Source: Bacillus sp. EAC (GTDB lineage Bacteria > Bacillota > Bacilli > Bacillales > Bacillaceae_G). From it: a stretch of DNA of 64,000 nucleotides. The stretch lies in contig NZ_NCSY01000001.1 in NCBI RefSeq assembly GCF_002156875.1, forward strand, positions 186,001 through 250,000. The letters run 5' to 3'. Below the pieces are notes generated by a model. That model did not search any database, had not been told where the DNA came from, and saw only the letters and a program-made list of their open reading frames with translations. This document shows, piece by piece, positions 1 to 64,000 of this stretch (its first letter is position 1; every line of letters begins with the position of its first letter). The position numbers and the translations under genes were made by a program.

Positions 1-300
1 ACAAAAGCCTCCAGGTAAAGACCACTTGTTATCATTTTTTTCACGTACTAACAAGATTTTCCCATCTTGAAATACTGCGCCTCTTACATCGATTTTAGGA
101 GTTTGATATCCTTTATCCAGCTTATATAAATTAATTATTTCTTCAAATTCAAGCTCAGTATATTCATTTAATATTTCAGCACTTAATCGTTGTAATTCCT
201 CATACCTTTCAATATCAAATACGTCTTTAGAAAAAGTTAAACCATTTTGTGAAATAGACTGTATTTTTTTTGCCCATTCTAACCATTTAGTATGACTCAT
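1..300 (-). CDS. NUDIX hydrolase (YjhB-like), C-terminus beyond window edge
   Basis: The first 100 codons of a leftward gene are present and the rest lies outside the window. The ATG at 300 follows a GGCGGG ribosome binding site. The first 65 residues are a helical segment like the NUDIX N-terminal domain found in ADP-ribose pyrophosphatase-like proteins of the YjhB type. The NUDIX fold then begins with RGAVFQDGKILLVRE and reaches WSLPGGF, the usual lead-in to the NUDIX box. The catalytic box itself is outside the window. Such enzymes hydrolyse nucleoside diphosphates linked to another group. The exact substrate cannot be told from this fragment. Confidence 0.85.
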   Translation of the reverse strand, partial: MSHTKWLEWAKKIQSISQNGLTFSKDVFDIERYEELQRLSAEILNEYTELEFEEIINLYKLDKGYQTPKIDVRGAVFQDGKILLVREKNDNKWSLPGGFC

Positions 301-420
301 CAAAAACCCGCCTTATTTATATTTCTATATAATATTTATTTTCATAAGATTTGTTTCCATTTTATAGTAAACTTGGACTTTATTAAACCAATCAGTTTAT
401 TTCAATTAAAAAATTGCCAC

Positions 421-481
421 GAAAAATCCCCTTAATTTTAACCAGTAATATCATTCTATTTACTGTCTACTTTAAGGGGAT
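421..481 (-). terminator. Rho-independent terminator after the TolB-like gene
   Basis: A perfect 10-bp inverted repeat (ATCCCCTTAA at 426-435 and its complement at 472-481) with a large loop of 36 bases. On the minus strand it is followed by a run of T, so it probably ends the TolB-like transcript. Confidence 0.55.
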
Positions 482-512
482 ATTCGCAAATATACGTCCT
501 AACATTTAAAAG

Positions 513-1757
513 CTATTTTTGATATAAATTGAATACTTCACTCCATTCCCAATGCTCATAATACCAAGTCCCTAAATCTAGTTTAGGAATCCATTTTACT
601 TGTCCCGAACCATCCAAATTAGAAACTAAAACACTGGCTTCTTTCCGATTTGTTCGAATCCATAACAAGTTATTACCGTTATTAACACTTTCCGGAAAAA
701 AATCTCCTTCATTTAGTAATGGAAAAGTTACTTTTTTTTGCATATTGTTTTTGAGATTAATTTGATAAATGCTAGGCATTGGTCTTTTTGAGATATCTAC
801 TAAATCTTTTTCAATTGAACGCGAAACATAAATTTGATGATTTGATTTCCAATTCAGATCTCGATCAACAAATCCTTTTGGCGTATAAATATAATTTAAT
901 TTTGTATTCGCTACTTTGTTAATTGCTAGTTTCTTATTAATTGTAGAAACACGATTATCCCCTTTTATAAATGCTAAGTAATTATTAGCTGGTGCCCATT
1001 GGAACCATTCTTCGTAATGAAGCATTTCATCGATCTTATGAAAATTAGTCGCATTACTTGAAATGACACTTAAAACATTACTATCAGCGGACAATGATCC
1101 TGTTGGTTCAATCTCAAAGGCAATCCAATTACGATCATGCGACCATTTAAACTGACTTGTATCATAAAAATAATCTTTTTTAGCAACATGAATCGTATAA
1201 AAATGTTTTTTAACAAAATGATTATTACTTTTAATATTTATTTTAGATAAAACGATATCAGAAAAAACATTTTCACTTATTTTAGAAGCTACTAAAAAGC
1301 CGTTCCCTTCTGGAAGCCAAGAAAATACAAGTATTCCCGTACTTAGCTGAACAGGTTTATTCATAGTTTTTACATTTATCATTTTTAAATCTTTTTCAAT
1401 TTGATATGCTATCGAATTTTGATTCGGGGACCACTGAAAATTGTTACTTACATTGGTCGAAAGTTTAAAGGATCTCTTTGACTTAATATGATAGAGCCAA
1501 AGATCTCCTGTATAAAAAGCTCCGTATTCTTGTTTTTTACCACTAAGATATGCAAGCCATTCCCCGTTATAAGACCATTTAGGATACCTAACATATTTAC
1601 CATCTGTGATTCTGATTTCTTTCTGGTCATTCTTTATCCACAAATCGTCTTTTTTAATAAATGCTGCTTTTAATTCATCTTTTCTCTCTCCAGAAACATC
1701 TGAAAATGGAAGAAGCAAAAATAAAAATATGGAAAGGATCAAACTATACTTTTTCAT
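513..1757 (-). CDS. secreted TolB-like beta-propeller protein
   Basis: The 414-residue product starts with a clear Sec signal peptide (residues 1-23, charged MKKY then a hydrophobic core). The body carries repeated blades of the TolB/WD40-like type, each with a W-S/A-x-N/D core followed by AY or AF, for example KWSYNGEWLAYL near residue 60, QWSPNQNSIAYQ near 107, KWSHDRNWIAFE near 205 and QWAPANNYLAFI near 253. This predicts an extracytoplasmic propeller that binds proteins or ligands. No catalytic site is visible. The start has a poor ribosome binding site: AAAGGTGG lies about 16 bases upstream, which is far. It is a single gene with its own terminator. Function beyond the fold is unknown. 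Confidence 0.75.
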   Translation of the reverse strand: MKKYSLILSIFLFLLLPFSDVSGERKDELKAAFIKKDDLWIKNDQKEIRITDGKYVRYPKWSYNGEWLAYLSGKKQEYGAFYTGDLWLYHIKSKRSFKLSTNVSNNFQWSPNQNSIAYQIEKDLKMINVKTMNKPVQLSTGILVFSWLPEGNGFLVASKISENVFSDIVLSKINIKSNNHFVKKHFYTIHVAKKDYFYDTSQFKWSHDRNWIAFEIEPTGSLSADSNVLSVISSNATNFHKIDEMLHYEEWFQWAPANNYLAFIKGDNRVSTINKKLAINKVANTKLNYIYTPKGFVDRDLNWKSNHQIYVSRSIEKDLVDISKRPMPSIYQINLKNNMQKKVTFPLLNEGDFFPESVNNGNNLLWIRTNRKEASVLVSNLDGSGQVKWIPKLDLGTWYYEHWEWSEVFNLYQK

Positions 1758-1872
1758 CTATAACTGTTTAATACCACCTTTAATTTAAAAGTTTCTTATT
1801 AATTTCCCCGCAATTAAAGTTTATACTATAAAAATGCATCTTTTATTTTGACTCTTTTCTATAAAATTAATG

Positions 1873-2135
1873 TTTTTAAAAGGGAGTTTAAAACAAACAG
1901 TAAGAAACGAAAATGATGAACGGATATGCTAGACTCTAGTGGGAATAGCGGGCAGATGATTCTTTAACAGTAGTCAAAAAGGTAGGCATGCATATACCAC
2001 GAAGTCCTGTCGTAACGCATGCATGCCCCACATCATCTGGGCCCAGGATGCTCTTCACCTGCCCCAACGGAAAAGCGAGCATACTGAGTGGGTAACTACA
2101 ATTCTCCTCGTTTACTAGCAACAAATTTCACACAA
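1873..2135 (+). repeat. intergenic repeat copy 1 (subfamily I)
   Basis: This non-coding stretch of the 436-base gap between two genes matches other copies at 5230-5480, 25745-25950, 53490-53730, 63395-63618 and, reversed, 22921-23085. Shared blocks are AACGGATATGC-AGACTC near the left, CGGAAAAGCGAGCAT near the right and a right end close to TAGCAACAAA. With the copy at 5230 it also shares AGTAGTCAAAA, GGTAGGCATG and CGTAACGCATGCATG, which makes a subfamily. A 62-codon frame inside it on the minus strand is accidental. Ends are approximate. Confidence 0.7.
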
Positions 2136-2152
2136 ACTATACTATTTAAAAT

Positions 2153-2188
2153 AAAAAAGAGGCCCATATTTTTAAATATGAACCTCTC
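2153..2188 (-). terminator. terminator after exoA
   Basis: A hairpin (arms 2159-2171 and 2174-2186, GAGG...CCTC with an AT-rich inner stem) followed on the minus strand by seven T. It ends the exonuclease-exoA transcript. Confidence 0.85.
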
Positions 2189-2193
2189 TTTAC

Positions 2194-2961
2194 TTATTTG
2201 ATTATCTTATCTTTTAAAGTTAATACCACCGGACAGTGGTCACTACCCATTACCATCGAGTGAATTTCAGAATTAATTAGTTCTGATTGAAGTCGATTAG
2301 AAATGATAAAATAATCTATTCGCCAACCTACGTTTCTCTCTCGAACTTTAGCCATATATGACCACCAAGTGTATGAGCCTTCCATAGTTGGATTTAGAAA
2401 ACGAAAACTATCCGTGAACCCGCTCTCTAATAAAGCAGTCATTTTACCTCGTTCTTCTACTGTAAACCCTGAGTTTGTCCGATTTGATTTTGGATTTGCC
2501 AAGTCAATTTCATTATGAGCTACGTTTAAGTCACCGCATAAAATAACTGGTTTTTGTTCATCAAGTTTGTTTAAATATACATTAAATTCATCTTCCCAGC
2601 TTAAACGTATTGGTAATCTTGCTAAATCTCGTTGTGAATTTGGGGTATACACATTAACCATATAAAATTTTTCGAATTCTAATGTTAACACTCTACCTTC
2701 AGTATCCTCTTCTTTTCCATTAAACCCATAACTAACGCTAATTGGCTTATGTTTTGAGAAGATTGCTGTACCAGAATATCCTTTTTTAATTGCTGAATGC
2801 CAGTATTGTTCGTAACCATCTAATTCTAGTGTTACTTGATCTTCTTGACATTTCGTTTCTTGAATACAAAAAATATCCGCATTTTGTTCTTTAAAATAAT
2901 CTAAAAATCCTTTTTGTATACAAGCTCTAATTCCATTTACATTCCAAGAAATTAATTTCAT
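2194..2961 (-). CDS. exoA: exodeoxyribonuclease III / AP endonuclease
   Basis: A 255-residue member of the exonuclease III (Xth/ExoA) family, which cuts DNA at abasic sites in base excision repair. Family residues are all visible: LISWNVNGIRA at the start (Asn7), the metal ligand Glu35 in IQETK, GDLNVAHNEID in the middle and the C-terminal SDHCPV with the catalytic Asp241-His242 pair. Length is normal for the family. Its start overlaps the stop of the upstream exonuclease gene by four bases (ATGA), so the two are translationally coupled. In Bacillus this enzyme also repairs spore DNA at germination, which would fit a spore former. Confidence 0.95.
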   Translation of the reverse strand: MKLISWNVNGIRACIQKGFLDYFKEQNADIFCIQETKCQEDQVTLELDGYEQYWHSAIKKGYSGTAIFSKHKPISVSYGFNGKEEDTEGRVLTLEFEKFYMVNVYTPNSQRDLARLPIRLSWEDEFNVYLNKLDEQKPVILCGDLNVAHNEIDLANPKSNRTNSGFTVEERGKMTALLESGFTDSFRFLNPTMEGSYTWWSYMAKVRERNVGWRIDYFIISNRLQSELINSEIHSMVMGSDHCPVVLTLKDKIIK

Positions 2962-3578
2962 GCTTTTTTCTCCAATTTACGTTTCGGTTTTGGTTTTACT
3001 AAAGACGATCGATAATCAAATTGATGAATTAGACCGTGATAAATCGAAGTCTTTTCATATAATTCCTCGAAAGATGAAATCTCATTTCTTTTCGTTAAAT
3101 GAAGAAATATTCTCGCACATGCTTCTGCATCTGCTAAAGCATGATGATGATTATCCAATTCAACACCAAATTGGTTTGATAAGATGTCTAAAGAATAACG
3201 TGCTTGTTTTGGTAATATTTTTTTTGCCAATTGAAGCGAACACAATAAATTATTCTCAACTGAAGGAATACCATATCTAGATAAATTATCTTTTAATGCA
3301 TATCCATCAAAAGGTAAATTATGTGCTACAAGTGTTTTCCCTTTGATTTTATCTTGAATGGCTTGATAAAATTCTGGGAATATTGGTGCATCCTGTACAT
3401 CTTTTGGTCTAATTCCATGAACTGAAATATTCATAGAATAAAATTCTTCCTCTGGATTAATTAAGGAGTAAATTTGATCAACTATTTCTCCATTTTCAAC
3501 AAATACAAATCCTGCTGCACAAATACTATGTCGATTGTAATTTGCTGTTTCGAAATCAAACGCTACAAATGAATTCAT
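2958..3578 (-). CDS. DnaQ-like 3'-5' exonuclease (DEDDh)
   Basis: A 206-residue cytoplasmic exonuclease of the DNA polymerase III epsilon type. The DEDDh residues are visible: Asp8 and Glu10 in FDFET (ExoI), Asp91 in HNLPFD (ExoII), and His145 with Asp150 in HHHALADAEA (ExoIII). It has no polymerase or BRCT domain, so it is a free-standing exonuclease rather than a polymerase subunit. The ATG follows AAGGAAG. It is the first gene of a two-gene unit with exoA, which suggests a role in DNA repair or turnover. Its exact substrate, DNA or RNA, is not evident. Confidence 0.88.
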   Translation of the reverse strand: MNSFVAFDFETANYNRHSICAAGFVFVENGEIVDQIYSLINPEEEFYSMNISVHGIRPKDVQDAPIFPEFYQAIQDKIKGKTLVAHNLPFDGYALKDNLSRYGIPSVENNLLCSLQLAKKILPKQARYSLDILSNQFGVELDNHHHALADAEACARIFLHLTKRNEISSFEELYEKTSIYHGLIHQFDYRSSLVKPKPKRKLEKKA

Positions 3579-3738
3579 TTATACAACTTCCTTTTTGTTT
3601 AATAACTCTATTATAAACTGTTTTACAAAAACATGCATTTTTGTATTGGAGTAAAAAAATCACATTTTCTCAATAATTTATTGTACAATATGTAGATTAA
3701 TAATCTCGTAGTTAAAAAGCAATAAAAGGATGTTGATG

Positions 3739-4146
3739 ATGAAATTTGTCCAATTAATTATTCAAATAAGCTTTCTCTATTTATTACTTTTTATAGGAAA
3801 TCTAATTCAACAAAAATTTGATTTAATCATTCCTGGGAGTATTATTGGAATGCTTATCTTATTTTGCTTGTTATATTTACCCTTTTTTAAAGAAAAGTGG
3901 GTTCGGTACGGAAGTAATTTTTTAAATAAACATTTAACGCTTTTATTCATTCCAGCAACTGTCGGAATCATTCAATATTCGTCATTATTAAATATCCATG
4001 GCTTTATTTCTATCATTATTGTATTAATTAGTACAATGTTAGTTTTTATTTTTTCTGTTATAATCAGTTCTTATCTTTCATCTCGTTCCTCAAAAAATCA
4101 GCCTAAAGAGAACAATATGAGGAGTGAACTTAATGAAAGAATTTAA
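3739..4146 (+). CDS. CidA/LrgA family holin-like membrane protein
   Basis: A small four-helix membrane protein of the CidA/LrgA family, with the family segment IIPGSIIGMLILF after the first helix. These proteins act with a CidB/LrgB partner in control of murein hydrolase activity, overflow metabolite transport or cell lysis. I place the start at the ATG at 3739, or 3736, because AAAGGA ends at 3730. An ATG at 3730 would overlap that site. The next gene begins before this one ends, so the pair is translationally coupled. Whether the pair corresponds to LrgAB or CidAB cannot be told without its regulator, and no LytTR or LysR gene is adjacent. Confidence 0.85.
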   Translation: MKFVQLIIQISFLYLLLFIGNLIQQKFDLIIPGSIIGMLILFCLLYLPFFKEKWVRYGSNFLNKHLTLLFIPATVGIIQYSSLLNIHGFISIIIVLISTMLVFIFSVIISSYLSSRSSKNQPKENNMRSELNERI

Positions 4147-4822
4147 TAGTTTACTATTTATTTTGATGACTGTTTTCTTTTATCTAGCTGCAAAAAAATT
4201 ATATTCAAAATTCCCTTATCCAATATTTGTACCAATTGTGACGACTACTACAGTAATTATTTTAATTCTGGCAAATCTAAATATTTCTTATGAAAATTAC
4301 ATGCATGGTGGAAAATGGATTAATTTACTTCTAGGTCCAGCTGTTGTTTCATTTGCATTTCCTTTATATGAACATCGAAAAACTTTAAAAAGACATGCTG
4401 TATCTATTTTGATAAGTGTATTTGCAGGAACAATCATGGGGTTGCTTACAGGTGTTTACTTATCCATTTGGTTTGGAGTTAAAAGAGTAATACTGCTGTC
4501 TCTAGCAGCAAAATCAGTTACAACTCCTTTAGCAATGGGAATTACTTCAATTCTTGGCGGTATACCATCATTGACAGTTGTTTACGTGATGGTCGCAGGT
4601 ATATCTGGATCGATTTTTGGTCCTTTTATCCTATCAAGACTGAATATAACCCATCCTGTTGCAATTGGTGTCGGATATGGAATCGCTTCCCATGGTGTGG
4701 GTACTGCAAAAGCATCTGAATATGGTAAAGTTGAACAAGCGATTAGTTCGATTGCAATGACATTAAGTGCTATATTTGCTTCAATTGTCATTCCCATATT
4801 AATGAAGTTCATATTAAAATAA
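4133..4822 (+). CDS. CidB/LrgB family membrane protein
   Basis: The partner of the preceding CidA/LrgA protein: about 229 residues and six or more hydrophobic segments, with the family region AAKSVTTPLAMGI and the C-terminal GVGYGIASHGVGTAKA followed by EYGKVEQAISS. I choose the ATG at 4133, which follows GAGGAG at 4119-4124. A GTG at 4124 is part of that binding site. It overlaps the upstream gene by 14 bases. Proteins of this family transport small metabolites such as pyruvate in B. subtilis (PftAB) or modulate autolysis. The sequence does not separate these roles. Confidence 0.88.
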   Translation: MKEFNSLLFILMTVFFYLAAKKLYSKFPYPIFVPIVTTTTVIILILANLNISYENYMHGGKWINLLLGPAVVSFAFPLYEHRKTLKRHAVSILISVFAGTIMGLLTGVYLSIWFGVKRVILLSLAAKSVTTPLAMGITSILGGIPSLTVVYVMVAGISGSIFGPFILSRLNITHPVAIGVGYGIASHGVGTAKASEYGKVEQAISSIAMTLSAIFASIVIPILMKFILK

Positions 4823-4823
4823 A

Positions 4824-4850
4824 AAAATGCCACAATAATTGTGGCATTTT
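4824..4850. terminator. bidirectional terminator between lrgB-like gene and coat-like gene
   Basis: A perfect 12-bp stem (AAAATGCCACAA and its complement) with a three-base loop and A/T runs on both sides. It serves the two convergent genes. Confidence 0.9.
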
Positions 4851-4863
4851 ATAGTTTTCTCGT

Positions 4864-5088
4864 TTACCAAGGTCTACCCCAACCCCACGGACGGCCCCAG
4901 CCCCATGGACGATGAAATCCCCAAGGTCTACCCCAACCCCATGGACGACCCCATCCCCATGGTCCAAATGCAGCAGCTCCTAAGAAAAATGGGAAAAAGA
5001 AAGGAAAAAAGAATCTTTCGTCTTGTTGTTGTGGAATTTGAGAATATGGATAATAAGGATGCTCGGATTGATGTTGATAATTAGTCAT
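4864..5088 (-). CDS. small Trp/Gly/Arg/Pro tandem-repeat protein, possible spore coat component
   Basis: A 74-residue protein with no enzymatic motifs. The first 25 residues are polar and rich in Tyr, Gln and His. A short FFFPFFFPFF block follows, and the last 30 residues are near-perfect repeats of the seven-residue unit PWGWGRP, once varied to PWGFHRP. The start is the ATG at 5088, set by GGAGGTG eight bases upstream. An upstream in-frame ATG has no binding site. Small Tyr-rich or aromatic repeat proteins of this sort are common in Bacillus spore coats and cell surfaces, but assigning it there is inference. I do not recognise a named family. Confidence 0.65.
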   Translation of the reverse strand: MTNYQHQSEHPYYPYSQIPQQQDERFFFPFFFPFFLGAAAFGPWGWGRPWGWGRPWGFHRPWGWGRPWGWGRPW

Positions 5089-5229
5089 ATACTTCACCTC
5101 CATACTACTCATTGTACGGGGGCAACTGTATATAGGAGCAAGGTCAAGTATATAGGCTAACATACATTTATTTAATATATTCCTTTACAATTAACCAAAT
5201 TTATTAGTTTAGACACTTTCCAAAAAAAT

Positions 5230-5480
5230 GTTGTTATTAAAAAGCTTTTTAAAGCAAACTGTAAACAAAGAAAATGATGAACGGATATGCGAGACTCCTT
5301 TGGGAATAACGGGAAAAATGAGGCCTTAGCAGTAGTCAAAAGGTAGGCATGATAATACCACCACGTCCTATCGTAACGCATGCATGGCCACACCGCCTGC
5401 CTAACTATAAAGCCAGCATCATGGGGTGACAATCTATATTTCTCTATATTTACAAGCAAAAAAGTTTCGCAAACAGCCTC
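5230..5480 (+). repeat. intergenic repeat copy 2 (subfamily I)
   Basis: This fills the gap of nearly 400 bases between the repeat-protein gene and the GNAT gene. It matches copy 1 (1873-2135) over AACGGATATGC-AGACTC, AGTAGTCAAAA, GGTAGGCATG and CGTAACGCATGCATG, and ends in GCAAACAGCCT like the copies at 22921 and 63395. The right third is diverged. A 95-codon minus-strand frame over it is not a gene. Confidence 0.65.
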
Positions 5481-5483
5481 AGT

Positions 5484-6383
5484 TTAATTTAAGGTTTTGT
5501 ACATCTCATACTGAGATAGTTTTTCTTTATTAAATTGCAATTGATTAAAGAATCCTTCGAGACTACTATTATTTGGAAAAGCTGTTGAAATAGCATTTAA
5601 TTCTAATTCCAAGATTGCAGTTTTTAATAAGTTTGTAGCTACCTTACTATTTCTAAATTTTTTATCAACCATTATAAAACTAATTTTACCATGTTTGTTA
5701 ATTGCTAATGTCCCAACACCTACATCGTTTTTAGTCGCTTGATAATAAGTAAAATTAGTTGCCTTCTCTAGAAACTCAAGATCATTTTGCCAGTTAATAT
5801 GATAATCCCATTGCTGCACTGTATCTTTGAATAAATTAAACTCAATTTTGCTTATGTTGCACTCTGTTTTGTCAGGTAGGAACGATATATTTGATGTATC
5901 TTTATTTGTAAAATATGAAAGATCGTAAACTTTTTCATAGCCAAGTTTTTTATAAAAATTAATTGCGCGATCGTTACCTACTATAACTTCTAGGAACAGT
6001 TGTTTACACTCGTTTTTTTCTGCTTCTTCTTTATGCAATTCAAATAATTTCTGGCTTATCCCTTTTCCTCTAAACGAAGGACTTATTGCAAGCGTACCAC
6101 ATCTCATTGTTTTAATATTTTCGTAGTTTTTAATTCCACCAAGTATTACACCTACAGCATCATTTTCATGTATAGCTACAAATGAATGTTCCAACTTATT
6201 CCCTTCTGGTCCAAAGAAAAGTGCAATAAATTGTTCTTTCGGTAAATCTAATTTAACTATATAGTCTGAAAATCCGATTGAAAAAGCTTGGTAAGCAAAA
6301 TCAATATCTACATCTGAACATCTATAATATTTTACTTCATCTAAAATAGCATTATTGAGGGTATTTGTCGTATTTGTCTCCAT
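5484..6383 (-). CDS. GNAT family N-acetyltransferase, two GNAT-like halves
   Basis: A 299-residue protein. The N-terminal half is a complete GNAT domain with the acetyl-CoA loop RGKGIS at residues 105-110, preceded by the strand GTLAISPSF, and the NDRAINFYKKLGYEKVY motif near 140-155. The second half (about 180-299) looks like a second, weaker GNAT fold: VGVGTLAIN, then FRNSKVATNLL in place of the loop, without the Gly-x-Gly. It lies 24 bases downstream of the MFS exporter, with a good AAAGGAAGTG site, and is probably cotranscribed with it. An exporter plus acetyltransferase under a TetR repressor suggests detoxification of an amine-containing compound. That is inference. Confidence 0.8.
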   Translation of the reverse strand: METNTTNTLNNAILDEVKYYRCSDVDIDFAYQAFSIGFSDYIVKLDLPKEQFIALFFGPEGNKLEHSFVAIHENDAVGVILGGIKNYENIKTMRCGTLAISPSFRGKGISQKLFELHKEEAEKNECKQLFLEVIVGNDRAINFYKKLGYEKVYDLSYFTNKDTSNISFLPDKTECNISKIEFNLFKDTVQQWDYHINWQNDLEFLEKATNFTYYQATKNDVGVGTLAINKHGKISFIMVDKKFRNSKVATNLLKTAILELELNAISTAFPNNSSLEGFFNQLQFNKEKLSQYEMYKTLN

Positions 6384-6407
6384 AACTTCACTTCCTTTAA
6401 CAAATTA

Positions 6408-7634
6408 TTATTTACTCACAATAAGATCACTTTCTTGATTTTTAACTTGGTCATTCTCAAGATTGAATAGCTTTTTCGAAAAAAGATAAAAAGTAATGAT
6501 TAATATTAAAACAATTAAACTACCATGAAATAACATTACGAGTTGACTCATTTTCATAACAGTTAATAATGGGGAAACTGCTACAAAACCTATCGTGAAC
6601 CCTAATCTATTTAATAAATTAGTCACTCCAAATATTCTACCTCGAATTGAATTTTCTGTCTTTTGAACGATAGTTGAAAAATATGTTCCTGCTGCTGCAT
6701 CAAATAATCCAGTAAAAAATGCAAAAAACAAAATAAACCATAGAATATTACTCGATAGAAATAAAATGAACCCTATTGATGTTAATATAGATGTACCATA
6801 ATAAGCGAACAGAAATTGCTTTTTAAACCATGGTATTTTTGGAATCAACCAAGTAGAAAGAATTCCACCGATTCCCCAAACACCCCAAATCATGCCTTGA
6901 AAAAATGTAGCACTTTTAGTACTAAGTTGCTCGGCTAAAATCGGTACTCCTACGTTATGTGAGCTTGCAGAAAAAGTTTGAAATAAAAAAACAATAAATA
7001 AATATACGAGTAATGGTTTAAGAAATACATAGTTTTTTACTTCTTTTAAATCAGTTAATAATTGCTTTCTCGTATTTTCTTTCTTATTAATCGTATTCTC
7101 CCATTTAAAGAGAAATAAAACGGCTGCTGATAAAAAATAAGAAATAGAATCGATTGTAATAATGACTCTATAATTTACTACAGTAGATAACAATGCTGAT
7201 CCTAGAAAACCTATTACCATACTAATTGCAGCTAATCGCGAAATAAACGCGTTAATTTTAAGAATATTATCTTCCCCAAAAATTTGAGGTATATCTGCGC
7301 TAAAACTAACTGAGAAGAAACTGCCTAAAGCTCCTATCAGAAAAGCTACCAGTGCAAACATGATTGGAGATGGGAAAAGGCAAAGGATTAATATGCTTAA
7401 ACCTCTTGCAATATCACTAAATATCATTAATTTTCTTCTATCATATCGATCTGCAATTATTCCCGAAAATAAACTTGTAATAATTCCTCCACATACACGT
7501 AATGCCAAAACAGCAGCTAACCAGGTCGTACTTTTGGTCATTGAATAAATAACAGCATTCATAACAACCAATTCCATCATACTTCCGATATCTGAAAAGG
7601 CCTTCGTGTATAAAAAATAAACCTTTTTCCCCAT
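6408..7634 (-). CDS. MFS efflux transporter (MFS_3 type)
   Basis: A 408-residue membrane protein with about 12 hydrophobic segments and the major facilitator loop 2-3 motif as GIIADRYDRRKLM near residue 60. The arrangement, and the later RGRIFGVTNLLNRLG segment, resemble the group that includes macrolide and enterobactin exporters. It heads an operon with the GNAT gene. About 110 bases upstream (7744-7761) is an 18-bp operator-like palindrome that also occurs in front of the neighbouring tetR-type gene. This predicts induction by a ligand of that repressor. The substrate is not evident. Confidence 0.88.
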   Translation of the reverse strand: MGKKVYFLYTKAFSDIGSMMELVVMNAVIYSMTKSTTWLAAVLALRVCGGIITSLFSGIIADRYDRRKLMIFSDIARGLSILILCLFPSPIMFALVAFLIGALGSFFSVSFSADIPQIFGEDNILKINAFISRLAAISMVIGFLGSALLSTVVNYRVIITIDSISYFLSAAVLFLFKWENTINKKENTRKQLLTDLKEVKNYVFLKPLLVYLFIVFLFQTFSASSHNVGVPILAEQLSTKSATFFQGMIWGVWGIGGILSTWLIPKIPWFKKQFLFAYYGTSILTSIGFILFLSSNILWFILFFAFFTGLFDAAAGTYFSTIVQKTENSIRGRIFGVTNLLNRLGFTIGFVAVSPLLTVMKMSQLVMLFHGSLIVLILIITFYLFSKKLFNLENDQVKNQESDLIVSK

Positions 7635-7743
7635 ATTATCCCTACATTCTTCCGGATATTATCCCAAATTTTTTTAATGAAGACATAAACAAATTATTTT
7701 AATTTGAACTGAATTCATATCAAAGTCACCTCCAATAAAAATA

Positions 7744-7761
7744 AAACTGACTGTTAAGTTT
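7744..7761. promoter_or_regulatory. candidate TetR operator before the MFS-GNAT operon
   Basis: AAACTGAC-TGTTA-AGTTT: inverted AAACT/AGTTT arms with an 8-base centre. The same arms, centre length and GAC extension recur at 8525-8542 in front of the repressor gene. Confidence 0.65.
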
Positions 7762-7874
7762 ATTTTATCTTTTTACTAGTTTATGTCAACAAATTAATTT
7801 TTAACATACTAAATTTTCAGATTATTAAACTTTTATTTTTAGGTAGTAAAGAATACTGCTTCACTACCTAAATG

Positions 7875-8495
7875 TTACTTTTTATTTATGAGTATATTCA
7901 TAATCATTTCTTCTGCTAGCTCAAATTGCTGTTTATAAATTTCATCGTCTTCTACTACAGAATAATGCAAACAAATTCCATCAATGTTTGCCCAGAATAT
8001 ACTTGAAACGGTGTCAGTGTGAACTTCGTTATTAAATTCACCTGAAATTTTGCCTTGTTCAATAATATTACTTAAAAATGCACGATATTGGTCTTTATAA
8101 CGATCAATCATTATCTTTTGCAGATTTTCATGACGAGCTGAATTAATCCAGAATTCCATATGAACACGAATCATATCTCTCCATTGTTCTGTTAATGAGA
8201 TTTCACGATACATTTTAAATAATTCTCTTATTTTTTCAGTAGATGATGTTGTCTTTTCAAAACGAGCATCTATTCGTTCAAACGTTTTATTTGTACGTTC
8301 TTGCATTAATGTTAAATATAACTCTTCTTTACTTTTAAAATAATTATAAATTAGACCTTTACTCGTTTTTGAATATGAAACAATATCATCCATTGTTGTC
8401 GTATGATATCCCTTTTCACCAAAGCATTTTAAAGCACTATCTAATAAGCTCTCTCTTTTACGTTCTTTATAATCCTCAGAAACTTTTGGTGGCAT
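7875..8495 (-). CDS. TetR/AcrR family transcriptional repressor
   Basis: A 206-residue regulator. The N-terminal HTH (about residues 10-57) reads ESLLDSALKCFGEKGYHTTTMDDI, then SKTSKGLIYNYFKSKEEL, the standard TetR layout. The remaining 150 residues form a helical ligand domain similar to YfiR-type proteins. The start follows GGAG eight bases upstream. It lies upstream of the MFS-GNAT genes and points the same way, with its own operator-like palindrome at 8525-8542, 30 bases before the start codon. This suggests autoregulation and control of the exporter operon. The ligand is unknown. Confidence 0.92.
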   Translation of the reverse strand: MPPKVSEDYKERKRESLLDSALKCFGEKGYHTTTMDDIVSYSKTSKGLIYNYFKSKEELYLTLMQERTNKTFERIDARFEKTTSSTEKIRELFKMYREISLTEQWRDMIRVHMEFWINSARHENLQKIMIDRYKDQYRAFLSNIIEQGKISGEFNNEVHTDTVSSIFWANIDGICLHYSVVEDDEIYKQQFELAEEMIMNILINKK

Positions 8496-8524
8496 AAATC
8501 CAACTCCTAGTAGCTATTTAAATT

Positions 8525-8542
8525 AAACTGACCATTTAGTTT
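8525..8542. promoter_or_regulatory. candidate autoregulatory TetR operator
   Basis: AAACTGAC-CATTT-AGTTT, with the same 18-bp geometry as the site at 7744-7761. It sits 30 bases upstream of the TetR start codon, where a repressor would block transcription. Confidence 0.65.
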
Positions 8543-8620
8543 AGTTTATCAACAGAAATCTTTTATTTCAATACTATAATCCTATTTATCTAACTATTCA
8601 CTACAAAGTAAAAGTGTGAT

Positions 8621-8658
8621 AAAAAAGTGACTAAACTTTATTTTGTTTAGTCACTTTT
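8621..8658 (-). terminator. terminator after the thiamine-binding protein gene
   Basis: A 14-bp perfect stem (AAAAGTGACTAAAC at 8623-8636 and complement at 8645-8658), followed on the minus strand by T residues. Confidence 0.88.
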
Positions 8659-8660
8659 CA

Positions 8661-8972
8661 TTAATTTTGTTCAAGTTTTGCTTGCACTGAAGCTAACTTG
8701 CCTTCCATAGTACTCTTCTTGTCTCTACGATCATCAATTCGGATTGTTGTAGCGACTCTAGAAATACCATTTGTAAAAGGAACTTCATGCATTTCTTGTA
8801 CGACTTTTAGAAGTAAAGAAAGTTCCCCTTCTAAAATTGTATTCATTGGAGTAAGTTGATATTTAACTTCACCATCATATTTTTCTAAAACTTTATGTAT
8901 ATTTGCCACATAAGCACTTACACTTGGTGTTTCTGTGCCAATTGGAACGATTGAAACGTCAATAATTGCCAT
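8661..8972 (-). CDS. MTH1187/YqgV family thiamine-binding protein
   Basis: A 103-residue protein of the MTH1187/YqgV (DUF77) family. Members are small ferredoxin-like subunits that form tetramers and bind thiamine or its pyrimidine part. Visible family features are AIIDVSIVPIGT at the start, YQLTPMNTILEGE in the middle and GISRVATTIRIDDRRDK near the end. I choose the ATG at 8972 because AAAGGAG lies seven bases before it. The earlier in-frame ATG two codons upstream is too close to that site. It is monocistronic. A role in thiamine or precursor sensing or transport is inferred from the family. Confidence 0.88.
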   Translation of the reverse strand: MAIIDVSIVPIGTETPSVSAYVANIHKVLEKYDGEVKYQLTPMNTILEGELSLLLKVVQEMHEVPFTNGISRVATTIRIDDRRDKKSTMEGKLASVQAKLEQN

Positions 8973-9056
8973 TTCCATTCTCCTTTCAAGAAACATATTT
9001 TTGATGCATTCATATCTTAACATGATTTCATCAAAATGGAAAAATTCACATTTCGA

Positions 9057-9986
9057 TTAATAACCTTTTTCGATTTCAACTATGTTGCTAAGATTTTTTT
9101 TATTCTCTAATTTTTCTAGAGTATCTACAAAACATCTTACACCATCATTAGGCAAAGTAACTGCCGATATATGAGGTGTGATCGTCACATTTGGCATATT
9201 CCATAAAACAGATTCTTTTGGTAATGGTTCTACATTAAACACATCCAAGATCGCTTTTCTTACATGACCAACTTGCAAAGCCTCAACAAGCGAATCCTCA
9301 GAAACAGTCGCACCTCTTCCGACATTAATAAAACCTGCATTATTTAAATTCTTAAATGTGAACATATTTATTAAATTTTGAGTTTCTTTCGTGGATGGCA
9401 ATACACTTATTACCCAATCTGTATTATCTAAAATTGATGCAGCTTCTTGAAATGAAACAACTTTTTCAAAAAATGGCTTATGATTTCCACTCATTGAAAC
9501 TCCAAACACTTTCATACCAAGTAATGATAAAGTTCTACCAATATATCCACCAATTTCTCCAGTTCCAAATATAACTACTTTTTGATCATCTAATGATTTT
9601 GGGATGTGAAACTCCCATTTTTTTTCAGCTTGTAGAGTTGAAAACTGTTCATGTAATTGAGAATCTTGCAATATGTAGCTTAAACAATACTGACTCATTT
9701 TTGGTCCAAATACATCAACTGTTCTAGTTAAGAGTACATCCTCTTTCCAGTCAATCTTCATAAAACTATCAACACCAGCAGCAAGAGAATGAACCCATTT
9801 TATATTACCAAACTCAAAATTTGGTGTTGGTCGAAATCCTACAAACGTATCAGCCCATTCATAATCTTCTTTCGTCACTTCATCTTCTGCTAAGAAGCGA
9901 AACTCTTTAGAAAGATTATGAGATTCAATAATTTCTTTAAGTTTATGCTGAATTCGACTAGTAACTAATATTTTTTGAACATCCAT
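9057..9986 (-). CDS. D-isomer-specific 2-hydroxyacid dehydrogenase
   Basis: A 309-residue NAD(P)-dependent oxidoreductase that interconverts a 2-keto acid and a D-2-hydroxy acid. The nucleotide-binding loop is GTGEIGGYIG near residue 142. The catalytic triad is visible as Arg in NVGRGATVSE, Glu in DVFNVEPLP and His in TITPHISA. The N-terminal substrate domain (1-95) is less conserved. The ATG at 9986 lies nine bases after GGAG, and I prefer it to a TTG at 9995 that abuts that site. The actual acid is unknown, and it need not be the serine-pathway enzyme because it lacks the ACT domains. Confidence 0.9.
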   Translation of the reverse strand: MDVQKILVTSRIQHKLKEIIESHNLSKEFRFLAEDEVTKEDYEWADTFVGFRPTPNFEFGNIKWVHSLAAGVDSFMKIDWKEDVLLTRTVDVFGPKMSQYCLSYILQDSQLHEQFSTLQAEKKWEFHIPKSLDDQKVVIFGTGEIGGYIGRTLSLLGMKVFGVSMSGNHKPFFEKVVSFQEAASILDNTDWVISVLPSTKETQNLINMFTFKNLNNAGFINVGRGATVSEDSLVEALQVGHVRKAILDVFNVEPLPKESVLWNMPNVTITPHISAVTLPNDGVRCFVDTLEKLENKKNLSNIVEIEKGY

Positions 9987-10089
9987 TTTCTTCAACTCCT
10001 TTTATAGTAGTTAGTTAATTTTAGCATATTATTTTGAAAAAAATGGAATAATCATTTTGATTCATCACTTTGTTTTGACATTATGACTA

Positions 10090-10290
10090 TTGAAGTTATT
10101 TAAAGATAGTTTTTCAGTATATTCCTTATAATAAGTGTGGTTAAAACCCCACCATGAGAATAAGAAAACTGAGTAGAAGTTCGTTCCACAGACGTGGATA
10201 GTTTTTCGAGATGATTAACGACTTCCATTTAAAGTTAGTTTACAAAAAGAAGGAAAGCCAACATTAATTTGGCTTTCCTTCTTTTTGTTA
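10090..10290 (+). ncRNA. possible small structured RNA ending in a strong terminator
   Basis: The 414-base gap between two leftward genes holds a compact structured stretch. A TATAAT box at 10127-10132 precedes a GTGG...CCAC hairpin at about 10137-10152. A nested stem follows (AAAACT pairing with AGTTTT around TCCAC-AGAC-GTGGA), and the stretch closes with a 19-bp perfect terminator hairpin at 10243-10287. No open frame of note lies in it. I see no convincing -35 box at the right spacing and do not recognise the family. The terminator could instead serve only the leftward gene at 10401. Confidence 0.35.
10243..10287. terminator. strong symmetric terminator
   Basis: Perfect 19-bp stem (10243-10261 with 10269-10287) and a seven-base loop. 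The arms begin and end with A/T runs, so it can act in both directions. It lies downstream of the acidic-protein gene on the minus strand. Confidence 0.9.
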
Positions 10291-10400
10291 TATAGAATGA
10301 AATTTACGTTTTAAGATATTAGTCATCACTTTGAATATCTATTCAAAACCCAAAGTATAAACCCCCTATTTAATGGAAGAAAATACATTTTATGGTATTT

Positions 10401-10808
10401 TTATACTTCTAAATCATTTCCTTCTTCAATGATATGGAATAATAAATGAACTAAATGATGAATTGAATTAGTAGCTTCTAACTCAACTTCTTCCTCTCCT
10501 TCAGTTTCATCAATAAATTCTAAATCATTTAAATACAAAGCCATAAATTCATAATAATCCTTCATCGCAAAAGAATAACATGCAATTGGATCCTCTTCTT
10601 CATCTTCATATTGTAAAAGTAAATGTGATACATTGCCGTCATTATCTTCAGAATCAAAAAACACAAAAAAACCGATATTTGTATCAATTTCAAATAAATG
10701 CCTTGTACCACCTTCAGTTGCTTTATGATATTCTTCATCATTCAACTTCTGAATTAACATATTGTCTACATTATCCTCTTTGTGAAAAGTAACATTAAAT
10801 GATTTCAT
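10401..10808 (-). CDS. acidic cytoplasmic protein of unknown function
   Basis: A 135-residue soluble protein, rich in Asp and Glu, with acidic runs EDEEEDP near residue 70 and EGEEEVELE near 105. It has no signal peptide or membrane segment. The start follows AAGGAG. The pattern of aromatic residues between acidic blocks (FFVFFDSEDNDG, YYEFMALYL) is reminiscent of small DUF1292-type proteins, but I cannot place it firmly. It is a single gene, and the strong terminator at 10243-10287 lies downstream. Confidence 0.6.
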   Translation of the reverse strand: MKSFNVTFHKEDNVDNMLIQKLNDEEYHKATEGGTRHLFEIDTNIGFFVFFDSEDNDGNVSHLLLQYEDEEEDPIACYSFAMKDYYEFMALYLNDLEFIDETEGEEEVELEATNSIHHLVHLLFHIIEEGNDLEV

Positions 10809-10941
10809 TGTTAATCTCCTTATGTATCAAAATATTTTATATTAATTCTCTCTTTAAGTAACATACCCGATTCTATAGTAATTATTTCCAAAAAATAAAA
10901 AATGAGTATAAGGGTAAGCTACAAAAAAAGGAGTGAATCTT

Positions 10942-11202
10942 ATGAGTAGAAGAAATAAACTTTTAGTACCAGAATCTAGAAAAGCTTTAGATGAGTTAAA
11001 GGCTAAAGTTGTTAATGCATCAAGTCCTGAGAACGCAAAATTCGAAGCTGCCGAAGAAGTTGGTGTTCCTCTCACAAAAGGATATAACGGAAATCTAACC
11101 TCTCAACAAAATGGTAAAGTTGGCGGAAGGATTGGTGGCAAAATGGTCAAAGAACTTGTTAGAATGGCTCAAGAAAACTTAAATAAAAATCCAAAAATAT
11201 AG
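10942..11202 (+). CDS. alpha/beta-type small acid-soluble spore protein
   Basis: An 86-residue alpha/beta-type SASP. These proteins coat spore DNA, hold it in an A-like form and protect it from UV. Family marks are LDELKAKV, the GPR protease recognition region FEAAEEVGVPL, and the C-terminal QQNGKVGGRIGGKMVKELVRMAQ. It is somewhat longer than the classical 60-72 residues because of the N-terminal extension MSRRNKLLVPESRKA. The ATG at 10942 follows AAAGGAG. A GTG at 10933 overlaps that site and is not the start. Expression in the forespore is expected from the family. I could not identify a clean sigma-G promoter. Confidence 0.93.
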   Translation: MSRRNKLLVPESRKALDELKAKVVNASSPENAKFEAAEEVGVPLTKGYNGNLTSQQNGKVGGRIGGKMVKELVRMAQENLNKNPKI

Positions 11203-11230
11203 CGGGTTATTTGTTCCCGCTACTTTTTTT
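11200..11230 (+). terminator. terminator after the SASP gene
   Basis: Stem TAGCGGG/CCCGCTA followed by CTTTTTTT. It begins within the stop codon of the SASP gene. Confidence 0.88.
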
Positions 11231-11459
11231 AGTCTTCATCTTTAATATCTGGGTCCTCAGGTATAGGTTCATTATAATAATCTGTTATTAACTTCTTCAT
11301 TTTTTCCATTTGATCTAAGTGATTATTAAACTGCTCTTTATAGATTAAATACTGTTGTCCATCATGAACTACTCTTATTTTTTGCTCTTGAATGAGCTGT
11401 TTGATATAAGATTCATCAAGCGATAGATATTCAGCTGTTTCTTTAATTGTTAAATACAT
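11229..11459 (-). CDS. small excisionase-type HTH protein
   Basis: A 76-residue protein. Residues 1-45 form a winged-helix HTH of the excisionase/MerR kind: MYLTIKETAEYLSLDESYIKQLI then IRVVHDGQQYLIYKEQF. A polar acidic tail follows. The ATG at 11459 sits seven bases after AAGGAG. Such short proteins are often annotated as helix-turn-helix domain or excisionase-family proteins. There is no recombinase next to it, so a chromosomal regulatory role is as likely as a prophage relic. It converges on the SASP gene. Confidence 0.75.
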   Translation of the reverse strand: MYLTIKETAEYLSLDESYIKQLIQEQKIRVVHDGQQYLIYKEQFNNHLDQMEKMKKLITDYYNEPIPEDPDIKDED

Positions 11460-11569
11460 CGAATTCTCCTTACTTACCAATTTCACCTTATTTTAACATA
11501 GATTACTACATAACTATTAAATACTGCTCAAAGAAAAAAACAGAGAAAATTCATCTCTGCTTTGATCGG

Positions 11570-12838
11570 TTAATAAGATGTCCCTCTTACACTTAAAAAC
11601 ATTAATAAGTTTTGAATGGCTTTTTGAGCAATCAGTAGAGCTTGATCAGCATGTGAATGAATCGTTCTAACAAATGCGATTCGCGAATATGAACTAGATA
11701 ATCTACTTACATGTATGCCATCTGAAATTAGCTGACTAAACTCCGCAACGCCTTCCATTTCTTTAATTTCATCTTTATTTTGAATACTTTCTAAAATACC
11801 ATCGAAATTCACATAAGAATACCAAATAGCAGAAGATTTACTCGACTTATTTGTTGAATTTATTTGTTTCACTATTTTCTCTTTAATTAAAAGTCCAGCC
11901 TCTTGTTCGATTACATATTGAATACAGTCTACTCCGATTGAATCATAAATAAGTTCAGGTAATTTATCACTCGGTGGTCTTAAATGTGTTTCAATTATTT
12001 TTGGTCCTTCATTTGTATAAATGATATCAGTATGCGTAATTCCATAATGAATGTTTAAGATATTTAAAAAATCAACAGTGTATTTTTTAATTTCGTTTTC
12101 AATATTGTCTGGTAACTCCGCTGGAAAAACATGACCAATTTCTACTTTGCTTACTGGATCTACATGCTTTTCTACAATACCAACAATAAAATGTTCTCCA
12201 TTTTCAGATAGAATTTCTAAACTAAATTCTCTGCCTTCTAAGAGTGGTTCAATCATTAACGTAGAATGATCAAGTCGAGGTGCAGTTGCCGAATCCGACA
12301 ATAAAAACGCACTTTCGATCTCCTTTTCAGAATTAATAATTGATATGCCTGTACTTGATTTCCCTTTTGATGGCTTTAAGATTAATGGATAAGAATGATT
12401 TTTTGCAAAATCTTTAATATGTTCAATTGAGTTTACTAATCTTGCTGGTGTATTTTCGAAATTACACTCTATTAATCTATTTCGCATCTCGAACTTATCA
12501 TTTACCCATCGAACTGTATCTGAATGATGAAACTTCAGATTTAGTGCTTCTGCGATTGCACTTGCCTTATCCTGGTCCAATTCCTCAAAGGAAGAAATTT
12601 GATGGATTGGATCCATTCTATGTAAATTTTTTGCATATTCAATCCATTGTTCTGTTGAAGCATCGTCTTTAATAACAATAATAGATTCGTGGTTTTGTGC
12701 TCTATGTAAAAATGGCATTTCAGATGCTCTACAAATTACACTTGTTCGAATAGATGAATCTATTTCGCTTAATTTAGAGGAATAATTAGATGTACCTACA
12801 ATTAGGATATGTTTATTTGCTATAGTTAGATTTTCCAT
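11570..12838 (-). CDS. ATP-grasp domain ligase, substrate unknown
   Basis: A 422-residue ATP-grasp enzyme, a class that joins a carboxylate to an amine through an acyl phosphate. The N-terminal Rossmann-like part (1-95) is followed by the ATP-grasp core: lysine strand YPLILKPSKGKSSTGI near 150-170, MIEPLLEGREFSLEIL near 195-210, and the metal-binding ETHLRPPSDKLPE near 283-296, in place of the usual E-x-N-x-R. The layout is like BacD-type amino-acid ligases and other peptide-bond makers. The start follows a strong GGGGAGGA. It diverges from the peptide-sensing regulator at 13046, with a palindrome between them, so regulation by that system is plausible. The product is not known. Confidence 0.82.
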   Translation of the reverse strand: MENLTIANKHILIVGTSNYSSKLSEIDSSIRTSVICRASEMPFLHRAQNHESIIVIKDDASTEQWIEYAKNLHRMDPIHQISSFEELDQDKASAIAEALNLKFHHSDTVRWVNDKFEMRNRLIECNFENTPARLVNSIEHIKDFAKNHSYPLILKPSKGKSSTGISIINSEKEIESAFLLSDSATAPRLDHSTLMIEPLLEGREFSLEILSENGEHFIVGIVEKHVDPVSKVEIGHVFPAELPDNIENEIKKYTVDFLNILNIHYGITHTDIIYTNEGPKIIETHLRPPSDKLPELIYDSIGVDCIQYVIEQEAGLLIKEKIVKQINSTNKSSKSSAIWYSYVNFDGILESIQNKDEIKEMEGVAEFSQLISDGIHVSRLSSSYSRIAFVRTIHSHADQALLIAQKAIQNLLMFLSVRGTSY

Positions 12839-12919
12839 TTAAAATCCTCCCCATTTAAATTATTAGTTCGTACAATCGATTAGCTTGTTCGGTTAAAGAC
12901 TATCTATTTAATTATTAAA

Positions 12920-12941
12920 TTTTACGAAAATTGGCGTAAAT
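12920..12941. promoter_or_regulatory. palindrome in the divergent promoter region
   Basis: ATTTACG and CGTAAAT separated by eight bases, the only strong dyad in the 207-base region between the ATP-grasp gene and the RNPP regulator. A good position for an operator; it differs from the PlcR box. Confidence 0.5.
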
Positions 12942-12981
12942 ACAATATATTTGTAGAAAAATATACGAATAGCCCATGACT

Positions 12982-13009
12982 TTTGTTACTAATTAGACTA
13001 AAATATAAT
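12982..13009 (+). promoter_or_regulatory. probable sigma-A promoter of the RNPP regulator
   Basis: A perfect TATAAT (13004-13009) with TTTGTT 16 bases upstream. Transcription would start near 13016, so a start codon upstream of this point is ruled out. Confidence 0.5.
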
Positions 13010-13045
13010 TATATTTCTGTAAATTGGGGTTTTGGAGTGGAATAT

Positions 13046-14290
13046 ATGTTCGAAAAAGGATCAATTATTCAATATTTTCGTCAAAAAAATGGCCTTACCC
13101 AAGAAGAACTTGGACATGGCATCTGTTCGAAAACGCATTTAAGTAAGATTGAACGTGGACTTACTGAGGTTTCAGATGAAACCATTTCACTTCTTTGTGC
13201 ACGAATGGGTTTTGATATTGATGAAGAAATAAATAAGCTTAAAAACGTTGAAAAACTACTGGATACACTACAAAAACAAATAATTTTTCAAGAGAAAGAA
13301 CGAGCACTAGGTATAATAGACCAGCTCGAAAATCAAGAATTTAGTTATATAACTCCATTACATTTTCGTTATTTACTTTTAAAAACAAGGCAATTTATAG
13401 TAGATAATAAGTTAGAGCAAGCTAAAAAAATATTATTTTCGAAGGAAATACAAAATCAAAAAATACCCCAACTTGAGGAGAATTTACTAAATCATACTCT
13501 TGGAATATACTATATTCAGGTAAACCAAATACATAATGCCCTAGATCATCTAAAGAAAATCTCAATAGAAGGCTATCAAAACTTAGAAATTCATTATCAC
13601 CTTGCACTGGTTTATCATATCTGTGACGCATATGTTTCATCCTATTATCATTGTCAGAAAGCAAAAGAGTACTTTGTTTTAACAAATAACTATTCTAGAC
13701 TTTTAGACACTGAAACGTTACAGTTAATTATTTTAGAAGATGAATCACATGTTGATTTTTCAGAAATAGAAACTAAGTATCAAAATCTATTAGAAATAGC
13801 TGAGATGATAAAGGATAAGAAAAGAGAATTTAACTTATTACACAATTTCGCATATCAGATATATAAAAAAGGTGATTTTGTACAAGCACGTGAAATGTAT
13901 TTACAAGCAAAGGAAGCTCATACAACAGATCCAATTCAATATTTAATATCGCATTTTGGGTATGTACGTTGTTTAGTTGAAGGTAGCTTGGAGAATAATG
14001 AATTTATTCTAAAACTTATATATGAAGGTAAAAGTTTTTCAAAAAAATATAAACAATTATACTATGAATATTTGTTTTATTTATATGAATTAAAAATTGA
14101 AGGCAATGAAATGGCCTACTTCGAATTTTTAGAAGTTACTTTAGTTCCATACCTATATGAGATTAAGTATAAAGCGTTTTTTGATTTATATTTTGAAGAA
14201 TTAACACAATATTATCTTTCTATAAATAGCGGAGACAAAATTCTCTGTTTATTAAAAAAATATAAAATATCTATTTCGATGGGAGAATAA
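13046..14290 (+). CDS. RNPP-family (PlcR/NprR-like) peptide-sensing regulator
   Basis: A 414-residue protein with an N-terminal Cro/C1-type HTH (residues 5-60: IIQYFRQKNGLTQEELGHG, then SKTHLSKIERG) and about 340 residues of helical repeats of the TPR kind. This is the architecture and length of PlcR, NprR and related RNPP regulators, whose TPR groove binds a re-imported signalling peptide. The ATG at 13046 follows GGAGTGG by eight bases and lies downstream of the promoter. An earlier in-frame start at 12983 lies inside that promoter. A 42-codon secreted-peptide gene begins three bases after its stop, as expected for this family. The likely targets are itself, the peptide and the divergent ATP-grasp gene. 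Confidence 0.88.
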   Translation: MFEKGSIIQYFRQKNGLTQEELGHGICSKTHLSKIERGLTEVSDETISLLCARMGFDIDEEINKLKNVEKLLDTLQKQIIFQEKERALGIIDQLENQEFSYITPLHFRYLLLKTRQFIVDNKLEQAKKILFSKEIQNQKIPQLEENLLNHTLGIYYIQVNQIHNALDHLKKISIEGYQNLEIHYHLALVYHICDAYVSSYYHCQKAKEYFVLTNNYSRLLDTETLQLIILEDESHVDFSEIETKYQNLLEIAEMIKDKKREFNLLHNFAYQIYKKGDFVQAREMYLQAKEAHTTDPIQYLISHFGYVRCLVEGSLENNEFILKLIYEGKSFSKKYKQLYYEYLFYLYELKIEGNEMAYFEFLEVTLVPYLYEIKYKAFFDLYFEELTQYYLSINSGDKILCLLKKYKISISMGE

Positions 14291-14293
14291 AAA

Positions 14294-14422
14294 ATGAAAA
14301 AAATATTCGTAATTCTTGGATCAGCATTCGTATTATTAACAAGTATTTCATACAATAGCTTTTCAACTTCAGACAATACTGAAGTTCAAACTTTAGTTAA
14401 TAAAATATATCCAGGTGCATAA
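14294..14422 (+). CDS. putative signalling propeptide, cognate to the RNPP regulator
   Basis: A 42-residue product too short for standard gene lists. It starts with MKKIFVILGSAFVLLTS, a typical Sec signal sequence. The middle is Ser/Thr/Asn-rich (YNSFSTSDNTEVQ) and the tail is LVNKIYPGA. The binding site GGGAGA lies in the last codons of the regulator, and the ATG is three bases after its stop, so the two are coupled. A strong terminator follows. PapR and NprX have the same size, layout and position, and their active peptide is five to ten residues at or near the C-terminus. By analogy the mature signal lies in the last 7-10 residues here. The residues differ from known PapR and NprX peptides. 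Confidence 0.78.
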   Translation: MKKIFVILGSAFVLLTSISYNSFSTSDNTEVQTLVNKIYPGA

Positions 14423-14425
14423 AAG

Positions 14426-14456
14426 AAAAACACGAATCAAAATGATTCGTGTTTTT
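14426..14456. terminator. bidirectional terminator between peptide gene and proS
   Basis: Perfect 14-bp stem (14426-14439 with 14443-14456) with A and T runs at the two ends. It ends both the regulator-peptide transcript and the convergent proS transcript. Confidence 0.92.
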
Positions 14457-14457
14457 T

Positions 14458-15891
14458 TTAATATGCCTTTCCCCAATAAACCATTGCATCTGCTTTCTTA
14501 CCGCAGCAAACACATTCGTCTGTGATTTGTTCTTGTTCAAATGGGATACATCTTGAAGTTAATCCAACTACTTCTTTTATCTTCTCTTCACAAGCTAGAT
14601 CCTTACACCACATTGCTTTAATAAATCCTTGTTTTGAGTCACCAATTTCTTTTAGTTCATTCATTGATTTAGCTTCATATGTTTTTTCTGTTCGGTTTTT
14701 TAACGCCTTTTCAAATAGTGAAGATTGAATTTCGTTTAGTAGGATTGAAATGTTTTCTTCTAATGAATCTAAAGAAACGATCGTTTTTTCACGTGTATCT
14801 CTTCTTACTAATACGGCTTGATTTTTTTCAATATCTTTAGGTCCAATTTCAACACGAACTGGTATACCTTTCATTTCATATTCATTAAATTTCCAGCCTG
14901 GCATTTTATCAGAAGTGTCAATTTTGACACGAGCAACCTTAGAAATACGGTCTTTTAATTCTGTCGCTTTTTCAATTACCCCTTCTTTATGCTGGGCAAT
15001 TGGTATAACAATCACTTGTGTTGGTGCCACTTTTGGTGGTAATACTAGCCCACTATTATCACCGTGCACCATAATTAATGCTCCAATTACCCTAGTCGTC
15101 ATCCCCCATGATGTTTGATGTACATATTGTCTTTTTGAAGTTTTATCAGTGTATTGAATATTAAATGCTTTTGCAAAACCATCTCCAAAATTGTGTGATG
15201 TTCCGCTTTGAAGAGCTTTACCGTCATGCATTAAGCTTTCAATTGTATAAGTAGCTTTTGCACCAGCAAATTTTTCTTTTTCAGTTTTTTGGCCTTTTAT
15301 AACTGGAATGGCTAAAAAGTTTTCTAAGAAATTAGCATAGACATTCAGCATTTGAATTGTTTCTGCCTGAGCCTCTTCCGCTGTCGCATGAGCTGTATGG
15401 CCCTCTTGCCATAAAAATTCAGTCGTTCTTAAAAATGGTCTCGTTGTTTTTTCCCAACGCACAACCGAACACCATTGATTATAAAGTTTTGGTAAATCAT
15501 TATAGCTTTCAACTGTTTTCGAAAAGTGCTCACAGAATAATGTTTCTGAAGTTGGCCGTATTGCAAGTGGTTCTGCTAACTCCTCATGTCCACCATGTGT
15601 AACCCAAGCAACTTCTGGTGCAAATCCTTCAACATGGTCAGCTTCTTTTTGCAATAAAGACTTTGGTATTAGAAGTGGCATATAAACATTTTCATGTTCA
15701 GTTTGTTTAAACTGGAAATCTAATTCTTTTTGAATATTTTCCCAAAGTGCATAGCCATGTGGTCTTAAAATCATGCAACCTTTAACACTTGAGTAATCAA
15801 TTAATTCCGCTTTCTTAACGATGTCTGTGTACCATTGTGCAAAATCGACATCCATATCTGTAATAGCTTCTACAAATTTTTTAGTACTCAT
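14458..15891 (-). CDS. proS: prolyl-tRNA synthetase, archaeal/eukaryotic-like type
   Basis: A 477-residue class II synthetase charging tRNA-Pro. It is the short form without the bacterial editing insertion, with motif 2 in [20 protein letters not shown], the proline-site segment [10 protein letters not shown], motif 3 around VHGDNSGL, and the C-terminal zinc-binding domain (cysteines in [17 protein letters not shown] and CVCCGKK) ending in the conserved Tyr. The start follows AAGGGG. Upstream lies a proline-type T-box leader, so transcription rises when tRNA-Pro is uncharged. Some Bacillus carry this form as a second ProRS besides the long bacterial form. Whether that is so here cannot be seen. 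Confidence 0.96.
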
Positions 15892-15919
15892 TTTTACAAC
15901 CCCTTACTATTTTTTTATA

Positions 15920-16262
15920 CAAAAAAACACCGAGAATAATCTAAAGGGACCATTCTCGGCGTTACCACCCTACTTACTATATAGAAATAGATACAAATAA
16001 TGTAAAAGTGAATACAAAAAACGCCATGAATGACCTAAAGGGACCATTCATGGCGTTACCACCCTACTTATTATGTAATTAATCTACATAATCTCTTAAC
16101 ATCTTTAACGGGAAAACCGCTGTAGCCTACTCTAGTTCGGTACAGTGACTCCAAGGCTGGTTCGGTTTACTTACTTTAGGAATTTTCACCATTCATTCCC
16201 TCTCTAAAAAAGCGTATAAACTTACTATTCCTTATCTAAGTCGATTATTAATTTAAAATTAT
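15920..16262 (-). promoter_or_regulatory. T-box leader of proS with two expression platforms
   Basis: On the minus strand the leader carries, in order, stem I with AGTAAG (near 16230), AGAGAGGG (near 16200) and GGTGAAAATTCC. The candidate specifier CCA (Pro) is read as GAA-CCA-G at 16160-16158. Next come a stem III-like GCGGTTTTCCCGTT and the T-box AGGGTGGTAACGCC at 16064-16052, overlapping a terminator hairpin (16017-16055). A second copy of T-box (15970-15958) and terminator (15921-15962) follows. The second platform has no stem I of its own. The specifier loop was derived by pairing GTTTAT with GTAAAC and AAGG with CCTT. Confidence 0.88.
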
Positions 16263-16319
16263 CATACGTTAACTAAAATAAACTGTCAATGAGTATTATA
16301 CCCATTTTATTAAAAAATG

Positions 16320-17243
16320 TTACATTTCTTTATAAACTACATCATTTTTGTTTTTCTTTGTACGGCGTTTAGGTAAAGGTACTTCACTCAATAACATACC
16401 GCCTACGATAAAGGTTCCACCTATTATTGTTTGAATTGATAGTGTTTCGTCAGCAAAAACAACTGCTGTAAATGCAGCAAAAACAGGTTCTAAAATAAAT
16501 ATTAAAGCTGCTTTTGTAGATGAAATATGTTGTTGAGCAAACATTTGTACCCAAAAAGCAATACTAGTACAAAAAACTGCTGTTACAATTACCGCAAAAA
16601 TAAAGGTTGGATTTACCCAAAGCTCCTTTGAAAACGAAACCGAGCTATCTTCAAAAATTAAGGAAAAAATTGAACTACTAATACCAACCGTTGCTAGCTG
16701 AATAGTAGTAAACGTCAATGCATCCATTTGTTTCGTGAATTTACCGGATAAAATAATATGAAAAGCAAATGCGATTGCACCAATCAGTGTTAATACATCA
16801 CCAATATTAATTGAAAATGAATCACCTAAAGTTAAAAAGCTTAGTCCCAACATAGCAATTAGACATGCTATAACTGTCGACCAATTTGATTTTTCACGAT
16901 AGACTAAGTATAAAAATACAGGAACCAACACTACGCATAAACCAGTAATAAAGCCTGATTTCGATGATGTAGTATATTTCAAACCAAATGTTTGAAGTAA
17001 GTAACCTAAAAACAACATAAATCCGATACCACTAGTAATGAAAATTTGCTTTAATGTTAACTTGCTTTTCTGTTTTCTTTTAATTAAAAATGGTAAAAGA
17101 ACTAGAGTTGCAAGAATAAAACGGAATGCGTTAAATGCAAATGGTTCAACATAGGCGATCGCATTTTGGACTACTACAAATGTCGTCCCCCAGAGTAGTG
17201 TTACGATTACTAATGAGATGGTAGCTATTCTATCTATTCTCAA
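16320..17243 (-). CDS. EamA/DMT family transporter
   Basis: A 307-residue membrane protein with ten hydrophobic segments in two EamA repeats. The first begins LLWGTTFVVVQNAI and includes EPFAFNAFRFILA. The second ends AALIFILEPVFAAFTAVVF, a hallmark of the family, with a basic C-terminus. I choose the TTG at 17243, which follows a G-rich site. An upstream ATG at 17303 would add 20 polar residues not usual in the family. Members export amino acids or other metabolites. The substrate is unknown. It is a single gene. Confidence 0.87.
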   Translation of the reverse strand: MRIDRIATISLVIVTLLWGTTFVVVQNAIAYVEPFAFNAFRFILATLVLLPFLIKRKQKSKLTLKQIFITSGIGFMLFLGYLLQTFGLKYTTSSKSGFITGLCVVLVPVFLYLVYREKSNWSTVIACLIAMLGLSFLTLGDSFSINIGDVLTLIGAIAFAFHIILSGKFTKQMDALTFTTIQLATVGISSSIFSLIFEDSSVSFSKELWVNPTFIFAVIVTAVFCTSIAFWVQMFAQQHISSTKAALIFILEPVFAAFTAVVFADETLSIQTIIGGTFIVGGMLLSEVPLPKRRTKKNKNDVVYKEM

Positions 17244-17507
17244 TCTCTCATCCCCCCAAAGATGATGGTTACCATAAAAATACAGAAAAAAAAGATGTGA
17301 CATAACACATCCCTGTAATTATGATTTTAATTTGGTACCTCATGTTAATTATATCTTTTATTTTATCATAATGTGAGGGCTTTTTGACTCAAAGTAATAA
17401 AAATTCGTTATTTCAATAAAATTACAACTTATCGTTCTAACTTCACATTGACTGACTTACTCCACATCCATATACTTAAATACAGTAAATAGAAAAAGGT
17501 GATTGGA

Positions 17508-18566
17508 TTGGATTTTGAAATAACATTTTTATCATTTTATGTAGTAACAGTTGAAGGTAAAGGAGAACAATCCGATAAACGATATAAACATTTTCAAACA
17601 TTGGATGAATCAATGTATGAAGAAAGTGCTTTAAAAGGATTTCTAGATGGTGAACTTGCACGAATAGTAAACCGTAAAGTAGAGCGACACCCCAAAAATG
17701 AGACAGTTCCAACAAAACTTGGCCATTTTATTGTGGAAGAAAATCATTCATTAGACTCGAATCCAAATTTTAATTTATTCCAAAGAATTCGTAATGCTAA
17801 GACAATAGAAGACTTTAAAAACGAAAATGAAACTTTAGTTATTAACTACATTGATACAAGTGCAGTTCGTGGCGGTGCATTTTTAGTTATTCAAGCAAAA
17901 CTTAGAAAATATTTTGATGATCCTTTAGTATTTGTTTTGAAGTGTGATTTTGAACCAAAGGTCGCATCAATTTCAGACGAATCAACGTTAATCAAAACCG
18001 TTGAAATGGCAATAACTACAAAGAATATGAAATCGATTCAGTACCCGTATATGGAAGAATTAGGAATGCTTTCAGAAGGTGATTTAAAAATTCATCAGGC
18101 TTCACATGCCCGTTATTTCGAAGACTTTTTAAAATTTGTAACTTATTCAGAAACGATGCCTGAAATTGTTAAATCACAAGTAATGACGATGGTTTATGAC
18201 AAAATTGAAGATGTATTTGAAGAAGAAAGCGCTGAAAGACAACAGTTTGATGCAGCAATGGAAGTATGGGCTGCAAGTCCAAAACGTGAGATTCAAGAAC
18301 ATTTCACATCTGAGGAAGTAATAGAAGCTGCCGCTCAAATTGTCGAACATACGCCAGAAATAGAATTATCTTTTAAAGCGGATCACTTCTCTGTTAAAGG
18401 AATGCTAGCTGATTTTGGAGAGAATCTACATATAGCCAAAGTTAATGGGCGTTATGTAGTCATTTTAGAAGCTGATGCTTTGCAATTTGAAAAAGGTTTC
18501 TCTCCTATTGAGTTTTTAAAGCCAGATGATCTTCATGTAATTGTAGATAGAATTGGCTCAAAATAA
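17508..18566 (+). CDS. DUF3900-like protein of unknown function
   Basis: A 352-residue soluble protein without signal or membrane segments and with no recognisable catalytic motif. Its opening (EITFLSFYVVTVEGKGEQSDKR) and overall length match the uncharacterised DUF3900 group that I associate with Bacillus. This is recognition from memory and should be treated as tentative. A TTG at 17508 is the best start because AAAAAGGTGA at 17493-17502 precedes it. A GTG at 17499 lies within that site. It has its own terminator and stands alone. Confidence 0.65.
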   Translation: MDFEITFLSFYVVTVEGKGEQSDKRYKHFQTLDESMYEESALKGFLDGELARIVNRKVERHPKNETVPTKLGHFIVEENHSLDSNPNFNLFQRIRNAKTIEDFKNENETLVINYIDTSAVRGGAFLVIQAKLRKYFDDPLVFVLKCDFEPKVASISDESTLIKTVEMAITTKNMKSIQYPYMEELGMLSEGDLKIHQASHARYFEDFLKFVTYSETMPEIVKSQVMTMVYDKIEDVFEEESAERQQFDAAMEVWAASPKREIQEHFTSEEVIEAAAQIVEHTPEIELSFKADHFSVKGMLADFGENLHIAKVNGRYVVILEADALQFEKGFSPIEFLKPDDLHVIVDRIGSK

Positions 18567-18626
18567 AGAACGATGGTTAACTATTATTTTAAGAATGAGT
18601 AAAAAAATACTCAAGTAACATAAAAA

Positions 18627-18668
18627 GCATAAAATGTGATTTATTTAAAATCACATTTTATGCCTTTT
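18627..18668 (+). terminator. terminator after the DUF3900-like gene
   Basis: Perfect 16-bp stem (GCATAAAATGTGATTT and complement) followed by CTTTTATTTTT. Confidence 0.88.
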
Positions 18669-18726
18669 ATTTTTATGAAAAACACAACTATCCTTATGAT
18701 AGAATTAATATTAAAATTACAGATCC

Positions 18727-19071
18727 TTAATGGTTCTTAAAATATTGTTCAATTACCGAAGATATGCCACCAAATAAAATAATTGTAATAAAAAGATATC
18801 TCAATCTTACAGTTTTATTTTTTTTCCCTAAAAGTTTGCTAAGAAATCCATAACAAATTCTAAGAATATTTATCAAAATTATTATAGTAACAAAAAAATA
18901 AATAATATTTAAATACCAATAAGGAAAGATCCAGATGTCAATAAATTTTATTCCACAGTAAAATAGATTAATTAAAATTAAAAAACTTAAATCTATTTTG
19001 ACATCATGTTTATATTTCCCCATTTCAAATAACCATTTAAAATATCTTTTAATATACGAAATCTTCTTCAC
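18727..19071 (-). CDS. small membrane protein, unknown function
   Basis: A 114-residue basic protein with three hydrophobic stretches (about 28-48, 50-70 and 90-107) and positively charged ends and loops (KKISYIKRYFKW, GKKNKTVRLRY). The start is a GTG with only a weak GGGG-type site, and no better start is available upstream. A Met at residue 17 is an alternative. I do not recognise a family. It lies between a convergent unknown gene and the threonine aldolase gene upstream, from which it is separated by about 50 bases, so cotranscription with ltaE is possible. Confidence 0.5.
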   Translation of the reverse strand: MKKISYIKRYFKWLFEMGKYKHDVKIDLSFLILINLFYCGIKFIDIWIFPYWYLNIIYFFVTIIILINILRICYGFLSKLLGKKNKTVRLRYLFITIILFGGISSVIEQYFKNH

Positions 19072-19124
19072 CCCAGTTCAAGTTATGAATACTTATTTCG
19101 TTAAAATAATAAAAATCTCCTTTA

Positions 19125-20153
19125 TTAAAGCTCTTTCATCACTTGAATTACTTTATCAAGATCCTCTTTTGAAACCCAGTAATGTGTTGCAAATCGCATC
19201 ATTCCATCTTCATCCGGTGCAAAAATGATAATCCCATTTTCTTTAAAAATATTTTCAATTTCCTCTGGAGAACGTCTCATTTCTGTTATTTGAAAGAATA
19301 CTAGATTGATATGCACTTGAGATAAATCAACTTTCACTCCAGGAATTTCGCTTAATTTATTTGCTAAATATTGTGCATTTTCATGGTCTTCATGTAGTCG
19401 TTTCGTCATTTTTTCTAATGCAACAATCCCTGCAGCAGCAAGGAAACCTGATTGTCTCCAGCCCCCACCTAATAATTTACGTTTCTTTCTTGCTTTTTCG
19501 ATAAACTCTTTACTTCCCGCTAAAATTGAACCAACTGGAGCGCATAACCCCTTTGATAAACAGAACATTACACTATCACTATATTGGGCAATTTCTTTTG
19601 CATCAGTTTCTAAATACGTAGCTGCATTAAATATTCTTGCTCCATCTAGATGTACAGGAATATTTGCACTTTTTCCAATACTATAAACTTCCTTCATGTA
19701 ATCAAGATCAACAACTGCTCCATTTGAATAAGCATTTTCTAAACAAATTAATGATGTTTCAGGATAATGTAAATCATCTGGTCTAATTGCCAGTTTAATT
19801 CGCTTAGTGTCCATTTTTCCATAAACAGTCTGAAGCGTTCGTAAATGAACACCTGCAATTATTGAAGCTGCTCCTACTTCATGTTCAAATATGTGACAAT
19901 CTTCACCTAAAATTACTTCTGTACCTCGATCACAATGTGTAAATAATGCTAATTGGTTTCCAAACGTTCCACTTGGTACAAAAAGTGCAGCTTCCTTCCC
20001 AATCATCGACGCAGCTAGTTGTTCTAGTTTTACAACAGTTGGATCATCACCATAAACATCATCTCCAACTTCAGCATGAAACATCACTTCTCTCATTTCA
20101 TCTGTTGGTTTTGTCACCGTATCACTTCTTAAATCAATTATTTGGGATTTCAT
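19125..20153 (-). CDS. ltaE: low-specificity L-threonine aldolase
   Basis: A 342-residue PLP enzyme of fold type I that splits L-threonine or L-allo-threonine to glycine and acetaldehyde. Family signatures are IDLRSDTVTKPTDEMR at the start, GDDVYGDDPTV near 30, FVPSGTFGNQLAL near 60, HLDGARIFNAA near 165 and the PLP lysine in FCLSKGLCAPVGS near 200. The ATG at 20153 lies seven bases after AAGGAG. The ATG two codons upstream is too close. The sequence gives no operon partner beyond the small membrane protein downstream. Confidence 0.93.
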   Translation of the reverse strand: MKSQIIDLRSDTVTKPTDEMREVMFHAEVGDDVYGDDPTVVKLEQLAASMIGKEAALFVPSGTFGNQLALFTHCDRGTEVILGEDCHIFEHEVGAASIIAGVHLRTLQTVYGKMDTKRIKLAIRPDDLHYPETSLICLENAYSNGAVVDLDYMKEVYSIGKSANIPVHLDGARIFNAATYLETDAKEIAQYSDSVMFCLSKGLCAPVGSILAGSKEFIEKARKKRKLLGGGWRQSGFLAAAGIVALEKMTKRLHEDHENAQYLANKLSEIPGVKVDLSQVHINLVFFQITEMRRSPEEIENIFKENGIIIFAPDEDGMMRFATHYWVSKEDLDKVIQVMKEL

Positions 20154-20266
20154 TTTCATTCTCCTTTTTTATAATTTCTGAATTATCAAAAACAGACTGA
20201 GAGACGCATCGAAATAATATTCAGCCTATATTGATCCATCTCAACGCTGGAACATAATTTAAAGAA

Positions 20267-21274
20267 TTATAGTTTAAGTTCCTTATTTTTTTTGAATTCA
20301 GCTAATCCAATTTTAATAAGTTTTTCGGTTATATATTCAATTCCAGTATGATACTCTGTTGCAATCTTTTTAATCTCTGTTTTAACTATATCTTCTACAA
20401 AAGTAGTCAATTGTTCTTGTTTACTCGTAAATACAATATAACCTGGTCTACTAGAGAGTTTCCCATCTATTAAACAATTATTTAGAATTTCGAAATCTTG
20501 TTCTATTTGTTCAGACCGATAAGGGATCTTAACTGGTTTTATTTCCACCTTAATCGAATGTTTTTCTATGAACAGATTCATATTTTGAACACCTATATGC
20601 TGATAAAAAGCATCGATTATCCCGAAAATTGGGGCACTAATCGATTGTGGAATCGGAAATTTAAAGATAATATTCCCTCTTTTTGTACTATGCTTTGTTT
20701 GCTTAAGTTCATAAGCCTTTACAAACCCGCATTCTACTAGTTCTGCCTTGCTTAATAGTTCACCCATATTCGTTTTAGCAACAAGTTCACCAGTTTCAGA
20801 TAATTCAATAATGCGAGCTTTTTCATTTGAATCAGTTTTAAAGTATAACCCGAATAATAGATACTCCAAATCCTTTGTAAAATAAGATTTCTTCGTTGTT
20901 ATGTTTTGGAATGATCGGTTTAATTTCTCTACCTCTTCAGTTGGTATAAAAACGGTCATTCTACCTTTAAAATTAATCTTTTTGGAATCTATTTTTCCAG
21001 ATTTTATGTATTGATGAATTGTAGCTTTTGATACACCAAATTGATTAGCAGCTTCTAAAACTGTTAAGCCTTCTGGTTTTTCAGTAAACTGTTTTAATTT
21101 ATTTACTTCCTCTATGAAAAACTTCATTGTTCCATCTATTTGCCAGTCATCATAAACAAGTTTTAATTTACCTAATTTAACATAATTATAAATTGTTTGC
21201 TTTGAAACCCCAAGTATTTCGACAACTTCATTTGTCGTAACGATTTCTCTAATTAATTGTTCCTGTTCGAACAT
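20267..21274 (-). CDS. double-HTH DNA-binding protein, divergent from a recombinase
   Basis: A 335-residue protein with two excisionase/MerR-like HTH motifs in tandem at the N-terminus: TTNEVVEILGVSKQTIYNYVKLGK near 12-35 and TVLEAANQFGVSKATIHQYIKSGK near 72-95. Each is followed by a short wing with F-[FI]-x-E. The C-terminal 200 residues are unrelated to anything I know. The ATG at 21274 follows AAAGGGG. It is transcribed away from a tyrosine recombinase across a very AT-rich 290-base region. That layout suggests a recombination directionality factor or a regulator of the recombinase, which is inference. Confidence 0.65.
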   Translation of the reverse strand: MFEQEQLIREIVTTNEVVEILGVSKQTIYNYVKLGKLKLVYDDWQIDGTMKFFIEEVNKLKQFTEKPEGLTVLEAANQFGVSKATIHQYIKSGKIDSKKINFKGRMTVFIPTEEVEKLNRSFQNITTKKSYFTKDLEYLLFGLYFKTDSNEKARIIELSETGELVAKTNMGELLSKAELVECGFVKAYELKQTKHSTKRGNIIFKFPIPQSISAPIFGIIDAFYQHIGVQNMNLFIEKHSIKVEIKPVKIPYRSEQIEQDFEILNNCLIDGKLSSRPGYIVFTSKQEQLTTFVEDIVKTEIKKIATEYHTGIEYITEKLIKIGLAEFKKNKELKL

Positions 21275-21571
21275 AATCAATCCCCTTTTTTGGAGTATTT
21301 CAGTCTAATTAATTAACCGTATTATACCATATTAATTACAACGAATTATTGATAAATATTTAAATGCAGTTATATATAATATATTTACTTATAAATTAAT
21401 TAATATATCTATTTTGTAATTAGTAGAATAATAATGTATTTTTCTACCATTTTCCTAAATAAAGTAATATAAATTATAACAATGTTATTTTACTTCCTAA
21501 TTATTAAAAAACATTTGAAATAATACTCTAATTTTGGTCTGTAATGTATACTAGATAGTGAGGTGAATTGT

Positions 21572-22726
21572 ATGTTATCTGAACCGAACCTACTTTTTTC
21601 AAATAGGAACCTTCCCCCTTCAAAAATAGATCGCCAATCGAACATAATAAATTTCCTAATCGATGAGTCAAATCTTTCTGAACTTATTCAATCGAGATTT
21701 GAAAATGAAAAAAATAATCGCCCGCTTTTTGAAGGTTTTTCAGATTTAGATATGATGTACTACTATGTCCAAAAAAGGAAAGACATCCAAACATCTAAAC
21801 AAAGAAAAAGCAGTACAAAAACCGAATACATAAGAGAACTGTTACAATTCTATCGTTATTTGTATATTAGTGAAGAATTCTTACGCCAAGACGTTGGTGT
21901 TTATAATGAGACTTCCCTTTTTAAAAATATAAAACAAAGACATATCGATGCTTATCAACAATGGCTAACTAGCTATCAATATGGTCCGAATAATCAACTT
22001 TATAAAGTAACAACACTATCTAGAAAATTAGTCATACTTAAAAGCTTTTTTAAGTTTTTGTATGATACGAATTTTATAGAAGAGCAACTTTACACACGAA
22101 TATTAGATGCAAAAATTACTAAGGATGATTTACCTAATAGAGATTTAGAAGAATATGAAGTAAAAGCTATTTTAGAATTTTATAAAGGTAATATATTAAA
22201 AACTACTTTAATTAAACTATTAGCAACTACAGGAATGCGTATTCGAGAATTAGCAGAAGCAAATTGGGGTAATGTTTCGAAGGATGCAAATGGGTATTGG
22301 CTTGAAATACTTGGAAAAGGAAATAAAAAGCGTGAAGTAAAATTATTACAACATGTTTATAATGACTTATGTAAATTAAGAGAACGCCGCCGATTATCTA
22401 ATCTTATTATGAAGAGTGACACAAATCCCCTTTTTCCAACTAAAAATAATAATCATTACTCCTTTAAATATTTATCTAAATATGTAATCGAAATGATCAA
22501 AATGACAGGGCTACCTTTTGTCACAGACTCAAACAGAAATGGGAATATAAGTCCCCACTTCTTTCGACATCACTATGCATGCCGATCAATTGAAAAAGGA
22601 GCAAATATTTATCAAGTTAGCCGAAGTCTTGGCCACGAAAGTATTCAAACAACTGAACTATATTTAGCAAAAATGATGAATCGATTACAACATGCAAGTA
22701 ACGTGTGGGATGATGATGAATATTAA
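21572..22726 (+). CDS. tyrosine recombinase / integrase
   Basis: A 384-residue site-specific recombinase. A SAM-like core-binding domain spans about 60-175 (KTEYIRELLQFYRYLY, LSRKLVILKSFFKFLYD), and the catalytic domain follows. Catalytic residues are visible: Arg in ATTGMRIRELAEAN, His-x-x-Arg in SPHFFRHHYACRS, His in SLGHESIQTT and the nucleophile Tyr in TELYLAKM. The length is nearer to phage or transposon integrases than to XerC/D (about 300). The ATG at 21572 follows GAGGTG. I found no attachment-site duplications, tRNA or phage genes nearby, so it may be a domesticated enzyme or the remnant of a small element. Confidence 0.88.
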   Translation: MLSEPNLLFSNRNLPPSKIDRQSNIINFLIDESNLSELIQSRFENEKNNRPLFEGFSDLDMMYYYVQKRKDIQTSKQRKSSTKTEYIRELLQFYRYLYISEEFLRQDVGVYNETSLFKNIKQRHIDAYQQWLTSYQYGPNNQLYKVTTLSRKLVILKSFFKFLYDTNFIEEQLYTRILDAKITKDDLPNRDLEEYEVKAILEFYKGNILKTTLIKLLATTGMRIRELAEANWGNVSKDANGYWLEILGKGNKKREVKLLQHVYNDLCKLRERRRLSNLIMKSDTNPLFPTKNNNHYSFKYLSKYVIEMIKMTGLPFVTDSNRNGNISPHFFRHHYACRSIEKGANIYQVSRSLGHESIQTTELYLAKMMNRLQHASNVWDDDEY

Positions 22727-22731
22727 AAATT

Positions 22732-22772
22732 ACCCCCTCTTATTTAATAAGTGGGGGGTGTCTTATTTGGAT
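22732..22772 (+). terminator. terminator after the recombinase gene
   Basis: ACCCCC-TC-TTATT paired with AATAA-GT-GGGGGT, followed by GTCTTATTT. The T-run is imperfect. Confidence 0.6.
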
Positions 22773-22920
22773 TTATCAAAGTGAGTAATAACTCATAATT
22801 TTAGTTTACATAATAATATTATTTGTACTTTATTACTATCAATTTAAATTAGTTTTTTTAATATAATATAAAATGTGTTTTTATTATAAATAGTATAATT
22901 TCTTAATTAATTTGAATAAT

Positions 22921-23085
22921 AGGCTGTTTTCGTGAACTTTGTTGCTATTATTGAAGTAGTTCGTGAATTTCCACTCCAAGATGCTAGCTTCAGTAGGGCG
23001 TCCGATGCCCACCTCTTCCCCATATAAAGTCTCATACCTTTCTTTTCATCAACTTCATTATTTACAATTTGTATTAAAACCTTTT
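22921..23085 (-). repeat. intergenic repeat copy 6, reversed and decayed
   Basis: On the minus strand this reads GGTATGAGACTTTATATGGGGAA near the left and AGCATCTTGGAGTGGAAATTC near the right. It ends AACAAAGTTCACGAAAACAGCCT, clearly the same family as the copies at 63395 and 53490. It occupies most of the 405-base gap between the recombinase and a GNAT gene. No frame of note lies in it. Confidence 0.6.
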
Positions 23086-23131
23086 AAAAACAAAAATCTT
23101 TACTAACTAAAATATATAAGGAGTGATTATA

Positions 23132-23662
23132 TTGCCAGTAACAATAGTCGATACACTAATTCAGATTGAACCGTGGGTTGAGGCTGATTTTTCTTTACTT
23201 CGTCTTATGAATTCATATAAAATGATGCAACATCTTGGAGGTCCTGAACAATACAGGCAGATTTTAAATCGACACAAACGTTATCTTGAAATGGATAGAC
23301 TTGGTGTTGGACATATGTACACAATTGTTTTACTTCCACATCGAAAAAAAATTGGAAGTGTTGGGTTTTGGGATCGATCATGGCAAAATAAACTTGTATA
23401 TGAAATAGGCTGGAGTGTTCTTCCTCAATTCCAAGGTATGGGGATTGCAACAATAGCTGTCTCAAAAGCTATTACTCTTGCAAGTTTTGAACGAAAGCAT
23501 AAAAATATCCATGCATTTCCTTCCGTTGAAAATCTAGCTTCTAACAAGATTTGCCAAAAACTCAACTTTTCATATATGGGGAAGTGCGAATTCGAATACC
23601 CACTAGGAACAATCATGCAAAGTAATAATTGGAGAATAAAGTTCAATGGCAAAAATGAGTAA
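23132..23662 (+). CDS. GNAT family N-acetyltransferase
   Basis: A 176-residue acetyltransferase of the RimJ/RimL-like type (Acetyltransf_3): IEPWVEADFSLLRLMNS at the start, GSVGFWDRSW as the central strand, YEIGWSVLPQFQGMGIATIAVSKAI as the acetyl-CoA binding region, where Q-x-x-G-x-G/A is kept, and HAFPSVENLASNKICQKLNF as the distal motif. I choose the TTG at 23132, seven bases after AAGGAG. A GTG at 23123 lies inside that site. The substrate is unknown. It is a single gene with a terminator shared with the converging anti-sigma gene. Confidence 0.86.
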   Translation: MPVTIVDTLIQIEPWVEADFSLLRLMNSYKMMQHLGGPEQYRQILNRHKRYLEMDRLGVGHMYTIVLLPHRKKIGSVGFWDRSWQNKLVYEIGWSVLPQFQGMGIATIAVSKAITLASFERKHKNIHAFPSVENLASNKICQKLNFSYMGKCEFEYPLGTIMQSNNWRIKFNGKNE

Positions 23663-23668
23663 TCTAAA

Positions 23669-23703
23669 AAAAGAAGCTAAATCACTTAAGATTTAACTTC
23701 TTT
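23669..23703. terminator. bidirectional terminator
   Basis: AAGAAG-CTAAATC pairs with GATTTAA-CTTCTT, flanked by A and T runs. It lies between the convergent GNAT and anti-sigma genes. Confidence 0.8.
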
Positions 23704-23708
23704 CTAAA

Positions 23709-25061
23709 TTATTTTATATTTGATAAATCAGTCTTCCAAGGTCCATTTTCAATGATCGAAGCACTAGTGATATTTAGACTTATATTCTTTTGTTTAAGAT
23801 CTTTTAGTTCAATAGTGTATCCGTCAGGCTCAAACATTCCTCCTGACTTGTTACTATACGCGGATACTTCGAATTGTTGATTTCCTAATGGATATATATC
23901 TAATTGTAACAACCATTGGCTATCATTTTTATTTCGTTTTGGCATTACAATTTCTATTGAGTTCTTTGCAAATGTATCTCTTCTTACCTTTGCACCCTCA
24001 ATTTTAATATTAGTACCAGGTAAAATTAGGTCTTGTAGAACTATCTCTTCATTTACATTTGAAGGAATTGGAATATTCCAATTTAGATTATTAAATGTTA
24101 CCTGTCTTGAAATGGATGGAGTGATTAACGAAACTGTTTTTAAATTTAAATTGCTTGTTTTTGCTTTATACTTATATCTAACCGCCGAACTATTTTCGTT
24201 TGAAGTTAAATAACTTTTCCGTCCTTTGGAATCGACTAAATAAGCTTTAGATCTATTAAAATTGAAAGGGCTAATTTCTTCTTCTATGAGATAATTAATT
24301 AAAAGATTATTCTTTTCTTTTTTAACCATTGTTTTTAACTCAACATTTTTTATTGAATTACTTTTACTAAGTGAATAAACTTTATCAACTTCTTTTAATT
24401 TCAATTGATAATTATTCTTGCCTAAAATAAATTGTATAATGTTGTTACTTGGTTTTTCTAATTTAATTGACTTATCTACTAAAACCAGTTGATCCTCTGC
24501 AACCCCATCTGATCCTACACCATATATCTCTCTCTTTAAATCATACAGCTTATTATTAATTTTCAGATGAACTGGCTTACTATCCCAATATTTATAAAAC
24601 TTCGAATAATCATCCTCACCTTCATTTTTTTTCTTTGTATCATATTCATATTCAATTAAAAAATAAGGGAGTTCATTATTAAAGGCTAAGTTATTAATTT
24701 TGAAGTTTTTATGGTCTCCGATGTAAGAATCAAATTCATAAAATGAACTTCCAGATTTATTATCAATTGACTCATTTATTAACGGGAGATAAGTTAAGTA
24801 TTCGCTTGCCCATGCTCTGAACAATTCTGACTTATAAGTAATACTACTAATTAAGAACACAGCAGCCGCTGAATAAATAAATAGTTTCGACTTGAAATTT
24901 ATTTTCTTTTTCTTTTTCTTATTGATTTTTGAAAATACTTTTTGTTCTATTTTTGATAATGAATCATTTTCGATGTCAACTTCTGAAAGTAATTCTTCTA
25001 GCTCGTATATTCCTTGCTTTGATTTAATAAATTCGTCCGTAATTTTATTTAATTCATTCAA
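23709..25061 (-). CDS. membrane-bound anti-sigma factor, DUF4179-type
   Basis: A 450-residue protein with a cytoplasmic N-terminus of about 57 residues, a run of Lys (KKKKKK near 49-54), one membrane segment (about 60-77, LFIYSAAAVFLISSITY) and a long extracytoplasmic part. That topology, and the start overlapping the end of an ECF sigma gene by eight bases, identify it as the cognate anti-sigma factor. The external part resembles DUF4179 with a C-terminal beta-rich domain. It would hold the sigma factor at the membrane until an unknown envelope signal releases it. Regulated proteolysis is expected from the class and is not visible here. Confidence 0.82.
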   Translation of the reverse strand: MNELNKITDEFIKSKQGIYELEELLSEVDIENDSLSKIEQKVFSKINKKKKKKINFKSKLFIYSAAAVFLISSITYKSELFRAWASEYLTYLPLINESIDNKSGSSFYEFDSYIGDHKNFKINNLAFNNELPYFLIEYEYDTKKKNEGEDDYSKFYKYWDSKPVHLKINNKLYDLKREIYGVGSDGVAEDQLVLVDKSIKLEKPSNNIIQFILGKNNYQLKLKEVDKVYSLSKSNSIKNVELKTMVKKEKNNLLINYLIEEEISPFNFNRSKAYLVDSKGRKSYLTSNENSSAVRYKYKAKTSNLNLKTVSLITPSISRQVTFNNLNWNIPIPSNVNEEIVLQDLILPGTNIKIEGAKVRRDTFAKNSIEIVMPKRNKNDSQWLLQLDIYPLGNQQFEVSAYSNKSGGMFEPDGYTIELKDLKQKNISLNITSASIIENGPWKTDLSNIK

Positions 25062-25605
25062 CTTTCTTCCCTCCTTCTTTCAAAAAAAATTCTTTCAAGT
25101 TTTTACGTATTCTCCACAATCTAGTATCTAAAGCTTTCCGATTGGTCTGTAAATCTTCGGCAATTGATTCTAAATCTTCATCAAAAAAACATCGTCGTAT
25201 TAATAGATGTCTGTCATTTACATTAAGAGTTTGAACAAAACTTTTAACATCAATTTCAGTTTCAATTTTCTGGTGATCCAAATGATTATCACTTATCATT
25301 TCTTCGTTGAGCATTGATGTGTTTACATTTTTTTCTGCTTTTCGTTTCCAATCTAGCGCTTTATATTTTGCAATGATATAGACCCATGTTTTTAATGAAC
25401 CTTTATCGGGTTCATATTCTTCGCATTTTTCCCAGACCGAAATAAATACATCAGAAACTAATTCTTCTATATCTTCTTTCACTCCAATTTGTCCCATTAT
25501 TTTAAAACATAGAGCATAAACATTTCGTTTCATTTCTTTCATTAAATAATTGAGTCCTTCTTGATCTCTTTTACAAATGGCGGATATGATTTGTTTCTCA
25601 TCCAT
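25054..25605 (-). CDS. ECF-type RNA polymerase sigma factor
   Basis: A 183-residue sigma-70 family protein with region 2 (LMKEMKRNVYALCFKIMG, then DIEELVSDVFISVWEKCEEYEPDKGSLKTWVYIIAKYKALDWKR in pieces) and region 4 (LLIRRCFFDEDLESIAEDLQTNRKALDTRLWRIRKNL). I place the start at the ATG at 25605, which GAGGTGAG precedes. An upstream in-frame extension would lack such a site. It is cotranscribed with the anti-sigma gene. Target promoters are not known, and I could not see a convincing ECF-type autoregulated promoter upstream. Confidence 0.92.
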   Translation of the reverse strand: MDEKQIISAICKRDQEGLNYLMKEMKRNVYALCFKIMGQIGVKEDIEELVSDVFISVWEKCEEYEPDKGSLKTWVYIIAKYKALDWKRKAEKNVNTSMLNEEMISDNHLDHQKIETEIDVKSFVQTLNVNDRHLLIRRCFFDEDLESIAEDLQTNRKALDTRLWRIRKNLKEFFLKEGGKKVE

Positions 25606-25744
25606 CCTCTCACCTCGTTCTTTTCTCTCTACTGTATACTTCGTAAAATTTTGAGCATTTCTCACACAAAATTTTAAATTTTATAGTTTTCATTTTTGTT
25701 TTTCAATATAATGGAAAGAAGTCACTTTTATATAAAAATTTTAA

Positions 25745-25950
25745 TATTGTTTTAGAAAAATTTATTAAATAGAGAATCCTCAAGAAATTGATTGGACCGG
25801 ATATGCGAGACTCCTGTGGTAGTAAGCGTGAAGGTGAGACCCCAGAGGTTCTTATGCACAGAGGAGGCTCTCCAACCGCTCATCGGAAAGCGAGCATCCT
25901 AGAGTGGAAATCTACATTCCCCCATGAATAATAGCACAAATTTTAAGAAT
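25745..25950 (+). repeat. intergenic repeat copy 3 (subfamily II)
   Basis: It lies in the 398-base gap upstream of the sigma factor gene. It contains GGATATGCGAGACTCCTGTGG, the GGTGAGACCCC block shared with the copy at 63395, GAGGAGGCTC, GGAAAGCGAGCATCCT and TGGAAATC. The right end GCACAAATTTTAAGAAT is decayed. Confidence 0.7.
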
Positions 25951-25960
25951 AGAGCTAAAA

Positions 25961-25996
25961 AAAAAAGCTGAATCCATTAAAATGGTTCAGCTTTAC
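25961..25996 (-). terminator. terminator after the 66-residue protein gene
   Basis: AAAGCTGAATCCATT pairs with AATGGTTCAGCTTT. On the minus strand a run of ten T follows. Confidence 0.9.
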
Positions 25997-26003
25997 ATAC
26001 ATA

Positions 26004-26204
26004 TTATTCAAAATAAAATAATGCATCGTGAGAAGTATTTGTTTGATAATAATTTACTAGTTCTTCCACAGATATTCCTCTAATTTCGGCTATATCATTA
26101 AAACTCATATCATAATGATATGACAGTTCATGTAGAGATAATGCTGGGTCATTCGCTAAAAGTTCATAATCAGGTATATTATCAAATTGTTGAGACATAC
26201 TCAT
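26004..26204 (-). CDS. small protein with HTH-like segment, unknown
   Basis: A 66-residue acidic protein. The stretch LSLHELSYHYDMSFNDIAEIRGISVEELVNYYQ looks like an HTH with a sigma-like recognition helix, but too little sequence is present for a firm call. The ATG at 26204 follows AAAGGAAG. The tail is rich in aromatic residues (HDALFYFE). It has its own terminator. I do not recognise a family. Confidence 0.6.
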   Translation of the reverse strand: MSMSQQFDNIPDYELLANDPALSLHELSYHYDMSFNDIAEIRGISVEELVNYYQTNTSHDALFYFE

Positions 26205-26313
26205 CACTTCCTTTTACAGTTTCTTATTATCCTTTCCTAAAATTTACAAATTTAGTCAAGATTCGTAAAAAGAAATGATTAGTAAATTATAAAAATTTAA
26301 GTTAGGTGGTCAC

Positions 26314-26934
26314 ATGATTCAAACTATATTACACGCAACATTATTGGCTTTTGGATTGATTCTACCATTAGGAGTACAAAACGTTTTTATATTCCAACAA
26401 GGAGCAGCACAGAAAAAATTTCTTCATGTTTTACCAGTTGTGATTACAGCTTCGGTCTGTGATACAATCTTAATCGCTTTGTCTGTTACAGGTGTTTCAG
26501 TACTAATTTTGGCTTCAGCATATTTAAAGACTGCACTTTTATCATTCGGAATTATTTTTTTATTTTATATGGGCTGGCAAACATGGAAGAGTAAATCTTC
26601 TAGTATTAAAGCCTCTCAAGATACATTTACAATAAAAAGACAAATTCTTTTCGCGGCATCTGTTTCTCTTCTAAATCCTCATGCGATTTTAGATACAATT
26701 GGAATTATTGGAACCAATTCTCTCCAATACGAAGGAACTGAGAAAATTGTTTTTGCTTTAACTTGTATTACAGTTTCTTGGATTTGGTTTACTTCACTTG
26801 CAATTGCTGGCAGAACAATTGGTAAATTAGATCAAACTGGAAAAATCATGATAACGATAAATAAGATTTCAGCTATTATTATTTGGAGTATTTCAGTGTA
26901 TTTATTCTATTCCTTAATTCAAACATTTTTTTAA
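26314..26934 (+). CDS. LysE/ArgO-type amino acid exporter
   Basis: A 206-residue membrane protein with six hydrophobic segments. The LysE family signature is at the start (LILPLGVQNVFIFQQGAAQ), with SVCDTILIALSVTGV in helix 2 and SLLNPHAILDTIGIIG in the middle. These match the lysine/arginine exporter group rather than RhtB. It would export basic amino acids when they accumulate, for example from peptide uptake. No LysG-type regulator is adjacent and no lysine riboswitch is seen. It has its own terminator. Confidence 0.9.
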   Translation: MIQTILHATLLAFGLILPLGVQNVFIFQQGAAQKKFLHVLPVVITASVCDTILIALSVTGVSVLILASAYLKTALLSFGIIFLFYMGWQTWKSKSSSIKASQDTFTIKRQILFAASVSLLNPHAILDTIGIIGTNSLQYEGTEKIVFALTCITVSWIWFTSLAIAGRTIGKLDQTGKIMITINKISAIIIWSISVYLFYSLIQTFF

Positions 26935-26937
26935 AAG

Positions 26938-26964
26938 AAAAACCCCACTTTTTTGTGGGGTTTA
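26938..26964 (+). terminator. terminator after the LysE-type gene
   Basis: AAACCCCAC pairs with GTGGGGTTT across a six-base T loop, just after the stop codon. Confidence 0.85.
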
Positions 26965-26967
26965 CTA

Positions 26968-27291
26968 TTAACAATCAATTATTTCTGATACTCTAACATG
27001 TAAAATATCAATTAACTCTTCATCCATAAAATGATAATCATCAGGAATATCCAGATTGACAATTTTTTTATCTGGTAGAATCAATCCAAATTTTTCTTTT
27101 ATTCTCCTTAAATGCTTTTTTTCCATTACAAAAATGATGTCAGCCCATCCAATATGCCCTTCTGTTACTTTTATTCTGGCTCCAGTTTCGGTGCCAGCAG
27201 ATCTAGCCTGATGTCCATTTTGTAGGTGAAATATCTTTTCAGCAGTTGGACTTCTCCACTGATTTTTACTGCAAATAAATAATAATTTGAT
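26968..27291 (-). pseudogene. low-molecular-weight phosphatase-like gene lacking a start codon
   Basis: A continuous 107-codon frame encodes a product that clearly belongs to the short phosphotyrosine-phosphatase-like family: LLFICSKNQWRSPTAEKIF, with the P-loop as C-S-K-N-Q-W-R-S, then ARSAGTETGARI, IIFVMEKKHLRRI and DIPDDYHFMDEELIDIL. The codon expected to start it is ATC, preceded five codons upstream by a TGA in the same frame, and no ATG, GTG or TTG occurs before codon 60. A GTG in another frame nearby (GTG AAG TTG) suggests a small insertion broke the 5' end. Either the gene is newly inactivated or it uses a rare start. The body shows no other lesion. Confidence 0.7.
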
Positions 27292-27341
27292 ACAACTTCA
27301 CATCCTATATTCTACTTTTCTTAATTTAACTTTCATTTAAG

Positions 27342-27857
27342 TTATCTACTTTTAACCAATAAGATATGACCTAAATGATGGTTACTATGCCACGCATATA
27401 AAGCTATTAAATAATCAATCGTCATTTTGATCTTAGATTCCGGATGATAACAAGTTCGTTGAAATTGTTCCTCAGATAAAGATTCTAACAATTGAACATA
27501 TCGTGTATGTACTCCATCCAAAATTTTCAATGAACTTTGAATTTCACTATTTGAGTCACTTAGCGTAATCCAAGCATTTTCATCATAAGGTTTAATAGTT
27601 GGATTATCTTCAGTCAGTGCTAATTTTATCCTAATTAAACTATTCATATGACTATCTGCAACATGATGAATTACTTGTATTGGTGTCCAACCACCATCAC
27701 GATAAGGAATATTCTTTTCTGTTACTGATAATGAATTAATTGCATCTTCAAATCGTTTAGGGGCATTTTTTAAAATTCCAATAAATTCTTTGCGAAGTAC
27801 TTGAGTATAACTAGCTGGTTCAGTAAATTTGCCAATCGGATATTTTAATTTCTCCAT
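27342..27857 (-). CDS. YfiT/BstA-like DinB-fold protein
   Basis: A 171-residue four-helix-bundle protein of the DinB superfamily, YfiT branch. The metal-binding histidines are visible in PIQVIHHVADSHMN and WHSNHHLGHI. The opening RYPIGKF-like motif (here KYPIGKFTEP) and the GGWTP segment are typical. Members are described as metal-dependent hydrolases or bacillithiol-dependent S-transferases. I infer a thiol-transfer or detoxification role only from the family. The gene is complete and stands alone. Confidence 0.85.
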   Translation of the reverse strand: MEKLKYPIGKFTEPASYTQVLRKEFIGILKNAPKRFEDAINSLSVTEKNIPYRDGGWTPIQVIHHVADSHMNSLIRIKLALTEDNPTIKPYDENAWITLSDSNSEIQSSLKILDGVHTRYVQLLESLSEEQFQRTCYHPESKIKMTIDYLIALYAWHSNHHLGHILLVKSR

Positions 27858-27942
27858 GTTATAATCCCCTCTAATTCTTTATTTTTCAAATCAATAACAA
27901 CAGTTCTATTATAAGAATTTTATTCACGCTTTCCAATATAAA

Positions 27943-27974
27943 AAACAACAAAGTCATGACTGACTTTGTTGTTT
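27943..27974 (-). terminator. terminator after ppaC
   Basis: Perfect 14-bp stem (27943-27956 with 27961-27974), followed on the minus strand by T-rich sequence. Confidence 0.88.
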
Positions 27975-27982
27975 AATTAAAT

Positions 27983-28915
27983 TCACAGTTTATTAAATGT
28001 TTCAGTTAAAACTGGTACAATTTGTTTTTTACGAGAAACTACACCTTTTAAAATAGCAGTGTTGTTTTCTAATGATACATTATATGCTTTTTCTACTGCA
28101 TTAGCTGCATTACCTTTTACAACTGCAACAGAGTCATTTGTTAAAATATCAGTTACAACAAATAAGAATAAGTCTAAACCTTTTGAAGATACAATTCCTT
28201 CAAGCAAAGATTCTAATTCTTGTTGACGAGAAAGTACATCATTCGTATCAACTGCATTAACTTGAGCAATTTCAACTTTGTATTTACCCATTTGGAACTC
28301 TTTTGCGTCTAGTGAAACTAATGATTCAATAGACTTGTCTGCAAGATTAGCACCAGCTTTTAACATGTCCAATCCATAAACTTCAGCATTAACGCCTGCA
28401 ATTTCAGCTAGTTCCTTAGCAGCAGCTACATCTTGATCCGTGCAAGTAGGTGATTTGAATAATAAAGTATCAGAAATAATTGCAGATAACATTAAACCTG
28501 CTACCTCTTTTTTAATGACAACATTATTTTCTCTATATAGTTTATTTAAGATTGTCGCCGTACATCCAACTGGTTCACAACGATAGTATAATGGATCACT
28601 TGTTTCAAAATTAGCAATACGATGATGATCGATTACTTCAAGTACACGAACATGATCAATATCATCAGCGCTTTGTTGTTTTTCATTATGGTCAACTAAA
28701 ATTACATTGTTCGTTTCAGTTGCTACTTTTTCTACTAAACGAGGAGCCGCTGTTTTAAATGTATCAAGAGCAAATTGAGTTTCAGCACTAACTTCGCCTA
28801 ATCGAATAGCCTCTGCATCTAATCCTAGTGCTTTTTTTAGTTCTGCATAAGCAATTGCAGAGCAAATCGTATCTGTATCTGGGTTTTTATGTCCGAAAAC
28901 AAGAACTTTTTCCAT
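27983..28915 (-). CDS. ppaC: manganese-dependent inorganic pyrophosphatase
   Basis: A 310-residue family II pyrophosphatase of the DHH superfamily, which hydrolyses cytosolic pyrophosphate. The metal ligands are evident: [17 protein letters not shown] at the start (His and two Asp), VDHNE near 75, IDHHRIANF (DHH) near 97 and the substrate-binding SRKKQIVP near the end, within the DHHA2 domain. The second ATG (28915) has the better spacing to AGGAG. Length equals that of the B. subtilis enzyme. A 31-bp inverted repeat at 29001-29031 lies upstream. Confidence 0.96.
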
Positions 28916-29070
28916 CATGATTCTCCTAACTCATTCTTAAATTATTATGTTATAATACTTATTTTTAGTATGTATGTACGTAAATAACGCTTTGTCTAAA
29001 ATGATCAAATAAATTAGAAATAGTTGATCATTACATAAAACGCTTCAATAATAATACCATATCAAAATAA

Positions 29071-29097
29071 AAAAGAATAGCCAAAAAGACTATTCTC
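29071..29097 (-). terminator. terminator after the 56-residue protein gene
   Basis: AGAATAG pairs with CTATTCT around a GCC-AAAAA-GA interior. A run of T follows on the minus strand. Confidence 0.75.
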
Positions 29098-29104
29098 TAA
29101 ATAG

Positions 29105-29275
29105 TTAATCACCTGAATTTTCATATGACATTGTTTCTGTAATTGGCTCTTTCTTTGGCAGCCAATCAATCGGAATATGATCTACTGTAGGAACTTCCTC
29201 ACGTAAAAGATCTTCAAAGTTGTTAATTTCAGCATTTGTATTCATTTTACCTTTATTTGATTTTGATTTACTCAT
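29105..29275 (-). CDS. small hydrophilic protein, unknown
   Basis: A 56-codon gene too short for standard gene lists. The ATG is preceded by GGAG with seven-base spacing, and a terminator follows the stop. The product starts with a Lys/Ser-rich MSKSKSNKGK, then NFEDLLREEVPTVDHIPIDWLPKK in outline, and ends acidic. It has no Cys, signal peptide or membrane segment. I do not recognise the family. Good translation signals and a dedicated terminator make it likely to be real. Confidence 0.6.
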   Translation of the reverse strand: MSKSKSNKGKMNTNAEINNFEDLLREEVPTVDHIPIDWLPKKEPITETMSYENSGD

Positions 29276-29353
29276 AATCATTCTCCTTCACTACAAACTT
29301 AAACTTCTTACTTATCCTTTCTAGTTTGCGGAAAGATTTTTATCCTATTAATT

Positions 29354-30046
29354 TTATTTAATATTTTTAATAATGATTTCTGGTATTGCGATGTTTTTTC
29401 TTGGTTTAATGTTTTCCATTATAATTTCTGCAATATCATCTGGGTTCATCATTTTTGATGTTTTGTTTTCATCAAATATACCTGTCCAAAAATCTGTATT
29501 CATTCCGCCCATATATGCAGCAAACACTGAAATTGGCGTGCCAGTTAATTCAATAACTAAACTTTCAGTAAAACCTTTCACACCAAATTTGCTTGCACAA
29601 TATACTGATTCAGTAGCTTTACCAATTAATCCTGCAGTTGAAACAATATTTACGATCGTTCCGCTATTTTGTTTTTTCATTTGCTTTAAAACTTCTCCAG
29701 AACAAAAGATTGTTCCTTTTAAATTAATATCAATCATACTATGAATAGCCTCTTCATCTAATTCTTCTGCAAGATTAAAAATGCCGACTCCTGCATTATT
29801 AAATAAAATATCAATTTGTCCATATGTGTGAACAATTGTATCAAATACCCTTTTAACGTCATTTAGTTTTGAAACATCAATCGTATGAATTGAATAATTA
29901 TTTGGTAATTGTTTTCCTATTTCTTTTAATTTATTTTCGGTTCTACCTAATAAACAGACATGTGCACCCATTTCAGAGTATTTTTTTGCTAATGATGCAC
30001 CTAAACCACTACCTGCACCTGTTATGACGATTACTCGATTTTTCAT
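29354..30046 (-). CDS. short-chain dehydrogenase/reductase
   Basis: A 230-residue classical SDR. The cofactor loop TGAGSGLG is at residues 8-15, NNAG at about 82-85 and the catalytic Ser...Tyr-x-x-x-Lys as NIVSTAGLIG, then YCASKFG near 147-153. The length is at the short end of the family. An Arg after the second strand (LLGRTENKL) hints at NADPH. The ATG at 30046 follows GGGA. A TTG six codons earlier lacks a site. It diverges from a MATE transporter. The substrate is unknown. Confidence 0.88.
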   Translation of the reverse strand: MKNRVIVITGAGSGLGASLAKKYSEMGAHVCLLGRTENKLKEIGKQLPNNYSIHTIDVSKLNDVKRVFDTIVHTYGQIDILFNNAGVGIFNLAEELDEEAIHSMIDINLKGTIFCSGEVLKQMKKQNSGTIVNIVSTAGLIGKATESVYCASKFGVKGFTESLVIELTGTPISVFAAYMGGMNTDFWTGIFDENKTSKMMNPDDIAEIIMENIKPRKNIAIPEIIIKNIK

Positions 30047-30155
30047 TTCGTTCCCAACTTTCAAATTTAAGTTTTATGTACGGATAGATTTCTTTATAGC
30101 AATTAAACCAAAACATGATACAATTGTAAAAGTGTTTGTTTAGGAGGTTGAAAAA

Positions 30156-31505
30156 ATGAATACAAATAAAACGGGAAAAATTTCTCACTTTTTTAAATTG
30201 CTACTCCCAATCCTTATTACTCAAGTGACATTATTCTCGATGTCATTTTTTGATACAATTATGTCTGGTAATAGTAGTCCCCAAGACTTAGCAGGTGTTG
30301 CGATCGGTGTAAGTATTTGGATACCTATTAGTACAGGATTGACCGGAATATTAGTTGCAATTACAACGATGGTTGCAAATTTAAATGGTGCCAAGGAAAA
30401 TGATAAAATTACTCCACTTGTAAAGCAAGCACTTTATTTAGCTGGAATTATTGCAATCGTTATTATTACTATTGGTATCTTCTCAATTCAACCAATCTTA
30501 AATCATATGAATCTAGAACCAAAAGTTCATCGCGTTGCACTTCATTTCTTACTCGCTTTATCTTTTGGAATTTTACCACTCTTTTTATACACAGTACTTC
30601 GTCAGTTTATAGATGGGTTAGGTAAAACAAGAACAACCATGATTATTACTGTCATTTCAGTTCCAGTTAATGTCATTTTAAATTACTTCCTTATTTTTGG
30701 AAAAGCAGGTCTACCGCAATTAGGTGGTGTTGGTTCTGGAGTAGCATCTGCAATTACGTATTGGATTATTTTTGGTTTAGCCTTATATATTATCAATACC
30801 AAAAGTCCCTTTAAATCCTTTAATATCTTTAAAAATTTTATTCCCATTTCGATTCCTACATGGAAGAGCATCCTAAAACTAGGTGTACCTATTGGACTAA
30901 GTATCTTTTTTGAAGTAAGTGTATTTTCAGTTGTTACTTTATTATTAAGCGAATTTGATACTGAAACGATTGCTGCTCATACAGTTGCAATGAACTTTGC
31001 AAGTATGCTTTATATGGTTCCTTTAAGTATTTCGATGGCTTTAACAATTGCAGTAGGTTATGAAGTTGGTGCGAATAATTTTCAAAATGCGAAAGAATAT
31101 AGCAAGATTGGTCTAGTTATGGCTGTGTCGATTGCTACTATTTTTGGCGTTATAATCTATTTATTCAGATATGATGTAGCAGGATTATATACAAACGATC
31201 CTTCTGTTCAAACTTTAGCAGGTGAATTCCTAATCTTTGCAATACTGTTTCAATTATTTGATGCATTTGCAGCACCAATTCAAGGTGCTTTAAGAGGATA
31301 TAAAGATGTGAATGTTACATTAATGATGATGATTTTAGCTTATTGGGTAATTGCATTACCAGTTGGATATGTCCTTTCAAATACTGATTTAGGTGCAAAA
31401 GGATACTGGGTCGGTTTAATCGTAGGTTTATCAGTCTCAGCTATTACGTTAACTTTCCGCTTATTTCAATTACAAATAAAAAAATTAAAGCTTTCTGAAG
31501 TTTAA
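30156..31505 (+). CDS. MATE family multidrug/Na+ exporter
   Basis: A 449-residue membrane protein with 12 hydrophobic segments and the two-fold repeat of the MATE family. The opening KLLPILITQVTLFSM leads into MSFFDTIMSG, and the second half starts KLGVPIGLSIFFEVSVFSV. These are NorM-like. It follows AGGAGG by nine bases and has its own terminator. Members use a Na+ or H+ gradient to expel cationic compounds. The actual substrate and any regulator are not visible. Confidence 0.92.
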   Translation: MNTNKTGKISHFFKLLLPILITQVTLFSMSFFDTIMSGNSSPQDLAGVAIGVSIWIPISTGLTGILVAITTMVANLNGAKENDKITPLVKQALYLAGIIAIVIITIGIFSIQPILNHMNLEPKVHRVALHFLLALSFGILPLFLYTVLRQFIDGLGKTRTTMIITVISVPVNVILNYFLIFGKAGLPQLGGVGSGVASAITYWIIFGLALYIINTKSPFKSFNIFKNFIPISIPTWKSILKLGVPIGLSIFFEVSVFSVVTLLLSEFDTETIAAHTVAMNFASMLYMVPLSISMALTIAVGYEVGANNFQNAKEYSKIGLVMAVSIATIFGVIIYLFRYDVAGLYTNDPSVQTLAGEFLIFAILFQLFDAFAAPIQGALRGYKDVNVTLMMMILAYWVIALPVGYVLSNTDLGAKGYWVGLIVGLSVSAITLTFRLFQLQIKKLKLSEV

Positions 31506-31540
31506 AAAAGTATGGTGATTTTTCACCATACTTTTTTTAC
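31504..31540. terminator. bidirectional terminator
   Basis: Perfect 15-bp stem (31504-31518 with 31523-31537), with A and T runs. It lies between the convergent MATE and LytR-CpsA-Psr genes. Confidence 0.92.
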
Positions 31541-31552
31541 TATTAACTGACT

Positions 31553-32509
31553 TTAATTTAAAAATGATTGTAATATTTCCCTGTTTTTTTCAATATCTAA
31601 CTCTAGTACTTCACCAACATTATCGTACCTTTTCGGAACATATGTATTATCTTGTGGTATTCTAAGAGTTTTGATTTCGTTGTTCTTCCCTCTTAACATA
31701 AAATCTGTACCTAATTTTACTAAGTCAAAAGATGAAAAATTAGTTTGAATATATGGTTGGATTAGACCTAATGTTTTCGGTACACTAGTTGTAATTCCTT
31801 TAACAGTAAGTACTTCATTTTTAATTGCATTTAGTACTTTTTGTTGTCTAGCCACTCTGTCAAAGTCACCCCTAGCATCATGTCTAAATCGAGCATATCC
31901 AAGTAATTCTTTACCGTGTAACTGTTGGACACCAGGTTGGAGAGTTACCCCGATATGGCTACTCATAGATTTTTCAACATCAACTGTAATACCTTGAGGA
32001 GCGATGACATCAATCATCTTCTCAAAACTTCTAAAGTCAATTATTGAATAGTATTCAAGTCCAATTCCAAAATTTTCTTGAATCGTTTGTCTTAACAATT
32101 CAACTCCACCAAATGAATATGCAGCATTTAATTTTTGATTTCCATGTCCAGGAATTGAAACATAACTATCTCTCATTAATGAAATTAATTTCGTTTCATG
32201 ATTTTTTGTATATTGTAAGATCATTATTGAATCAGTTCTAGATCTTTCACCATTCTTATGTGCATCAACGCCAAGTAGTAATACATTGGTTTTATTAGGT
32301 ATATCCACAGATTTAAATTCAATTTTTTTAGGACTATCAACGATGATGCTATTTTTATTTTTAGCTGCTAATTCCATTCCTTTTTTATATTGGTAATATC
32401 CATATCCTACTGTACTTAAAACTAAGCATAATAAGGCTACTGTAACAAATATACCGATTTTTTTCCATTTCCCTTTCTTTTTCGCTTTTTTTCTGTCTAA
32501 TCTTGACAT
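31553..32509 (-). CDS. LytR-CpsA-Psr family cell wall ligase
   Basis: A 318-residue membrane-anchored protein: a very basic N-terminus (DRKKAKKKGKWKK), one membrane segment (about 17-38) and an external LCP domain. Family residues are seen in NVLLLGVDAHKNGERSRTDSIMI, SLMRDSYVSIPGHGNQKLNAAY in outline, and YARFRHDARGDFDRVARQQ, with the conserved Asp and Arg that bind the lipid pyrophosphate. LCP enzymes transfer wall teichoic acid or other glycopolymers from lipid carrier to peptidoglycan. The start follows AGGGGG. The beta-lactamase-like gene lies 24 bases upstream and may be in the same unit. Confidence 0.92.
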   Translation of the reverse strand: MSRLDRKKAKKKGKWKKIGIFVTVALLCLVLSTVGYGYYQYKKGMELAAKNKNSIIVDSPKKIEFKSVDIPNKTNVLLLGVDAHKNGERSRTDSIMILQYTKNHETKLISLMRDSYVSIPGHGNQKLNAAYSFGGVELLRQTIQENFGIGLEYYSIIDFRSFEKMIDVIAPQGITVDVEKSMSSHIGVTLQPGVQQLHGKELLGYARFRHDARGDFDRVARQQKVLNAIKNEVLTVKGITTSVPKTLGLIQPYIQTNFSSFDLVKLGTDFMLRGKNNEIKTLRIPQDNTYVPKRYDNVGEVLELDIEKNREILQSFLN

Positions 32510-32533
32510 AACTTCCCCCTAAAACATGAATGA

Positions 32534-33739
32534 TTAAAGAATTTTCTGAATGGTATTACTATAAATTATTTCGGCTAATTCTTTCTCCACTTCAAATCTC
32601 GATTTACTTCCTGAATCAAATTGACATCCATTTATGATGAAAATAATCCCAAATTGTTCTTCTTCATTCCAATATAAATTACTGATTAGTCCGTATGCTT
32701 CCCCTGCATGACCTATCATTTCATCATAATTTGTTAGAAAGTCATGACTTATATGAAATCCCAGTCCCATTTTACAAAAGAAATGATCCTCTTCCATTCT
32801 TGACCATTGCTTTGTTTTCATTTGCAAAGAAGTGTCCGGTTTCAATATTTGCGCATGATTAAAACTACCATTTAACATATGTGCTCTCAAGAATTTACTT
32901 AATTCAATTGCTGTTGTTCTAAGACCACCCTGAGGTTCAAATAGACCACCATGTGTTCCGGGAATATATTTATCAAAAAAATTGATAGGATATTCTTTTT
33001 TACCTTTATCGTCAATTGTAAGTTGATATTCCTTTGTTTCGTGATTCATCTCATACAAATTAGCAAGTTCATTTTCATTTCTTATATTAGAATAGGCAAA
33101 TGCAACGTTATTCATGTTTAATGGAAAGAAAATAAATTGTTGAATATACTGATCAAAACGTAATCCAGCTACTTTTTCAATTATCGCTCCACAGATGATT
33201 GCACCTATATTTGAATAAACCCAATCAAATTGACTACCTGGTGGCCAATTTCCCCAAATTTTGTTTGAATAATATTTTCCATCTTCTACTAACAATTCCT
33301 TAAGCCCCAGAGTGAAATCATTATGTCCATCCTTTATGAATTTTGCATATACACTATTCGATTCATCATCTGAATTTAGTGAAGAGGTATGAGTTAAAAT
33401 TTGTCTTAATGTAATGTTAGCAGTCGGGTAATTGGGATTCTTAACTTGGAAACCCAGATACTCGCTAATATCTTGATCTAAAATGATCAATTGTTTTTCC
33501 ACTAATTGCATAATTGCGGTTGCTGTAAATAATTTACTAATTGAAGCAATTCGAAACATCGTTTTTTCCGTTACTGGTTCATTTGTTTCTAAATTACGTG
33601 AACCATAAGAATCAGCCCAAATGAGATTCTCTTTATAAACAACTGCTGCTTGCAGGCCAACAATTTTATATTTCTTCATCGTAGCCTCGATTTGTTTTTT
33701 AAATAAATGCCTATTTTTTAGTTCATCACTTTTAATCAT
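32534..33739 (-). CDS. serine beta-lactamase-fold hydrolase
   Basis: A 401-residue protein of the class C beta-lactamase / penicillin-binding fold. The nucleophile motif is S66-I-S-K69 in FRIASISKLFTAT, the second motif is Tyr-Ser-Asn in FDWVYSNIGAI, and a late His-Ala-Gly in MIGHAGEAYG replaces K-T-G. There is no signal peptide, so it is probably cytoplasmic and acts as an esterase or peptidase rather than a resistance enzyme. The start follows GGAG. It is probably cotranscribed with the LCP gene downstream. Confidence 0.85.
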   Translation of the reverse strand: MIKSDELKNRHLFKKQIEATMKKYKIVGLQAAVVYKENLIWADSYGSRNLETNEPVTEKTMFRIASISKLFTATAIMQLVEKQLIILDQDISEYLGFQVKNPNYPTANITLRQILTHTSSLNSDDESNSVYAKFIKDGHNDFTLGLKELLVEDGKYYSNKIWGNWPPGSQFDWVYSNIGAIICGAIIEKVAGLRFDQYIQQFIFFPLNMNNVAFAYSNIRNENELANLYEMNHETKEYQLTIDDKGKKEYPINFFDKYIPGTHGGLFEPQGGLRTTAIELSKFLRAHMLNGSFNHAQILKPDTSLQMKTKQWSRMEEDHFFCKMGLGFHISHDFLTNYDEMIGHAGEAYGLISNLYWNEEEQFGIIFIINGCQFDSGSKSRFEVEKELAEIIYSNTIQKIL

Positions 33740-33914
33740 TTTAAAGACTCCAATACTGTGTTTTTGTTAAGAAAAATTGTAAAAACATGTAAATTTTATA
33801 AGTGAAAAAAATTATTTTAAATGAAGCGTTTTCAAAACTATTTTGATATTGTAATAGACCTAACATGTTGCTAAAATGAATCTTATGAAAATGGATGTTG
33901 GGGGATAGCAAAGA

Positions 33915-34541
33915 ATGATTTTGATTGAGGTTTTTGTATATGCGGGGATTATTGCAGCTAGTATTTCAGGCACACTAGTTGGTATTAAAAAGAAATTGGA
34001 CTTATTTGGTGTTGTTTTTTTAGCTGCATGTACAGCGCTCGGCGGTGGATTAATACGCGATATGATATTAGGTCAATCCGTACCTAATGTGTTTATTAAA
34101 CCTCAATATTTTATTGTATGTACGGTCATATCAATTTTAACTTGGTTATTTTATCAACGAACAATGCAATTTCAACATACTTTAATAATTACGGATGCAA
34201 TCGGTCTTGGTGTATTTACTGCAGTAGGTTCTTATTCTGCCATTGATCATGGATTAAAAGGTGCATTCCTAATCGTTTCAATGGGATTAATTACAGGTAT
34301 TGGTGGCGGTATTATGCGTGACGTTTTTGCAAGAGAAATTCCATTCGTATTTCAAAAAGAAATCTATGCAATTGCTGCGATCATCGGTGCAATATCAATT
34401 TTATTCACGTATGGTGAATTTTCTAAATTAGCCTCATTATATATTTGTTTTACTATAACTACACTGATCAGGATTATTTCAGTTCGATATAAAATCAACT
34501 TCCCTATTCGTAATGTGAATGATAAATCATTCTTAATGTAA
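33915..34541 (+). CDS. TRIC-type cation channel (UPF0126)
   Basis: A 208-residue membrane protein with seven hydrophobic helices and the internal repeat of prokaryotic TRIC channels. The hallmark glycine-rich motif appears twice, as LGGGLIRDMILG near residue 43 and IGGGIMRDVFARE near 128. Family members form trimeric K+ or Na+ conducting channels. The ATG follows GGGGGAT. A weak catabolite-like element (AGCGTTTTCA at about 33827) lies upstream, but its left half does not fit. It is a single gene. Confidence 0.9.
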   Translation: MILIEVFVYAGIIAASISGTLVGIKKKLDLFGVVFLAACTALGGGLIRDMILGQSVPNVFIKPQYFIVCTVISILTWLFYQRTMQFQHTLIITDAIGLGVFTAVGSYSAIDHGLKGAFLIVSMGLITGIGGGIMRDVFAREIPFVFQKEIYAIAAIIGAISILFTYGEFSKLASLYICFTITTLIRIISVRYKINFPIRNVNDKSFLM

Positions 34542-34569
34542 GCCTACTTTTCAAGTTAGGATTTTTTTT

Positions 34570-34601
34570 AGCCCTAAGCTAAGATTACTTAGTTTAGGGC
34601 T
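34570..34601. terminator. bidirectional terminator
   Basis: AGCCCTAAGCTAAG pairs with CTTAGTTTAGGGCT, with T-rich flanks on both sides. It lies between the convergent TRIC and FMN reductase genes. Confidence 0.88.
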
Positions 34602-34606
34602 CTATT

Positions 34607-35161
34607 TTATTTTGAAATACTTTGTGTTTCTTGAAATTCTTTAAATAATATTTCTTTTTGAACATATTCTGTTAACTCTTTAACAACATCACTTACTTTT
34701 GTAAACGATTCCTCTTTTACATTTGTTCCATCTTCTGTAAAATCAACTGGATCTAATACAAGTTGTAGTGGTAAAGCATATCCATATACTCCACGGATAA
34801 CAGTTCTCATATTATTTAATGCATTTATCCCACCTTTTCCTCCACCTGCGACAGCTAGTAAAGATATAGGTTTCTTTTTAAATGGTTCAGAACCTAAATG
34901 TTCAATCATGTTTTTTAATGCACCACTCATTGCGTTATTGTATTCTGGTGTACAAAATACAATTCCATCTGCCTTGATTAGTGTTTCTCGAACTGATTTA
35001 ACGACTTCTAACTCTTTTTGTTCTGGCTCTCCATTATATAGAGGTAGCTCCTCAACAGATAAATCTAATAATGAAAAATTAAATACTTCTGCAATTTGTT
35101 TTGCTAAGTTTCTAGTTCTACCGAAAGTTCTAGGTGTTCCGTTAATTACGACGATATTCAA
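34607..35161 (-). CDS. NADPH-dependent FMN reductase-like protein
   Basis: A 184-residue flavodoxin-fold protein. The FMN phosphate loop is INGTPRTFGRTRNLA at the start, and TPEYNNAMSGALKNMIEHL near 75-95 is the typical flavin-binding stretch of NADPH:FMN reductases and azoreductase-like enzymes. GGGKGGINAL near 108 fits the same family. The start is a TTG after GAGGGG. It is a single gene. It may act in flavin reduction or quinone/azo detoxification. Choosing between these would be a guess. Confidence 0.88.
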   Translation of the reverse strand: MNIVVINGTPRTFGRTRNLAKQIAEVFNFSLLDLSVEELPLYNGEPEQKELEVVKSVRETLIKADGIVFCTPEYNNAMSGALKNMIEHLGSEPFKKKPISLLAVAGGGKGGINALNNMRTVIRGVYGYALPLQLVLDPVDFTEDGTNVKEESFTKVSDVVKELTEYVQKEILFKEFQETQSISK

Positions 35162-35576
35162 ATTAATTTCCCCTCACTAAGTAAATTTATTGTCCAAATC
35201 TAACTTTCGACAAACTTTTTTGTAAATCCTCTAAACTACTTTAAATAATAGTATAAAATATATCTAGAAAATTTCCTAATCTTTTAATAGATTGTATTAG
35301 TTTAAGAACACAATAAAAAAATATCTAATTTACAAAGAATTATTCAACTTTAAGCTATTTCTTAGTTGGAATTAAGAAAGTGCACTTTTTTTAGATTATT
35401 GTCTTTGTAGAGTTTTTTAAAATTTAACTATAAATCTTGAAATCTCCATATTTAATAGAAACAACGTTTACAAATACAGCCAAAATTAAAGATTTTCTAA
35501 AATGGTATAAGACGTGAATTTAGTATATACTTATTTGACAGAATATTTAAATTCCAAAAAATGAAGGTGATTTGAA
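35162..35576. other. intergenic region without recognisable features
   Basis: A 415-base AT-rich gap between two divergent genes. I see no repeat copy, no frame with a binding site and no strong hairpin. It presumably holds the two promoters. TTGACA occurs near 35535 but without a -10 box before the EamA start. Confidence 0.5.
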
Positions 35577-36491
35577 TTGGGGAAAATGGAGATTAATAAA
35601 AAGGCTACGCTTAGCATTATTTTTGCAATGATTACCTTTGGTACAGTTGGATTTATTGCTCCAAAAACAGGACTTAAAGCAATCGACTTAGTATTTATTC
35701 GGTGCATATTTGCAAGTGTATTTTTATTTTTTGTCTGGTACACTACCGGGATTTATAAAAAAGAAATCTATCATAAAAAAGATATTCTATTATCATCATT
35801 TAGCGGAGTATTATTAGTTTTAAACTGGGTATTTTTATTTAAATCCTTCGAAAATTTATCAGTTACAATCTCAATTTCAATCTATTATTTAGCTCCTGTT
35901 ATTTTATTTTTAATCGGAAGTTTAATCTATAAGGAAAAAATAACACTTATTCCTTTAATCGGAGTACTAATTAGTTTTATAGGCTCGATCCTTTTATCTG
36001 GTCTAAATTCTGACTTTAATTTAAAAACTCTCTTCTCTTCAGGAGTTGTATGGGCATTTTTAGCCGCTATTTTTTACGGTTTCTTAATGATTGTAAATAA
36101 AGGTATTACAAAAACAAGCTCATACTTTACAACTTTAGTACAAACTACATTAGGCTTTTTATTACTAATACCATTTGTCAAATTTAATTCTTTTCTAAAT
36201 TTACATATCGAAAATTGGACTTTTATCATCATAATAGGTTTCGTTCATACCGGGATTATTTACGCATTATTCTTTGGTAATATTCGATTTTTACCGGCTA
36301 AAACAATCGCTGTTTTAACATTTTTAGATCCTGCTGTAGCAATTGTATTAGATACATTGATTACAGGATTTAAACCAACTTTACTTCAAATAATCGGAAT
36401 CATCCTTACTTTTTCGGGTATTGCTTTAATCATGCTTATTAATTCAAATAAAAATAAAACACAAAATTCTAACGAAAAAATTGCAAATTAA
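35577..36491 (+). CDS. EamA/DMT family transporter
   Basis: A 304-residue membrane protein with ten hydrophobic segments and two EamA repeats. Each repeat ends in a family block: ISIYYLAPVILFLIGSLIY in the first half and AVLTFLDPAVAIVLDTLI in the second. A TTG at 35577 follows AAGGTGA at good spacing. An ATG three codons later is a possible alternative. It is not closely similar to the EamA protein encoded at 16320, so the two are separate paralogues. The substrate is unknown. Confidence 0.88.
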   Translation: MGKMEINKKATLSIIFAMITFGTVGFIAPKTGLKAIDLVFIRCIFASVFLFFVWYTTGIYKKEIYHKKDILLSSFSGVLLVLNWVFLFKSFENLSVTISISIYYLAPVILFLIGSLIYKEKITLIPLIGVLISFIGSILLSGLNSDFNLKTLFSSGVVWAFLAAIFYGFLMIVNKGITKTSSYFTTLVQTTLGFLLLIPFVKFNSFLNLHIENWTFIIIIGFVHTGIIYALFFGNIRFLPAKTIAVLTFLDPAVAIVLDTLITGFKPTLLQIIGIILTFSGIALIMLINSNKNKTQNSNEKIAN

Positions 36492-36521
36492 GTAGTTTAA
36501 GTAAAAAGGATGACAACATTA

Positions 36522-36550
36522 TTGTCAAAATATACTAAAAGGACTATAAT
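36522..36550 (+). promoter_or_regulatory. sigma-A promoter of the antitoxin RNA
   Basis: TTGTCA, a 17-base spacer and a perfect TATAAT. Transcription would start near 36557 and run into the 3' part of the opposing toxin gene. No protein gene lies downstream on this strand to explain it. Confidence 0.8.
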
Positions 36551-36556
36551 ATAGTC

Positions 36557-36691
36557 ATAAAGAATATACTAAAAAGAGATGTGCTGCATACACATCTCTT
36601 CCGAGTAGTAATTGCAAAGTTGCTTTCCTCGGATCCAGTGAATATAGCCACCACATCCATTCGAGGGGTAGGGTGGTTATTTTCTTTTATT
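36557..36691 (+). ncRNA. antisense antitoxin RNA of a type I toxin-antitoxin locus
   Basis: An RNA of about 135 bases predicted from the promoter at 36522-36550 and a terminator whose stem TAGCCACC/GGTGGTTA (36645-36652 with 36672-36679) is followed by TTTTCTTTTATT. It overlaps the toxin stop codon and 3' untranslated region. Inside are two further hairpins (AGAGATGTG...CACATCTCT and CCGAG...CTCGG). Layout and size match RatA/SR4-type antitoxins, which pair with the toxin mRNA 3' end. Confidence 0.7.
36575..36599 (-). terminator. terminator of the toxin mRNA
   Basis: AGAGATGTG pairs with CACATCTCT. On the minus strand it is followed by TTTTTAG. Confidence 0.8.
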
Positions 36692-36787
36692 CAAAGAAAC
36701 GACGATACCGATTACGCTTAAGATTACGGATGCAGTAATACCAATACTTTGCATTATTAAAGTTGCAATCTCATAACCAGTCACCAT
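36677..36787 (-). CDS. type I toxin, holin-like hydrophobic peptide (TxpA/BsrG-like)
   Basis: A 36-residue product too short for standard gene lists. It is MVTGYEIATLIMQSIG, then a hydrophobic core and the basic tail SLNKRK, giving one membrane helix. This is the pattern of the Bacillus putative holin-like toxins related to TxpA, BsrG and YonT, including the M-V-T-x-Y/F-E start. The ATG at 36787 has a very strong site, GGAGGGGGGTGAT. An extended -10 box (TG-G-TAAAAT, complement of 36840-36847) lies upstream. Expression would be toxic to the membrane unless the antisense RNA on the other strand blocks it. Confidence 0.85.
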   Translation of the reverse strand: MVTGYEIATLIMQSIGITASVILSVIGIVVSLNKRK

Positions 36788-37162
36788 ATCACCCCCCTCC
36801 AACCGAAGAAAGGCACCTACCACAACTCTACTCTACCTAATTTTACCATAAGCTATGAAAAAATACCAGAATATACGTTCTGTTTTTTTACGAAATTCTA
36901 GATTTATTCTAAGGTTTAGATCTTAAAATATCTCCTACCTTGAAGCACTTCATTTGCTAGAATTTTCGTGCTATTCAATATTCTGAATCGCTACGTATAC
37001 CTTTTCTTTAAGAATTACCGCTTCTCACTCTGCGCGCCTAATTTATATTTCCCTACTCCTCATCTAAAAATATGAATTTTATTTCATTCTATTATTTTTC
37101 ATTACCCTTTCTCTTTTTAATTTAGAGTCCCCTTTATTTTTCAAAAAATTTTACTTTACAGT

Positions 37163-37208
37163 GAAATTAAATTTCTGTTTTTTATATTAAATCTTGAAAT
37201 TAAATTTC
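37163..37208. promoter_or_regulatory. two identical palindromes at the YngK-like gene promoter
   Basis: GAAATTAAATTTC occurs at 37163-37175 and 37196-37208, 33 bases apart, about three helical turns. The second overlaps a candidate -35 box TTGAAA (37194-37199), with TATAGA at 37216-37221. Candidate sites for an unidentified repressor. Confidence 0.5.
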
Positions 37209-37253
37209 ATTTTTTTATAGACAATACTTTCCAATTTTGATAGTTTTAAATTA

Positions 37254-37267
37254 TGAAAGCGCTACAA
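37254..37267 (+). promoter_or_regulatory. candidate cre (CcpA) site
   Basis: TGAAAGCGCTACAA fits 12 of 14 positions of the catabolite response element consensus. It lies between the -10 box and the start codon of a glycosidase-like gene, where CcpA could act as a roadblock. Confidence 0.4.
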
Positions 37268-37296
37268 AATTTAATAGAAAGCATGGTGGATAACTT

Positions 37297-38898
37297 ATGA
37301 AGAGAAGAAAAATTGGGAAATATGTTCTTGCTGTTACAGTTGGAGCATCACTATTATTACCACAAATTTCAACTGTAAGAGCAGAAACTACTTCACAGTA
37401 CACGGTTCCTCCAAAACATGAATTACGAGCTGCTTGGATTGCTTCAGTAACGAATATTGATTGGCCTTCAGCCACTGGATTATCTGTTATGCAGCAAAAA
37501 TCTGAGTTTATTAAACTATTAGATGATGTAGAGAAAATGGGTATGAATTCAGTAGTAGTACAAATTAAACCAACCGCTGACGCATTTTATCCATCCCAGT
37601 ATGGCCCTTGGTCTAAATATTTAACTGGTACACAAGGAAAAGATCCAGGATATGATCCACTTGCATTTATGGTTGAAGAAGCACATAAGCGCAATATCGA
37701 ATTTCATGCATGGTTTAATCCCTATCGAATTACAATGCCTCGTACTGCACTAGGTGATGCAACATTAGAGGACTTAAATTCTCTAGCAGAATCTCACCCT
37801 GCAAGAAAACATCCTGAATGGGTTATTCCTTATGGTAAGCAATTGTATTTTGATCCAGGTATTCCAGAAGCACGTCAGTTTATCATTGATGGCATCATGG
37901 AAGTGGTTAAGAAATATGATATTGATGCTGTTCATTTGGACGATTATTTCTACCCATATCGTATTGCTGGCAAAGAATTTCCCGACCAAGCAACCTATGT
38001 AAAATATGGTGAACATTTGTTTGCAAACAAAGATGATTGGCGCCGTGACAATGTAAATCAATTTGTAAAAGAAGTTCATGAAAGTATAAAAAAAGAAAAA
38101 AGTTATGTGAAATTTGGTATCAGCCCATTTGGTGTATGGCGTAATATTGCAAATGATCCAACTGGCTCAAATACAACAGCGGGACAAACGAATTTTGATG
38201 ATTTGTTCGCAGATACAAGAGAATGGATTAATAAAGAATACGTTGATTATATTACTCCGCAAATCTACTGGAATATTGGATTTGAACCGGCTTCTTACGA
38301 CATACTAGCAAATTGGTGGACTAAAGAAGTACAAGGTAAAAACGTTGATTTATATATTGGACAAGCAGATTACAAAATTAATGCCAATAATGAAGCTTGG
38401 GCTCTTCCAGACGAACTACCAAATCAGATCGCGTTAAATCGCTCTATTCCAGAAATAAAAGGAAGTATGCATTTTTCAATTAAAGACTTAAATAATAATC
38501 CACTTGGAATTAAGGATCGTTTAAGCCAAGATGTATATAAAACAAAAGCATTAATCCCTTCAATGCCTTGGATTGATGATCAAGCACCGAAGAAACCAAA
38601 ATTTGAAGGAGCTAAAAAATCATCAGAAGGCATTAAGCTTACAATAAATAATCATTCCTCTGATAAAGATACGGCATATTTCGTAGTCTATCGCTTCGAC
38701 GGAATGAATAAAGTTAATATAGAAGATGCTAGAAACATTTTAACTACTATACGAAAATCGGACTCTGGCAAAACGACGTATCTTGATACAACTGCGGACC
38801 AAAGCAAAGATTATACTTATGTCATTACTGCAGTAGATCGCATTCATAATGAAAGTAAAGAAAGCAAACAATTCAAAGTAAAAGGAAATAAAAAATAA
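37297..38898 (+). CDS. secreted GHL10-type glycoside hydrolase (YngK-like)
   Basis: A 533-residue protein. A Sec signal peptide occupies about residues 1-30 (MKRRKIGKYVLAVTVGASLLL, cleaved near VRAE). The catalytic TIM-barrel domain of the DUF187/GHL10 type spans about 40-345: HELRAAWIASVTNIDWP at the start, VQIKPTADAFYPS, EFHAWFNPYRIT, DIDAVHLDDYFYPY and FGISPFGVWRN. A C-terminal fibronectin III-like domain covers about 425-530. It resembles B. subtilis YngK. The family is thought to act on cell wall or extracellular polysaccharide, but the substrate is not known here. The upstream region carries paired palindromes and a cre-like site. Confidence 0.9.
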   Translation: MKRRKIGKYVLAVTVGASLLLPQISTVRAETTSQYTVPPKHELRAAWIASVTNIDWPSATGLSVMQQKSEFIKLLDDVEKMGMNSVVVQIKPTADAFYPSQYGPWSKYLTGTQGKDPGYDPLAFMVEEAHKRNIEFHAWFNPYRITMPRTALGDATLEDLNSLAESHPARKHPEWVIPYGKQLYFDPGIPEARQFIIDGIMEVVKKYDIDAVHLDDYFYPYRIAGKEFPDQATYVKYGEHLFANKDDWRRDNVNQFVKEVHESIKKEKSYVKFGISPFGVWRNIANDPTGSNTTAGQTNFDDLFADTREWINKEYVDYITPQIYWNIGFEPASYDILANWWTKEVQGKNVDLYIGQADYKINANNEAWALPDELPNQIALNRSIPEIKGSMHFSIKDLNNNPLGIKDRLSQDVYKTKALIPSMPWIDDQAPKKPKFEGAKKSSEGIKLTINNHSSDKDTAYFVVYRFDGMNKVNIEDARNILTTIRKSDSGKTTYLDTTADQSKDYTYVITAVDRIHNESKESKQFKVKGNKK

Positions 38899-38927
38899 CT
38901 TCACATATTTAACGGTTATGAATAATT

Positions 38928-38962
38928 AAAGAGCTTCCCTTAATACTAAGGAAGCTCTTTTT
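38928..38962. terminator. bidirectional terminator
   Basis: AAAGAGCTTCC pairs with GGAAGCTCTTT, followed by TTTC on the plus strand. It lies between the convergent glycosidase and recQ genes. Confidence 0.88.
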
Positions 38963-38990
38963 CTATATTATATGAAAATATATTTGTTTT

Positions 38991-41102
38991 CTAAACTCCA
39001 GACTTCATAATAACAGCTTTAATCATAAAATAACTAATATCTGAATGAAGCTCTTCTTTAATGGGTTTTAGCTTTTCACTACCAACAAGATTAATTACTC
39101 CTTGTATTTGTTCTTCTATATCATTTGGAACTAATTCATGCCAATTGAAATTTTCATCCTCTACTGCACTTTGAAGTATGTGGTTTTCTATTGTTACAGT
39201 ATTTAAACCTCTTTGTTTTGCTATATCTTTGATGGATAATCCATCCTTATAAGATTCATAGGATATTTGATGAGACGGTATTTTATCTTTTGTAGAGATA
39301 ATTGATGATTTGGATACCGTTTGTTCTATTTGATGCTCTTCTTTATATTTCTTTATTATCTCAATAAATTGTGCCCCAAATCTTTGTTGCTTTTGAATGC
39401 CTACTCCCTTTGCTAATAAAAACTCTTCTTCGGTGGTCGGAAGTAAATGACATAGGTCCTTTAACGTACTATCAGAAAAGACTACAAATGGTGGTACACC
39501 AAGTTCAGCTGCAATTTCTTTTCGCAATTTTCGAAGTAGATCAAATAACTCATCGTTTGAATTCGTCGATACAATTACAATTTCTTCTTTTTTCATTACT
39601 TGTACTTTATTTAAAAGTACTTCTCTTCCTTTATTTGTTACTCTCAATAAAGGAAATTTACCATCTGTCACGCCGATATATTGCTCCGAAGTTAAGAAGT
39701 CGATTAAATCACCAACATTTTTTAATGTTCGATTTTTCAACAATCCATAAGTTGTTAATTCATGGAAATTAAACTCTAGTAATTTTTTATTCGAAGACCC
39801 TGTTAATACTGAAGCAACCATCGTTTTGCCAAATCGCTCACCCATTCGAATAATACAAGATAACACAATTTGAGCATCAGTCGTTATATCAATCGCTGAA
39901 CGGTTATCAATACAATTACTACATTTTCCACATGAATGCTCATTATGATCGCCGAAATAATTTAAAATAAATGCCTGTAAACATGTTTCACAGTAACTAT
40001 AATCTTTCATCGATTGTAGTTTCTGAATTTCTTGCTTCTGCCTACCGAAATCATAAGTAGACTGTTCAATTAAAAACCTTTGAATTTGAACATCCTGAGC
40101 ATTAAAAAGTAAAATACATTCACTTTCCAACCCATCACGGCCAGCCCTTCCAGCTTCTTGATAATAACTTTCCATATTTTTGGGCATTTGGTAGTGTATA
40201 ACGTACCGCACATTACTTTTATCAATACCCATTCCAAATGCATTTGTTGCAACCATTACATTTAAATCATCCTGTAAAAATGCATCTTGTTGCATCGATC
40301 TTTCTGCATCGCTTAATCCCGCATGATATTTGCCTACAGATATTCCCTGCTTTTTTAATTGATTCATTACATTATCTACTTCTTTTCTTGTTGCAGCGTA
40401 GATGATACCAGATTCATTTTTATTTTGTTTTATATAGTTAGAAATAAAATCCAGTCGATTTTGCCCTTTAATTACTTTAAAGGATAAATTTTCTCTTTCA
40501 AACCCAGTTACAATTGCACTTTCTTCATCGATTCCTAATTGTGAACAAATGTCTGTTTTAACTTGGGGGGTTGCTGTTGCAGTGAGAGCAAGAATTGTTG
40601 GCTCCGATGGTAACTCTTGAATTAAATTTTTAATACGTAGATAGCTTGGTCTAAAATCATGTCCCCAAGATGAAATACAGTGAGCCTCGTCTACTGCCAC
40701 AAGTAAAATGGGTAAATTTTTCAATTCATTAATAAAGCTTTCTGATTCTAACCTCTCAGGTGCAACATACAGTATTTTATATTCTCCGTATCGTAAATCC
40801 ATTAATCTTTCATTTACTTCATTGTAAGAAAGTGAACTATTGATAAAAGTGGCTGGGATTCCAACTTGATGTAGAGAATCCACTTGATCTTTCATAAGAG
40901 AGATTAAAGGAGATATGACGAGGGTAACTCCTTGGAGGATGGTTGCTGGAATTTGATAACAAATCGACTTTCCACCACCTGTTGGCATAATACCAGCAGT
41001 ATGTTTACCTGACAAAACTCTTTCAATTATTTGCTCTTGTCCAATTCTAAAATTTTCATATCCAAAATATTTTTGTAAGTTTTTTCTTGCTATGGTTATC
41101 AT
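38991..41102 (-). CDS. recQ: RecQ family ATP-dependent DNA helicase
   Basis: A 703-residue 3'-5' helicase in DNA repair and recombination. Motifs in order: I (PTGGGKSICYQIPA near 41-54), II (VDEAHCISSWGHDFRP near 135), III (ALTATAT), IV-VI with SGIIYAATRKEV and QEAGRAGRDG. The RQC zinc cluster follows (Cys in YCETCLQ and CGKCSNC near 370-395), then a winged helix, an HRDC domain (about 515-590) and a C-terminal HTH_40-like segment (SIKDIAKQRGLNTVTIENHI). This is full length for the longer RecQ form. The ATG follows GGAGGAACGA. A YqxD-like gene lies 43 bases upstream. Confidence 0.96.
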   Translation of the reverse strand: MITIARKNLQKYFGYENFRIGQEQIIERVLSGKHTAGIMPTGGGKSICYQIPATILQGVTLVISPLISLMKDQVDSLHQVGIPATFINSSLSYNEVNERLMDLRYGEYKILYVAPERLESESFINELKNLPILLVAVDEAHCISSWGHDFRPSYLRIKNLIQELPSEPTILALTATATPQVKTDICSQLGIDEESAIVTGFERENLSFKVIKGQNRLDFISNYIKQNKNESGIIYAATRKEVDNVMNQLKKQGISVGKYHAGLSDAERSMQQDAFLQDDLNVMVATNAFGMGIDKSNVRYVIHYQMPKNMESYYQEAGRAGRDGLESECILLFNAQDVQIQRFLIEQSTYDFGRQKQEIQKLQSMKDYSYCETCLQAFILNYFGDHNEHSCGKCSNCIDNRSAIDITTDAQIVLSCIIRMGERFGKTMVASVLTGSSNKKLLEFNFHELTTYGLLKNRTLKNVGDLIDFLTSEQYIGVTDGKFPLLRVTNKGREVLLNKVQVMKKEEIVIVSTNSNDELFDLLRKLRKEIAAELGVPPFVVFSDSTLKDLCHLLPTTEEEFLLAKGVGIQKQQRFGAQFIEIIKKYKEEHQIEQTVSKSSIISTKDKIPSHQISYESYKDGLSIKDIAKQRGLNTVTIENHILQSAVEDENFNWHELVPNDIEEQIQGVINLVGSEKLKPIKEELHSDISYFMIKAVIMKSGV

Positions 41103-41145
41103 TCGTTCCTCCTTTTATGATTTCTTTATCTTCTTTTTTATTTTA

Positions 41146-41586
41146 CTATAAAGAAATTGAAGTAAGTAATTTTCTTAAGCTATTCTCGAAATTTGTATTA
41201 TCTTCTTTTTGACGTTTTTTAGGGCCTTTTACCCTTCCTCCTGCATTCCGAATCTTTTTTGAAACATAACGAGTATGTAATAGTGAATCAATATTTTCAT
41301 TTGTATAATAAAAGCCGTTTTGATTTATAACAAATGCTTGTTTTGACAATACCATTGCCGCTAAACCATAATCTTGAGTTATGACAATATCACCTTTTGA
41401 CACTCGATTTACTAAAGCAAAATCAACTGCGTCTGCCCCTTGAGAAATGACAATTGTTTCTGCACCTTCTCTTTCCATCGTATGAGCTGTGTCACATAGT
41501 AAAAGAACATCAATTCTATATTCTTTTGCAATTTGAATCGTTTCGTTTACGACCGGACATCCATCAGCATCAATTAAGATTTTCAT
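41146..41586 (-). CDS. UPF0178 family protein (YaiI/YqxD)
   Basis: A 146-residue member of the YaiI/YqxD family, a PIN-like fold without known biochemical role. Signatures are ILIDADGCPVVNE at the start, DTAHTMERE, GADAVDFALVN and TQDYGLAAMVL, and the C-terminal AGGRVKGPKKR. The start at 41586 is fixed by AAGGAGGAG. An upstream extension would run into the end of rluF. It overlaps the rluF stop by 17 bases, so the two are coupled. The conserved acidic residues suggest a nuclease, which is inference. Confidence 0.92.
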   Translation of the reverse strand: MKILIDADGCPVVNETIQIAKEYRIDVLLLCDTAHTMEREGAETIVISQGADAVDFALVNRVSKGDIVITQDYGLAAMVLSKQAFVINQNGFYYTNENIDSLLHTRYVSKKIRNAGGRVKGPKKRQKEDNTNFENSLRKLLTSISL

Positions 41587-42286
41587 AATTCTCCTCCTTT
41601 TCAAGCTGATCAATTAATGATTTAGTTTCTTCGGCTGACAAACTTCTCCATTTACCGATTTCTAGATCAGCTAAATTTAGTTTCATAATTCGAATTCTTC
41701 GTAGATTTATCACTTTATAACCAAAGCTCTTAGCCATTTTCCGAATTTGGCGATTCAGACCTTGTGTTAAAATAATTCGAAACGTAAACTCATTTATTTG
41801 CGATACTTTGCATTTCTTAGTAACTATATCCCCAATTAACACTCCGTTTGACATCCCTTTTATAAAATCATTATCAATCGGTTTATCAACAGTAACGATA
41901 TATTCTTTCTCGTGGCCATGTTCGCTATGTAAAATTTTATTTGCAATAGGACCATCGTTCGTAAGAATAATCAGACCTTCTGAGTCCTTATCTAAACGGC
42001 CTACTGGAAACAATCTGACTGGATAATTTATAAAGTCAATTATGTTTCCTTGAACGGTTCTCAAACCAGTGCATGTAATTCCAACGGGTTTATTCAAAAT
42101 AATATAATGATTTTCGGTTGATGGACTAATAACTTCCCCGTTGACCTCAATCACATCATTTTCTTCAACAATACTGTTTTTTTCCGCAATTACACCATTT
42201 ATTGTCACTTGACCTGATGCAACTAGTCTCTCAGCTGCACGTCTTGAGCAAAATCCTGCCGAGCTGATAAATACATTAATTCTCAA
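41570..42286 (-). CDS. rluF: 23S rRNA pseudouridine synthase RluF-like
   Basis: A 238-residue pseudouridine synthase of the RsuA/RluF family. An S4 RNA-binding domain covers residues 1-50 (MRINVFISSAGFCSRRAAERL), and the catalytic Asp lies in PVGRLDKDSEGLIILTNDG near 97. The later LTQGLNRQIRKMAKSFGYKVINLRRIRI motif is typical of RluF, which modifies 23S rRNA U2604 in E. coli. A TTG start follows GAGG with eight-base spacing. It is the first gene of a short unit with the UPF0178 gene and possibly recQ. Confidence 0.9.
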   Translation of the reverse strand: MRINVFISSAGFCSRRAAERLVASGQVTINGVIAEKNSIVEENDVIEVNGEVISPSTENHYIILNKPVGITCTGLRTVQGNIIDFINYPVRLFPVGRLDKDSEGLIILTNDGPIANKILHSEHGHEKEYIVTVDKPIDNDFIKGMSNGVLIGDIVTKKCKVSQINEFTFRIILTQGLNRQIRKMAKSFGYKVINLRRIRIMKLNLADLEIGKWRSLSAEETKSLIDQLEKEENYENLN

Positions 42287-42329
42287 TTGCCATTCCTCTT
42301 TTTTTAAACATTTATTTCATCATAACAAA

Positions 42330-42362
42330 AAGTGTTGTGACATAACAGCTATCACAACACTT
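42330..42362 (-). terminator. terminator of the pyroglutamate operon
   Basis: AAGTGTTGTGA pairs with TCACAACACTT. On the minus strand TTTTTG follows. It ends the five-gene pcp-pxp-ankyrin unit. Confidence 0.88.
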
Positions 42363-42370
42363 CTTCACAT

Positions 42371-42883
42371 TTAATTAACTTTTGCTGCCTCTTTTAAGAA
42401 TTGGACAAATTCAATATGATTCTGTTCTTCCGCAATTTGAATAGGTGTCTTTTCGGATTTATTTACAATTTGTTTTGCTCCATATTCAACTAATCGCTTT
42501 GCTATATGAATATTTCCTTCAAAGGCAGCAATATGTAAGGGAGTATGACCTTCACTATCAACTAGATTACAATCTGCACCATTTGTAAGCAAATAATCGA
42601 TGATTTCCATTGATTTCGCTCCAGCAATTCCAGCGTGAAGAGCAGTGTTTTTTGGGATAAACGGCAGTTTCGAATGAGAAATGGCGTTAATATTTGCCCC
42701 ATATTGTATGAGAGTTTTAACAACATCCACTTTACCATAGTGAGCAGCAATCCCAAGTAAAGTTAAACCATGTTCATTTTCTTCATTACTTAGTTCTGGT
42801 TTTCCACATAAAATTATCTCCACTTTATTACTGTCACCTAATTCAGCAGCCTCGAATAACACAGAAATTTCATTTGTCATCAT
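42371..42883 (-). CDS. ankyrin-repeat protein at the end of the pxp operon
   Basis: A 170-residue soluble protein made of about four ankyrin repeats: NEHGLTLLGIAAHYGKVDVVKTLIQYGA, then the ALHAGIAGAKSMEIIDYLLTNGA and TPLHIAAFEGNIHIAKRLVEYGA types. It has no signal peptide and no catalytic domain, so it most likely binds a protein. Its ATG overlaps the pxpC stop by four bases, which ties its synthesis to the 5-oxoprolinase genes. Its role there is not known. Confidence 0.85.
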   Translation of the reverse strand: MMTNEISVLFEAAELGDSNKVEIILCGKPELSNEENEHGLTLLGIAAHYGKVDVVKTLIQYGANINAISHSKLPFIPKNTALHAGIAGAKSMEIIDYLLTNGADCNLVDSEGHTPLHIAAFEGNIHIAKRLVEYGAKQIVNKSEKTPIQIAEEQNHIEFVQFLKEAAKVN

Positions 42884-43836
42884 ACTCTCTCCTTTAATCT
42901 ATCATTTCTTTCTATTTCTAAATGATCAATAAATTGTTTGAACTTCTTATTTCTTTTTCGGGCTTCTTCAAATTCAATGGATATTAAATTGAAAGAACTC
43001 CCTTCTTGTAATTGAACTATTTTCCATAGATCTGAGTAAATAACAGTACCCAATGTGATATACCCTCCAGTCGTTTGACTATCAGCAAGTAGGATAATTG
43101 GTTGTCCATTAGGTAAAAGTTGGATTGTTCCAAATGTTACACCCTCAGATAGAATATTTGATTCGATTTGTTGTAGACTTGTCTGAGTAGTTCTTAAATA
43201 CATTCCCATTCGATTACTAGATTCAACTATAAGTTCATCAAGCAATATAGCCTCTTTCACAAATTCTGGTATCTTTTCATAGTGACTACTTTTAATAAAA
43301 TGAACACATAATTTGTCATGGTGTTTAGGAATATATTTTCTAATTAATCCTATTTTTGTCGGTTTAAATGAAGTGTCTGTATTTCCATAAATAATCGTAT
43401 CATTTGTAAAATTAAGTCCAAAACCGGCAAGTAAATAAGAAGATTGACTGTCAAAATCTGATTTGCTATTAATTCCACCATGTACGGAAACATAAGCATA
43501 AACTCCACTTTTTGGTCCATTAAATGAGAGGAAATCTCCTTTGTTAACCACAATTACTTTATACATATCAACTAAATTTCCATTTATAGTTGCTGAAAGA
43601 TTTGCTCCTGTAATAACAATTGAAACATCATTTAGAGCCATTAAGACTGTTCCACCAATCGCAATTTCGATACTAGCCATATTTCTGGAATTTCCGATTA
43701 GTAGATTTCCAATTTGATATGCAAAGTGATCCATCGCACCTGATAAAGGGACTCCTAAATGTCTAAATTTTTCCCTACCACTATCTTGTATTGTAACTTG
43801 AACACCTTTTTTTAAAACTTTAAATATTGCTCTCAA
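42880..43836 (-). CDS. pxpC: 5-oxoprolinase subunit PxpC
   Basis: A 318-residue member of the KipA/PxpC (biotin-dependent carboxylase-like) family, the third subunit of the ATP-dependent bacterial 5-oxoprolinase. Family blocks: VQDSGREKFRHLGVPLSGAMD at the start in outline, GNSRNMASIEIAIGG, VYAYVSVHGGI and the late LLADSQTTGGYITLGTVI. A TTG start follows GGAGTG. It lies three bases after pxpA. With PxpA and PxpB it opens 5-oxo-L-proline to glutamate using ATP. The KipI/KipA pair was first described as a kinase inhibitor system, but here the full set with pxpA and pcp argues for the metabolic role. Confidence 0.92.
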   Translation of the reverse strand: MRAIFKVLKKGVQVTIQDSGREKFRHLGVPLSGAMDHFAYQIGNLLIGNSRNMASIEIAIGGTVLMALNDVSIVITGANLSATINGNLVDMYKVIVVNKGDFLSFNGPKSGVYAYVSVHGGINSKSDFDSQSSYLLAGFGLNFTNDTIIYGNTDTSFKPTKIGLIRKYIPKHHDKLCVHFIKSSHYEKIPEFVKEAILLDELIVESSNRMGMYLRTTQTSLQQIESNILSEGVTFGTIQLLPNGQPIILLADSQTTGGYITLGTVIYSDLWKIVQLQEGSSFNLISIEFEEARKRNKKFKQFIDHLEIERNDRLKERV

Positions 43837-43839
43837 TAC

Positions 43840-44601
43840 TTACGACACTCCAATTGGAAGAATATGTATGTTTCTCTTTTTGAATTCACTTTTTAATTCT
43901 GTTGCTAAACGAACTGCAATTTGAGAATCACTATGTAAGCAAATCGTATCTGCTTGAATTTGAATTGTTTTACCATTGATTGCTGTCACCGATTGAGTCG
44001 TAACAATTTTAATTGCTTGATTAATTGCATCTTGAGTATTTTCAAAAACTGCATTTGAGTTATTACGACTCACTAATGAACCATCATCATTATATGTACG
44101 ATCAGCAAAAACTTCTGAAGCAAATGGAATATTACATTCACTTGCTGCATCTTTCATCTTACTATTCGCAAGTCCATATAAAATTAAATTGGGATCAAAT
44201 GCTTTAATAGCTTTTGAGATTGCTATAGCTAGCGTACTATCCTTTGCAGCCATATTATATAGCGCACCATGTGGTTTAACATGATGCAATTCAACATTTT
44301 GTGCTTTGCAAACCGAATAGATTGCGCCAATTTGATATAAAACTAATTGATATATTTCATCCTCTGTAAACTTCATTTCCCTTCGTCCAAATCCAAGTAA
44401 ATCTGGAAAGCTAGGATGCGCGCCAACAGAAACTCCGTATTTTTTTGCAAGTCTAACAGTTTCGTATAATATAAAAGGATCTCCTGCATGAAATCCACAC
44501 GCTATATTTGCAGAAGTGATATGAGGTAAAATTTGTTCATCGTTTAATTTGTAATTTCCAAAACTTTCTCCAATATCACAGTTTAAATCAATTTTAATCA
44601 A
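43840..44601 (-). CDS. pxpA: 5-oxoprolinase subunit PxpA (LamB/YcsF family)
   Basis: A 253-residue LamB/YcsF-family protein. Signatures are IDLNCDIGESFGNYK at the start, SANIACGFHAGDPF near 35, GAHPSFPDLLGFGRREM near 65, HVKPHGALYNMAA near 108, and SEVFADRTYNDDGSLVSR near 165. I choose a TTG at 44601, eight bases after GGAAGTG, because the DLNCD motif should lie within the first ten residues. It overlaps the pxpB stop by eight bases. It is part of the ATP-dependent 5-oxoprolinase with PxpB and PxpC. Confidence 0.93.
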   Translation of the reverse strand: MIKIDLNCDIGESFGNYKLNDEQILPHITSANIACGFHAGDPFILYETVRLAKKYGVSVGAHPSFPDLLGFGRREMKFTEDEIYQLVLYQIGAIYSVCKAQNVELHHVKPHGALYNMAAKDSTLAIAISKAIKAFDPNLILYGLANSKMKDAASECNIPFASEVFADRTYNDDGSLVSRNNSNAVFENTQDAINQAIKIVTTQSVTAINGKTIQIQADTICLHSDSQIAVRLATELKSEFKKRNIHILPIGVS

Positions 44602-45322
44602 AAAGATGCACTTCCTTATGTATGAAATAATCTCCCTCTTCAAATGATTGTTTCAACCTAAAAAATTCTAATTCGTTAATCGCTTTAAACTTTAAAAAAT
44701 CTCCTGGTTTAAACATTTCATACGTTGAGGAAAAAATTGAAATAGGTGTTCTTCCAATAATATTCCAACCTCCAGGTGAATCGAAAGGATAGATTCCTGT
44801 TTGTTCTCCTGCTATTCCCACAGAACCAGCTTCGACCATTTTCGGTTTTATTAATCTTTGAGTAGCTAGTTTAGAATTGAGTCCTCCTAGATATGGAAAA
44901 CCTGGTAAAAATCCAATCATATAGATTTGATATTTTTTTTCTTGATGGAATTCAATCACATCTTTTACAGTCAATTGGTTCGCATTCGCAACACGTTCAA
45001 TATCTGGTGCGAATTGAGTGTTATAGCAAACAGGTATTTCAAAACATAGGTGCTCTCTCTTTTTTGGAAAATCAATCATTTCCTCGTAAAAACCCTCTAG
45101 CTCTGCTTTTAATTCCAAATAAGAATAGTTTAAGGAATCATAATAGAGAGTTATAGAGTGATAAGATGGAACAATTCCTTTAAATTTAGTACCTATTTTC
45201 GATTGAACTATCAAAGAAAAAGAATGAACTTCTTGGTTTGTTTTCGTAGAAATTGAATCTCCAAAATAACAAATAAGTCCAGAGCATCCTAATGGGAAGA
45301 TGCTAATTGATTTATTACTCAT
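44594..45322 (-). CDS. pxpB: 5-oxoprolinase subunit PxpB (KipI family)
   Basis: A 242-residue KipI/PxpB-family protein with HLCFEIPVCYN in the middle, then QIYMIGFLPGFPYLGGLN and GSVGIAGEQTGIYPFDSPGGWNIIGRTP in outline, all standard. It lacks a strong ribosome binding site and overlaps the pcp stop by eight bases, so its synthesis depends on translation of pcp. It forms the PxpBC complex that activates 5-oxoproline for hydrolysis. Regulation of the unit is not visible. Confidence 0.92.
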   Translation of the reverse strand: MSNKSISIFPLGCSGLICYFGDSISTKTNQEVHSFSLIVQSKIGTKFKGIVPSYHSITLYYDSLNYSYLELKAELEGFYEEMIDFPKKREHLCFEIPVCYNTQFAPDIERVANANQLTVKDVIEFHQEKKYQIYMIGFLPGFPYLGGLNSKLATQRLIKPKMVEAGSVGIAGEQTGIYPFDSPGGWNIIGRTPISIFSSTYEMFKPGDFLKFKAINELEFFRLKQSFEEGDYFIHKEVHLFD

Positions 45323-45926
45323 TTTTACTTATGATTTCAATTGCAAGTTTAATGGATTTCGTTAAATCTGCTTGAGACCAGCTCGGTAATTTCCGGTCAA
45401 GCACAGCAAGTTCATGAGATGCAGGAATATGAATAAAACCACTTGGTACCATACTTCCTTGTTTCATGATTTCATAAAGCATTTGATACATGACATTATT
45501 ACATAAATACGTTCCAGCTGAGTTTGAGATTTCAGCTGGATATTTGTGCTCATTTAATGAATCCGTAATTTGTTGGATTGGAAGTGACGAAAATAGCCCA
45601 TCTGGTCCTTCCTCTTTAATTTTCTTACCAATATATTTATTTCCTTTATTATCAGCGGCTCCATCATTGCAGTTAATCGCAATCCGCTCAGGCGTAATTG
45701 TAGATCGTCCTCCAGCTAAACCTAATGAAACCACGGCATTTGGATTGATTTCGTGAAACAACTTACTTATGTTTTCTCCAGCTAAGTTAAAATCGACAGG
45801 CAAAATTTTTCCAATAATTTTAAAAGAACCTATGATTTCTCCATCTAATTCATTAACAATTTCTTCCGTTGGATTAATTGGAAAGTTTAAAAAAGGTTCA
45901 AATCCCGTTAATAGTAAAGTTTTCAA
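45315..45926 (-). CDS. pcp: pyroglutamyl-peptidase I
   Basis: A 203-residue cysteine peptidase (family C15) that removes N-terminal pyroglutamate from peptides. Catalytic residues: Glu in ITPERIAINCND near 80, Cys in SNSAGTYLCNNVMY near 141 and His in IHIPASHE near 165. TLLLTGFEPFLNFPINPTEE is the family N-terminus. I choose the TTG at 45926 because AAGGG precedes it at ten bases and the product then begins MKTLLLTGFEPF, as in homologues. It heads the pxp operon, so released 5-oxoproline is at once converted to glutamate by the downstream products. Confidence 0.94.
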   Translation of the reverse strand: MKTLLLTGFEPFLNFPINPTEEIVNELDGEIIGSFKIIGKILPVDFNLAGENISKLFHEINPNAVVSLGLAGGRSTITPERIAINCNDGAADNKGNKYIGKKIKEEGPDGLFSSLPIQQITDSLNEHKYPAEISNSAGTYLCNNVMYQMLYEIMKQGSMVPSGFIHIPASHELAVLDRKLPSWSQADLTKSIKLAIEIISKNE

Positions 45927-46025
45927 TTTATCAAAACCCTTCAATTAGAATCATTGTTGCAATATTCTACAAATTACTTATGATATCCTTTTAATACCGA
46001 TTTTTTCTATAAATCATTTATAGTA

Positions 46026-46054
46026 AAAAAAACCTTATCCAATAAGGATAAGGT
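46026..46054 (-). terminator. terminator after the DinB-like gene
   Basis: ACCTTATCC pairs with GGATAAGGT. A run of eight T follows on the minus strand. Confidence 0.88.
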
Positions 46055-46068
46055 CTGATTTCATTTTA

Positions 46069-46545
46069 TTACTTAAGTGAGTACAAAAAATTCTCAACTT
46101 GCTTTACATGATGCTGATCATGTTCATTAAAATCTTCTATTAAATAATAAAATGTAAATGGCTCATTTGTTTGTGGATTTTTCGTTTGTCCATTAATACT
46201 GATCACTTTGCTTGAAAACTGTTCATTCTGAATAAAAAGTTCTACTAGATTGTTTCTTAAATTAATCGCTTTTTCGATGACCTCTTTAAAGTGGGTATCT
46301 TTTACTAGTTTAGCTGATTCCTGGTTATATTCATTAATATTTGGAAAATCAATTTTAGCATTTTCTAATAGTGATGGAATTCCTTCTTTGATTAGATACT
46401 CGTCCCATCTACACAAATGCGCAACAATTTCCTTAACTGTAAATTTCCCTTCAGAAATTGGCATGTTCATACTTCCCTCATTCTTTAACAGTAATGAGTT
46501 ATACCAATTAACTAAATCCTTTAGCATAATTAGATTTTTATCCAT
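46069..46545 (-). CDS. DinB-superfamily four-helix protein
   Basis: A 158-residue cytoplasmic protein. KEIVAHLCRWDEYL near 40 and FNEHDQHHVKQVENFL near the C-terminus supply the spaced histidines of the DinB/ClbS-like four-helix fold. The GKFTVKEIVAHLCRWDEY order resembles DUF1706/ClbS-type proteins. It is not closely similar to the YfiT-like protein at 27342. Members are thiol transferases, hydrolases or self-resistance proteins. None of these can be chosen here. It is a single gene with its own terminator. Confidence 0.75.
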   Translation of the reverse strand: MDKNLIMLKDLVNWYNSLLLKNEGSMNMPISEGKFTVKEIVAHLCRWDEYLIKEGIPSLLENAKIDFPNINEYNQESAKLVKDTHFKEVIEKAINLRNNLVELFIQNEQFSSKVISINGQTKNPQTNEPFTFYYLIEDFNEHDQHHVKQVENFLYSLK

Positions 46546-46671
46546 GTTAAGTCTCCTTACTAAATGATTTTAAATAATTTGAGAAGACATCTCTTTCTTT
46601 TCAATTACTATTATATTACTCTGATTATTATGTATTAAAAGAGATTGAACGATTTCTTAAAAGAATAAAAT

Positions 46672-46697
46672 AAACGCACCTATAATCGCGTTTTTTC
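46672..46697 (+). terminator. terminator-like hairpin without an assigned gene
   Basis: AAACGC pairs with GCGTTT around an AT-rich loop and TTTT follows on the plus strand. The genes on both sides point left, so any transcript ending here would be unrecognised. Confidence 0.35.
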
Positions 46698-46749
46698 ATA
46701 GATTAATAAATTGATGATTGCTATTAAATAAATAAAATCACCTTATAAA

Positions 46750-46789
46750 GAAATCCCCATCCCAGTCAAAACTAAGAATGAGGATTTCC
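46750..46789 (-). terminator. terminator after the DUF1992 gene
   Basis: GAAATCC(CCAT) pairs with (ATGA)GGATTTC across a wide loop. On the minus strand TTTATAA follows. The tail is weak. Confidence 0.55.
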
Positions 46790-46829
46790 ATTTTTGAAAC
46801 GCTACCTACGACATTCCTATTTCCCTCAA

Positions 46830-47204
46830 CTATTTCCAAAAATTCATCTGACTCTCGATCGTATGTTCATCCACATAATTTTTTTGTAGGGCAAAAGGAC
46901 AACTTAAATTATATTGTTTAATGTCATCATTTATGTCCTTCAACATTTTTTTTATTTCCAACGAAGATCCTTCTAGTTTCATCGCTGAAACTATTGTTTC
47001 GAGTTTGGAATAAATTTTTTTCTGCTTTGATAACCAATCAGGCTTGTAACCTGACTTTTTTATAACTGTCGTTAATAAATCATCTTTCAAATGTTCTTTT
47101 GGAAGTGGCTTCCCTAACCCAGGTAAGTTTTCAAAACCACCTTCTTTTTCATGACGTTTTACAATTTCATCTAACCAATCGACATATTTCCCATTATTAT
47201 CCAT
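46830..47204 (-). CDS. DUF1992 / DnaJ-homologue-associated family protein
   Basis: A 124-residue soluble protein of the DUF1992 family (conserved domain of DnaJ homologue subfamily C member 28). The hallmark is GGFENLPGLGKPLP at residues 22-35, then DWLSKQKKIYSKLE and the C-terminal NLSCPFALQKNY. The family has no established biochemical function in bacteria. The start follows GAGGTGACC. It is a single gene, with the permease gene about 95 bases downstream. Confidence 0.85.
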   Translation of the reverse strand: MDNNGKYVDWLDEIVKRHEKEGGFENLPGLGKPLPKEHLKDDLLTTVIKKSGYKPDWLSKQKKIYSKLETIVSAMKLEGSSLEIKKMLKDINDDIKQYNLSCPFALQKNYVDEHTIESQMNFWK

Positions 47205-47300
47205 AACAAGGTCACCTCGGCTTGAATTTGTATTACATATTATTCAATAGATTAAATTAATGCTAATTACGGCGGCAAATTAATCATCGTTGTATTTGGT

Positions 47301-48335
47301 TTAAGTTAAAACGTATGAACCTTCTTTTTTAGTAGAATGTTCACGTTTTTCTTTATTTACAAACTCAAAATCTTTTAATTCAGGGAATTTATCTTCTAAA
47401 TCATCTTTGTCTGATCTTTTTGAGGCAGATGGCTTATTTATCATTTTCTCAATTCCAAGTTTAATTAAATTAAATGCAAAAATCGTTATGATAAATGCGA
47501 CACTTGGCCCGATAATTACCCATGGGTCAATCGATAGCTCAAAAAAGTTACTTCCGATCATTGCAGACCATTCATTAGCCTTCGACATTGGTCGATCAAC
47601 ACCTAAATCTAAGTGGAGAATCATCAGACCCCCGATAAATAACTTAAATACACCTAATTGTGTTAATAAAAATAAAGTTTGGATCGTTTGTTGGACGAAT
47701 AAAAGTAATAATCTAGTTCTTAAAAATGGGAAGACATGTTTGCGCTGAAGCCAGATTGTATTTGCTCCTATAATTTTTGAACTAATAATAAAATCATTTT
47801 TTAAATATGCCCTTACTTCTTCGCCAATTGTATTCATTAAAATAGGTATAGCAATTATGATTAATAATAGTAATTGTAAAAAAATTGTTTGCTCTTTCGA
47901 ATGACTATATCCTGAATCTAATAGTCGAAAAAATGGCAATAAGATGATAACTGCAGGCACAAATCGGAACGCATTAAATATCGGTTCGATGACAAAGCCT
48001 ATTTTCTTATTCACAAATCCGTAAAATGATCCGAACAGAACTCCGAATAGAACTCGCATTAATCCTACAACAAGGGCAATTGCTATCGTATATTTAGCAC
48101 CGTCAATTACCATCCAAAAAACATCCCTGCCATATCGATCCACGCCTAATAAAAAGTCTAAACTTGGTGGATATCCGTATGTACCAATCATTTTACCTTC
48201 ATCATTATATAAAAATGTTGGCGGTGGTTTTAAAGTATCTTTAATAAAGTACGTATAGATAAAACTAAAAGCAATTAATCCAAAGATAATCAGACATCCT
48301 ACTATAATCGGTATATAGTTTTTAAGATTTTTCAT
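47301..48335 (-). CDS. OppC-like ABC transporter permease
   Basis: A 344-residue membrane protein of the binding-protein-dependent permease type. It has an OppC-like N-terminal segment, then GVDRYGRDVFWMVIDGAKYTI, which is characteristic of DppC/OppC, and an EAA-like loop (NDFIISSKIIGANTIWLQRKH). About six membrane segments are present, and the C-terminus is a charged cytoplasmic tail. Its ATG overlaps the stop of the upstream OppB-like gene by four bases. No ATPase or substrate-binding protein gene is present on either side, so it must borrow these from elsewhere or serve another purpose. Confidence 0.85.
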   Translation of the reverse strand: MKNLKNYIPIIVGCLIIFGLIAFSFIYTYFIKDTLKPPPTFLYNDEGKMIGTYGYPPSLDFLLGVDRYGRDVFWMVIDGAKYTIAIALVVGLMRVLFGVLFGSFYGFVNKKIGFVIEPIFNAFRFVPAVIILLPFFRLLDSGYSHSKEQTIFLQLLLLIIIAIPILMNTIGEEVRAYLKNDFIISSKIIGANTIWLQRKHVFPFLRTRLLLLFVQQTIQTLFLLTQLGVFKLFIGGLMILHLDLGVDRPMSKANEWSAMIGSNFFELSIDPWVIIGPSVAFIITIFAFNLIKLGIEKMINKPSASKRSDKDDLEDKFPELKDFEFVNKEKREHSTKKEGSYVLT

Positions 48336-49213
48336 GAAAGTTCAATTTCTCCTTTCAATCGAACGACTATAAACTTAAAAATCAAATCTAAAATATAAAA
48401 GGGTATAAACAATAGCACAAGTGCCATAAAGAAAATTTCAGGCGCACTAGTATTTTTAAATAAGAATGAAAAATAGCCATTCATATTCAATAAATATTCA
48501 ACAATTAACAAATTTGAGATGATGACCCAAAAGATCAATTTTGTATTCGATAAAAGTGTAATCGTTACATTTCGCAAAATATGCTTCACTAAAACCCACG
48601 ATTTAGATAACCCCTTTGCTCTAGCATACTCTACATAATCTTTTATTTTTTCTTCTTCAATTGATAAAAATATCATTTGGAATAATTGAACAGTTGGGAT
48701 GATCGAAACGACCAAAATTGGTAAAAAGTATACATTCGAATCCACTCCAGCGACTGGATCAATGATTAAGTTTCCAGTCTTATGATAAATCCATATAAAA
48801 AATAGTTGCAATGCAACAATCATCACAACATCTGGGATAGATTGAAGGAAAAATAGAATACTTGAAATAATTGCTTTAATTTTTTTTGGAGCCATATAAG
48901 CGAGAAATGCAAGAATTAAAGCTACTAGTATTGAACAGATGAACGCACTTAGTAATATTGTAAATGAGTATACATATGGGTCTTTTACTACTGTATAAAA
49001 AGGCACATAATTTAAATCACTTATATTAACTTGTAAATCTTTAAAAAAGAAAAAGCTCCAAAAAAAGATTTGTAGTTGATTCCATAATTCGATCAATCTT
49101 TCTCCCTTTGGTAAAAAAATACTAAAAGATGTGGCAGTAATTAAACCGATTCCAAAAATAGTAAATAAAAATTGAAAAAAATGTTTTGATATTATTTTAC
49201 TAGTTTGTATCAT
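48332..49213 (-). CDS. OppB-like ABC transporter permease
   Basis: A 293-residue membrane protein of the OppB/DppB class with six hydrophobic segments and an EAA motif (EYARAKGLSKSWVLVKHILRN). Similarity to canonical OppB is moderate: the N-terminal half is longer in polar loop (about 45-70). The ribosome binding site is weak and the gene starts 27 bases after the lipoprotein gene. It pairs with the OppC-like gene downstream. Together they form the membrane core of an oligopeptide-type transporter whose other parts are missing here. Confidence 0.82.
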   Translation of the reverse strand: MIQTSKIISKHFFQFLFTIFGIGLITATSFSIFLPKGERLIELWNQLQIFFWSFFFFKDLQVNISDLNYVPFYTVVKDPYVYSFTILLSAFICSILVALILAFLAYMAPKKIKAIISSILFFLQSIPDVVMIVALQLFFIWIYHKTGNLIIDPVAGVDSNVYFLPILVVSIIPTVQLFQMIFLSIEEEKIKDYVEYARAKGLSKSWVLVKHILRNVTITLLSNTKLIFWVIISNLLIVEYLLNMNGYFSFLFKNTSAPEIFFMALVLLFIPFYILDLIFKFIVVRLKGEIELS

Positions 49214-49240
49214 AACTTAACTTTTACACAATCTGATTGT

Positions 49241-49762
49241 TTAATTGTGTAAACTCCCCTCCTTTTCTTGTTTAACTTTTTTTGAAGCAAAGTATAAAAA
49301 CCCACTGTTTCGTAAATCGTACTTCCAAAATGTCCCATATAATTTAATATAGAAATATTTCCCGTCATTTTTCTTCGTTAGGCCAGGAGTAATTGAACGT
49401 ATGTTTTGTCCGTTTTCACCATATTTTTCTTGAATATTTTTTGGTTGCTCTTCTGGTTTAAATAATAAATATCCTGTTACATTTTTGTTCTCAATATCAG
49501 CGGTAAATTGCTTATCAAAACTACCTTCTTCATCAGTTGTAAAAGTTGAATGATAAATTGTTTTTTTATGATCATCATCTTTTATAATAAATTCGAATTT
49601 AGCATCTTTTGGCAATGATGAATCCACTTTAATCGCAATATGATTAGCATCGAATCCCCCATCTGTATTTATGAGTATATCTTGAGGTGGTTTTTTTATT
49701 GTGCACCCACTTAATACAAGCGCTGTTATTGTAAGTAAACAAATCTGCTTAATTTTCTTCAT
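49241..49762 (-). CDS. lipoprotein of unknown function next to Opp-like permeases
   Basis: A 173-residue lipoprotein: signal peptide MKKIKQICLLTITALVLS then lipobox LSGC, with Cys20 as the lipid-modified residue. The mature part is polar and beta-rich, with no resemblance to the family 5 peptide-binding proteins, which are about 500 residues. It stands 27 bases upstream of two Opp-like permease genes and probably belongs to the same unit. Whether it helps them bind substrate is unknown. Confidence 0.75.
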   Translation of the reverse strand: MKKIKQICLLTITALVLSGCTIKKPPQDILINTDGGFDANHIAIKVDSSLPKDAKFEFIIKDDDHKKTIYHSTFTTDEEGSFDKQFTADIENKNVTGYLLFKPEEQPKNIQEKYGENGQNIRSITPGLTKKNDGKYFYIKLYGTFWKYDLRNSGFLYFASKKVKQEKEGSLHN

Positions 49763-49975
49763 ATGTATTTAAAAAAACTCCTTTCTTACAAAATTGTTCA
49801 AAAATAACAAAATTGTTTCTATAATTATCGGAATATATTTAATCTTATCAAAATAATGACAAAATGTGCAGTTTAATTGTTTAAATTTTCTATTTTATCG
49901 AATAATTTTACACTTTATATTTCTAAATTAAAGTATAATAGACTCGTATCATCTATTAATAAAGGAGGCAATAAG

Positions 49976-51784
49976 ATGGAAAAAATGTTAGTAAAACGCT
50001 TAAACCGTTCTGAGGTACCAACTGAAAAGACATGGAAATTGGAAGATTTGTATCCTACTCGTGGCCAGTGGCTAGATGCATTAGAAATGATCGAAAATGA
50101 GTTAGTAGAGGCAAAAGCTTTAAAGGGAACGATTTTATCATCTGCAGAATGTTTAAAAAATGCATTATTAACTTATGAAACTATTATGCTTCAATTAATT
50201 CGTTGTGGTACATATGTAAGCCTTCGTATGTCAGAAGATGGCACTAATTCTCAAAACCAATCAGATAGCTTACAATATTCTAGTTTAAATACAAAAGTAA
50301 ATGCAGCTTTAACATTTATTCAATCAGAGCTTCTTAATTTAACTGAAGAATTGCTTGAGAATTACATAAAAGAAGAATCAGAGATAGAAGTCTTTAAAAT
50401 GTATTTAGAGGAAATAATTGAATCGAAACAACATAAATTACTTCCAGAAACTGAAGAGGCTTTAGCTTCACTTGGAGAAGTCACTTCTGCCCCATATCGT
50501 ATTTATCAAACAAGTAAAGCAGCGGATTTAAAGTTCGATTCATTCGAAGACGAAAATGGAAAAGAATTAGAAAACTCATTTGCTATGTTTGAAAACTTAT
50601 ATGAATTTTCTCCAAACCACACAGTACGTAAAGAAGCGTATGAATCTTTCACAAAAACGTTAAATCAATATAAAAATACATATGCTTCCGTATATGCTAC
50701 ACAAGTGAAGAAGGAAGTTGCACTTAGTAAATTACGAAAATATGATTCTGTCACTCATATGTTATTAGAAGATCATAAAGTCTCATTAGAAATGTATCAC
50801 AACCAACTAAACATCATTTTTAATGAATTAGCGCCACATATGCGTAAATTAGCTAATTTAAAGAAGAAACAATTAGGACTTGATACATTACACTTCTATG
50901 ATTTAAAAGCTCCTTTAGATGTAGACTTCAATCCAAGTACAACTTATGAAAATGCTAAAGAAACAATTTTAAAATCACTTGAAGTGATGGGACCAGAATA
51001 TTTATCAATAATGGAAAAAGCTTTTGATGAGCGCTGGATTGATTATTCTGATAATGTTGGTAAGTCTACTGGAGCTTTCTGTTCAAGCCCGTTTGGTGTA
51101 CATCCATACATTCTAATTAGCTGGCAAGATACTATGCGTAATGCATTTGTGCTTACTCATGAGTTAGGCCATGCTGGTCATTTTTATTACGCAAATAAAT
51201 ACCAACGCGTTGTGAATACACGCCCTTCTATGTATTTTGTTGAAGCACCTTCTACGTTTAACGAAATGCTATTAGGTCAACATTTACTAAAAACGGATGA
51301 TCCACAAATGAAGCGTTGGGTTATCTTACAATTATTGGGCACATATTATCACAATTTTGTAACTCATCTATTGGAAGGTGAATTCCAGAGAAGAGTTTAC
51401 GATCTTGCAGAGAAAGGTACCCCTCTTACAGCGAATACTTTCTGTGAAGTGAAAGGAAATGTCTTAAAAGAATTCTGGGGAGATTCAGTCGTTATTGATG
51501 AAGGTGCGAGCTTAACTTGGATGCGCCAACCACATTATTACATGGGTCTTTATCCATATACTTATTCAGCTGGCTTAACAGCATCAACTGCAATATCAAG
51601 ACGAATTGAAAGTGAAGGCCAACAAGTAATTGATGCTTGGATTAATGTTCTGAAATCAGGTGGAACAAAAAAACCAGAAGATTTACTAAAAATGGCTGGT
51701 GTTGATATGACAACAAGTGCACCAATTAAAGAAGCAGTTGAGTATGTTGGTTCATTAGTAAATGAACTCGAATCACTGTTCTAA
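49976..51784 (+). CDS. pepF: oligoendopeptidase F
   Basis: A 602-residue zinc peptidase of family M3 that cuts oligopeptides of about 7-17 residues in the cytoplasm. The zinc site HELGHAGH lies near residue 400 (VLTHELGHAGHFYY), with the third ligand Glu in EAPSTFNEML about 25 residues later. The N-terminal PepF domain (about 115-185) is present. The ATG at 49976 follows AAAGGAGG. A longer reading from 49877 would add residues unlike the family. It diverges from the lipoprotein-permease unit and has a strong terminator. A second M3 peptidase is encoded at 60367. Confidence 0.94.
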   Translation: MEKMLVKRLNRSEVPTEKTWKLEDLYPTRGQWLDALEMIENELVEAKALKGTILSSAECLKNALLTYETIMLQLIRCGTYVSLRMSEDGTNSQNQSDSLQYSSLNTKVNAALTFIQSELLNLTEELLENYIKEESEIEVFKMYLEEIIESKQHKLLPETEEALASLGEVTSAPYRIYQTSKAADLKFDSFEDENGKELENSFAMFENLYEFSPNHTVRKEAYESFTKTLNQYKNTYASVYATQVKKEVALSKLRKYDSVTHMLLEDHKVSLEMYHNQLNIIFNELAPHMRKLANLKKKQLGLDTLHFYDLKAPLDVDFNPSTTYENAKETILKSLEVMGPEYLSIMEKAFDERWIDYSDNVGKSTGAFCSSPFGVHPYILISWQDTMRNAFVLTHELGHAGHFYYANKYQRVVNTRPSMYFVEAPSTFNEMLLGQHLLKTDDPQMKRWVILQLLGTYYHNFVTHLLEGEFQRRVYDLAEKGTPLTANTFCEVKGNVLKEFWGDSVVIDEGASLTWMRQPHYYMGLYPYTYSAGLTASTAISRRIESEGQQVIDAWINVLKSGGTKKPEDLLKMAGVDMTTSAPIKEAVEYVGSLVNELESLF

Positions 51785-51798
51785 TGATAAATTTAATA

Positions 51799-51840
51799 AA
51801 AAAACCCATTCTACTCTTTATGAGTAAAATGGGTTTTTTT
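51799..51840. terminator. bidirectional terminator
   Basis: AAAACCCATTCTACTC pairs with GAGTAAAATGGGTTTT, flanked by A and T runs. It lies between the convergent pepF and APC permease genes. Confidence 0.92.
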
Positions 51841-53228
51841 TATTGTTTTGCCTGCCCTTTTTTATTTTTAGTACCTTTACTATTAAGAATTAAACCAATA
51901 CTTCCAAATAATATAGGGCCTAATACGATTGGTAAATACTCGAGCAAGGTTGTACCAGGTGCTGGAATTAGTGTTAGTACAATTGTACCAACAACTGAAA
52001 TCATTCCTATTATTGCAACTAAAATTGCCATTTTTGTACGTTTAATTTTAAATGGTCTTACTACATTCTTCTCAGTTAATCTTAGTTTAATATACGCGCT
52101 AATTAAAAATACGTAAGGGATAAAAAATGCCAAAGTAGACATTAAAATAAGCATATTTAACGCCGATGAAACGCTTGGCACGAACGCAGAAAGCAATAAA
52201 ATAAGAGTAACTGCCACTGCTTGTCCAATTACTAATTTTGATGGCATTCCATCTTTGTTTTCTTTTAGTAAATCTTTTGGTAAAATTTCTTTCCCACTTT
52301 CAGCTATCATTACACTTGGATTTAAAATTAGAAAAGAAAGTGAGCCAACGAACGCTAGTAAAAAGCAAATACCTAATAGCTGTGACAATGAAAAATGCAG
52401 ACCAAATTGAGTTGTGACTTTATCTGCAAATAAGTACAATGCAGTGGCTGTTTGATCAGAAGAAATTGTAATAACAAATTGAAATGCAACTGTTGCTAAT
52501 ATATAAACAAACGCAATAATAATTGACGTAATGAAGATTGCTCTTGGAAATGTTTTTTGTGGATTTTTAACATTCCCCGCAATCGTACCTAACATTTCCG
52601 CACCAGAAAATCCAAACATTAATGTAGATAAAAACATGATCGTTCCAAATGAAATATTATTTGGCATGATTGTTTCATGTGTAAAGTTCGTAGCACTCGG
52701 CTCTCCATTAAACATACTATAAAATCCAAATCCAAAAATTAAGATTGCCGGTACTATTACCCCAAGTGGTGCCCCTATTGAAGCAAGTCTGCCGCTCATC
52801 TTCGTACCTTTTAAAGTAAGTAATGTAACAATCCAAAAAATAATACTAGAGATTATTGAAGTTTGCATAGGGTTAGTAGCTAATTGAGGATGATTAATCC
52901 CATATGCAATCGCAATGGTTGTTGTTAATAATAATGACGGATAATAAGTAAAGTTTGCGATCCAAAAAAACCATGAACATAAAAATGAAGCTTTTTCTCC
53001 AAAAGCTTTTCGAACCCAAACGCCCATTCCACCTTGGTTTGGATATGTGGTAGATAACTCAGCAACAATTAATCCGATTGGGATAAAATATATTAAAGCA
53101 GCAACAATCCAATAAAATATCGCAGACGGTCCTATTGTTGATGCAAAAGCTATGTTACGAAGTCCCAATATTGCATTAATACTTAAAAATGATAAACCTA
53201 AAACACCTAATTTTTTTGTCGAATCCAT
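51840..53228 (-). CDS. APC family amino acid permease
   Basis: A 462-residue transporter with 12 hydrophobic segments. The APC motif is visible in SINAILGLRNIAFASTIGPSAI near 17-38 and GFSGAEMLGTIAGNVKNPQKTFPRAI near 205. The C-terminus is basic (KGTKNKKGQAKQ). It resembles the GadC/YjeM-type antiporter group. Substrates are probably glutamate, GABA or another amino acid. That is inference from family similarity only. It is a single gene. Confidence 0.88.
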   Translation of the reverse strand: MDSTKKLGVLGLSFLSINAILGLRNIAFASTIGPSAIFYWIVAALIYFIPIGLIVAELSTTYPNQGGMGVWVRKAFGEKASFLCSWFFWIANFTYYPSLLLTTTIAIAYGINHPQLATNPMQTSIISSIIFWIVTLLTLKGTKMSGRLASIGAPLGVIVPAILIFGFGFYSMFNGEPSATNFTHETIMPNNISFGTIMFLSTLMFGFSGAEMLGTIAGNVKNPQKTFPRAIFITSIIIAFVYILATVAFQFVITISSDQTATALYLFADKVTTQFGLHFSLSQLLGICFLLAFVGSLSFLILNPSVMIAESGKEILPKDLLKENKDGMPSKLVIGQAVAVTLILLLSAFVPSVSSALNMLILMSTLAFFIPYVFLISAYIKLRLTEKNVVRPFKIKRTKMAILVAIIGMISVVGTIVLTLIPAPGTTLLEYLPIVLGPILFGSIGLILNSKGTKNKKGQAKQ

Positions 53229-53489
53229 GATGATAGTGCACCTTTCAAATAAAAATCGTTAATTATTAATTCACTTGAGTAATTATACAAATATAGTAAT
53301 AAAAATTCAATTATTTTTTTCCTGCTCGCACTTATTACCATTCTTCATTCCAAAAAAAAGAATTTATTTCATTATTGTCACATTAAAACTGTTAGCGACG
53401 TTTAGACTATTAACTAGATGGATTTATCTTTTTTTTTGTAATTTATATAATGATTCTCTTTTGCGTTCAACAATAGTTGAATTATTTGA

Positions 53490-53730
53490 CACTTTTTTAA
53501 AAGATTATTGTCAATTAAAAATTCTAACAGCAAACTATAAATTAAAGAATGTGATTGGAACGGAATGTGTAAGAAGCCTGTTGGATCTGCGGTGCAGTTA
53601 CTAATCCACAGATGCGATTGAGCCATCGATGTTCAACGCCTGTCCCATGGAAAGGGAGTATCCTGTAGTGGAAATCTACAATTCTCCAAGTTTATTAGCA
53701 ACAAAGTTTACGAAAAATACCAATAATTTA
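53490..53730 (+). repeat. intergenic repeat copy 4 (diverged)
   Basis: It lies in the 551-base gap between the APC and VTT genes. It carries GTGATTGGAACGGAATGTG, the block CCCATGGAAAGGGAGTATCCTG, TGGAAATCTACAATTCTCC and a right end TTAGCAACAAAGTTTACGAAAA. That right end nearly equals the one of the copy at 22921. The middle is unlike the other copies. The first 250 bases of the gap are plain AT-rich DNA. Confidence 0.65.
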
Positions 53731-53779
53731 ATATTAATTTTTAAGATTTCTCCTCAATGACATTGAAAGGAAAATTATA

Positions 53780-55093
53780 TTGTCTATACTTCTTACCTTA
53801 ATAGAAACCCATCGGTATTTAATATTATTTTTAGTAAATCTTCTAGAGCTCATTGCTTTACCCATTTCTGGAGAAGTAACAATGAGCTATTCAGGTTATT
53901 TAGTTTATCAAGGGAAGTTGAATTATATTCTAACTGTCTTGCTTGCAACAATTGGCGCAATCATTGGGATGTCAGTTTCTTATTATATTGGTAAAAGATT
54001 TGGTTATAATCTAATTTTGAAATATGGAAAATATATTCATTTTGGTCCTGAAAAATATAATAAGACAGCAATTTGGTTTGATAATCACGGGAATAAATTA
54101 TTGATTTTTTCATATTTTATCCCAGGTGTTCGTCATTTTACTGGTTATTTTGCTGGTATTTCTCGATTGCCGTATAGAATATTTGCACGAAATGCATACT
54201 TAGGAGCGTTTATTTGGAGTCTTACTTTTGTCACTCTCGGTAAATTACTTGGTCCACAGTGGGACAAATTCCATCATGCCGCAAGTAAATATTTAGGAAT
54301 TGGTATAGTTGTTCTTGTACTATTTATTTCGATCATTTTTTTATTTAGAAGAAATAAAATCACTCTAAAAATATTCGTAAGTAGATATATTATTACACTT
54401 TCTGCTCGATTCTTTACATCATTTCGAGGAATGAAGATTTTCATTCTATGTCTATCTGTTATGTTTTTATGTATGCTTATCCTTACCTTTGGTATAGTAC
54501 AACAATACCTAAATAATGAATTAATGGAGTTTAATGAGGTAAGTACTTATCTTGTCTTTTCATTGTTTGATGAGGATTGGAGATTCATAATGAACGGATT
54601 ACTACTACTTCAGAGCCCAATTTTATTATCCATTATTTCGATAGGATCATTTTGTATACTCCTTTTAAACAAACGAAATGTAAAGCTTGAAGCTTTTTTT
54701 AGTGCGACTACTATTCTAGGTGGTATACTATTTAAAGAAGTAATCACTCATATTTTTCTTTACTTAAAACCTAATGCTGCTCCATTTAAGCAGTTCGAAT
54801 TTCCTAATGAACTATCAATTATGTCACTTGTTGTATATGGATTTTTTGTTTTTATGTTAATTCGTCATTTGAAAAATAAATTTTTTCTACATATCAGAAT
54901 TATCACACCATTTATCTTATTAATTCTTTTATTTCTAATAGGAATTGCAAACATTTATTTCTCAATCCAATTCCCAAGTGATATTATCGCGGGATATATA
55001 TTTGGTGCAACTTGGTTGTTTTTAAACTTATTGCTTCTTGAACTTCTTCGAATAGTGCAAGATAAAGTGAAACCTATTTTTATAAAAAATTAA
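53780..55093 (+). CDS. VTT/DedA-like membrane protein fused to a degenerate PAP2-like domain
   Basis: A 437-residue membrane protein. Residues 1-175 form a SNARE-associated (VTT/DedA) domain: ELIALPISGEVTMSYSGY near 24, GAIIGMSVSYYIGKRFG near 60, YFIPGVRHFTGYFAGISRL near 113. Residues 220-437 have the six-helix layout of a PAP2 phosphatase, but its catalytic motifs are lost: the R-P motif is replaced (LKPNAAPFKQF), the P-S-G-H motif is absent (FPNELSIM), and the final S-R-x-H-x-x-S-D is reduced to Q-F-P-S-D. A TTG start follows AAAGGA. The next gene, 119 bases on, encodes an intact PAP2. DedA proteins flip lipids such as undecaprenyl phosphate. Confidence 0.85.
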   Translation: MSILLTLIETHRYLILFLVNLLELIALPISGEVTMSYSGYLVYQGKLNYILTVLLATIGAIIGMSVSYYIGKRFGYNLILKYGKYIHFGPEKYNKTAIWFDNHGNKLLIFSYFIPGVRHFTGYFAGISRLPYRIFARNAYLGAFIWSLTFVTLGKLLGPQWDKFHHAASKYLGIGIVVLVLFISIIFLFRRNKITLKIFVSRYIITLSARFFTSFRGMKIFILCLSVMFLCMLILTFGIVQQYLNNELMEFNEVSTYLVFSLFDEDWRFIMNGLLLLQSPILLSIISIGSFCILLLNKRNVKLEAFFSATTILGGILFKEVITHIFLYLKPNAAPFKQFEFPNELSIMSLVVYGFFVFMLIRHLKNKFFLHIRIITPFILLILLFLIGIANIYFSIQFPSDIIAGYIFGATWLFLNLLLLELLRIVQDKVKPIFIKN

Positions 55094-55211
55094 TAGTTAC
55101 CAGTAATGAATTAGACTTTATGTCCTAAAAGCATTAAGTAATGACATTCATATAAAACATATTTTCTAAATGGTTAAATTTTTAATATTTTTGATTTGAG
55201 GTATAAACACA

Positions 55212-55871
55212 ATGAAATTAAAGAATTTCCTAACAATCGCTTTTTTATTTAGTTTGATTTCCCTTCTTGGCTTCAGCTTTATGGCTTTACTAGTAAACAA
55301 AAATAGCCTTGTTCAATTTGATCGTGTCATTATTAATTTTATTCAAGGTCTTGAATCACCTGCTTTAACAAGTATCATGAAAATTTTCACTTTTATTGGT
55401 TCTACCGTCTTTATTCTAGTTCTTACTTGTGTAGTCTTATATTTACTATATAAAGTTTTTAAACATCGTTCTGAACTTATTTTATTTATCGCTGCTATTA
55501 TTGGTTCAAACATTCTTTTTCTATCTTTAAAATTGTTTTTTCACAGAGCTCGCCCTGATTTACACCGTTTAATTGAAATAAGTGGATATAGTTTCCCAAG
55601 TGGGCATGCAACAATTGCCATGACAGTTTATGGAATGATCACTTTCTTATTTTGGCGCCATATACCAACTAAATTAGGAAGAACTCTACTGATCATTCTA
55701 AGTACAATTATGATTTTATTAATTGGGATTAGTCGTATTTATTTAGGCGTTCATTACCCAAGTGATGTAATTGCTGGTTATTTTACTGGTGTTTTTTGGA
55801 TTAGCTCATTAATCTGGGTATATCAACGATACAAAGAAAAACAATTCGAGCGGAATCAAGCTACGAACTAA
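55212..55871 (+). CDS. PAP2-superfamily lipid phosphatase
   Basis: A 219-residue membrane phosphatase with six hydrophobic segments and all three PAP2 motifs: K-x6-R-P as KLFFHRARPD near 120, P-S-G-H as YSFPSGHATI near 139 and S-R-x5-H-x3-D as GISRIYLGVHYPSDVIAGY near 178-196. Members dephosphorylate undecaprenyl pyrophosphate, phosphatidic acid or phosphatidylglycerol phosphate. The preceding DedA-like fusion protein with a dead PAP2 half suggests both act on the same lipid. That is inference. Confidence 0.92.
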   Translation: MKLKNFLTIAFLFSLISLLGFSFMALLVNKNSLVQFDRVIINFIQGLESPALTSIMKIFTFIGSTVFILVLTCVVLYLLYKVFKHRSELILFIAAIIGSNILFLSLKLFFHRARPDLHRLIEISGYSFPSGHATIAMTVYGMITFLFWRHIPTKLGRTLLIILSTIMILLIGISRIYLGVHYPSDVIAGYFTGVFWISSLIWVYQRYKEKQFERNQATN

Positions 55872-55925
55872 AAATACTCTTAACAAAACAATCAAAAAGC
55901 AACAAACCTATATAAATAAGCCAAC

Positions 55926-55965
55926 AAAAAAGAGCCTAATCTTCTAAATAGATTAGACTCTTTTT
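55926..55965. terminator. bidirectional terminator
   Basis: AAAAAGAGCCTAATCT pairs with AGATTAGACTCTTTTT. It lies between the convergent PAP2 and nitroreductase genes. Confidence 0.9.
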
Positions 55966-56001
55966 GTTATGCCCGATACATTCTAATTAAAATAATATTT
56001 T

Positions 56002-56649
56002 TTATTCCACATAACGTATGATTTCAGCTACATCTTTACGTGCAAGTTTTTTTGCAGGTTCTGATGGATAGCCCAATGAAATAACCATGTTAATTTCGCG
56101 ATTTTCTGGAATAGTTAAATAATCACGAAGTTTATCTTGAGCAAGCAGAACTGGTCCAGTCATAGGACAAGTTCCTAATCCTAATGCATGTGCAGCAAGC
56201 ATCAAGTTTTGAGAAGCTAGACAACTACTTTTAATTCCTTCTTCTTTCCATACTTCCGGCTCTACAAAACCAATTGGATCAAAGATTTTTGTACGGAACT
56301 TTGATTCATATGGAGTTGCTAAGCAAATTATTAAGACTGGAGCCTCACGAAACGCTGTTGCATAAGGACCAAAAGAACGAACTAATAATTTCCCTTCTTT
56401 TTCTAATCCCTTTTCTTTTGCTTTTTCGGCAACATCATGTAATGATTCCCATGTCATTTCTTCAATTTTTTTAATTTTGTCAGTATCTTTGATTATAATA
56501 AATTCCCATGTTTGTGAGTTTGTGTCACTTGGAGCATATCGTGCACAATCAATGATTTCTTCAATGATTTCATTTGTAACTGCTTGATCAGTAAATTTGC
56601 GAATACTTCTTCTACCGTGAATAATTTCTTTAAATGAATTGTAATCCAT
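56002..56649 (-). CDS. nitroreductase family protein
   Basis: A 215-residue FMN-dependent oxidoreductase of the nitroreductase fold. The FMN contacts are in HGRRSIRKFTDQAV near residue 11 and CARYAPSDTNSQTWEF near 36. AAHALGLGTCPMTGP near 152 and SLGYPSEPAKK near the end are also typical. It stands just downstream of the ABC exporter pair, 11 bases from the second of them, so it may be cotranscribed. The substrate (nitro compounds, quinones or another acceptor) is unknown. Confidence 0.9.
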   Translation of the reverse strand: MDYNSFKEIIHGRRSIRKFTDQAVTNEIIEEIIDCARYAPSDTNSQTWEFIIIKDTDKIKKIEEMTWESLHDVAEKAKEKGLEKEGKLLVRSFGPYATAFREAPVLIICLATPYESKFRTKIFDPIGFVEPEVWKEEGIKSSCLASQNLMLAAHALGLGTCPMTGPVLLAQDKLRDYLTIPENREINMVISLGYPSEPAKKLARKDVAEIIRYVE

Positions 56650-56660
56650 GTTTCCACCCT

Positions 56661-58496
56661 TTATTGTATATGCTGATCTTCATTCATCCCTTGATGCATT
56701 ACTAAATCAAAGTAAAATCCTTCATTTCTTAGTAATTCGTCATGTGTACCTCTCTCTATACACATCCCATTTTTTAATACGAGAATTTGATTAGCATTTT
56801 TTATTGTATTTAAACGATGAGCAATCACAAAGCTCGTTCGACCTTCCATCAGTCTTTGCAATGCTTCCTGAATTTTAATTTCAGTTATAGTATCAATACT
56901 ACTTGTAGCTTCATCTAAAATTAAAATGGCAGGATTTGCTAATATGGCTCTTGCTATTGAGAGAAGCTGCTTTTGCCCTTGACTAATTTGTTGATCGTCT
57001 TGCTGTAAAATTGTATCATATCCATTTGCAGATTTTGAAATAAAACTATGTGCATTTGCAAGTTTTGCGGCCTCCTCAACTTCCTTATCCGTTGCATCTA
57101 AACGACCATATCGAATATTTTCACGAATTGACCCTTTAAATAAAAATGAGTCCTGCAGAACAAATGCCATTTGCTGTCTTAAATTTTCCCTTGAATAGTG
57201 ATCAATACTTACACCATCTATGAGTATATCACCACTATTGATTCGATAAAAGCGTGAAAGTAAATTTACTATTGTCGTTTTACCAGCTCCTGTTGGTCCG
57301 ATTAATGCAATTGACTCGCCTGGTAGAGCTTTAAAAGAAACATTTGTTAATGTATTTGAATCATTTCCATATGAAAAACAAACATTTTTGTATTCTACTT
57401 CCCCTTTAATGACTTTTTGATCATTAATAATATGACTCTCATCAATCGACTCAATATCTTCATCAATTATAGAGAAAACACGCTCAGCTCCTGCTATAGC
57501 TGAAAGTAGAGTATTAAACTGATTCGACAAATCATTTAATGGTCGAGTAAATTGTCTCGAATACTCAGTAAAAACAACAATTGTCCCTATGGAAATATGT
57601 CCTTTATAAGCAAAATATCCTCCGACACCCGCTATTATTGCAAAGCTTACGTTATTTAATACATTCATAAATTTAGGAATGAAGCCTGCAAAGATAAACG
57701 CCCAAAAACCAGAGTTTTTTAGTTTTTCATTTTTGCCTAAAAAGTCTCTGATCATTTTATCTTCTTGTGAGAAAGTTTTTATGATTCGTTGGCCTGAGAC
57801 TGTTTCTTCTATAAATCCATTTAATTCCCCTAAATTTCGTTGCTGGATTTTGTACAACTGACCAGTTCGATTCGTTATCCATTTAATTCCTATGACTAAT
57901 ACTGGTACGATTGATAAAGTCAATAAAGTTAAAATCGGACTATACCAAAGCATGACTGAGATCGTACCGATTAACGTTAAGATACTTGAGAAAATTTGGA
58001 TTACAGACGTATTTAATGTTGAACTTACATTCTCTAAATCATTTGTAACCCGGCTCATCAATTCACCATGCTGTCTCTTTTCAAAAAAAGACATAGGTAA
58101 TTTATGAAACATATTAAATAACTCAGTTCTCATTTTTGTTACAGTATTTTGAGCAATATCAATCATCCAGAAGTTTTGTAAAAATAATGATGCGGAATAA
58201 CCGATATAAATAAACACTAATGATAAGATTAATAAGCTTAAACCATTTAAATTATTTTTTAATATATAATGGTCAATCGCATAGCCAACTAAAACAGGAC
58301 CTAATAATCCTAGAACGGAACTTGCAAATACCAAAAAGAGTACAACACTAAGTTTCCCTTTCATAATCGCTAAGTAGTTCCAAATACGATTTATTGTAGA
58401 AGAAACGTTTTTCGCTCGGGAAGATTCATTTTTCTTCTTATTATTTGTTAAATTTAAATATTTATATTGAAAAGGTTTAATTAGCTCCTTTAACAT
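56661..58496 (-). CDS. bmrD: heterodimeric ABC exporter subunit, BmrD/YheH-like
   Basis: A 611-residue half-transporter with six membrane segments and a nucleotide-binding domain. Walker A is GPTGAGKTT near 410, the signature is SQGQKQ (ISQGQKQLLSIARA) and Walker B is AILILDEATSSID with the catalytic Glu. I place the start at the ATG at 58496, after GGAGGAG. A longer reading would overlap the upstream gene by 110 bases. It overlaps the upstream gene by 20 bases. Together they match the BmrC/BmrD multidrug exporter of B. subtilis, where BmrD carries the active Glu and BmrC the degenerate site. Confidence 0.88.
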   Translation of the reverse strand: MLKELIKPFQYKYLNLTNNKKKNESSRAKNVSSTINRIWNYLAIMKGKLSVVLFLVFASSVLGLLGPVLVGYAIDHYILKNNLNGLSLLILSLVFIYIGYSASLFLQNFWMIDIAQNTVTKMRTELFNMFHKLPMSFFEKRQHGELMSRVTNDLENVSSTLNTSVIQIFSSILTLIGTISVMLWYSPILTLLTLSIVPVLVIGIKWITNRTGQLYKIQQRNLGELNGFIEETVSGQRIIKTFSQEDKMIRDFLGKNEKLKNSGFWAFIFAGFIPKFMNVLNNVSFAIIAGVGGYFAYKGHISIGTIVVFTEYSRQFTRPLNDLSNQFNTLLSAIAGAERVFSIIDEDIESIDESHIINDQKVIKGEVEYKNVCFSYGNDSNTLTNVSFKALPGESIALIGPTGAGKTTIVNLLSRFYRINSGDILIDGVSIDHYSRENLRQQMAFVLQDSFLFKGSIRENIRYGRLDATDKEVEEAAKLANAHSFISKSANGYDTILQQDDQQISQGQKQLLSIARAILANPAILILDEATSSIDTITEIKIQEALQRLMEGRTSFVIAHRLNTIKNANQILVLKNGMCIERGTHDELLRNEGFYFDLVMHQGMNEDQHIQ

Positions 58497-60216
58497 TATG
58501 AATCTCCTCCGTTCCGTATTGCGAATAATAGATTGCTCTATATAATTTTGAGTTTTGTAATAGAGATTCATGCGTTCCTTCTTCAACTAATAGACCTTCA
58601 TCGACGATTAATATTTTATCAGCATTTTTAGCTGTACTAATTTTTTGAGTGATGATTAAAGTTGTACATTCGTATCCTTTTAACGCTTCAATTAGACTAG
58701 CTTCAGTTTTTAAATCTAAAGCACTCGTACTATCATCAAGTAATAAAATACTTGGTTTTCTAAGTATTGCTCTTGCTATTGCTAATCTTTGTTTTTGGCC
58801 ACCTGATAGATTTACACCTTTTTGTCCAATTTTGCTTTCATACCCATTTGGAAATGACAAAATTGTGTCATGAATTTGAGCATGTTTTGCTGCTGAGTAA
58901 ACATCTTCATCCGAGGCATTTTCTCTGCCCATTAATAAATTTTCTTTTATTGAACCTGTAAACAATAACGCTTCTTGAGGAACGTAACCAATTTGTCCCC
59001 TTAACTGTTTACTATTTATTTTGCGAATATCCTGATCATCAATTAAAATCGTTCCAGAACTTACATCGTATAAACGAGGTATTAATTGAAATAATGAAGT
59101 TTTTCCTGAACCTGTTGAGCCTAAAATGGCAATCGTTTGTTCTGGATATGCCACGAAAGAAATATTATGGAGTACTTCTTTAGGTGAGTTTGGATAATTA
59201 AATGAAACATCATGAAATTGAATCTTTCCATCTAGACGATTTTTCAAATGATTCCCCTCATTTTTTTCAATGAAGTCCTCTTCGATCGTTAAAATTTCAT
59301 CAATCCTTTCAGATGAAGCTCTAGCTCTTGAAAATGCACTAATGATAAATGAGAAAACAGAAAATGAAGCAGTAATTCTTGAAATATAGTTAACAATCGC
59401 TACAATATCTCCAATATTTGATTCGTTTGAATTTACTTTACTATTACCAAACCAAAGAACGACTAGAATTGAAGCGTTCATAAATAAAAGCATTACTGGC
59501 ATTGTAATTTCCATCGTTCTTAAAGCAATAGATGTTTTTTGTTTTAAGTTAGCGTTAATTTTTTGGAATCGACTATTTTCATAATCATCACGCACAAATG
59601 CCTTTATTAACTTCATTCCGACTAGATTTTCTCTAAGTACACTATTTACTGAGTCTACATTTTCTTGCACATTCTTAAAAAGACCTCTTCCCTTTTTAAC
59701 CATCCAATTCAAAAATAGGAAGAGGAAAGGTAAAATTAGAAATAGAATAAATGAAAGTTTCCAATTTATAATTAAAGCCATCACTACACTGCCTGTTACA
59801 ATAAGTGGTGCCCTTAATATAACTCTTAAACTCATAAAGACAGCACCTTGTAATTGTGATACATCATTTGTAAGTCTTGTAATAATTGAAGAAGTAGGCA
59901 AGAAATTAAATGTAGTAAATGAAAAGGTTTGCACTTTTTCAAAAAGAGTCTTTCTTAAAATAAATGAATAACTCTGGCTTACATGTGTTGCATAGAACGT
60001 ATTTAATACCCCTGCAAAAAACGCAACAATGGCTAATACGATCATAACAATTCCCCATTTAGTTACATAAGCCATATCTTTGTTTACGATGCCATTGTTA
60101 ATAATATTCGATAGAATATAGGGTTGAAATAATTCAACGATCAATTCTAATAGAAGAAAAAATACTGCTGTAGAAATAGCAATTCTATATGGTTTTAAAA
60201 ACTTAAAACTATTCAT
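58477..60216 (-). CDS. bmrC: heterodimeric ABC exporter subunit, BmrC/YheI-like
   Basis: A 579-residue half-transporter: six membrane segments, then a nucleotide-binding domain with GSTGSGKTS, LSGGQKQRLAIARA and SILLLDDSTSALD. The residue after the Walker B Asp is Asp instead of Glu, so this is the non-consensus site seen in BmrC. The order, BmrC-like gene upstream of BmrD-like gene, is as in B. subtilis. In that species a short leader peptide (BmrB) couples expression to ribosome-blocking drugs. I do not find an obvious leader peptide in the 150 bases upstream. Confidence 0.88.
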   Translation of the reverse strand: MNSFKFLKPYRIAISTAVFFLLLELIVELFQPYILSNIINNGIVNKDMAYVTKWGIVMIVLAIVAFFAGVLNTFYATHVSQSYSFILRKTLFEKVQTFSFTTFNFLPTSSIITRLTNDVSQLQGAVFMSLRVILRAPLIVTGSVVMALIINWKLSFILFLILPFLFLFLNWMVKKGRGLFKNVQENVDSVNSVLRENLVGMKLIKAFVRDDYENSRFQKINANLKQKTSIALRTMEITMPVMLLFMNASILVVLWFGNSKVNSNESNIGDIVAIVNYISRITASFSVFSFIISAFSRARASSERIDEILTIEEDFIEKNEGNHLKNRLDGKIQFHDVSFNYPNSPKEVLHNISFVAYPEQTIAILGSTGSGKTSLFQLIPRLYDVSSGTILIDDQDIRKINSKQLRGQIGYVPQEALLFTGSIKENLLMGRENASDEDVYSAAKHAQIHDTILSFPNGYESKIGQKGVNLSGGQKQRLAIARAILRKPSILLLDDSTSALDLKTEASLIEALKGYECTTLIITQKISTAKNADKILIVDEGLLVEEGTHESLLQNSKLYRAIYYSQYGTEEIHNVKGAN

Positions 60217-60320
60217 TTAGTCACTCCTTGACTAAAGAGGTAATCATTAAAAACCCCTCCAAGATTTCTTATCTCTTTTTAATAAAACTATTAATAATTT
60301 AATAAACTTACTACAAATAG

Positions 60321-60350
60321 GAAAAGAACTCGTAATTAAACGAGTCCTCT
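60321..60350 (-). terminator. terminator after the second M3 peptidase gene
   Basis: GGACTCGT pairs with ACGAGTTC (GAACTCGT at 60326-60333 with ACGAGTCC at 60340-60347). T-rich sequence follows on the minus strand. Confidence 0.65.
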
Positions 60351-60366
60351 TCTAAAAATAAAGCTA

Positions 60367-62148
60367 TCATTCAGTAATGGATAAAAATTCTTCAACATCT
60401 TTTAGTGAAAGTTTTACAGCACTTTCCCAGAAATCACGTTTCGTTAAATCCACGCCTAAATGTTTTTGAGCTAATTCTTCAACAGTCATAGAAGCTGTAT
60501 CTTTAAGGAGAGCAATATATTTCTGTTCATAACTCTTACCTTCTTCTAACGCCTTCGCATAAATACCTAATGAGAATAAGTATCCGAATGTGTACGGGAA
60601 GTTATAGAAAGGTACTCCAGTTATATAAAAATGTAATTTTGATGCCCAGAAATGTGGATGGTACTCTTCTAATGCTCCACAATATGCTTCCTTTTGTGCT
60701 TCTTCCATTAAATCATTTATTCGATTTTTACTTACAATTCCATTTTTGCGCTCTTCATAAAATCTAGTTTCAAATAAGAAACGCGCGTGAATATTCATAT
60801 AAAAAGCAACACTACGTTGAACTTTATCTTCTAATAAAGCTAAACGTTCTTGATCAGACTTCGCATTTTTTACTGCTGCGTCTGCGACAATCATTTCGGC
60901 GAAAGTAGATGCAGTTTCTGCAACATTCATAGCATAAGATTTATTTAATGTATGAACATCCTTCATTGCATAAGAATGGAAAGCATGACCAAGTTCATGT
61001 GCAAGAGTTGAAACATTTGAAGGTGTACCTGAATAGGTCATAAAAATACGTGATTGATTACTTTCTGGGAAACCTGTACAGAAACCACCAGGACGTTTTC
61101 CTGCACGATCTTCTGCTTCAATCCAAGAATCTTCAAATGCCATTTTCGTAAAATCTGTTAACTCATCACCGAACTGTTTGAATTGCTCTAAAATGAATTC
61201 GGCTCCTTCTGAATAAGAAACTGTTGAATCTACATCAGCAACTGGTGCATCTAAATCATACCAGCTTAATTTCTCTACACCTAATAATTGAGCTTTCCGT
61301 TGTAAATATTCAACAAATGGAGCTTTATTATCGATAATTGCTCCCCACATTGCATCAAGTGTCTCTTGACTCATACGATTAATTGCCAATGGCTCTTTTA
61401 AAACTTTATTCCAACCGCGTTGTCCATATACACTTAATCGGAAACCTGCTAAATGATTTAAGATTTTTGCAAAATAATCAGATTCATTTCCCCAAGTTTC
61501 TTCCCATTTTTCAAAAATGTCTTTTCGAACACTGCGGTCTTTAGATGAAAATAAATTGGACGCTTGACCAACAGATAATGTTTTATCATTATGTTCAATT
61601 TCCATTTTACCTACAACTGTATCGTACATTTGGCCCCAACCATGATATCCATCTACAGAAAGAGAAGTTATTAAAGCCTCTTGCTCCACAGAAAGTAATT
61701 CATTAGCCTTTTGACGACGTTCATTTAATACAAATGCAATCTCTTTAAACTCTTCACTATTCAGGATCTCATTCCAAACTGATTCTTCTACTTTAGTTAA
61801 TTGATCATGGAATGTAGTTAAAATAGTAGAGAATTTCGCGAAAAGTTGAGTTAGTGTTCCTCTTAACAGATTCGCTTTTTGATCAGCCATATTTTGTGCT
61901 TGTAAACAACTTATAAAACCACCTGATTGCGATAATTTCTTACCTACAATTTGAATATTTTCAATAATATCAGCTAAGTTAGTTACATCGTTACTATTTT
62001 TTGGTGCTGTAAATTGAGAAACCTGCTCCTCTAATGTCGTTAATAAACTACCTATTTCTTCTATGTATAACGAAAATTCTGTTGATTCACTTCCTCCTTT
62101 GAAGAAAGCCTCTAAATCCCATGTTAGTGAATATGTATTAGTTGACAT
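60367..62148 (-). CDS. M3 family oligoendopeptidase
   Basis: A 593-residue zinc peptidase of the PepF-related type (pepF/M3). The zinc site is STLAHELGHAFHSYAMK near residue 382, and the Glu ligand is in NVAETASTFAEMI about 25 residues on. It is distinct from the PepF encoded at 49976: the N-terminal halves differ, and this protein belongs to the YjbG-like branch. I choose the ATG at 62148 because GAGGTGGGG precedes it. A longer reading has no such site. Two cytoplasmic M3 peptidases in 12 kb point to active peptide turnover. Confidence 0.9.
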   Translation of the reverse strand: MSTNTYSLTWDLEAFFKGGSESTEFSLYIEEIGSLLTTLEEQVSQFTAPKNSNDVTNLADIIENIQIVGKKLSQSGGFISCLQAQNMADQKANLLRGTLTQLFAKFSTILTTFHDQLTKVEESVWNEILNSEEFKEIAFVLNERRQKANELLSVEQEALITSLSVDGYHGWGQMYDTVVGKMEIEHNDKTLSVGQASNLFSSKDRSVRKDIFEKWEETWGNESDYFAKILNHLAGFRLSVYGQRGWNKVLKEPLAINRMSQETLDAMWGAIIDNKAPFVEYLQRKAQLLGVEKLSWYDLDAPVADVDSTVSYSEGAEFILEQFKQFGDELTDFTKMAFEDSWIEAEDRAGKRPGGFCTGFPESNQSRIFMTYSGTPSNVSTLAHELGHAFHSYAMKDVHTLNKSYAMNVAETASTFAEMIVADAAVKNAKSDQERLALLEDKVQRSVAFYMNIHARFLFETRFYEERKNGIVSKNRINDLMEEAQKEAYCGALEEYHPHFWASKLHFYITGVPFYNFPYTFGYLFSLGIYAKALEEGKSYEQKYIALLKDTASMTVEELAQKHLGVDLTKRDFWESAVKLSLKDVEEFLSITE

Positions 62149-62339
62149 ACTACCCCACCTCTTTTGGATAAGTTTTATACCTTTTACATTATACATTATT
62201 CTAAATATTTAGTCTAATTATCCGCCTTCTATATTCAAACACAATAATTCGTTCTGTACATGTCGAATTAATAAGCAAATATTCACGTAATTTGAAATAA
62301 TTTAACATGTCAAAAGTAACATAATTGTAATATAAAATA

Positions 62340-62411
62340 AAAACTCCTGAAATCTTACTGTCACATTCCCATGGTAAAGTAGGTAACATAGAAAGAGACA
62401 GGAGCGAAAAT
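62340..62411 (+). promoter_or_regulatory. leader that may mask the ribosome binding site of the LysM-3D gene
   Basis: CTCCTG at 62344-62349 is complementary to CAGGAG at 62399-62404, which is the Shine-Dalgarno sequence of the next gene. The pairing would enclose about 50 bases, including a weaker inner stem (TTACT with AGTAG). A candidate promoter (TGTCAA, 17 bases, TATAAA near 62331) puts the start of the RNA close to the first arm. No known riboswitch consensus is recognised. Confidence 0.35.
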
Positions 62412-62963
62412 ATGAAAAAACTAATTACATGTTTTGTTACTACTGTTATTCTAACAATGGGATTTACAAATCATACATATGCATACACTTACAAGGTTAA
62501 GTCTGGAGATACTTTATCTGCTATCTCAAAAAACCATAAAGTAAGTGTCACTCAGCTAAAGACATGGAATAAATTAAATTCAGATCGTATTAATATCAAC
62601 CAAGTGTTACAAATTAAGCCTGGTACGAAAAGTACTGCAACTAAAAAAGCTTCAACTACAGCTAAACCTGTAAAAGTTATTAAAATGAAAGCAACAGCTT
62701 ACACTGCTAAATGTAAAGGTTGTAGTGGTAAAACTTCAACAGGTTTAAATTTAAAAAGTAATCCTAAGCTTAAAGTAATCTCAGTGGACCCTAAAGTAAT
62801 TCCACTTGGTTCAAAAGTTTATGTTGAAGGATATGGATACGCTATAGCAGGCGACACTGGTGGCGCATTAAAAGGTAACAAAATAGATGTATTTATCCCA
62901 AATAAAACAAAAGCCCTTAATTGGGGAGTTAAAACAGTAACAGTAAAAGTATTTAAAAAGTAA
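62412..62963 (+). CDS. secreted LysM and 3D domain cell wall protein (YocH-like)
   Basis: A 183-residue secreted protein: signal peptide (1-24, cleaved after TYA), one LysM domain (25-68, TYKVKSGDTLSAISKNHKV...QVLQIKPG), a Thr/Lys/Ala linker, and a C-terminal 3D domain (about 95-181) with TAYTAKCKGCSG, the Asp in SVDPKVIPLGSKVYVEGYG, AGDTGGALKG and KIDVFIPNK. The three aspartates of the 3D fold are present. It is like B. subtilis YocH, a stationary-phase or WalR-controlled muralytic enzyme, probably a lytic transglycosylase-like protein. I could not find a convincing WalR site upstream. Confidence 0.9.
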   Translation: MKKLITCFVTTVILTMGFTNHTYAYTYKVKSGDTLSAISKNHKVSVTQLKTWNKLNSDRININQVLQIKPGTKSTATKKASTTAKPVKVIKMKATAYTAKCKGCSGKTSTGLNLKSNPKLKVISVDPKVIPLGSKVYVEGYGYAIAGDTGGALKGNKIDVFIPNKTKALNWGVKTVTVKVFKK

Positions 62964-62991
62964 AAAACGAGCCTACATATGGCTCGTTTTT
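62963..62991. terminator. bidirectional terminator
   Basis: AAAAACGAGCC pairs with GGCTCGTTTTT. It lies right after the LysM-3D stop codon and overlaps the end of the leftward gene. Confidence 0.88.
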
Positions 62992-63347
62992 TTTATTCTT
63001 ATTGGTTTTCTATTCAGGTCGAATAATTGATTGTTTAATTCAGTCAAAAAATCGTTTCTCTTTACTTCATTAGTTAAGACATCTGTCATATTCATTTTTA
63101 CGATTAACTTCCGAATACTTTTACGATTAGCAATTTCGGATGTGTAAATTTTATATTGCTCAAACCATGGCTCTCTTTGCAATACAAAAATACGTCCCAT
63201 TATAAGTTCCTCATTTTTCTTATGATAAGGACCATAAAATATTTTTTCAAATAGCGAGCTTAAAAACAACTCAAAAATAACTTCTAAAATGAATCCAACA
63301 ATTTCTCGAATAACTGCAAGGAAAATTCGTATTAAACTTTCTATCAT
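62973..63347 (-). CDS. small amphipathic membrane-associated protein, unknown
   Basis: A 124-residue protein with a hydrophobic N-terminal segment (residues 3-36: IESLIRIFLAVIREIVGFILEV and on) and a basic, charged remainder (KKNEELIMGRIF, NRKSIRKLIVKMNM). The last codons run into the terminator stem, so the stop codon comes late (…KKTSHM). The ATG follows GGAG. It may be a membrane-anchored or surface-associated protein. I recognise no family. Confidence 0.55.
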   Translation of the reverse strand: MIESLIRIFLAVIREIVGFILEVIFELFLSSLFEKIFYGPYHKKNEELIMGRIFVLQREPWFEQYKIYTSEIANRKSIRKLIVKMNMTDVLTNEVKRNDFLTELNNQLFDLNRKPIRIKKTSHM

Positions 63348-63394
63348 GATTAATTTTCTCCATCATATTCGCGCTATTTTATATTTAATATTTA

Positions 63395-63618
63395 TTTAAA
63401 CACTTTTCAAAGGTTTTGTAACTACGAATATCGTTAATGAAGTTGGTTGGAGTGGAAGGTGCGAGACTCCTTTGGGAAATGTGGGACAGGTGAGACCCCG
63501 CAGACGCGAATTCGCCGAAGAGGCTCAAGCGTCCCCCCCACGGAAAAGCGAGCATCCTGGAGCGGAAATCAACTAAACTCCTTCTAAAATATGACAAAGT
63601 TTTAGAAAACAGCGCTTT
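63395..63618 (+). repeat. intergenic repeat copy 5 (subfamily II, best preserved)
   Basis: It contains GGTGCGAGACTCC, the block GGTGAGACCCCGCAG, GAGGCTC, CACGGAAAAGCGAGCATCCTGG and AGCGGAAATCAAC, then ACAAAGTTTTAGAAAACAGC. GGAGT...ACTCC and GGGA...CCCC can pair, so the transcript would fold. The right end agrees with the copies at 5230, 22921 and 53490. A 70-codon frame on the minus strand over it is accidental. Confidence 0.75.
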
Positions 63619-63687
63619 AATTAGAATATAAACTCTAACTTAAATTAATAATAAATATAATTCTATTTTAAATTGGAGTTGAATGAT

Positions 63688-63822
63688 TTGAAAGATAAAA
63701 AAGTAACGATCGCTGGTACAGATATCGAGGAAGTTAAAAAGCAGAATGCTAATTCCGGATTAACATATAACCAAGTAAAACAATTACTCGCAGAACAATT
63801 TATTAAAAAGAATAAAAAATAA
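63688..63822 (+). CDS. small SASP-like protein (gamma-type motif)
   Basis: A 44-codon gene too short for standard gene lists. The TTG at 63688 follows GGAG by nine bases, and a terminator lies after the stop. The product reads IAGTDIEEVKKQNANSG then TYNQVKQLLAEQF, with a Lys-rich tail. The AGT-x-x-x-x-VK-x-QN-A pattern is that of gamma-type small acid-soluble spore proteins, although only one unit is present. It may be a minor SASP or a related spore protein. A firm name is not possible. Confidence 0.55.
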   Translation: MKDKKVTIAGTDIEEVKKQNANSGLTYNQVKQLLAEQFIKKNKK

Positions 63823-63855
63823 ACCACTCTCCTATAAAAGTTGAGTGGTTTTTCT
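63821..63855 (+). terminator. terminator after the small SASP-like gene
   Basis: AAACCACTC pairs with GAGTGGTTT, followed by TTCTT. Confidence 0.8.
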
Positions 63856-64000
63856 TAGTTATGATGAACCTCATGATTTACGATTGCACCAGTATTTTCT
63901 ACTTTAATTTCGTCAACAAAACAATCTGGGAATAAGCTTTTAAAATAATCAAGTGCTTCATATATCTCTTCGGATTTAATGAAGGCTAGGACAGTTGGAC
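63855..64000 (-). CDS. C-terminal fragment, probably homoserine kinase
   Basis: Only the last 48 codons of a leftward gene are inside the window. The fragment begins PTVLAFIKSEEIYEALDYF and ends ENTGAIVNHEVHHN. The opening resembles the G-x-G-P-T-V-L-A motif 3 of GHMP kinases, and the length and spacing to the end fit ThrB, which phosphorylates homoserine in threonine synthesis. This rests on one short motif, so other GHMP kinases remain possible. Confidence 0.5.
   Translation of the reverse strand, partial: PTVLAFIKSEEIYEALDYFKSLFPDCFVDEIKVENTGAIVNHEVHHN

Follow-up and report, generated by a model that had tools for sequence, protein, structure and literature searches.

A regulator gene of Bacillus sp. 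EAC and the small open reading frame (ORF) directly behind it very probably form a receptor–signal pair, and thereby a complete RRNPP-type cell–cell signalling cassette. The pair lies in a window of 64,000 nucleotides, which is the whole stretch of DNA that was analysed, and its features are listed in Table 1. The preliminary description had read the locus as a complete quorum-sensing cassette. This reading is supported by (i) conservation of the layout at three of three loci, (ii) a peptide tail that is kept at all of them and (iii) the RRNPP fold of the receptor; the three loci belong to one genus, Gottfriedia. RRNPP systems are a known kind, as the accessible parts of PMC10075063, PMC12700828 and PMC9765709 describe. 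On sequence comparison this pair is a new example of the type, outside NprR (by tree) and outside PlcR (by length and fold).

Table 1. Features of the signalling cassette and of the divergent gene, in positions of the window.
Feature	Position	Strand	Details
ATP-grasp enzyme with LAL_C2 domain (L-amino acid ligase-like)	11570..12838	-	422 aa; candidate target gene
Shared divergent promoter region	12839..13045	.	candidate operator place
Stretch nearly unchanged in three species	12993..13045	+	TTAGACTAAAATA ... TTCTGTAAATYGGGGTTTTGGAGTGGAATAT; -10-like element and regulator 5' leader
Regulator (receptor) gene	13046..14290	+	ATG 13046, stop 14288-14290; 414 aa
Shine-Dalgarno-like GGGAG	14281..14285	+	8 bases before ATG, within the last regulator codons
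Propeptide ORF	14294..14422	+	42 aa, MKKIFVILGSAFVLLTSISYNSFSTSDNTEVQTLVNKIYPGA; ATG 14294, stop 14420-14422; Sec-like leader, linker, C-terminal signal candidate
Conserved-tail codons NKIYPGA	14399..14419	+	likely core of the mature signal
Intrinsic terminator	14423..14459	.	between the cassette and convergent proS

The small ORF and its C-terminal tail

Four features attributed to the small ORF in the preliminary description were found again: a start three bases past the regulator stop with a ribosome-binding site, a Sec-like leader (judged by composition), a strong terminator behind it and a tail unlike the NprX and PapR types. The terminator reaches -18.8 kcal/mol (z -8.5) and none of 200 shuffles equals it. 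A simple terminator scan entered it on the - strand only, and a T run follows the stem on the + strand as well; its sequence is common to the window and G. solisilvae and absent in G. endophytica.

Orthologues of the regulator are present in Gottfriedia endophytica RG28 (56% identical) and G. solisilvae NEAU-cbsb5 (58%). A check for homologous loci without the small gene found it in frame and adjacent at three of three, with its last seven residues kept. The spacing from the regulator stop is 3 bases in the window and 2 in G. endophytica, and the two genes overlap by 4 bases in G. solisilvae; the propeptides are 42, 52 and 50 aa long, respectively. All three begin with MKK and a hydrophobic stretch, align poorly in the middle and end in NKIYPGA (window), NKIFPGA (G. 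endophytica) or NKVLPGI (G. solisilvae). In one ungapped register, four of the seven tail columns are invariant, compared with one of the 35 columns that precede them. When residues from position 23 on were shuffled, 0 of 200,000 trials reached four invariant tail columns; because the propeptides are taken as homologous, all that can be read from this figure is conservation of the tail and its absence in the middle. At the codon level, the tails of the window and G. endophytica differ by three synonymous changes and one replacement.

The DNA pattern of the tail plus stop has a single match, located at the cassette, in every one of the three cassette genomes and no match in the remaining ten Gottfriedia genomes (the reversed control pattern: 0 of 13). 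A search with the sequence of the window peptide did not retrieve the orthologous peptides, its best other match having an E value of 0.15, so the kinship of the three rests on place and tail. The Phr leader family (NCBIfam) was considered and rejected: the window peptide scores 17.6 bits against a cut-off of 25, and the orthologous peptides are unmatched.

Downstream ORFs were further scored by length, hydrophobic leader, K/R near the start, Shine-Dalgarno-like bases and a polar end. By this measure, all three query-type regulators (i.e. the one in the window and its two orthologues) are followed by a leader-bearing ORF, where shuffles expect 0.0. The small ORF behind the regulator is not there by chance. 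Two hallmarks of RRNPP(A) systems are hence found here, i.e. an adjacent gene for an exported propeptide (three of three loci, leader by composition) and a C-terminal signal kept amid a diverging rest (three propeptides).

In the mechanism that we propose, the regulator and propeptide genes would share one transcript, as their spacing and the terminator suggest. The propeptide would be exported by Sec and cut after its leader, and a C-terminal part of 5–10 residues, approximately NKIYPGA, would be released, as the conservation pattern suggests. An oligopeptide permease would presumably re-import this peptide; for peptide binding, the genome offers eight SBP_bac_5 proteins as candidates. By analogy with NprR, it may then bind the TPR groove of the regulator and alter its DNA binding, and the regulator would activate or repress its targets, possibly including the ligase gene.

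The divergent ligase gene and the spread of the unit

The divergent gene product contains ATP-grasp_4 (64.2 bits) and LAL_C2 (37.3 bits) domains, both above cut-off, and so has the ATP-grasp and LAL C-terminal domains of an L-amino acid ligase. BL00235 (PDB 3vot) is its nearest solved relative (E 2.6e-15); both domains are common to the two proteins, but they are only distantly related. Ligase orthologues (74% and 50% identical) occur in the same 3 of 13 Gottfriedia genomes, always beside the regulator, and the two are present together or absent together in 13 of 13. The other ten genomes hold weak ligase matches only (best E 2e-7, identity at most 29%), mostly in frames that are much longer or of another size; we take these for other ATP-grasp enzymes. 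With up to four candidates scored per genome, a search of 397 genomes of the order yielded two further distant ligase homologues (32–33%) that pass 1e-40, and a next best regulator match of 293 bits versus 785–794 bits for the orthologues.

The regulator is similarly restricted. A regulator-family match at E 0.001 is present in 68 of 100 genomes (own included), two of which hold orthologues; the other matches reach at most 37% identity among those listed. In our own comparison, non-orthologues share at most 38% over a long stretch, apart from a partial gene with 42% identity across 96 residues. At E 1e-90 the cassette is found in 3 of 19 genomes of the family, which are the known three, and the named genomes searched gave no orthologue beyond the same two. 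Receptor-family members number 5–15 in each of the 13 Gottfriedia genomes (E 0.001) and eight, query included, in the genome of strain EAC. A phage origin was rejected, with no relative in viral_contigs (two profiles, scans started from short motifs) or in phage records; a plasmid origin was rejected too, with nine matching plasmid records, a best identity of 36% and no orthologue among them.

In the window, the unit of ligase, regulator and propeptide genes is flanked by proS on one side and, on the other, by a small gene that carries the motif TIKETAEYL. In G. solisilvae it also lies between proS and the homologue of that gene, with a 209-codon ORF between the ligase and the homologue. In nine of the ten remaining Gottfriedia genomes one ORF of 100–119 codons separates proS from the TIKETAEYL gene and the unit is absent; in the last of the ten, L139, the available sequence is too short. 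In G. endophytica, the peptide end of the unit faces the TIKETAEYL-gene homologue, and a different contig carries proS. Since it is present or missing in its entirety and differently placed (window 11570–14422 compared with L038, L039 and L138–L150), the unit acts as a single block.

Within the divergent region, near-identity among the three species is confined to the ∼50 bases that precede the regulator start. Such constancy beside proteins that share just 56–58% suggests a constrained leader or operator. By eye, the seven paralogues of the regulator in the same genome lack this stretch. Candidate operator dyads of 7 bases are numerous in the AT-rich divergent region and none is common to all three species; TTTGTA-N8-TACRAA is not taken for an operator, as the window and G. 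solisilvae have it and the corresponding place in G. endophytica does not. A promoter scan was uninformative (19 sites, 18.7 expected) and there is no Rfam match within 11400–14600.

We regard the ligase gene, together with the regulator's own promoter, as the likeliest local target of the regulator. Given the signal–receptor pair, control of the ligase is somewhat more probable than its opposite; the ligase product, perhaps a dipeptide, would then depend on cell density. It is possible, though distinctly less probable, that the pair is real and the ligase a mere neighbour, with the regulon elsewhere or with a peptide that also addresses the seven paralogous receptors. Six of these paralogues belong to the sister clade described below and have no peptide of their own, and the search for an operator common to the three species found none, both of which fit a regulon elsewhere. 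On the other hand, ligase and regulator stay together despite the different placing in G. endophytica and co-occur throughout the genus. Moreover, the ten peptide-free genomes also hold sister-clade receptors, so those cannot all depend on the peptide.

The regulator and its place among RRNPP receptors

The regulator had been described as an HTH plus TPR-type protein of 414 residues, which the ORF, the HTH_3 match (E 4.5e-10; 39.9 bits, Pfam cut-off 23) and fold comparison confirm. Its HTH lies at ∼8–60 and its TPR superhelix at ∼63–411 (domain scan and fold comparison). TPR_12 reaches 16.5 bits, under the Pfam cut-off of 30.1, and the TPR part is supplied by the fold comparison; helices of the model run to 405 and its alignment with NprR to 411. 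The regulator thus has the N-terminal HTH of all RRNPP subfamilies but Rap and, as modelled, the RRNPP-type TPR superhelix, with NprR as the closest fold followed by Rap. Searches with the regulator alone, or with a profile of the three orthologues, find the HTH end of PrgX and designed TPRs and do not retrieve NprR. A wider profile is required for this; its top row is an engineered TPR protein and its best natural match is NprR. Fold model and profile support a predicted member of the RRNPP family nearest to NprR.

We then compared 103 distinct receptors, taken from loci fetched by score or hand-picked and therefore non-random, of which the 102 with at least 350 aa were placed in a tree. A branch with SH-aLRT support of 99.5 separates NprR and 23 NprR-like rows from the query and 76 sister rows, which places the query outside the NprR clade. 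Three of the residues that the accessible part of PMC4970707 names as NprR peptide contacts, R126, W167 and H201, are replaced by N/D/N, I/V/L and I/M/Y in the three query-type proteins, and the others, D309 and N306, align with I/N/T and Q/N/N. This is a weak test, because rows that group with NprR mostly lack these residues too (among the 23, R126 is found in 3, W167 in 2 and H201 in 4), which leaves the tree as the one argument against NprR membership. N275 of NprR, a TPR asparagine that contacts the peptide backbone, is conserved as N267 of the query; this position holds N in 74 of 76 sister rows and in 22 of 23 NprR-like rows. K is the second of seven residues in both SKPDIVG and NKIYPGA; since both of the NprR residues stacking on it are replaced, no inference is drawn from it.

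Downstream leader-bearing ORFs are found in 14 of 23 NprR-like rows, where shuffles expect 0.5, and in 2 of 75 sister rows, where 2.6 are expected (one of the 76 was dropped for its short flank). Upstream on the same strand, 7 of 76 sister rows have one (3.8 expected), and these seven look unalike by eye; two opposite-strand zones give 2 of 75 (2.9 expected) and 0 of 76 (2.5 expected). These scans require a leader, and leaderless peptides would escape them. A looser scan flagged four sister rows (L012, L022, L075 and L106), which by eye are not propeptide-like. By these counts, and among the rows examined, a convincing linked peptide is confined within this branch to the query lineage. Since the sister relatives mostly lack one, a receptor of this branch may have no peptide partner.

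It is improbable, in our estimate, that the small ORF is translated and secreted without being the signal, e.g. as an antimicrobial or membrane peptide controlled by the regulator. Short leader-bearing ORFs serve many functions, the nearest relatives mostly lack such an ORF, and the window peptide has weak matches to lipoprotein-leader models, although it contains no cysteine. Conservation confined to the last seven residues rather than chain-wide, the position directly behind the receptor at every locus and the same layout in much of the NprR-like clade all argue for a signal peptide instead. That the regulator is an NprR/Rap-type bifunctional protein whose peptide-free form inhibits the sporulation phosphorelay via Spo0F is very unlikely, for while its closest folds are NprR and Rap, it is separate from NprR in the tree and the NprR residues required for Spo0F binding (D107, Y118, E188 and Y223, according to the accessible part of PMC4970707) align with I, K, N and N in all three query-type proteins, most NprR-like rows lacking them as well.

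Other receptor–peptide pairs were seen in the course of this comparison. The genus has a second pair, in the NprR-like clade (L008 2752–2907, in the own genome on C23 after 211532; L115, L116, L120, L121, L122 and L126), with leader-bearing ORFs of 51–87 aa at the receptor end that have D[ED]PI[HN]PK in common near the C-terminus. L118 contains a candidate propeptide of 74 aa that overlaps the receptor end by 17 bases and carries three tandem DPEDPPG copies; this precursor could yield several copies of one signal.

Among known systems, NprR–NprX of the Bacillus cereus group resembles the cassette in its receptor with an HTH and nine TPRs and in the propeptide gene directly downstream. It differs in its tail (SKPDIVG, not NKIYPGA), its clade and its neighbour: nprR adjoins the neutral protease gene nprA, whereas the query adjoins a ligase gene. 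PlcR–PapR and PlcRa–PapRa, also of the B. cereus group, have a gene layout like that of the cassette. They likewise pair an HTH-TPR activator with a small exported peptide (accessible part of PMC3519770). PlcR differs in length, however, its PDB chains having 280–293 residues; its best profile stretch covers just 4–140 (E 1.5e-8), the Foldseek TM by query is 0.21–0.24, and the regulator does not have the five-TPR, ∼285 aa form.

The cassette fits the definition used by RRNPP_detector, as given in the accessible text of PMC10075063, i.e. a receptor of 250–500 aa that matches TPR models and adjoins a short ORF with a Sec signal. That survey used complete genomes and gave 21 new candidate RRNPP subfamilies, with one of which the cassette or a relative may coincide; 'Gottfriedia', 'ligase' and 'ATP-grasp' are absent from its main text. 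In the literature searched, the three tails do not occur and nothing pertinent links RRNPP systems with ligases or such receptors with subtilases; the Gottfriedia literature, in its accessible parts, scarcely mentions 'quorum'.

Sister receptors beside giant secreted proteases

The sister branch is a large, apparently undescribed group of RRNPP-like receptors. In several genera of the order, its genes frequently adjoin giant ORFs of ∼1,140–1,400 aa with a subtilase domain. In the own genome (loci L151–L156), four of the six sister genes have a neighbour with an S8 domain above the Pfam cut-off; the remaining two (L153 and L155) have a giant ORF whose seen part contains Ig-like and other repeats and no S8. 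Pieces of the giant proteins match the flanks, mostly ∼0.7 or 1.5 kb long, in 30 of 76 sister rows, 6 of 23 NprR-like rows and none of the three query rows. Among the 30, which include the six rows of the own genome that supplied the pieces, the match is to the protease end in 25 and to the repeat end in 5. Twenty of the 46 unmatched sister rows were picked and inspected over up to 6 kb on each side; an S8 ORF is present in 12 and directly adjacent in 11, compared with none of 20 control regions, similar in size and located 100–500 kb from family members. Outside the own genome, the loci with a directly adjacent S8 ORF are L165, L167, L168, L170, L171, L173–L177 and L181, with two such ORFs at L165 and L167.

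Sister-clade receptors may read protease-made peptides or may control the protease, a parallel to the nearness of nprR to nprA. One speculative and rather unlikely scenario is that the cassette is the pheromone-bearing outlier of an RRNPP-like branch that otherwise has no dedicated downstream signal gene. Other members might then read peptides released by subtilases from extracellular proteins, and this lineage would have gained or kept a signal that times the product of an L-amino acid ligase.

In brief, the cassette adds a receptor–signal pair whose tails are new to the literature searched. The sister clade, with linked giant proteases and without evident signal genes, raises the question of what its receptors sense. 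The tight link to the ligase gene offers a directly testable guess at the product that the pair would control, and a way in which that product might be switched on with a synthetic tail.
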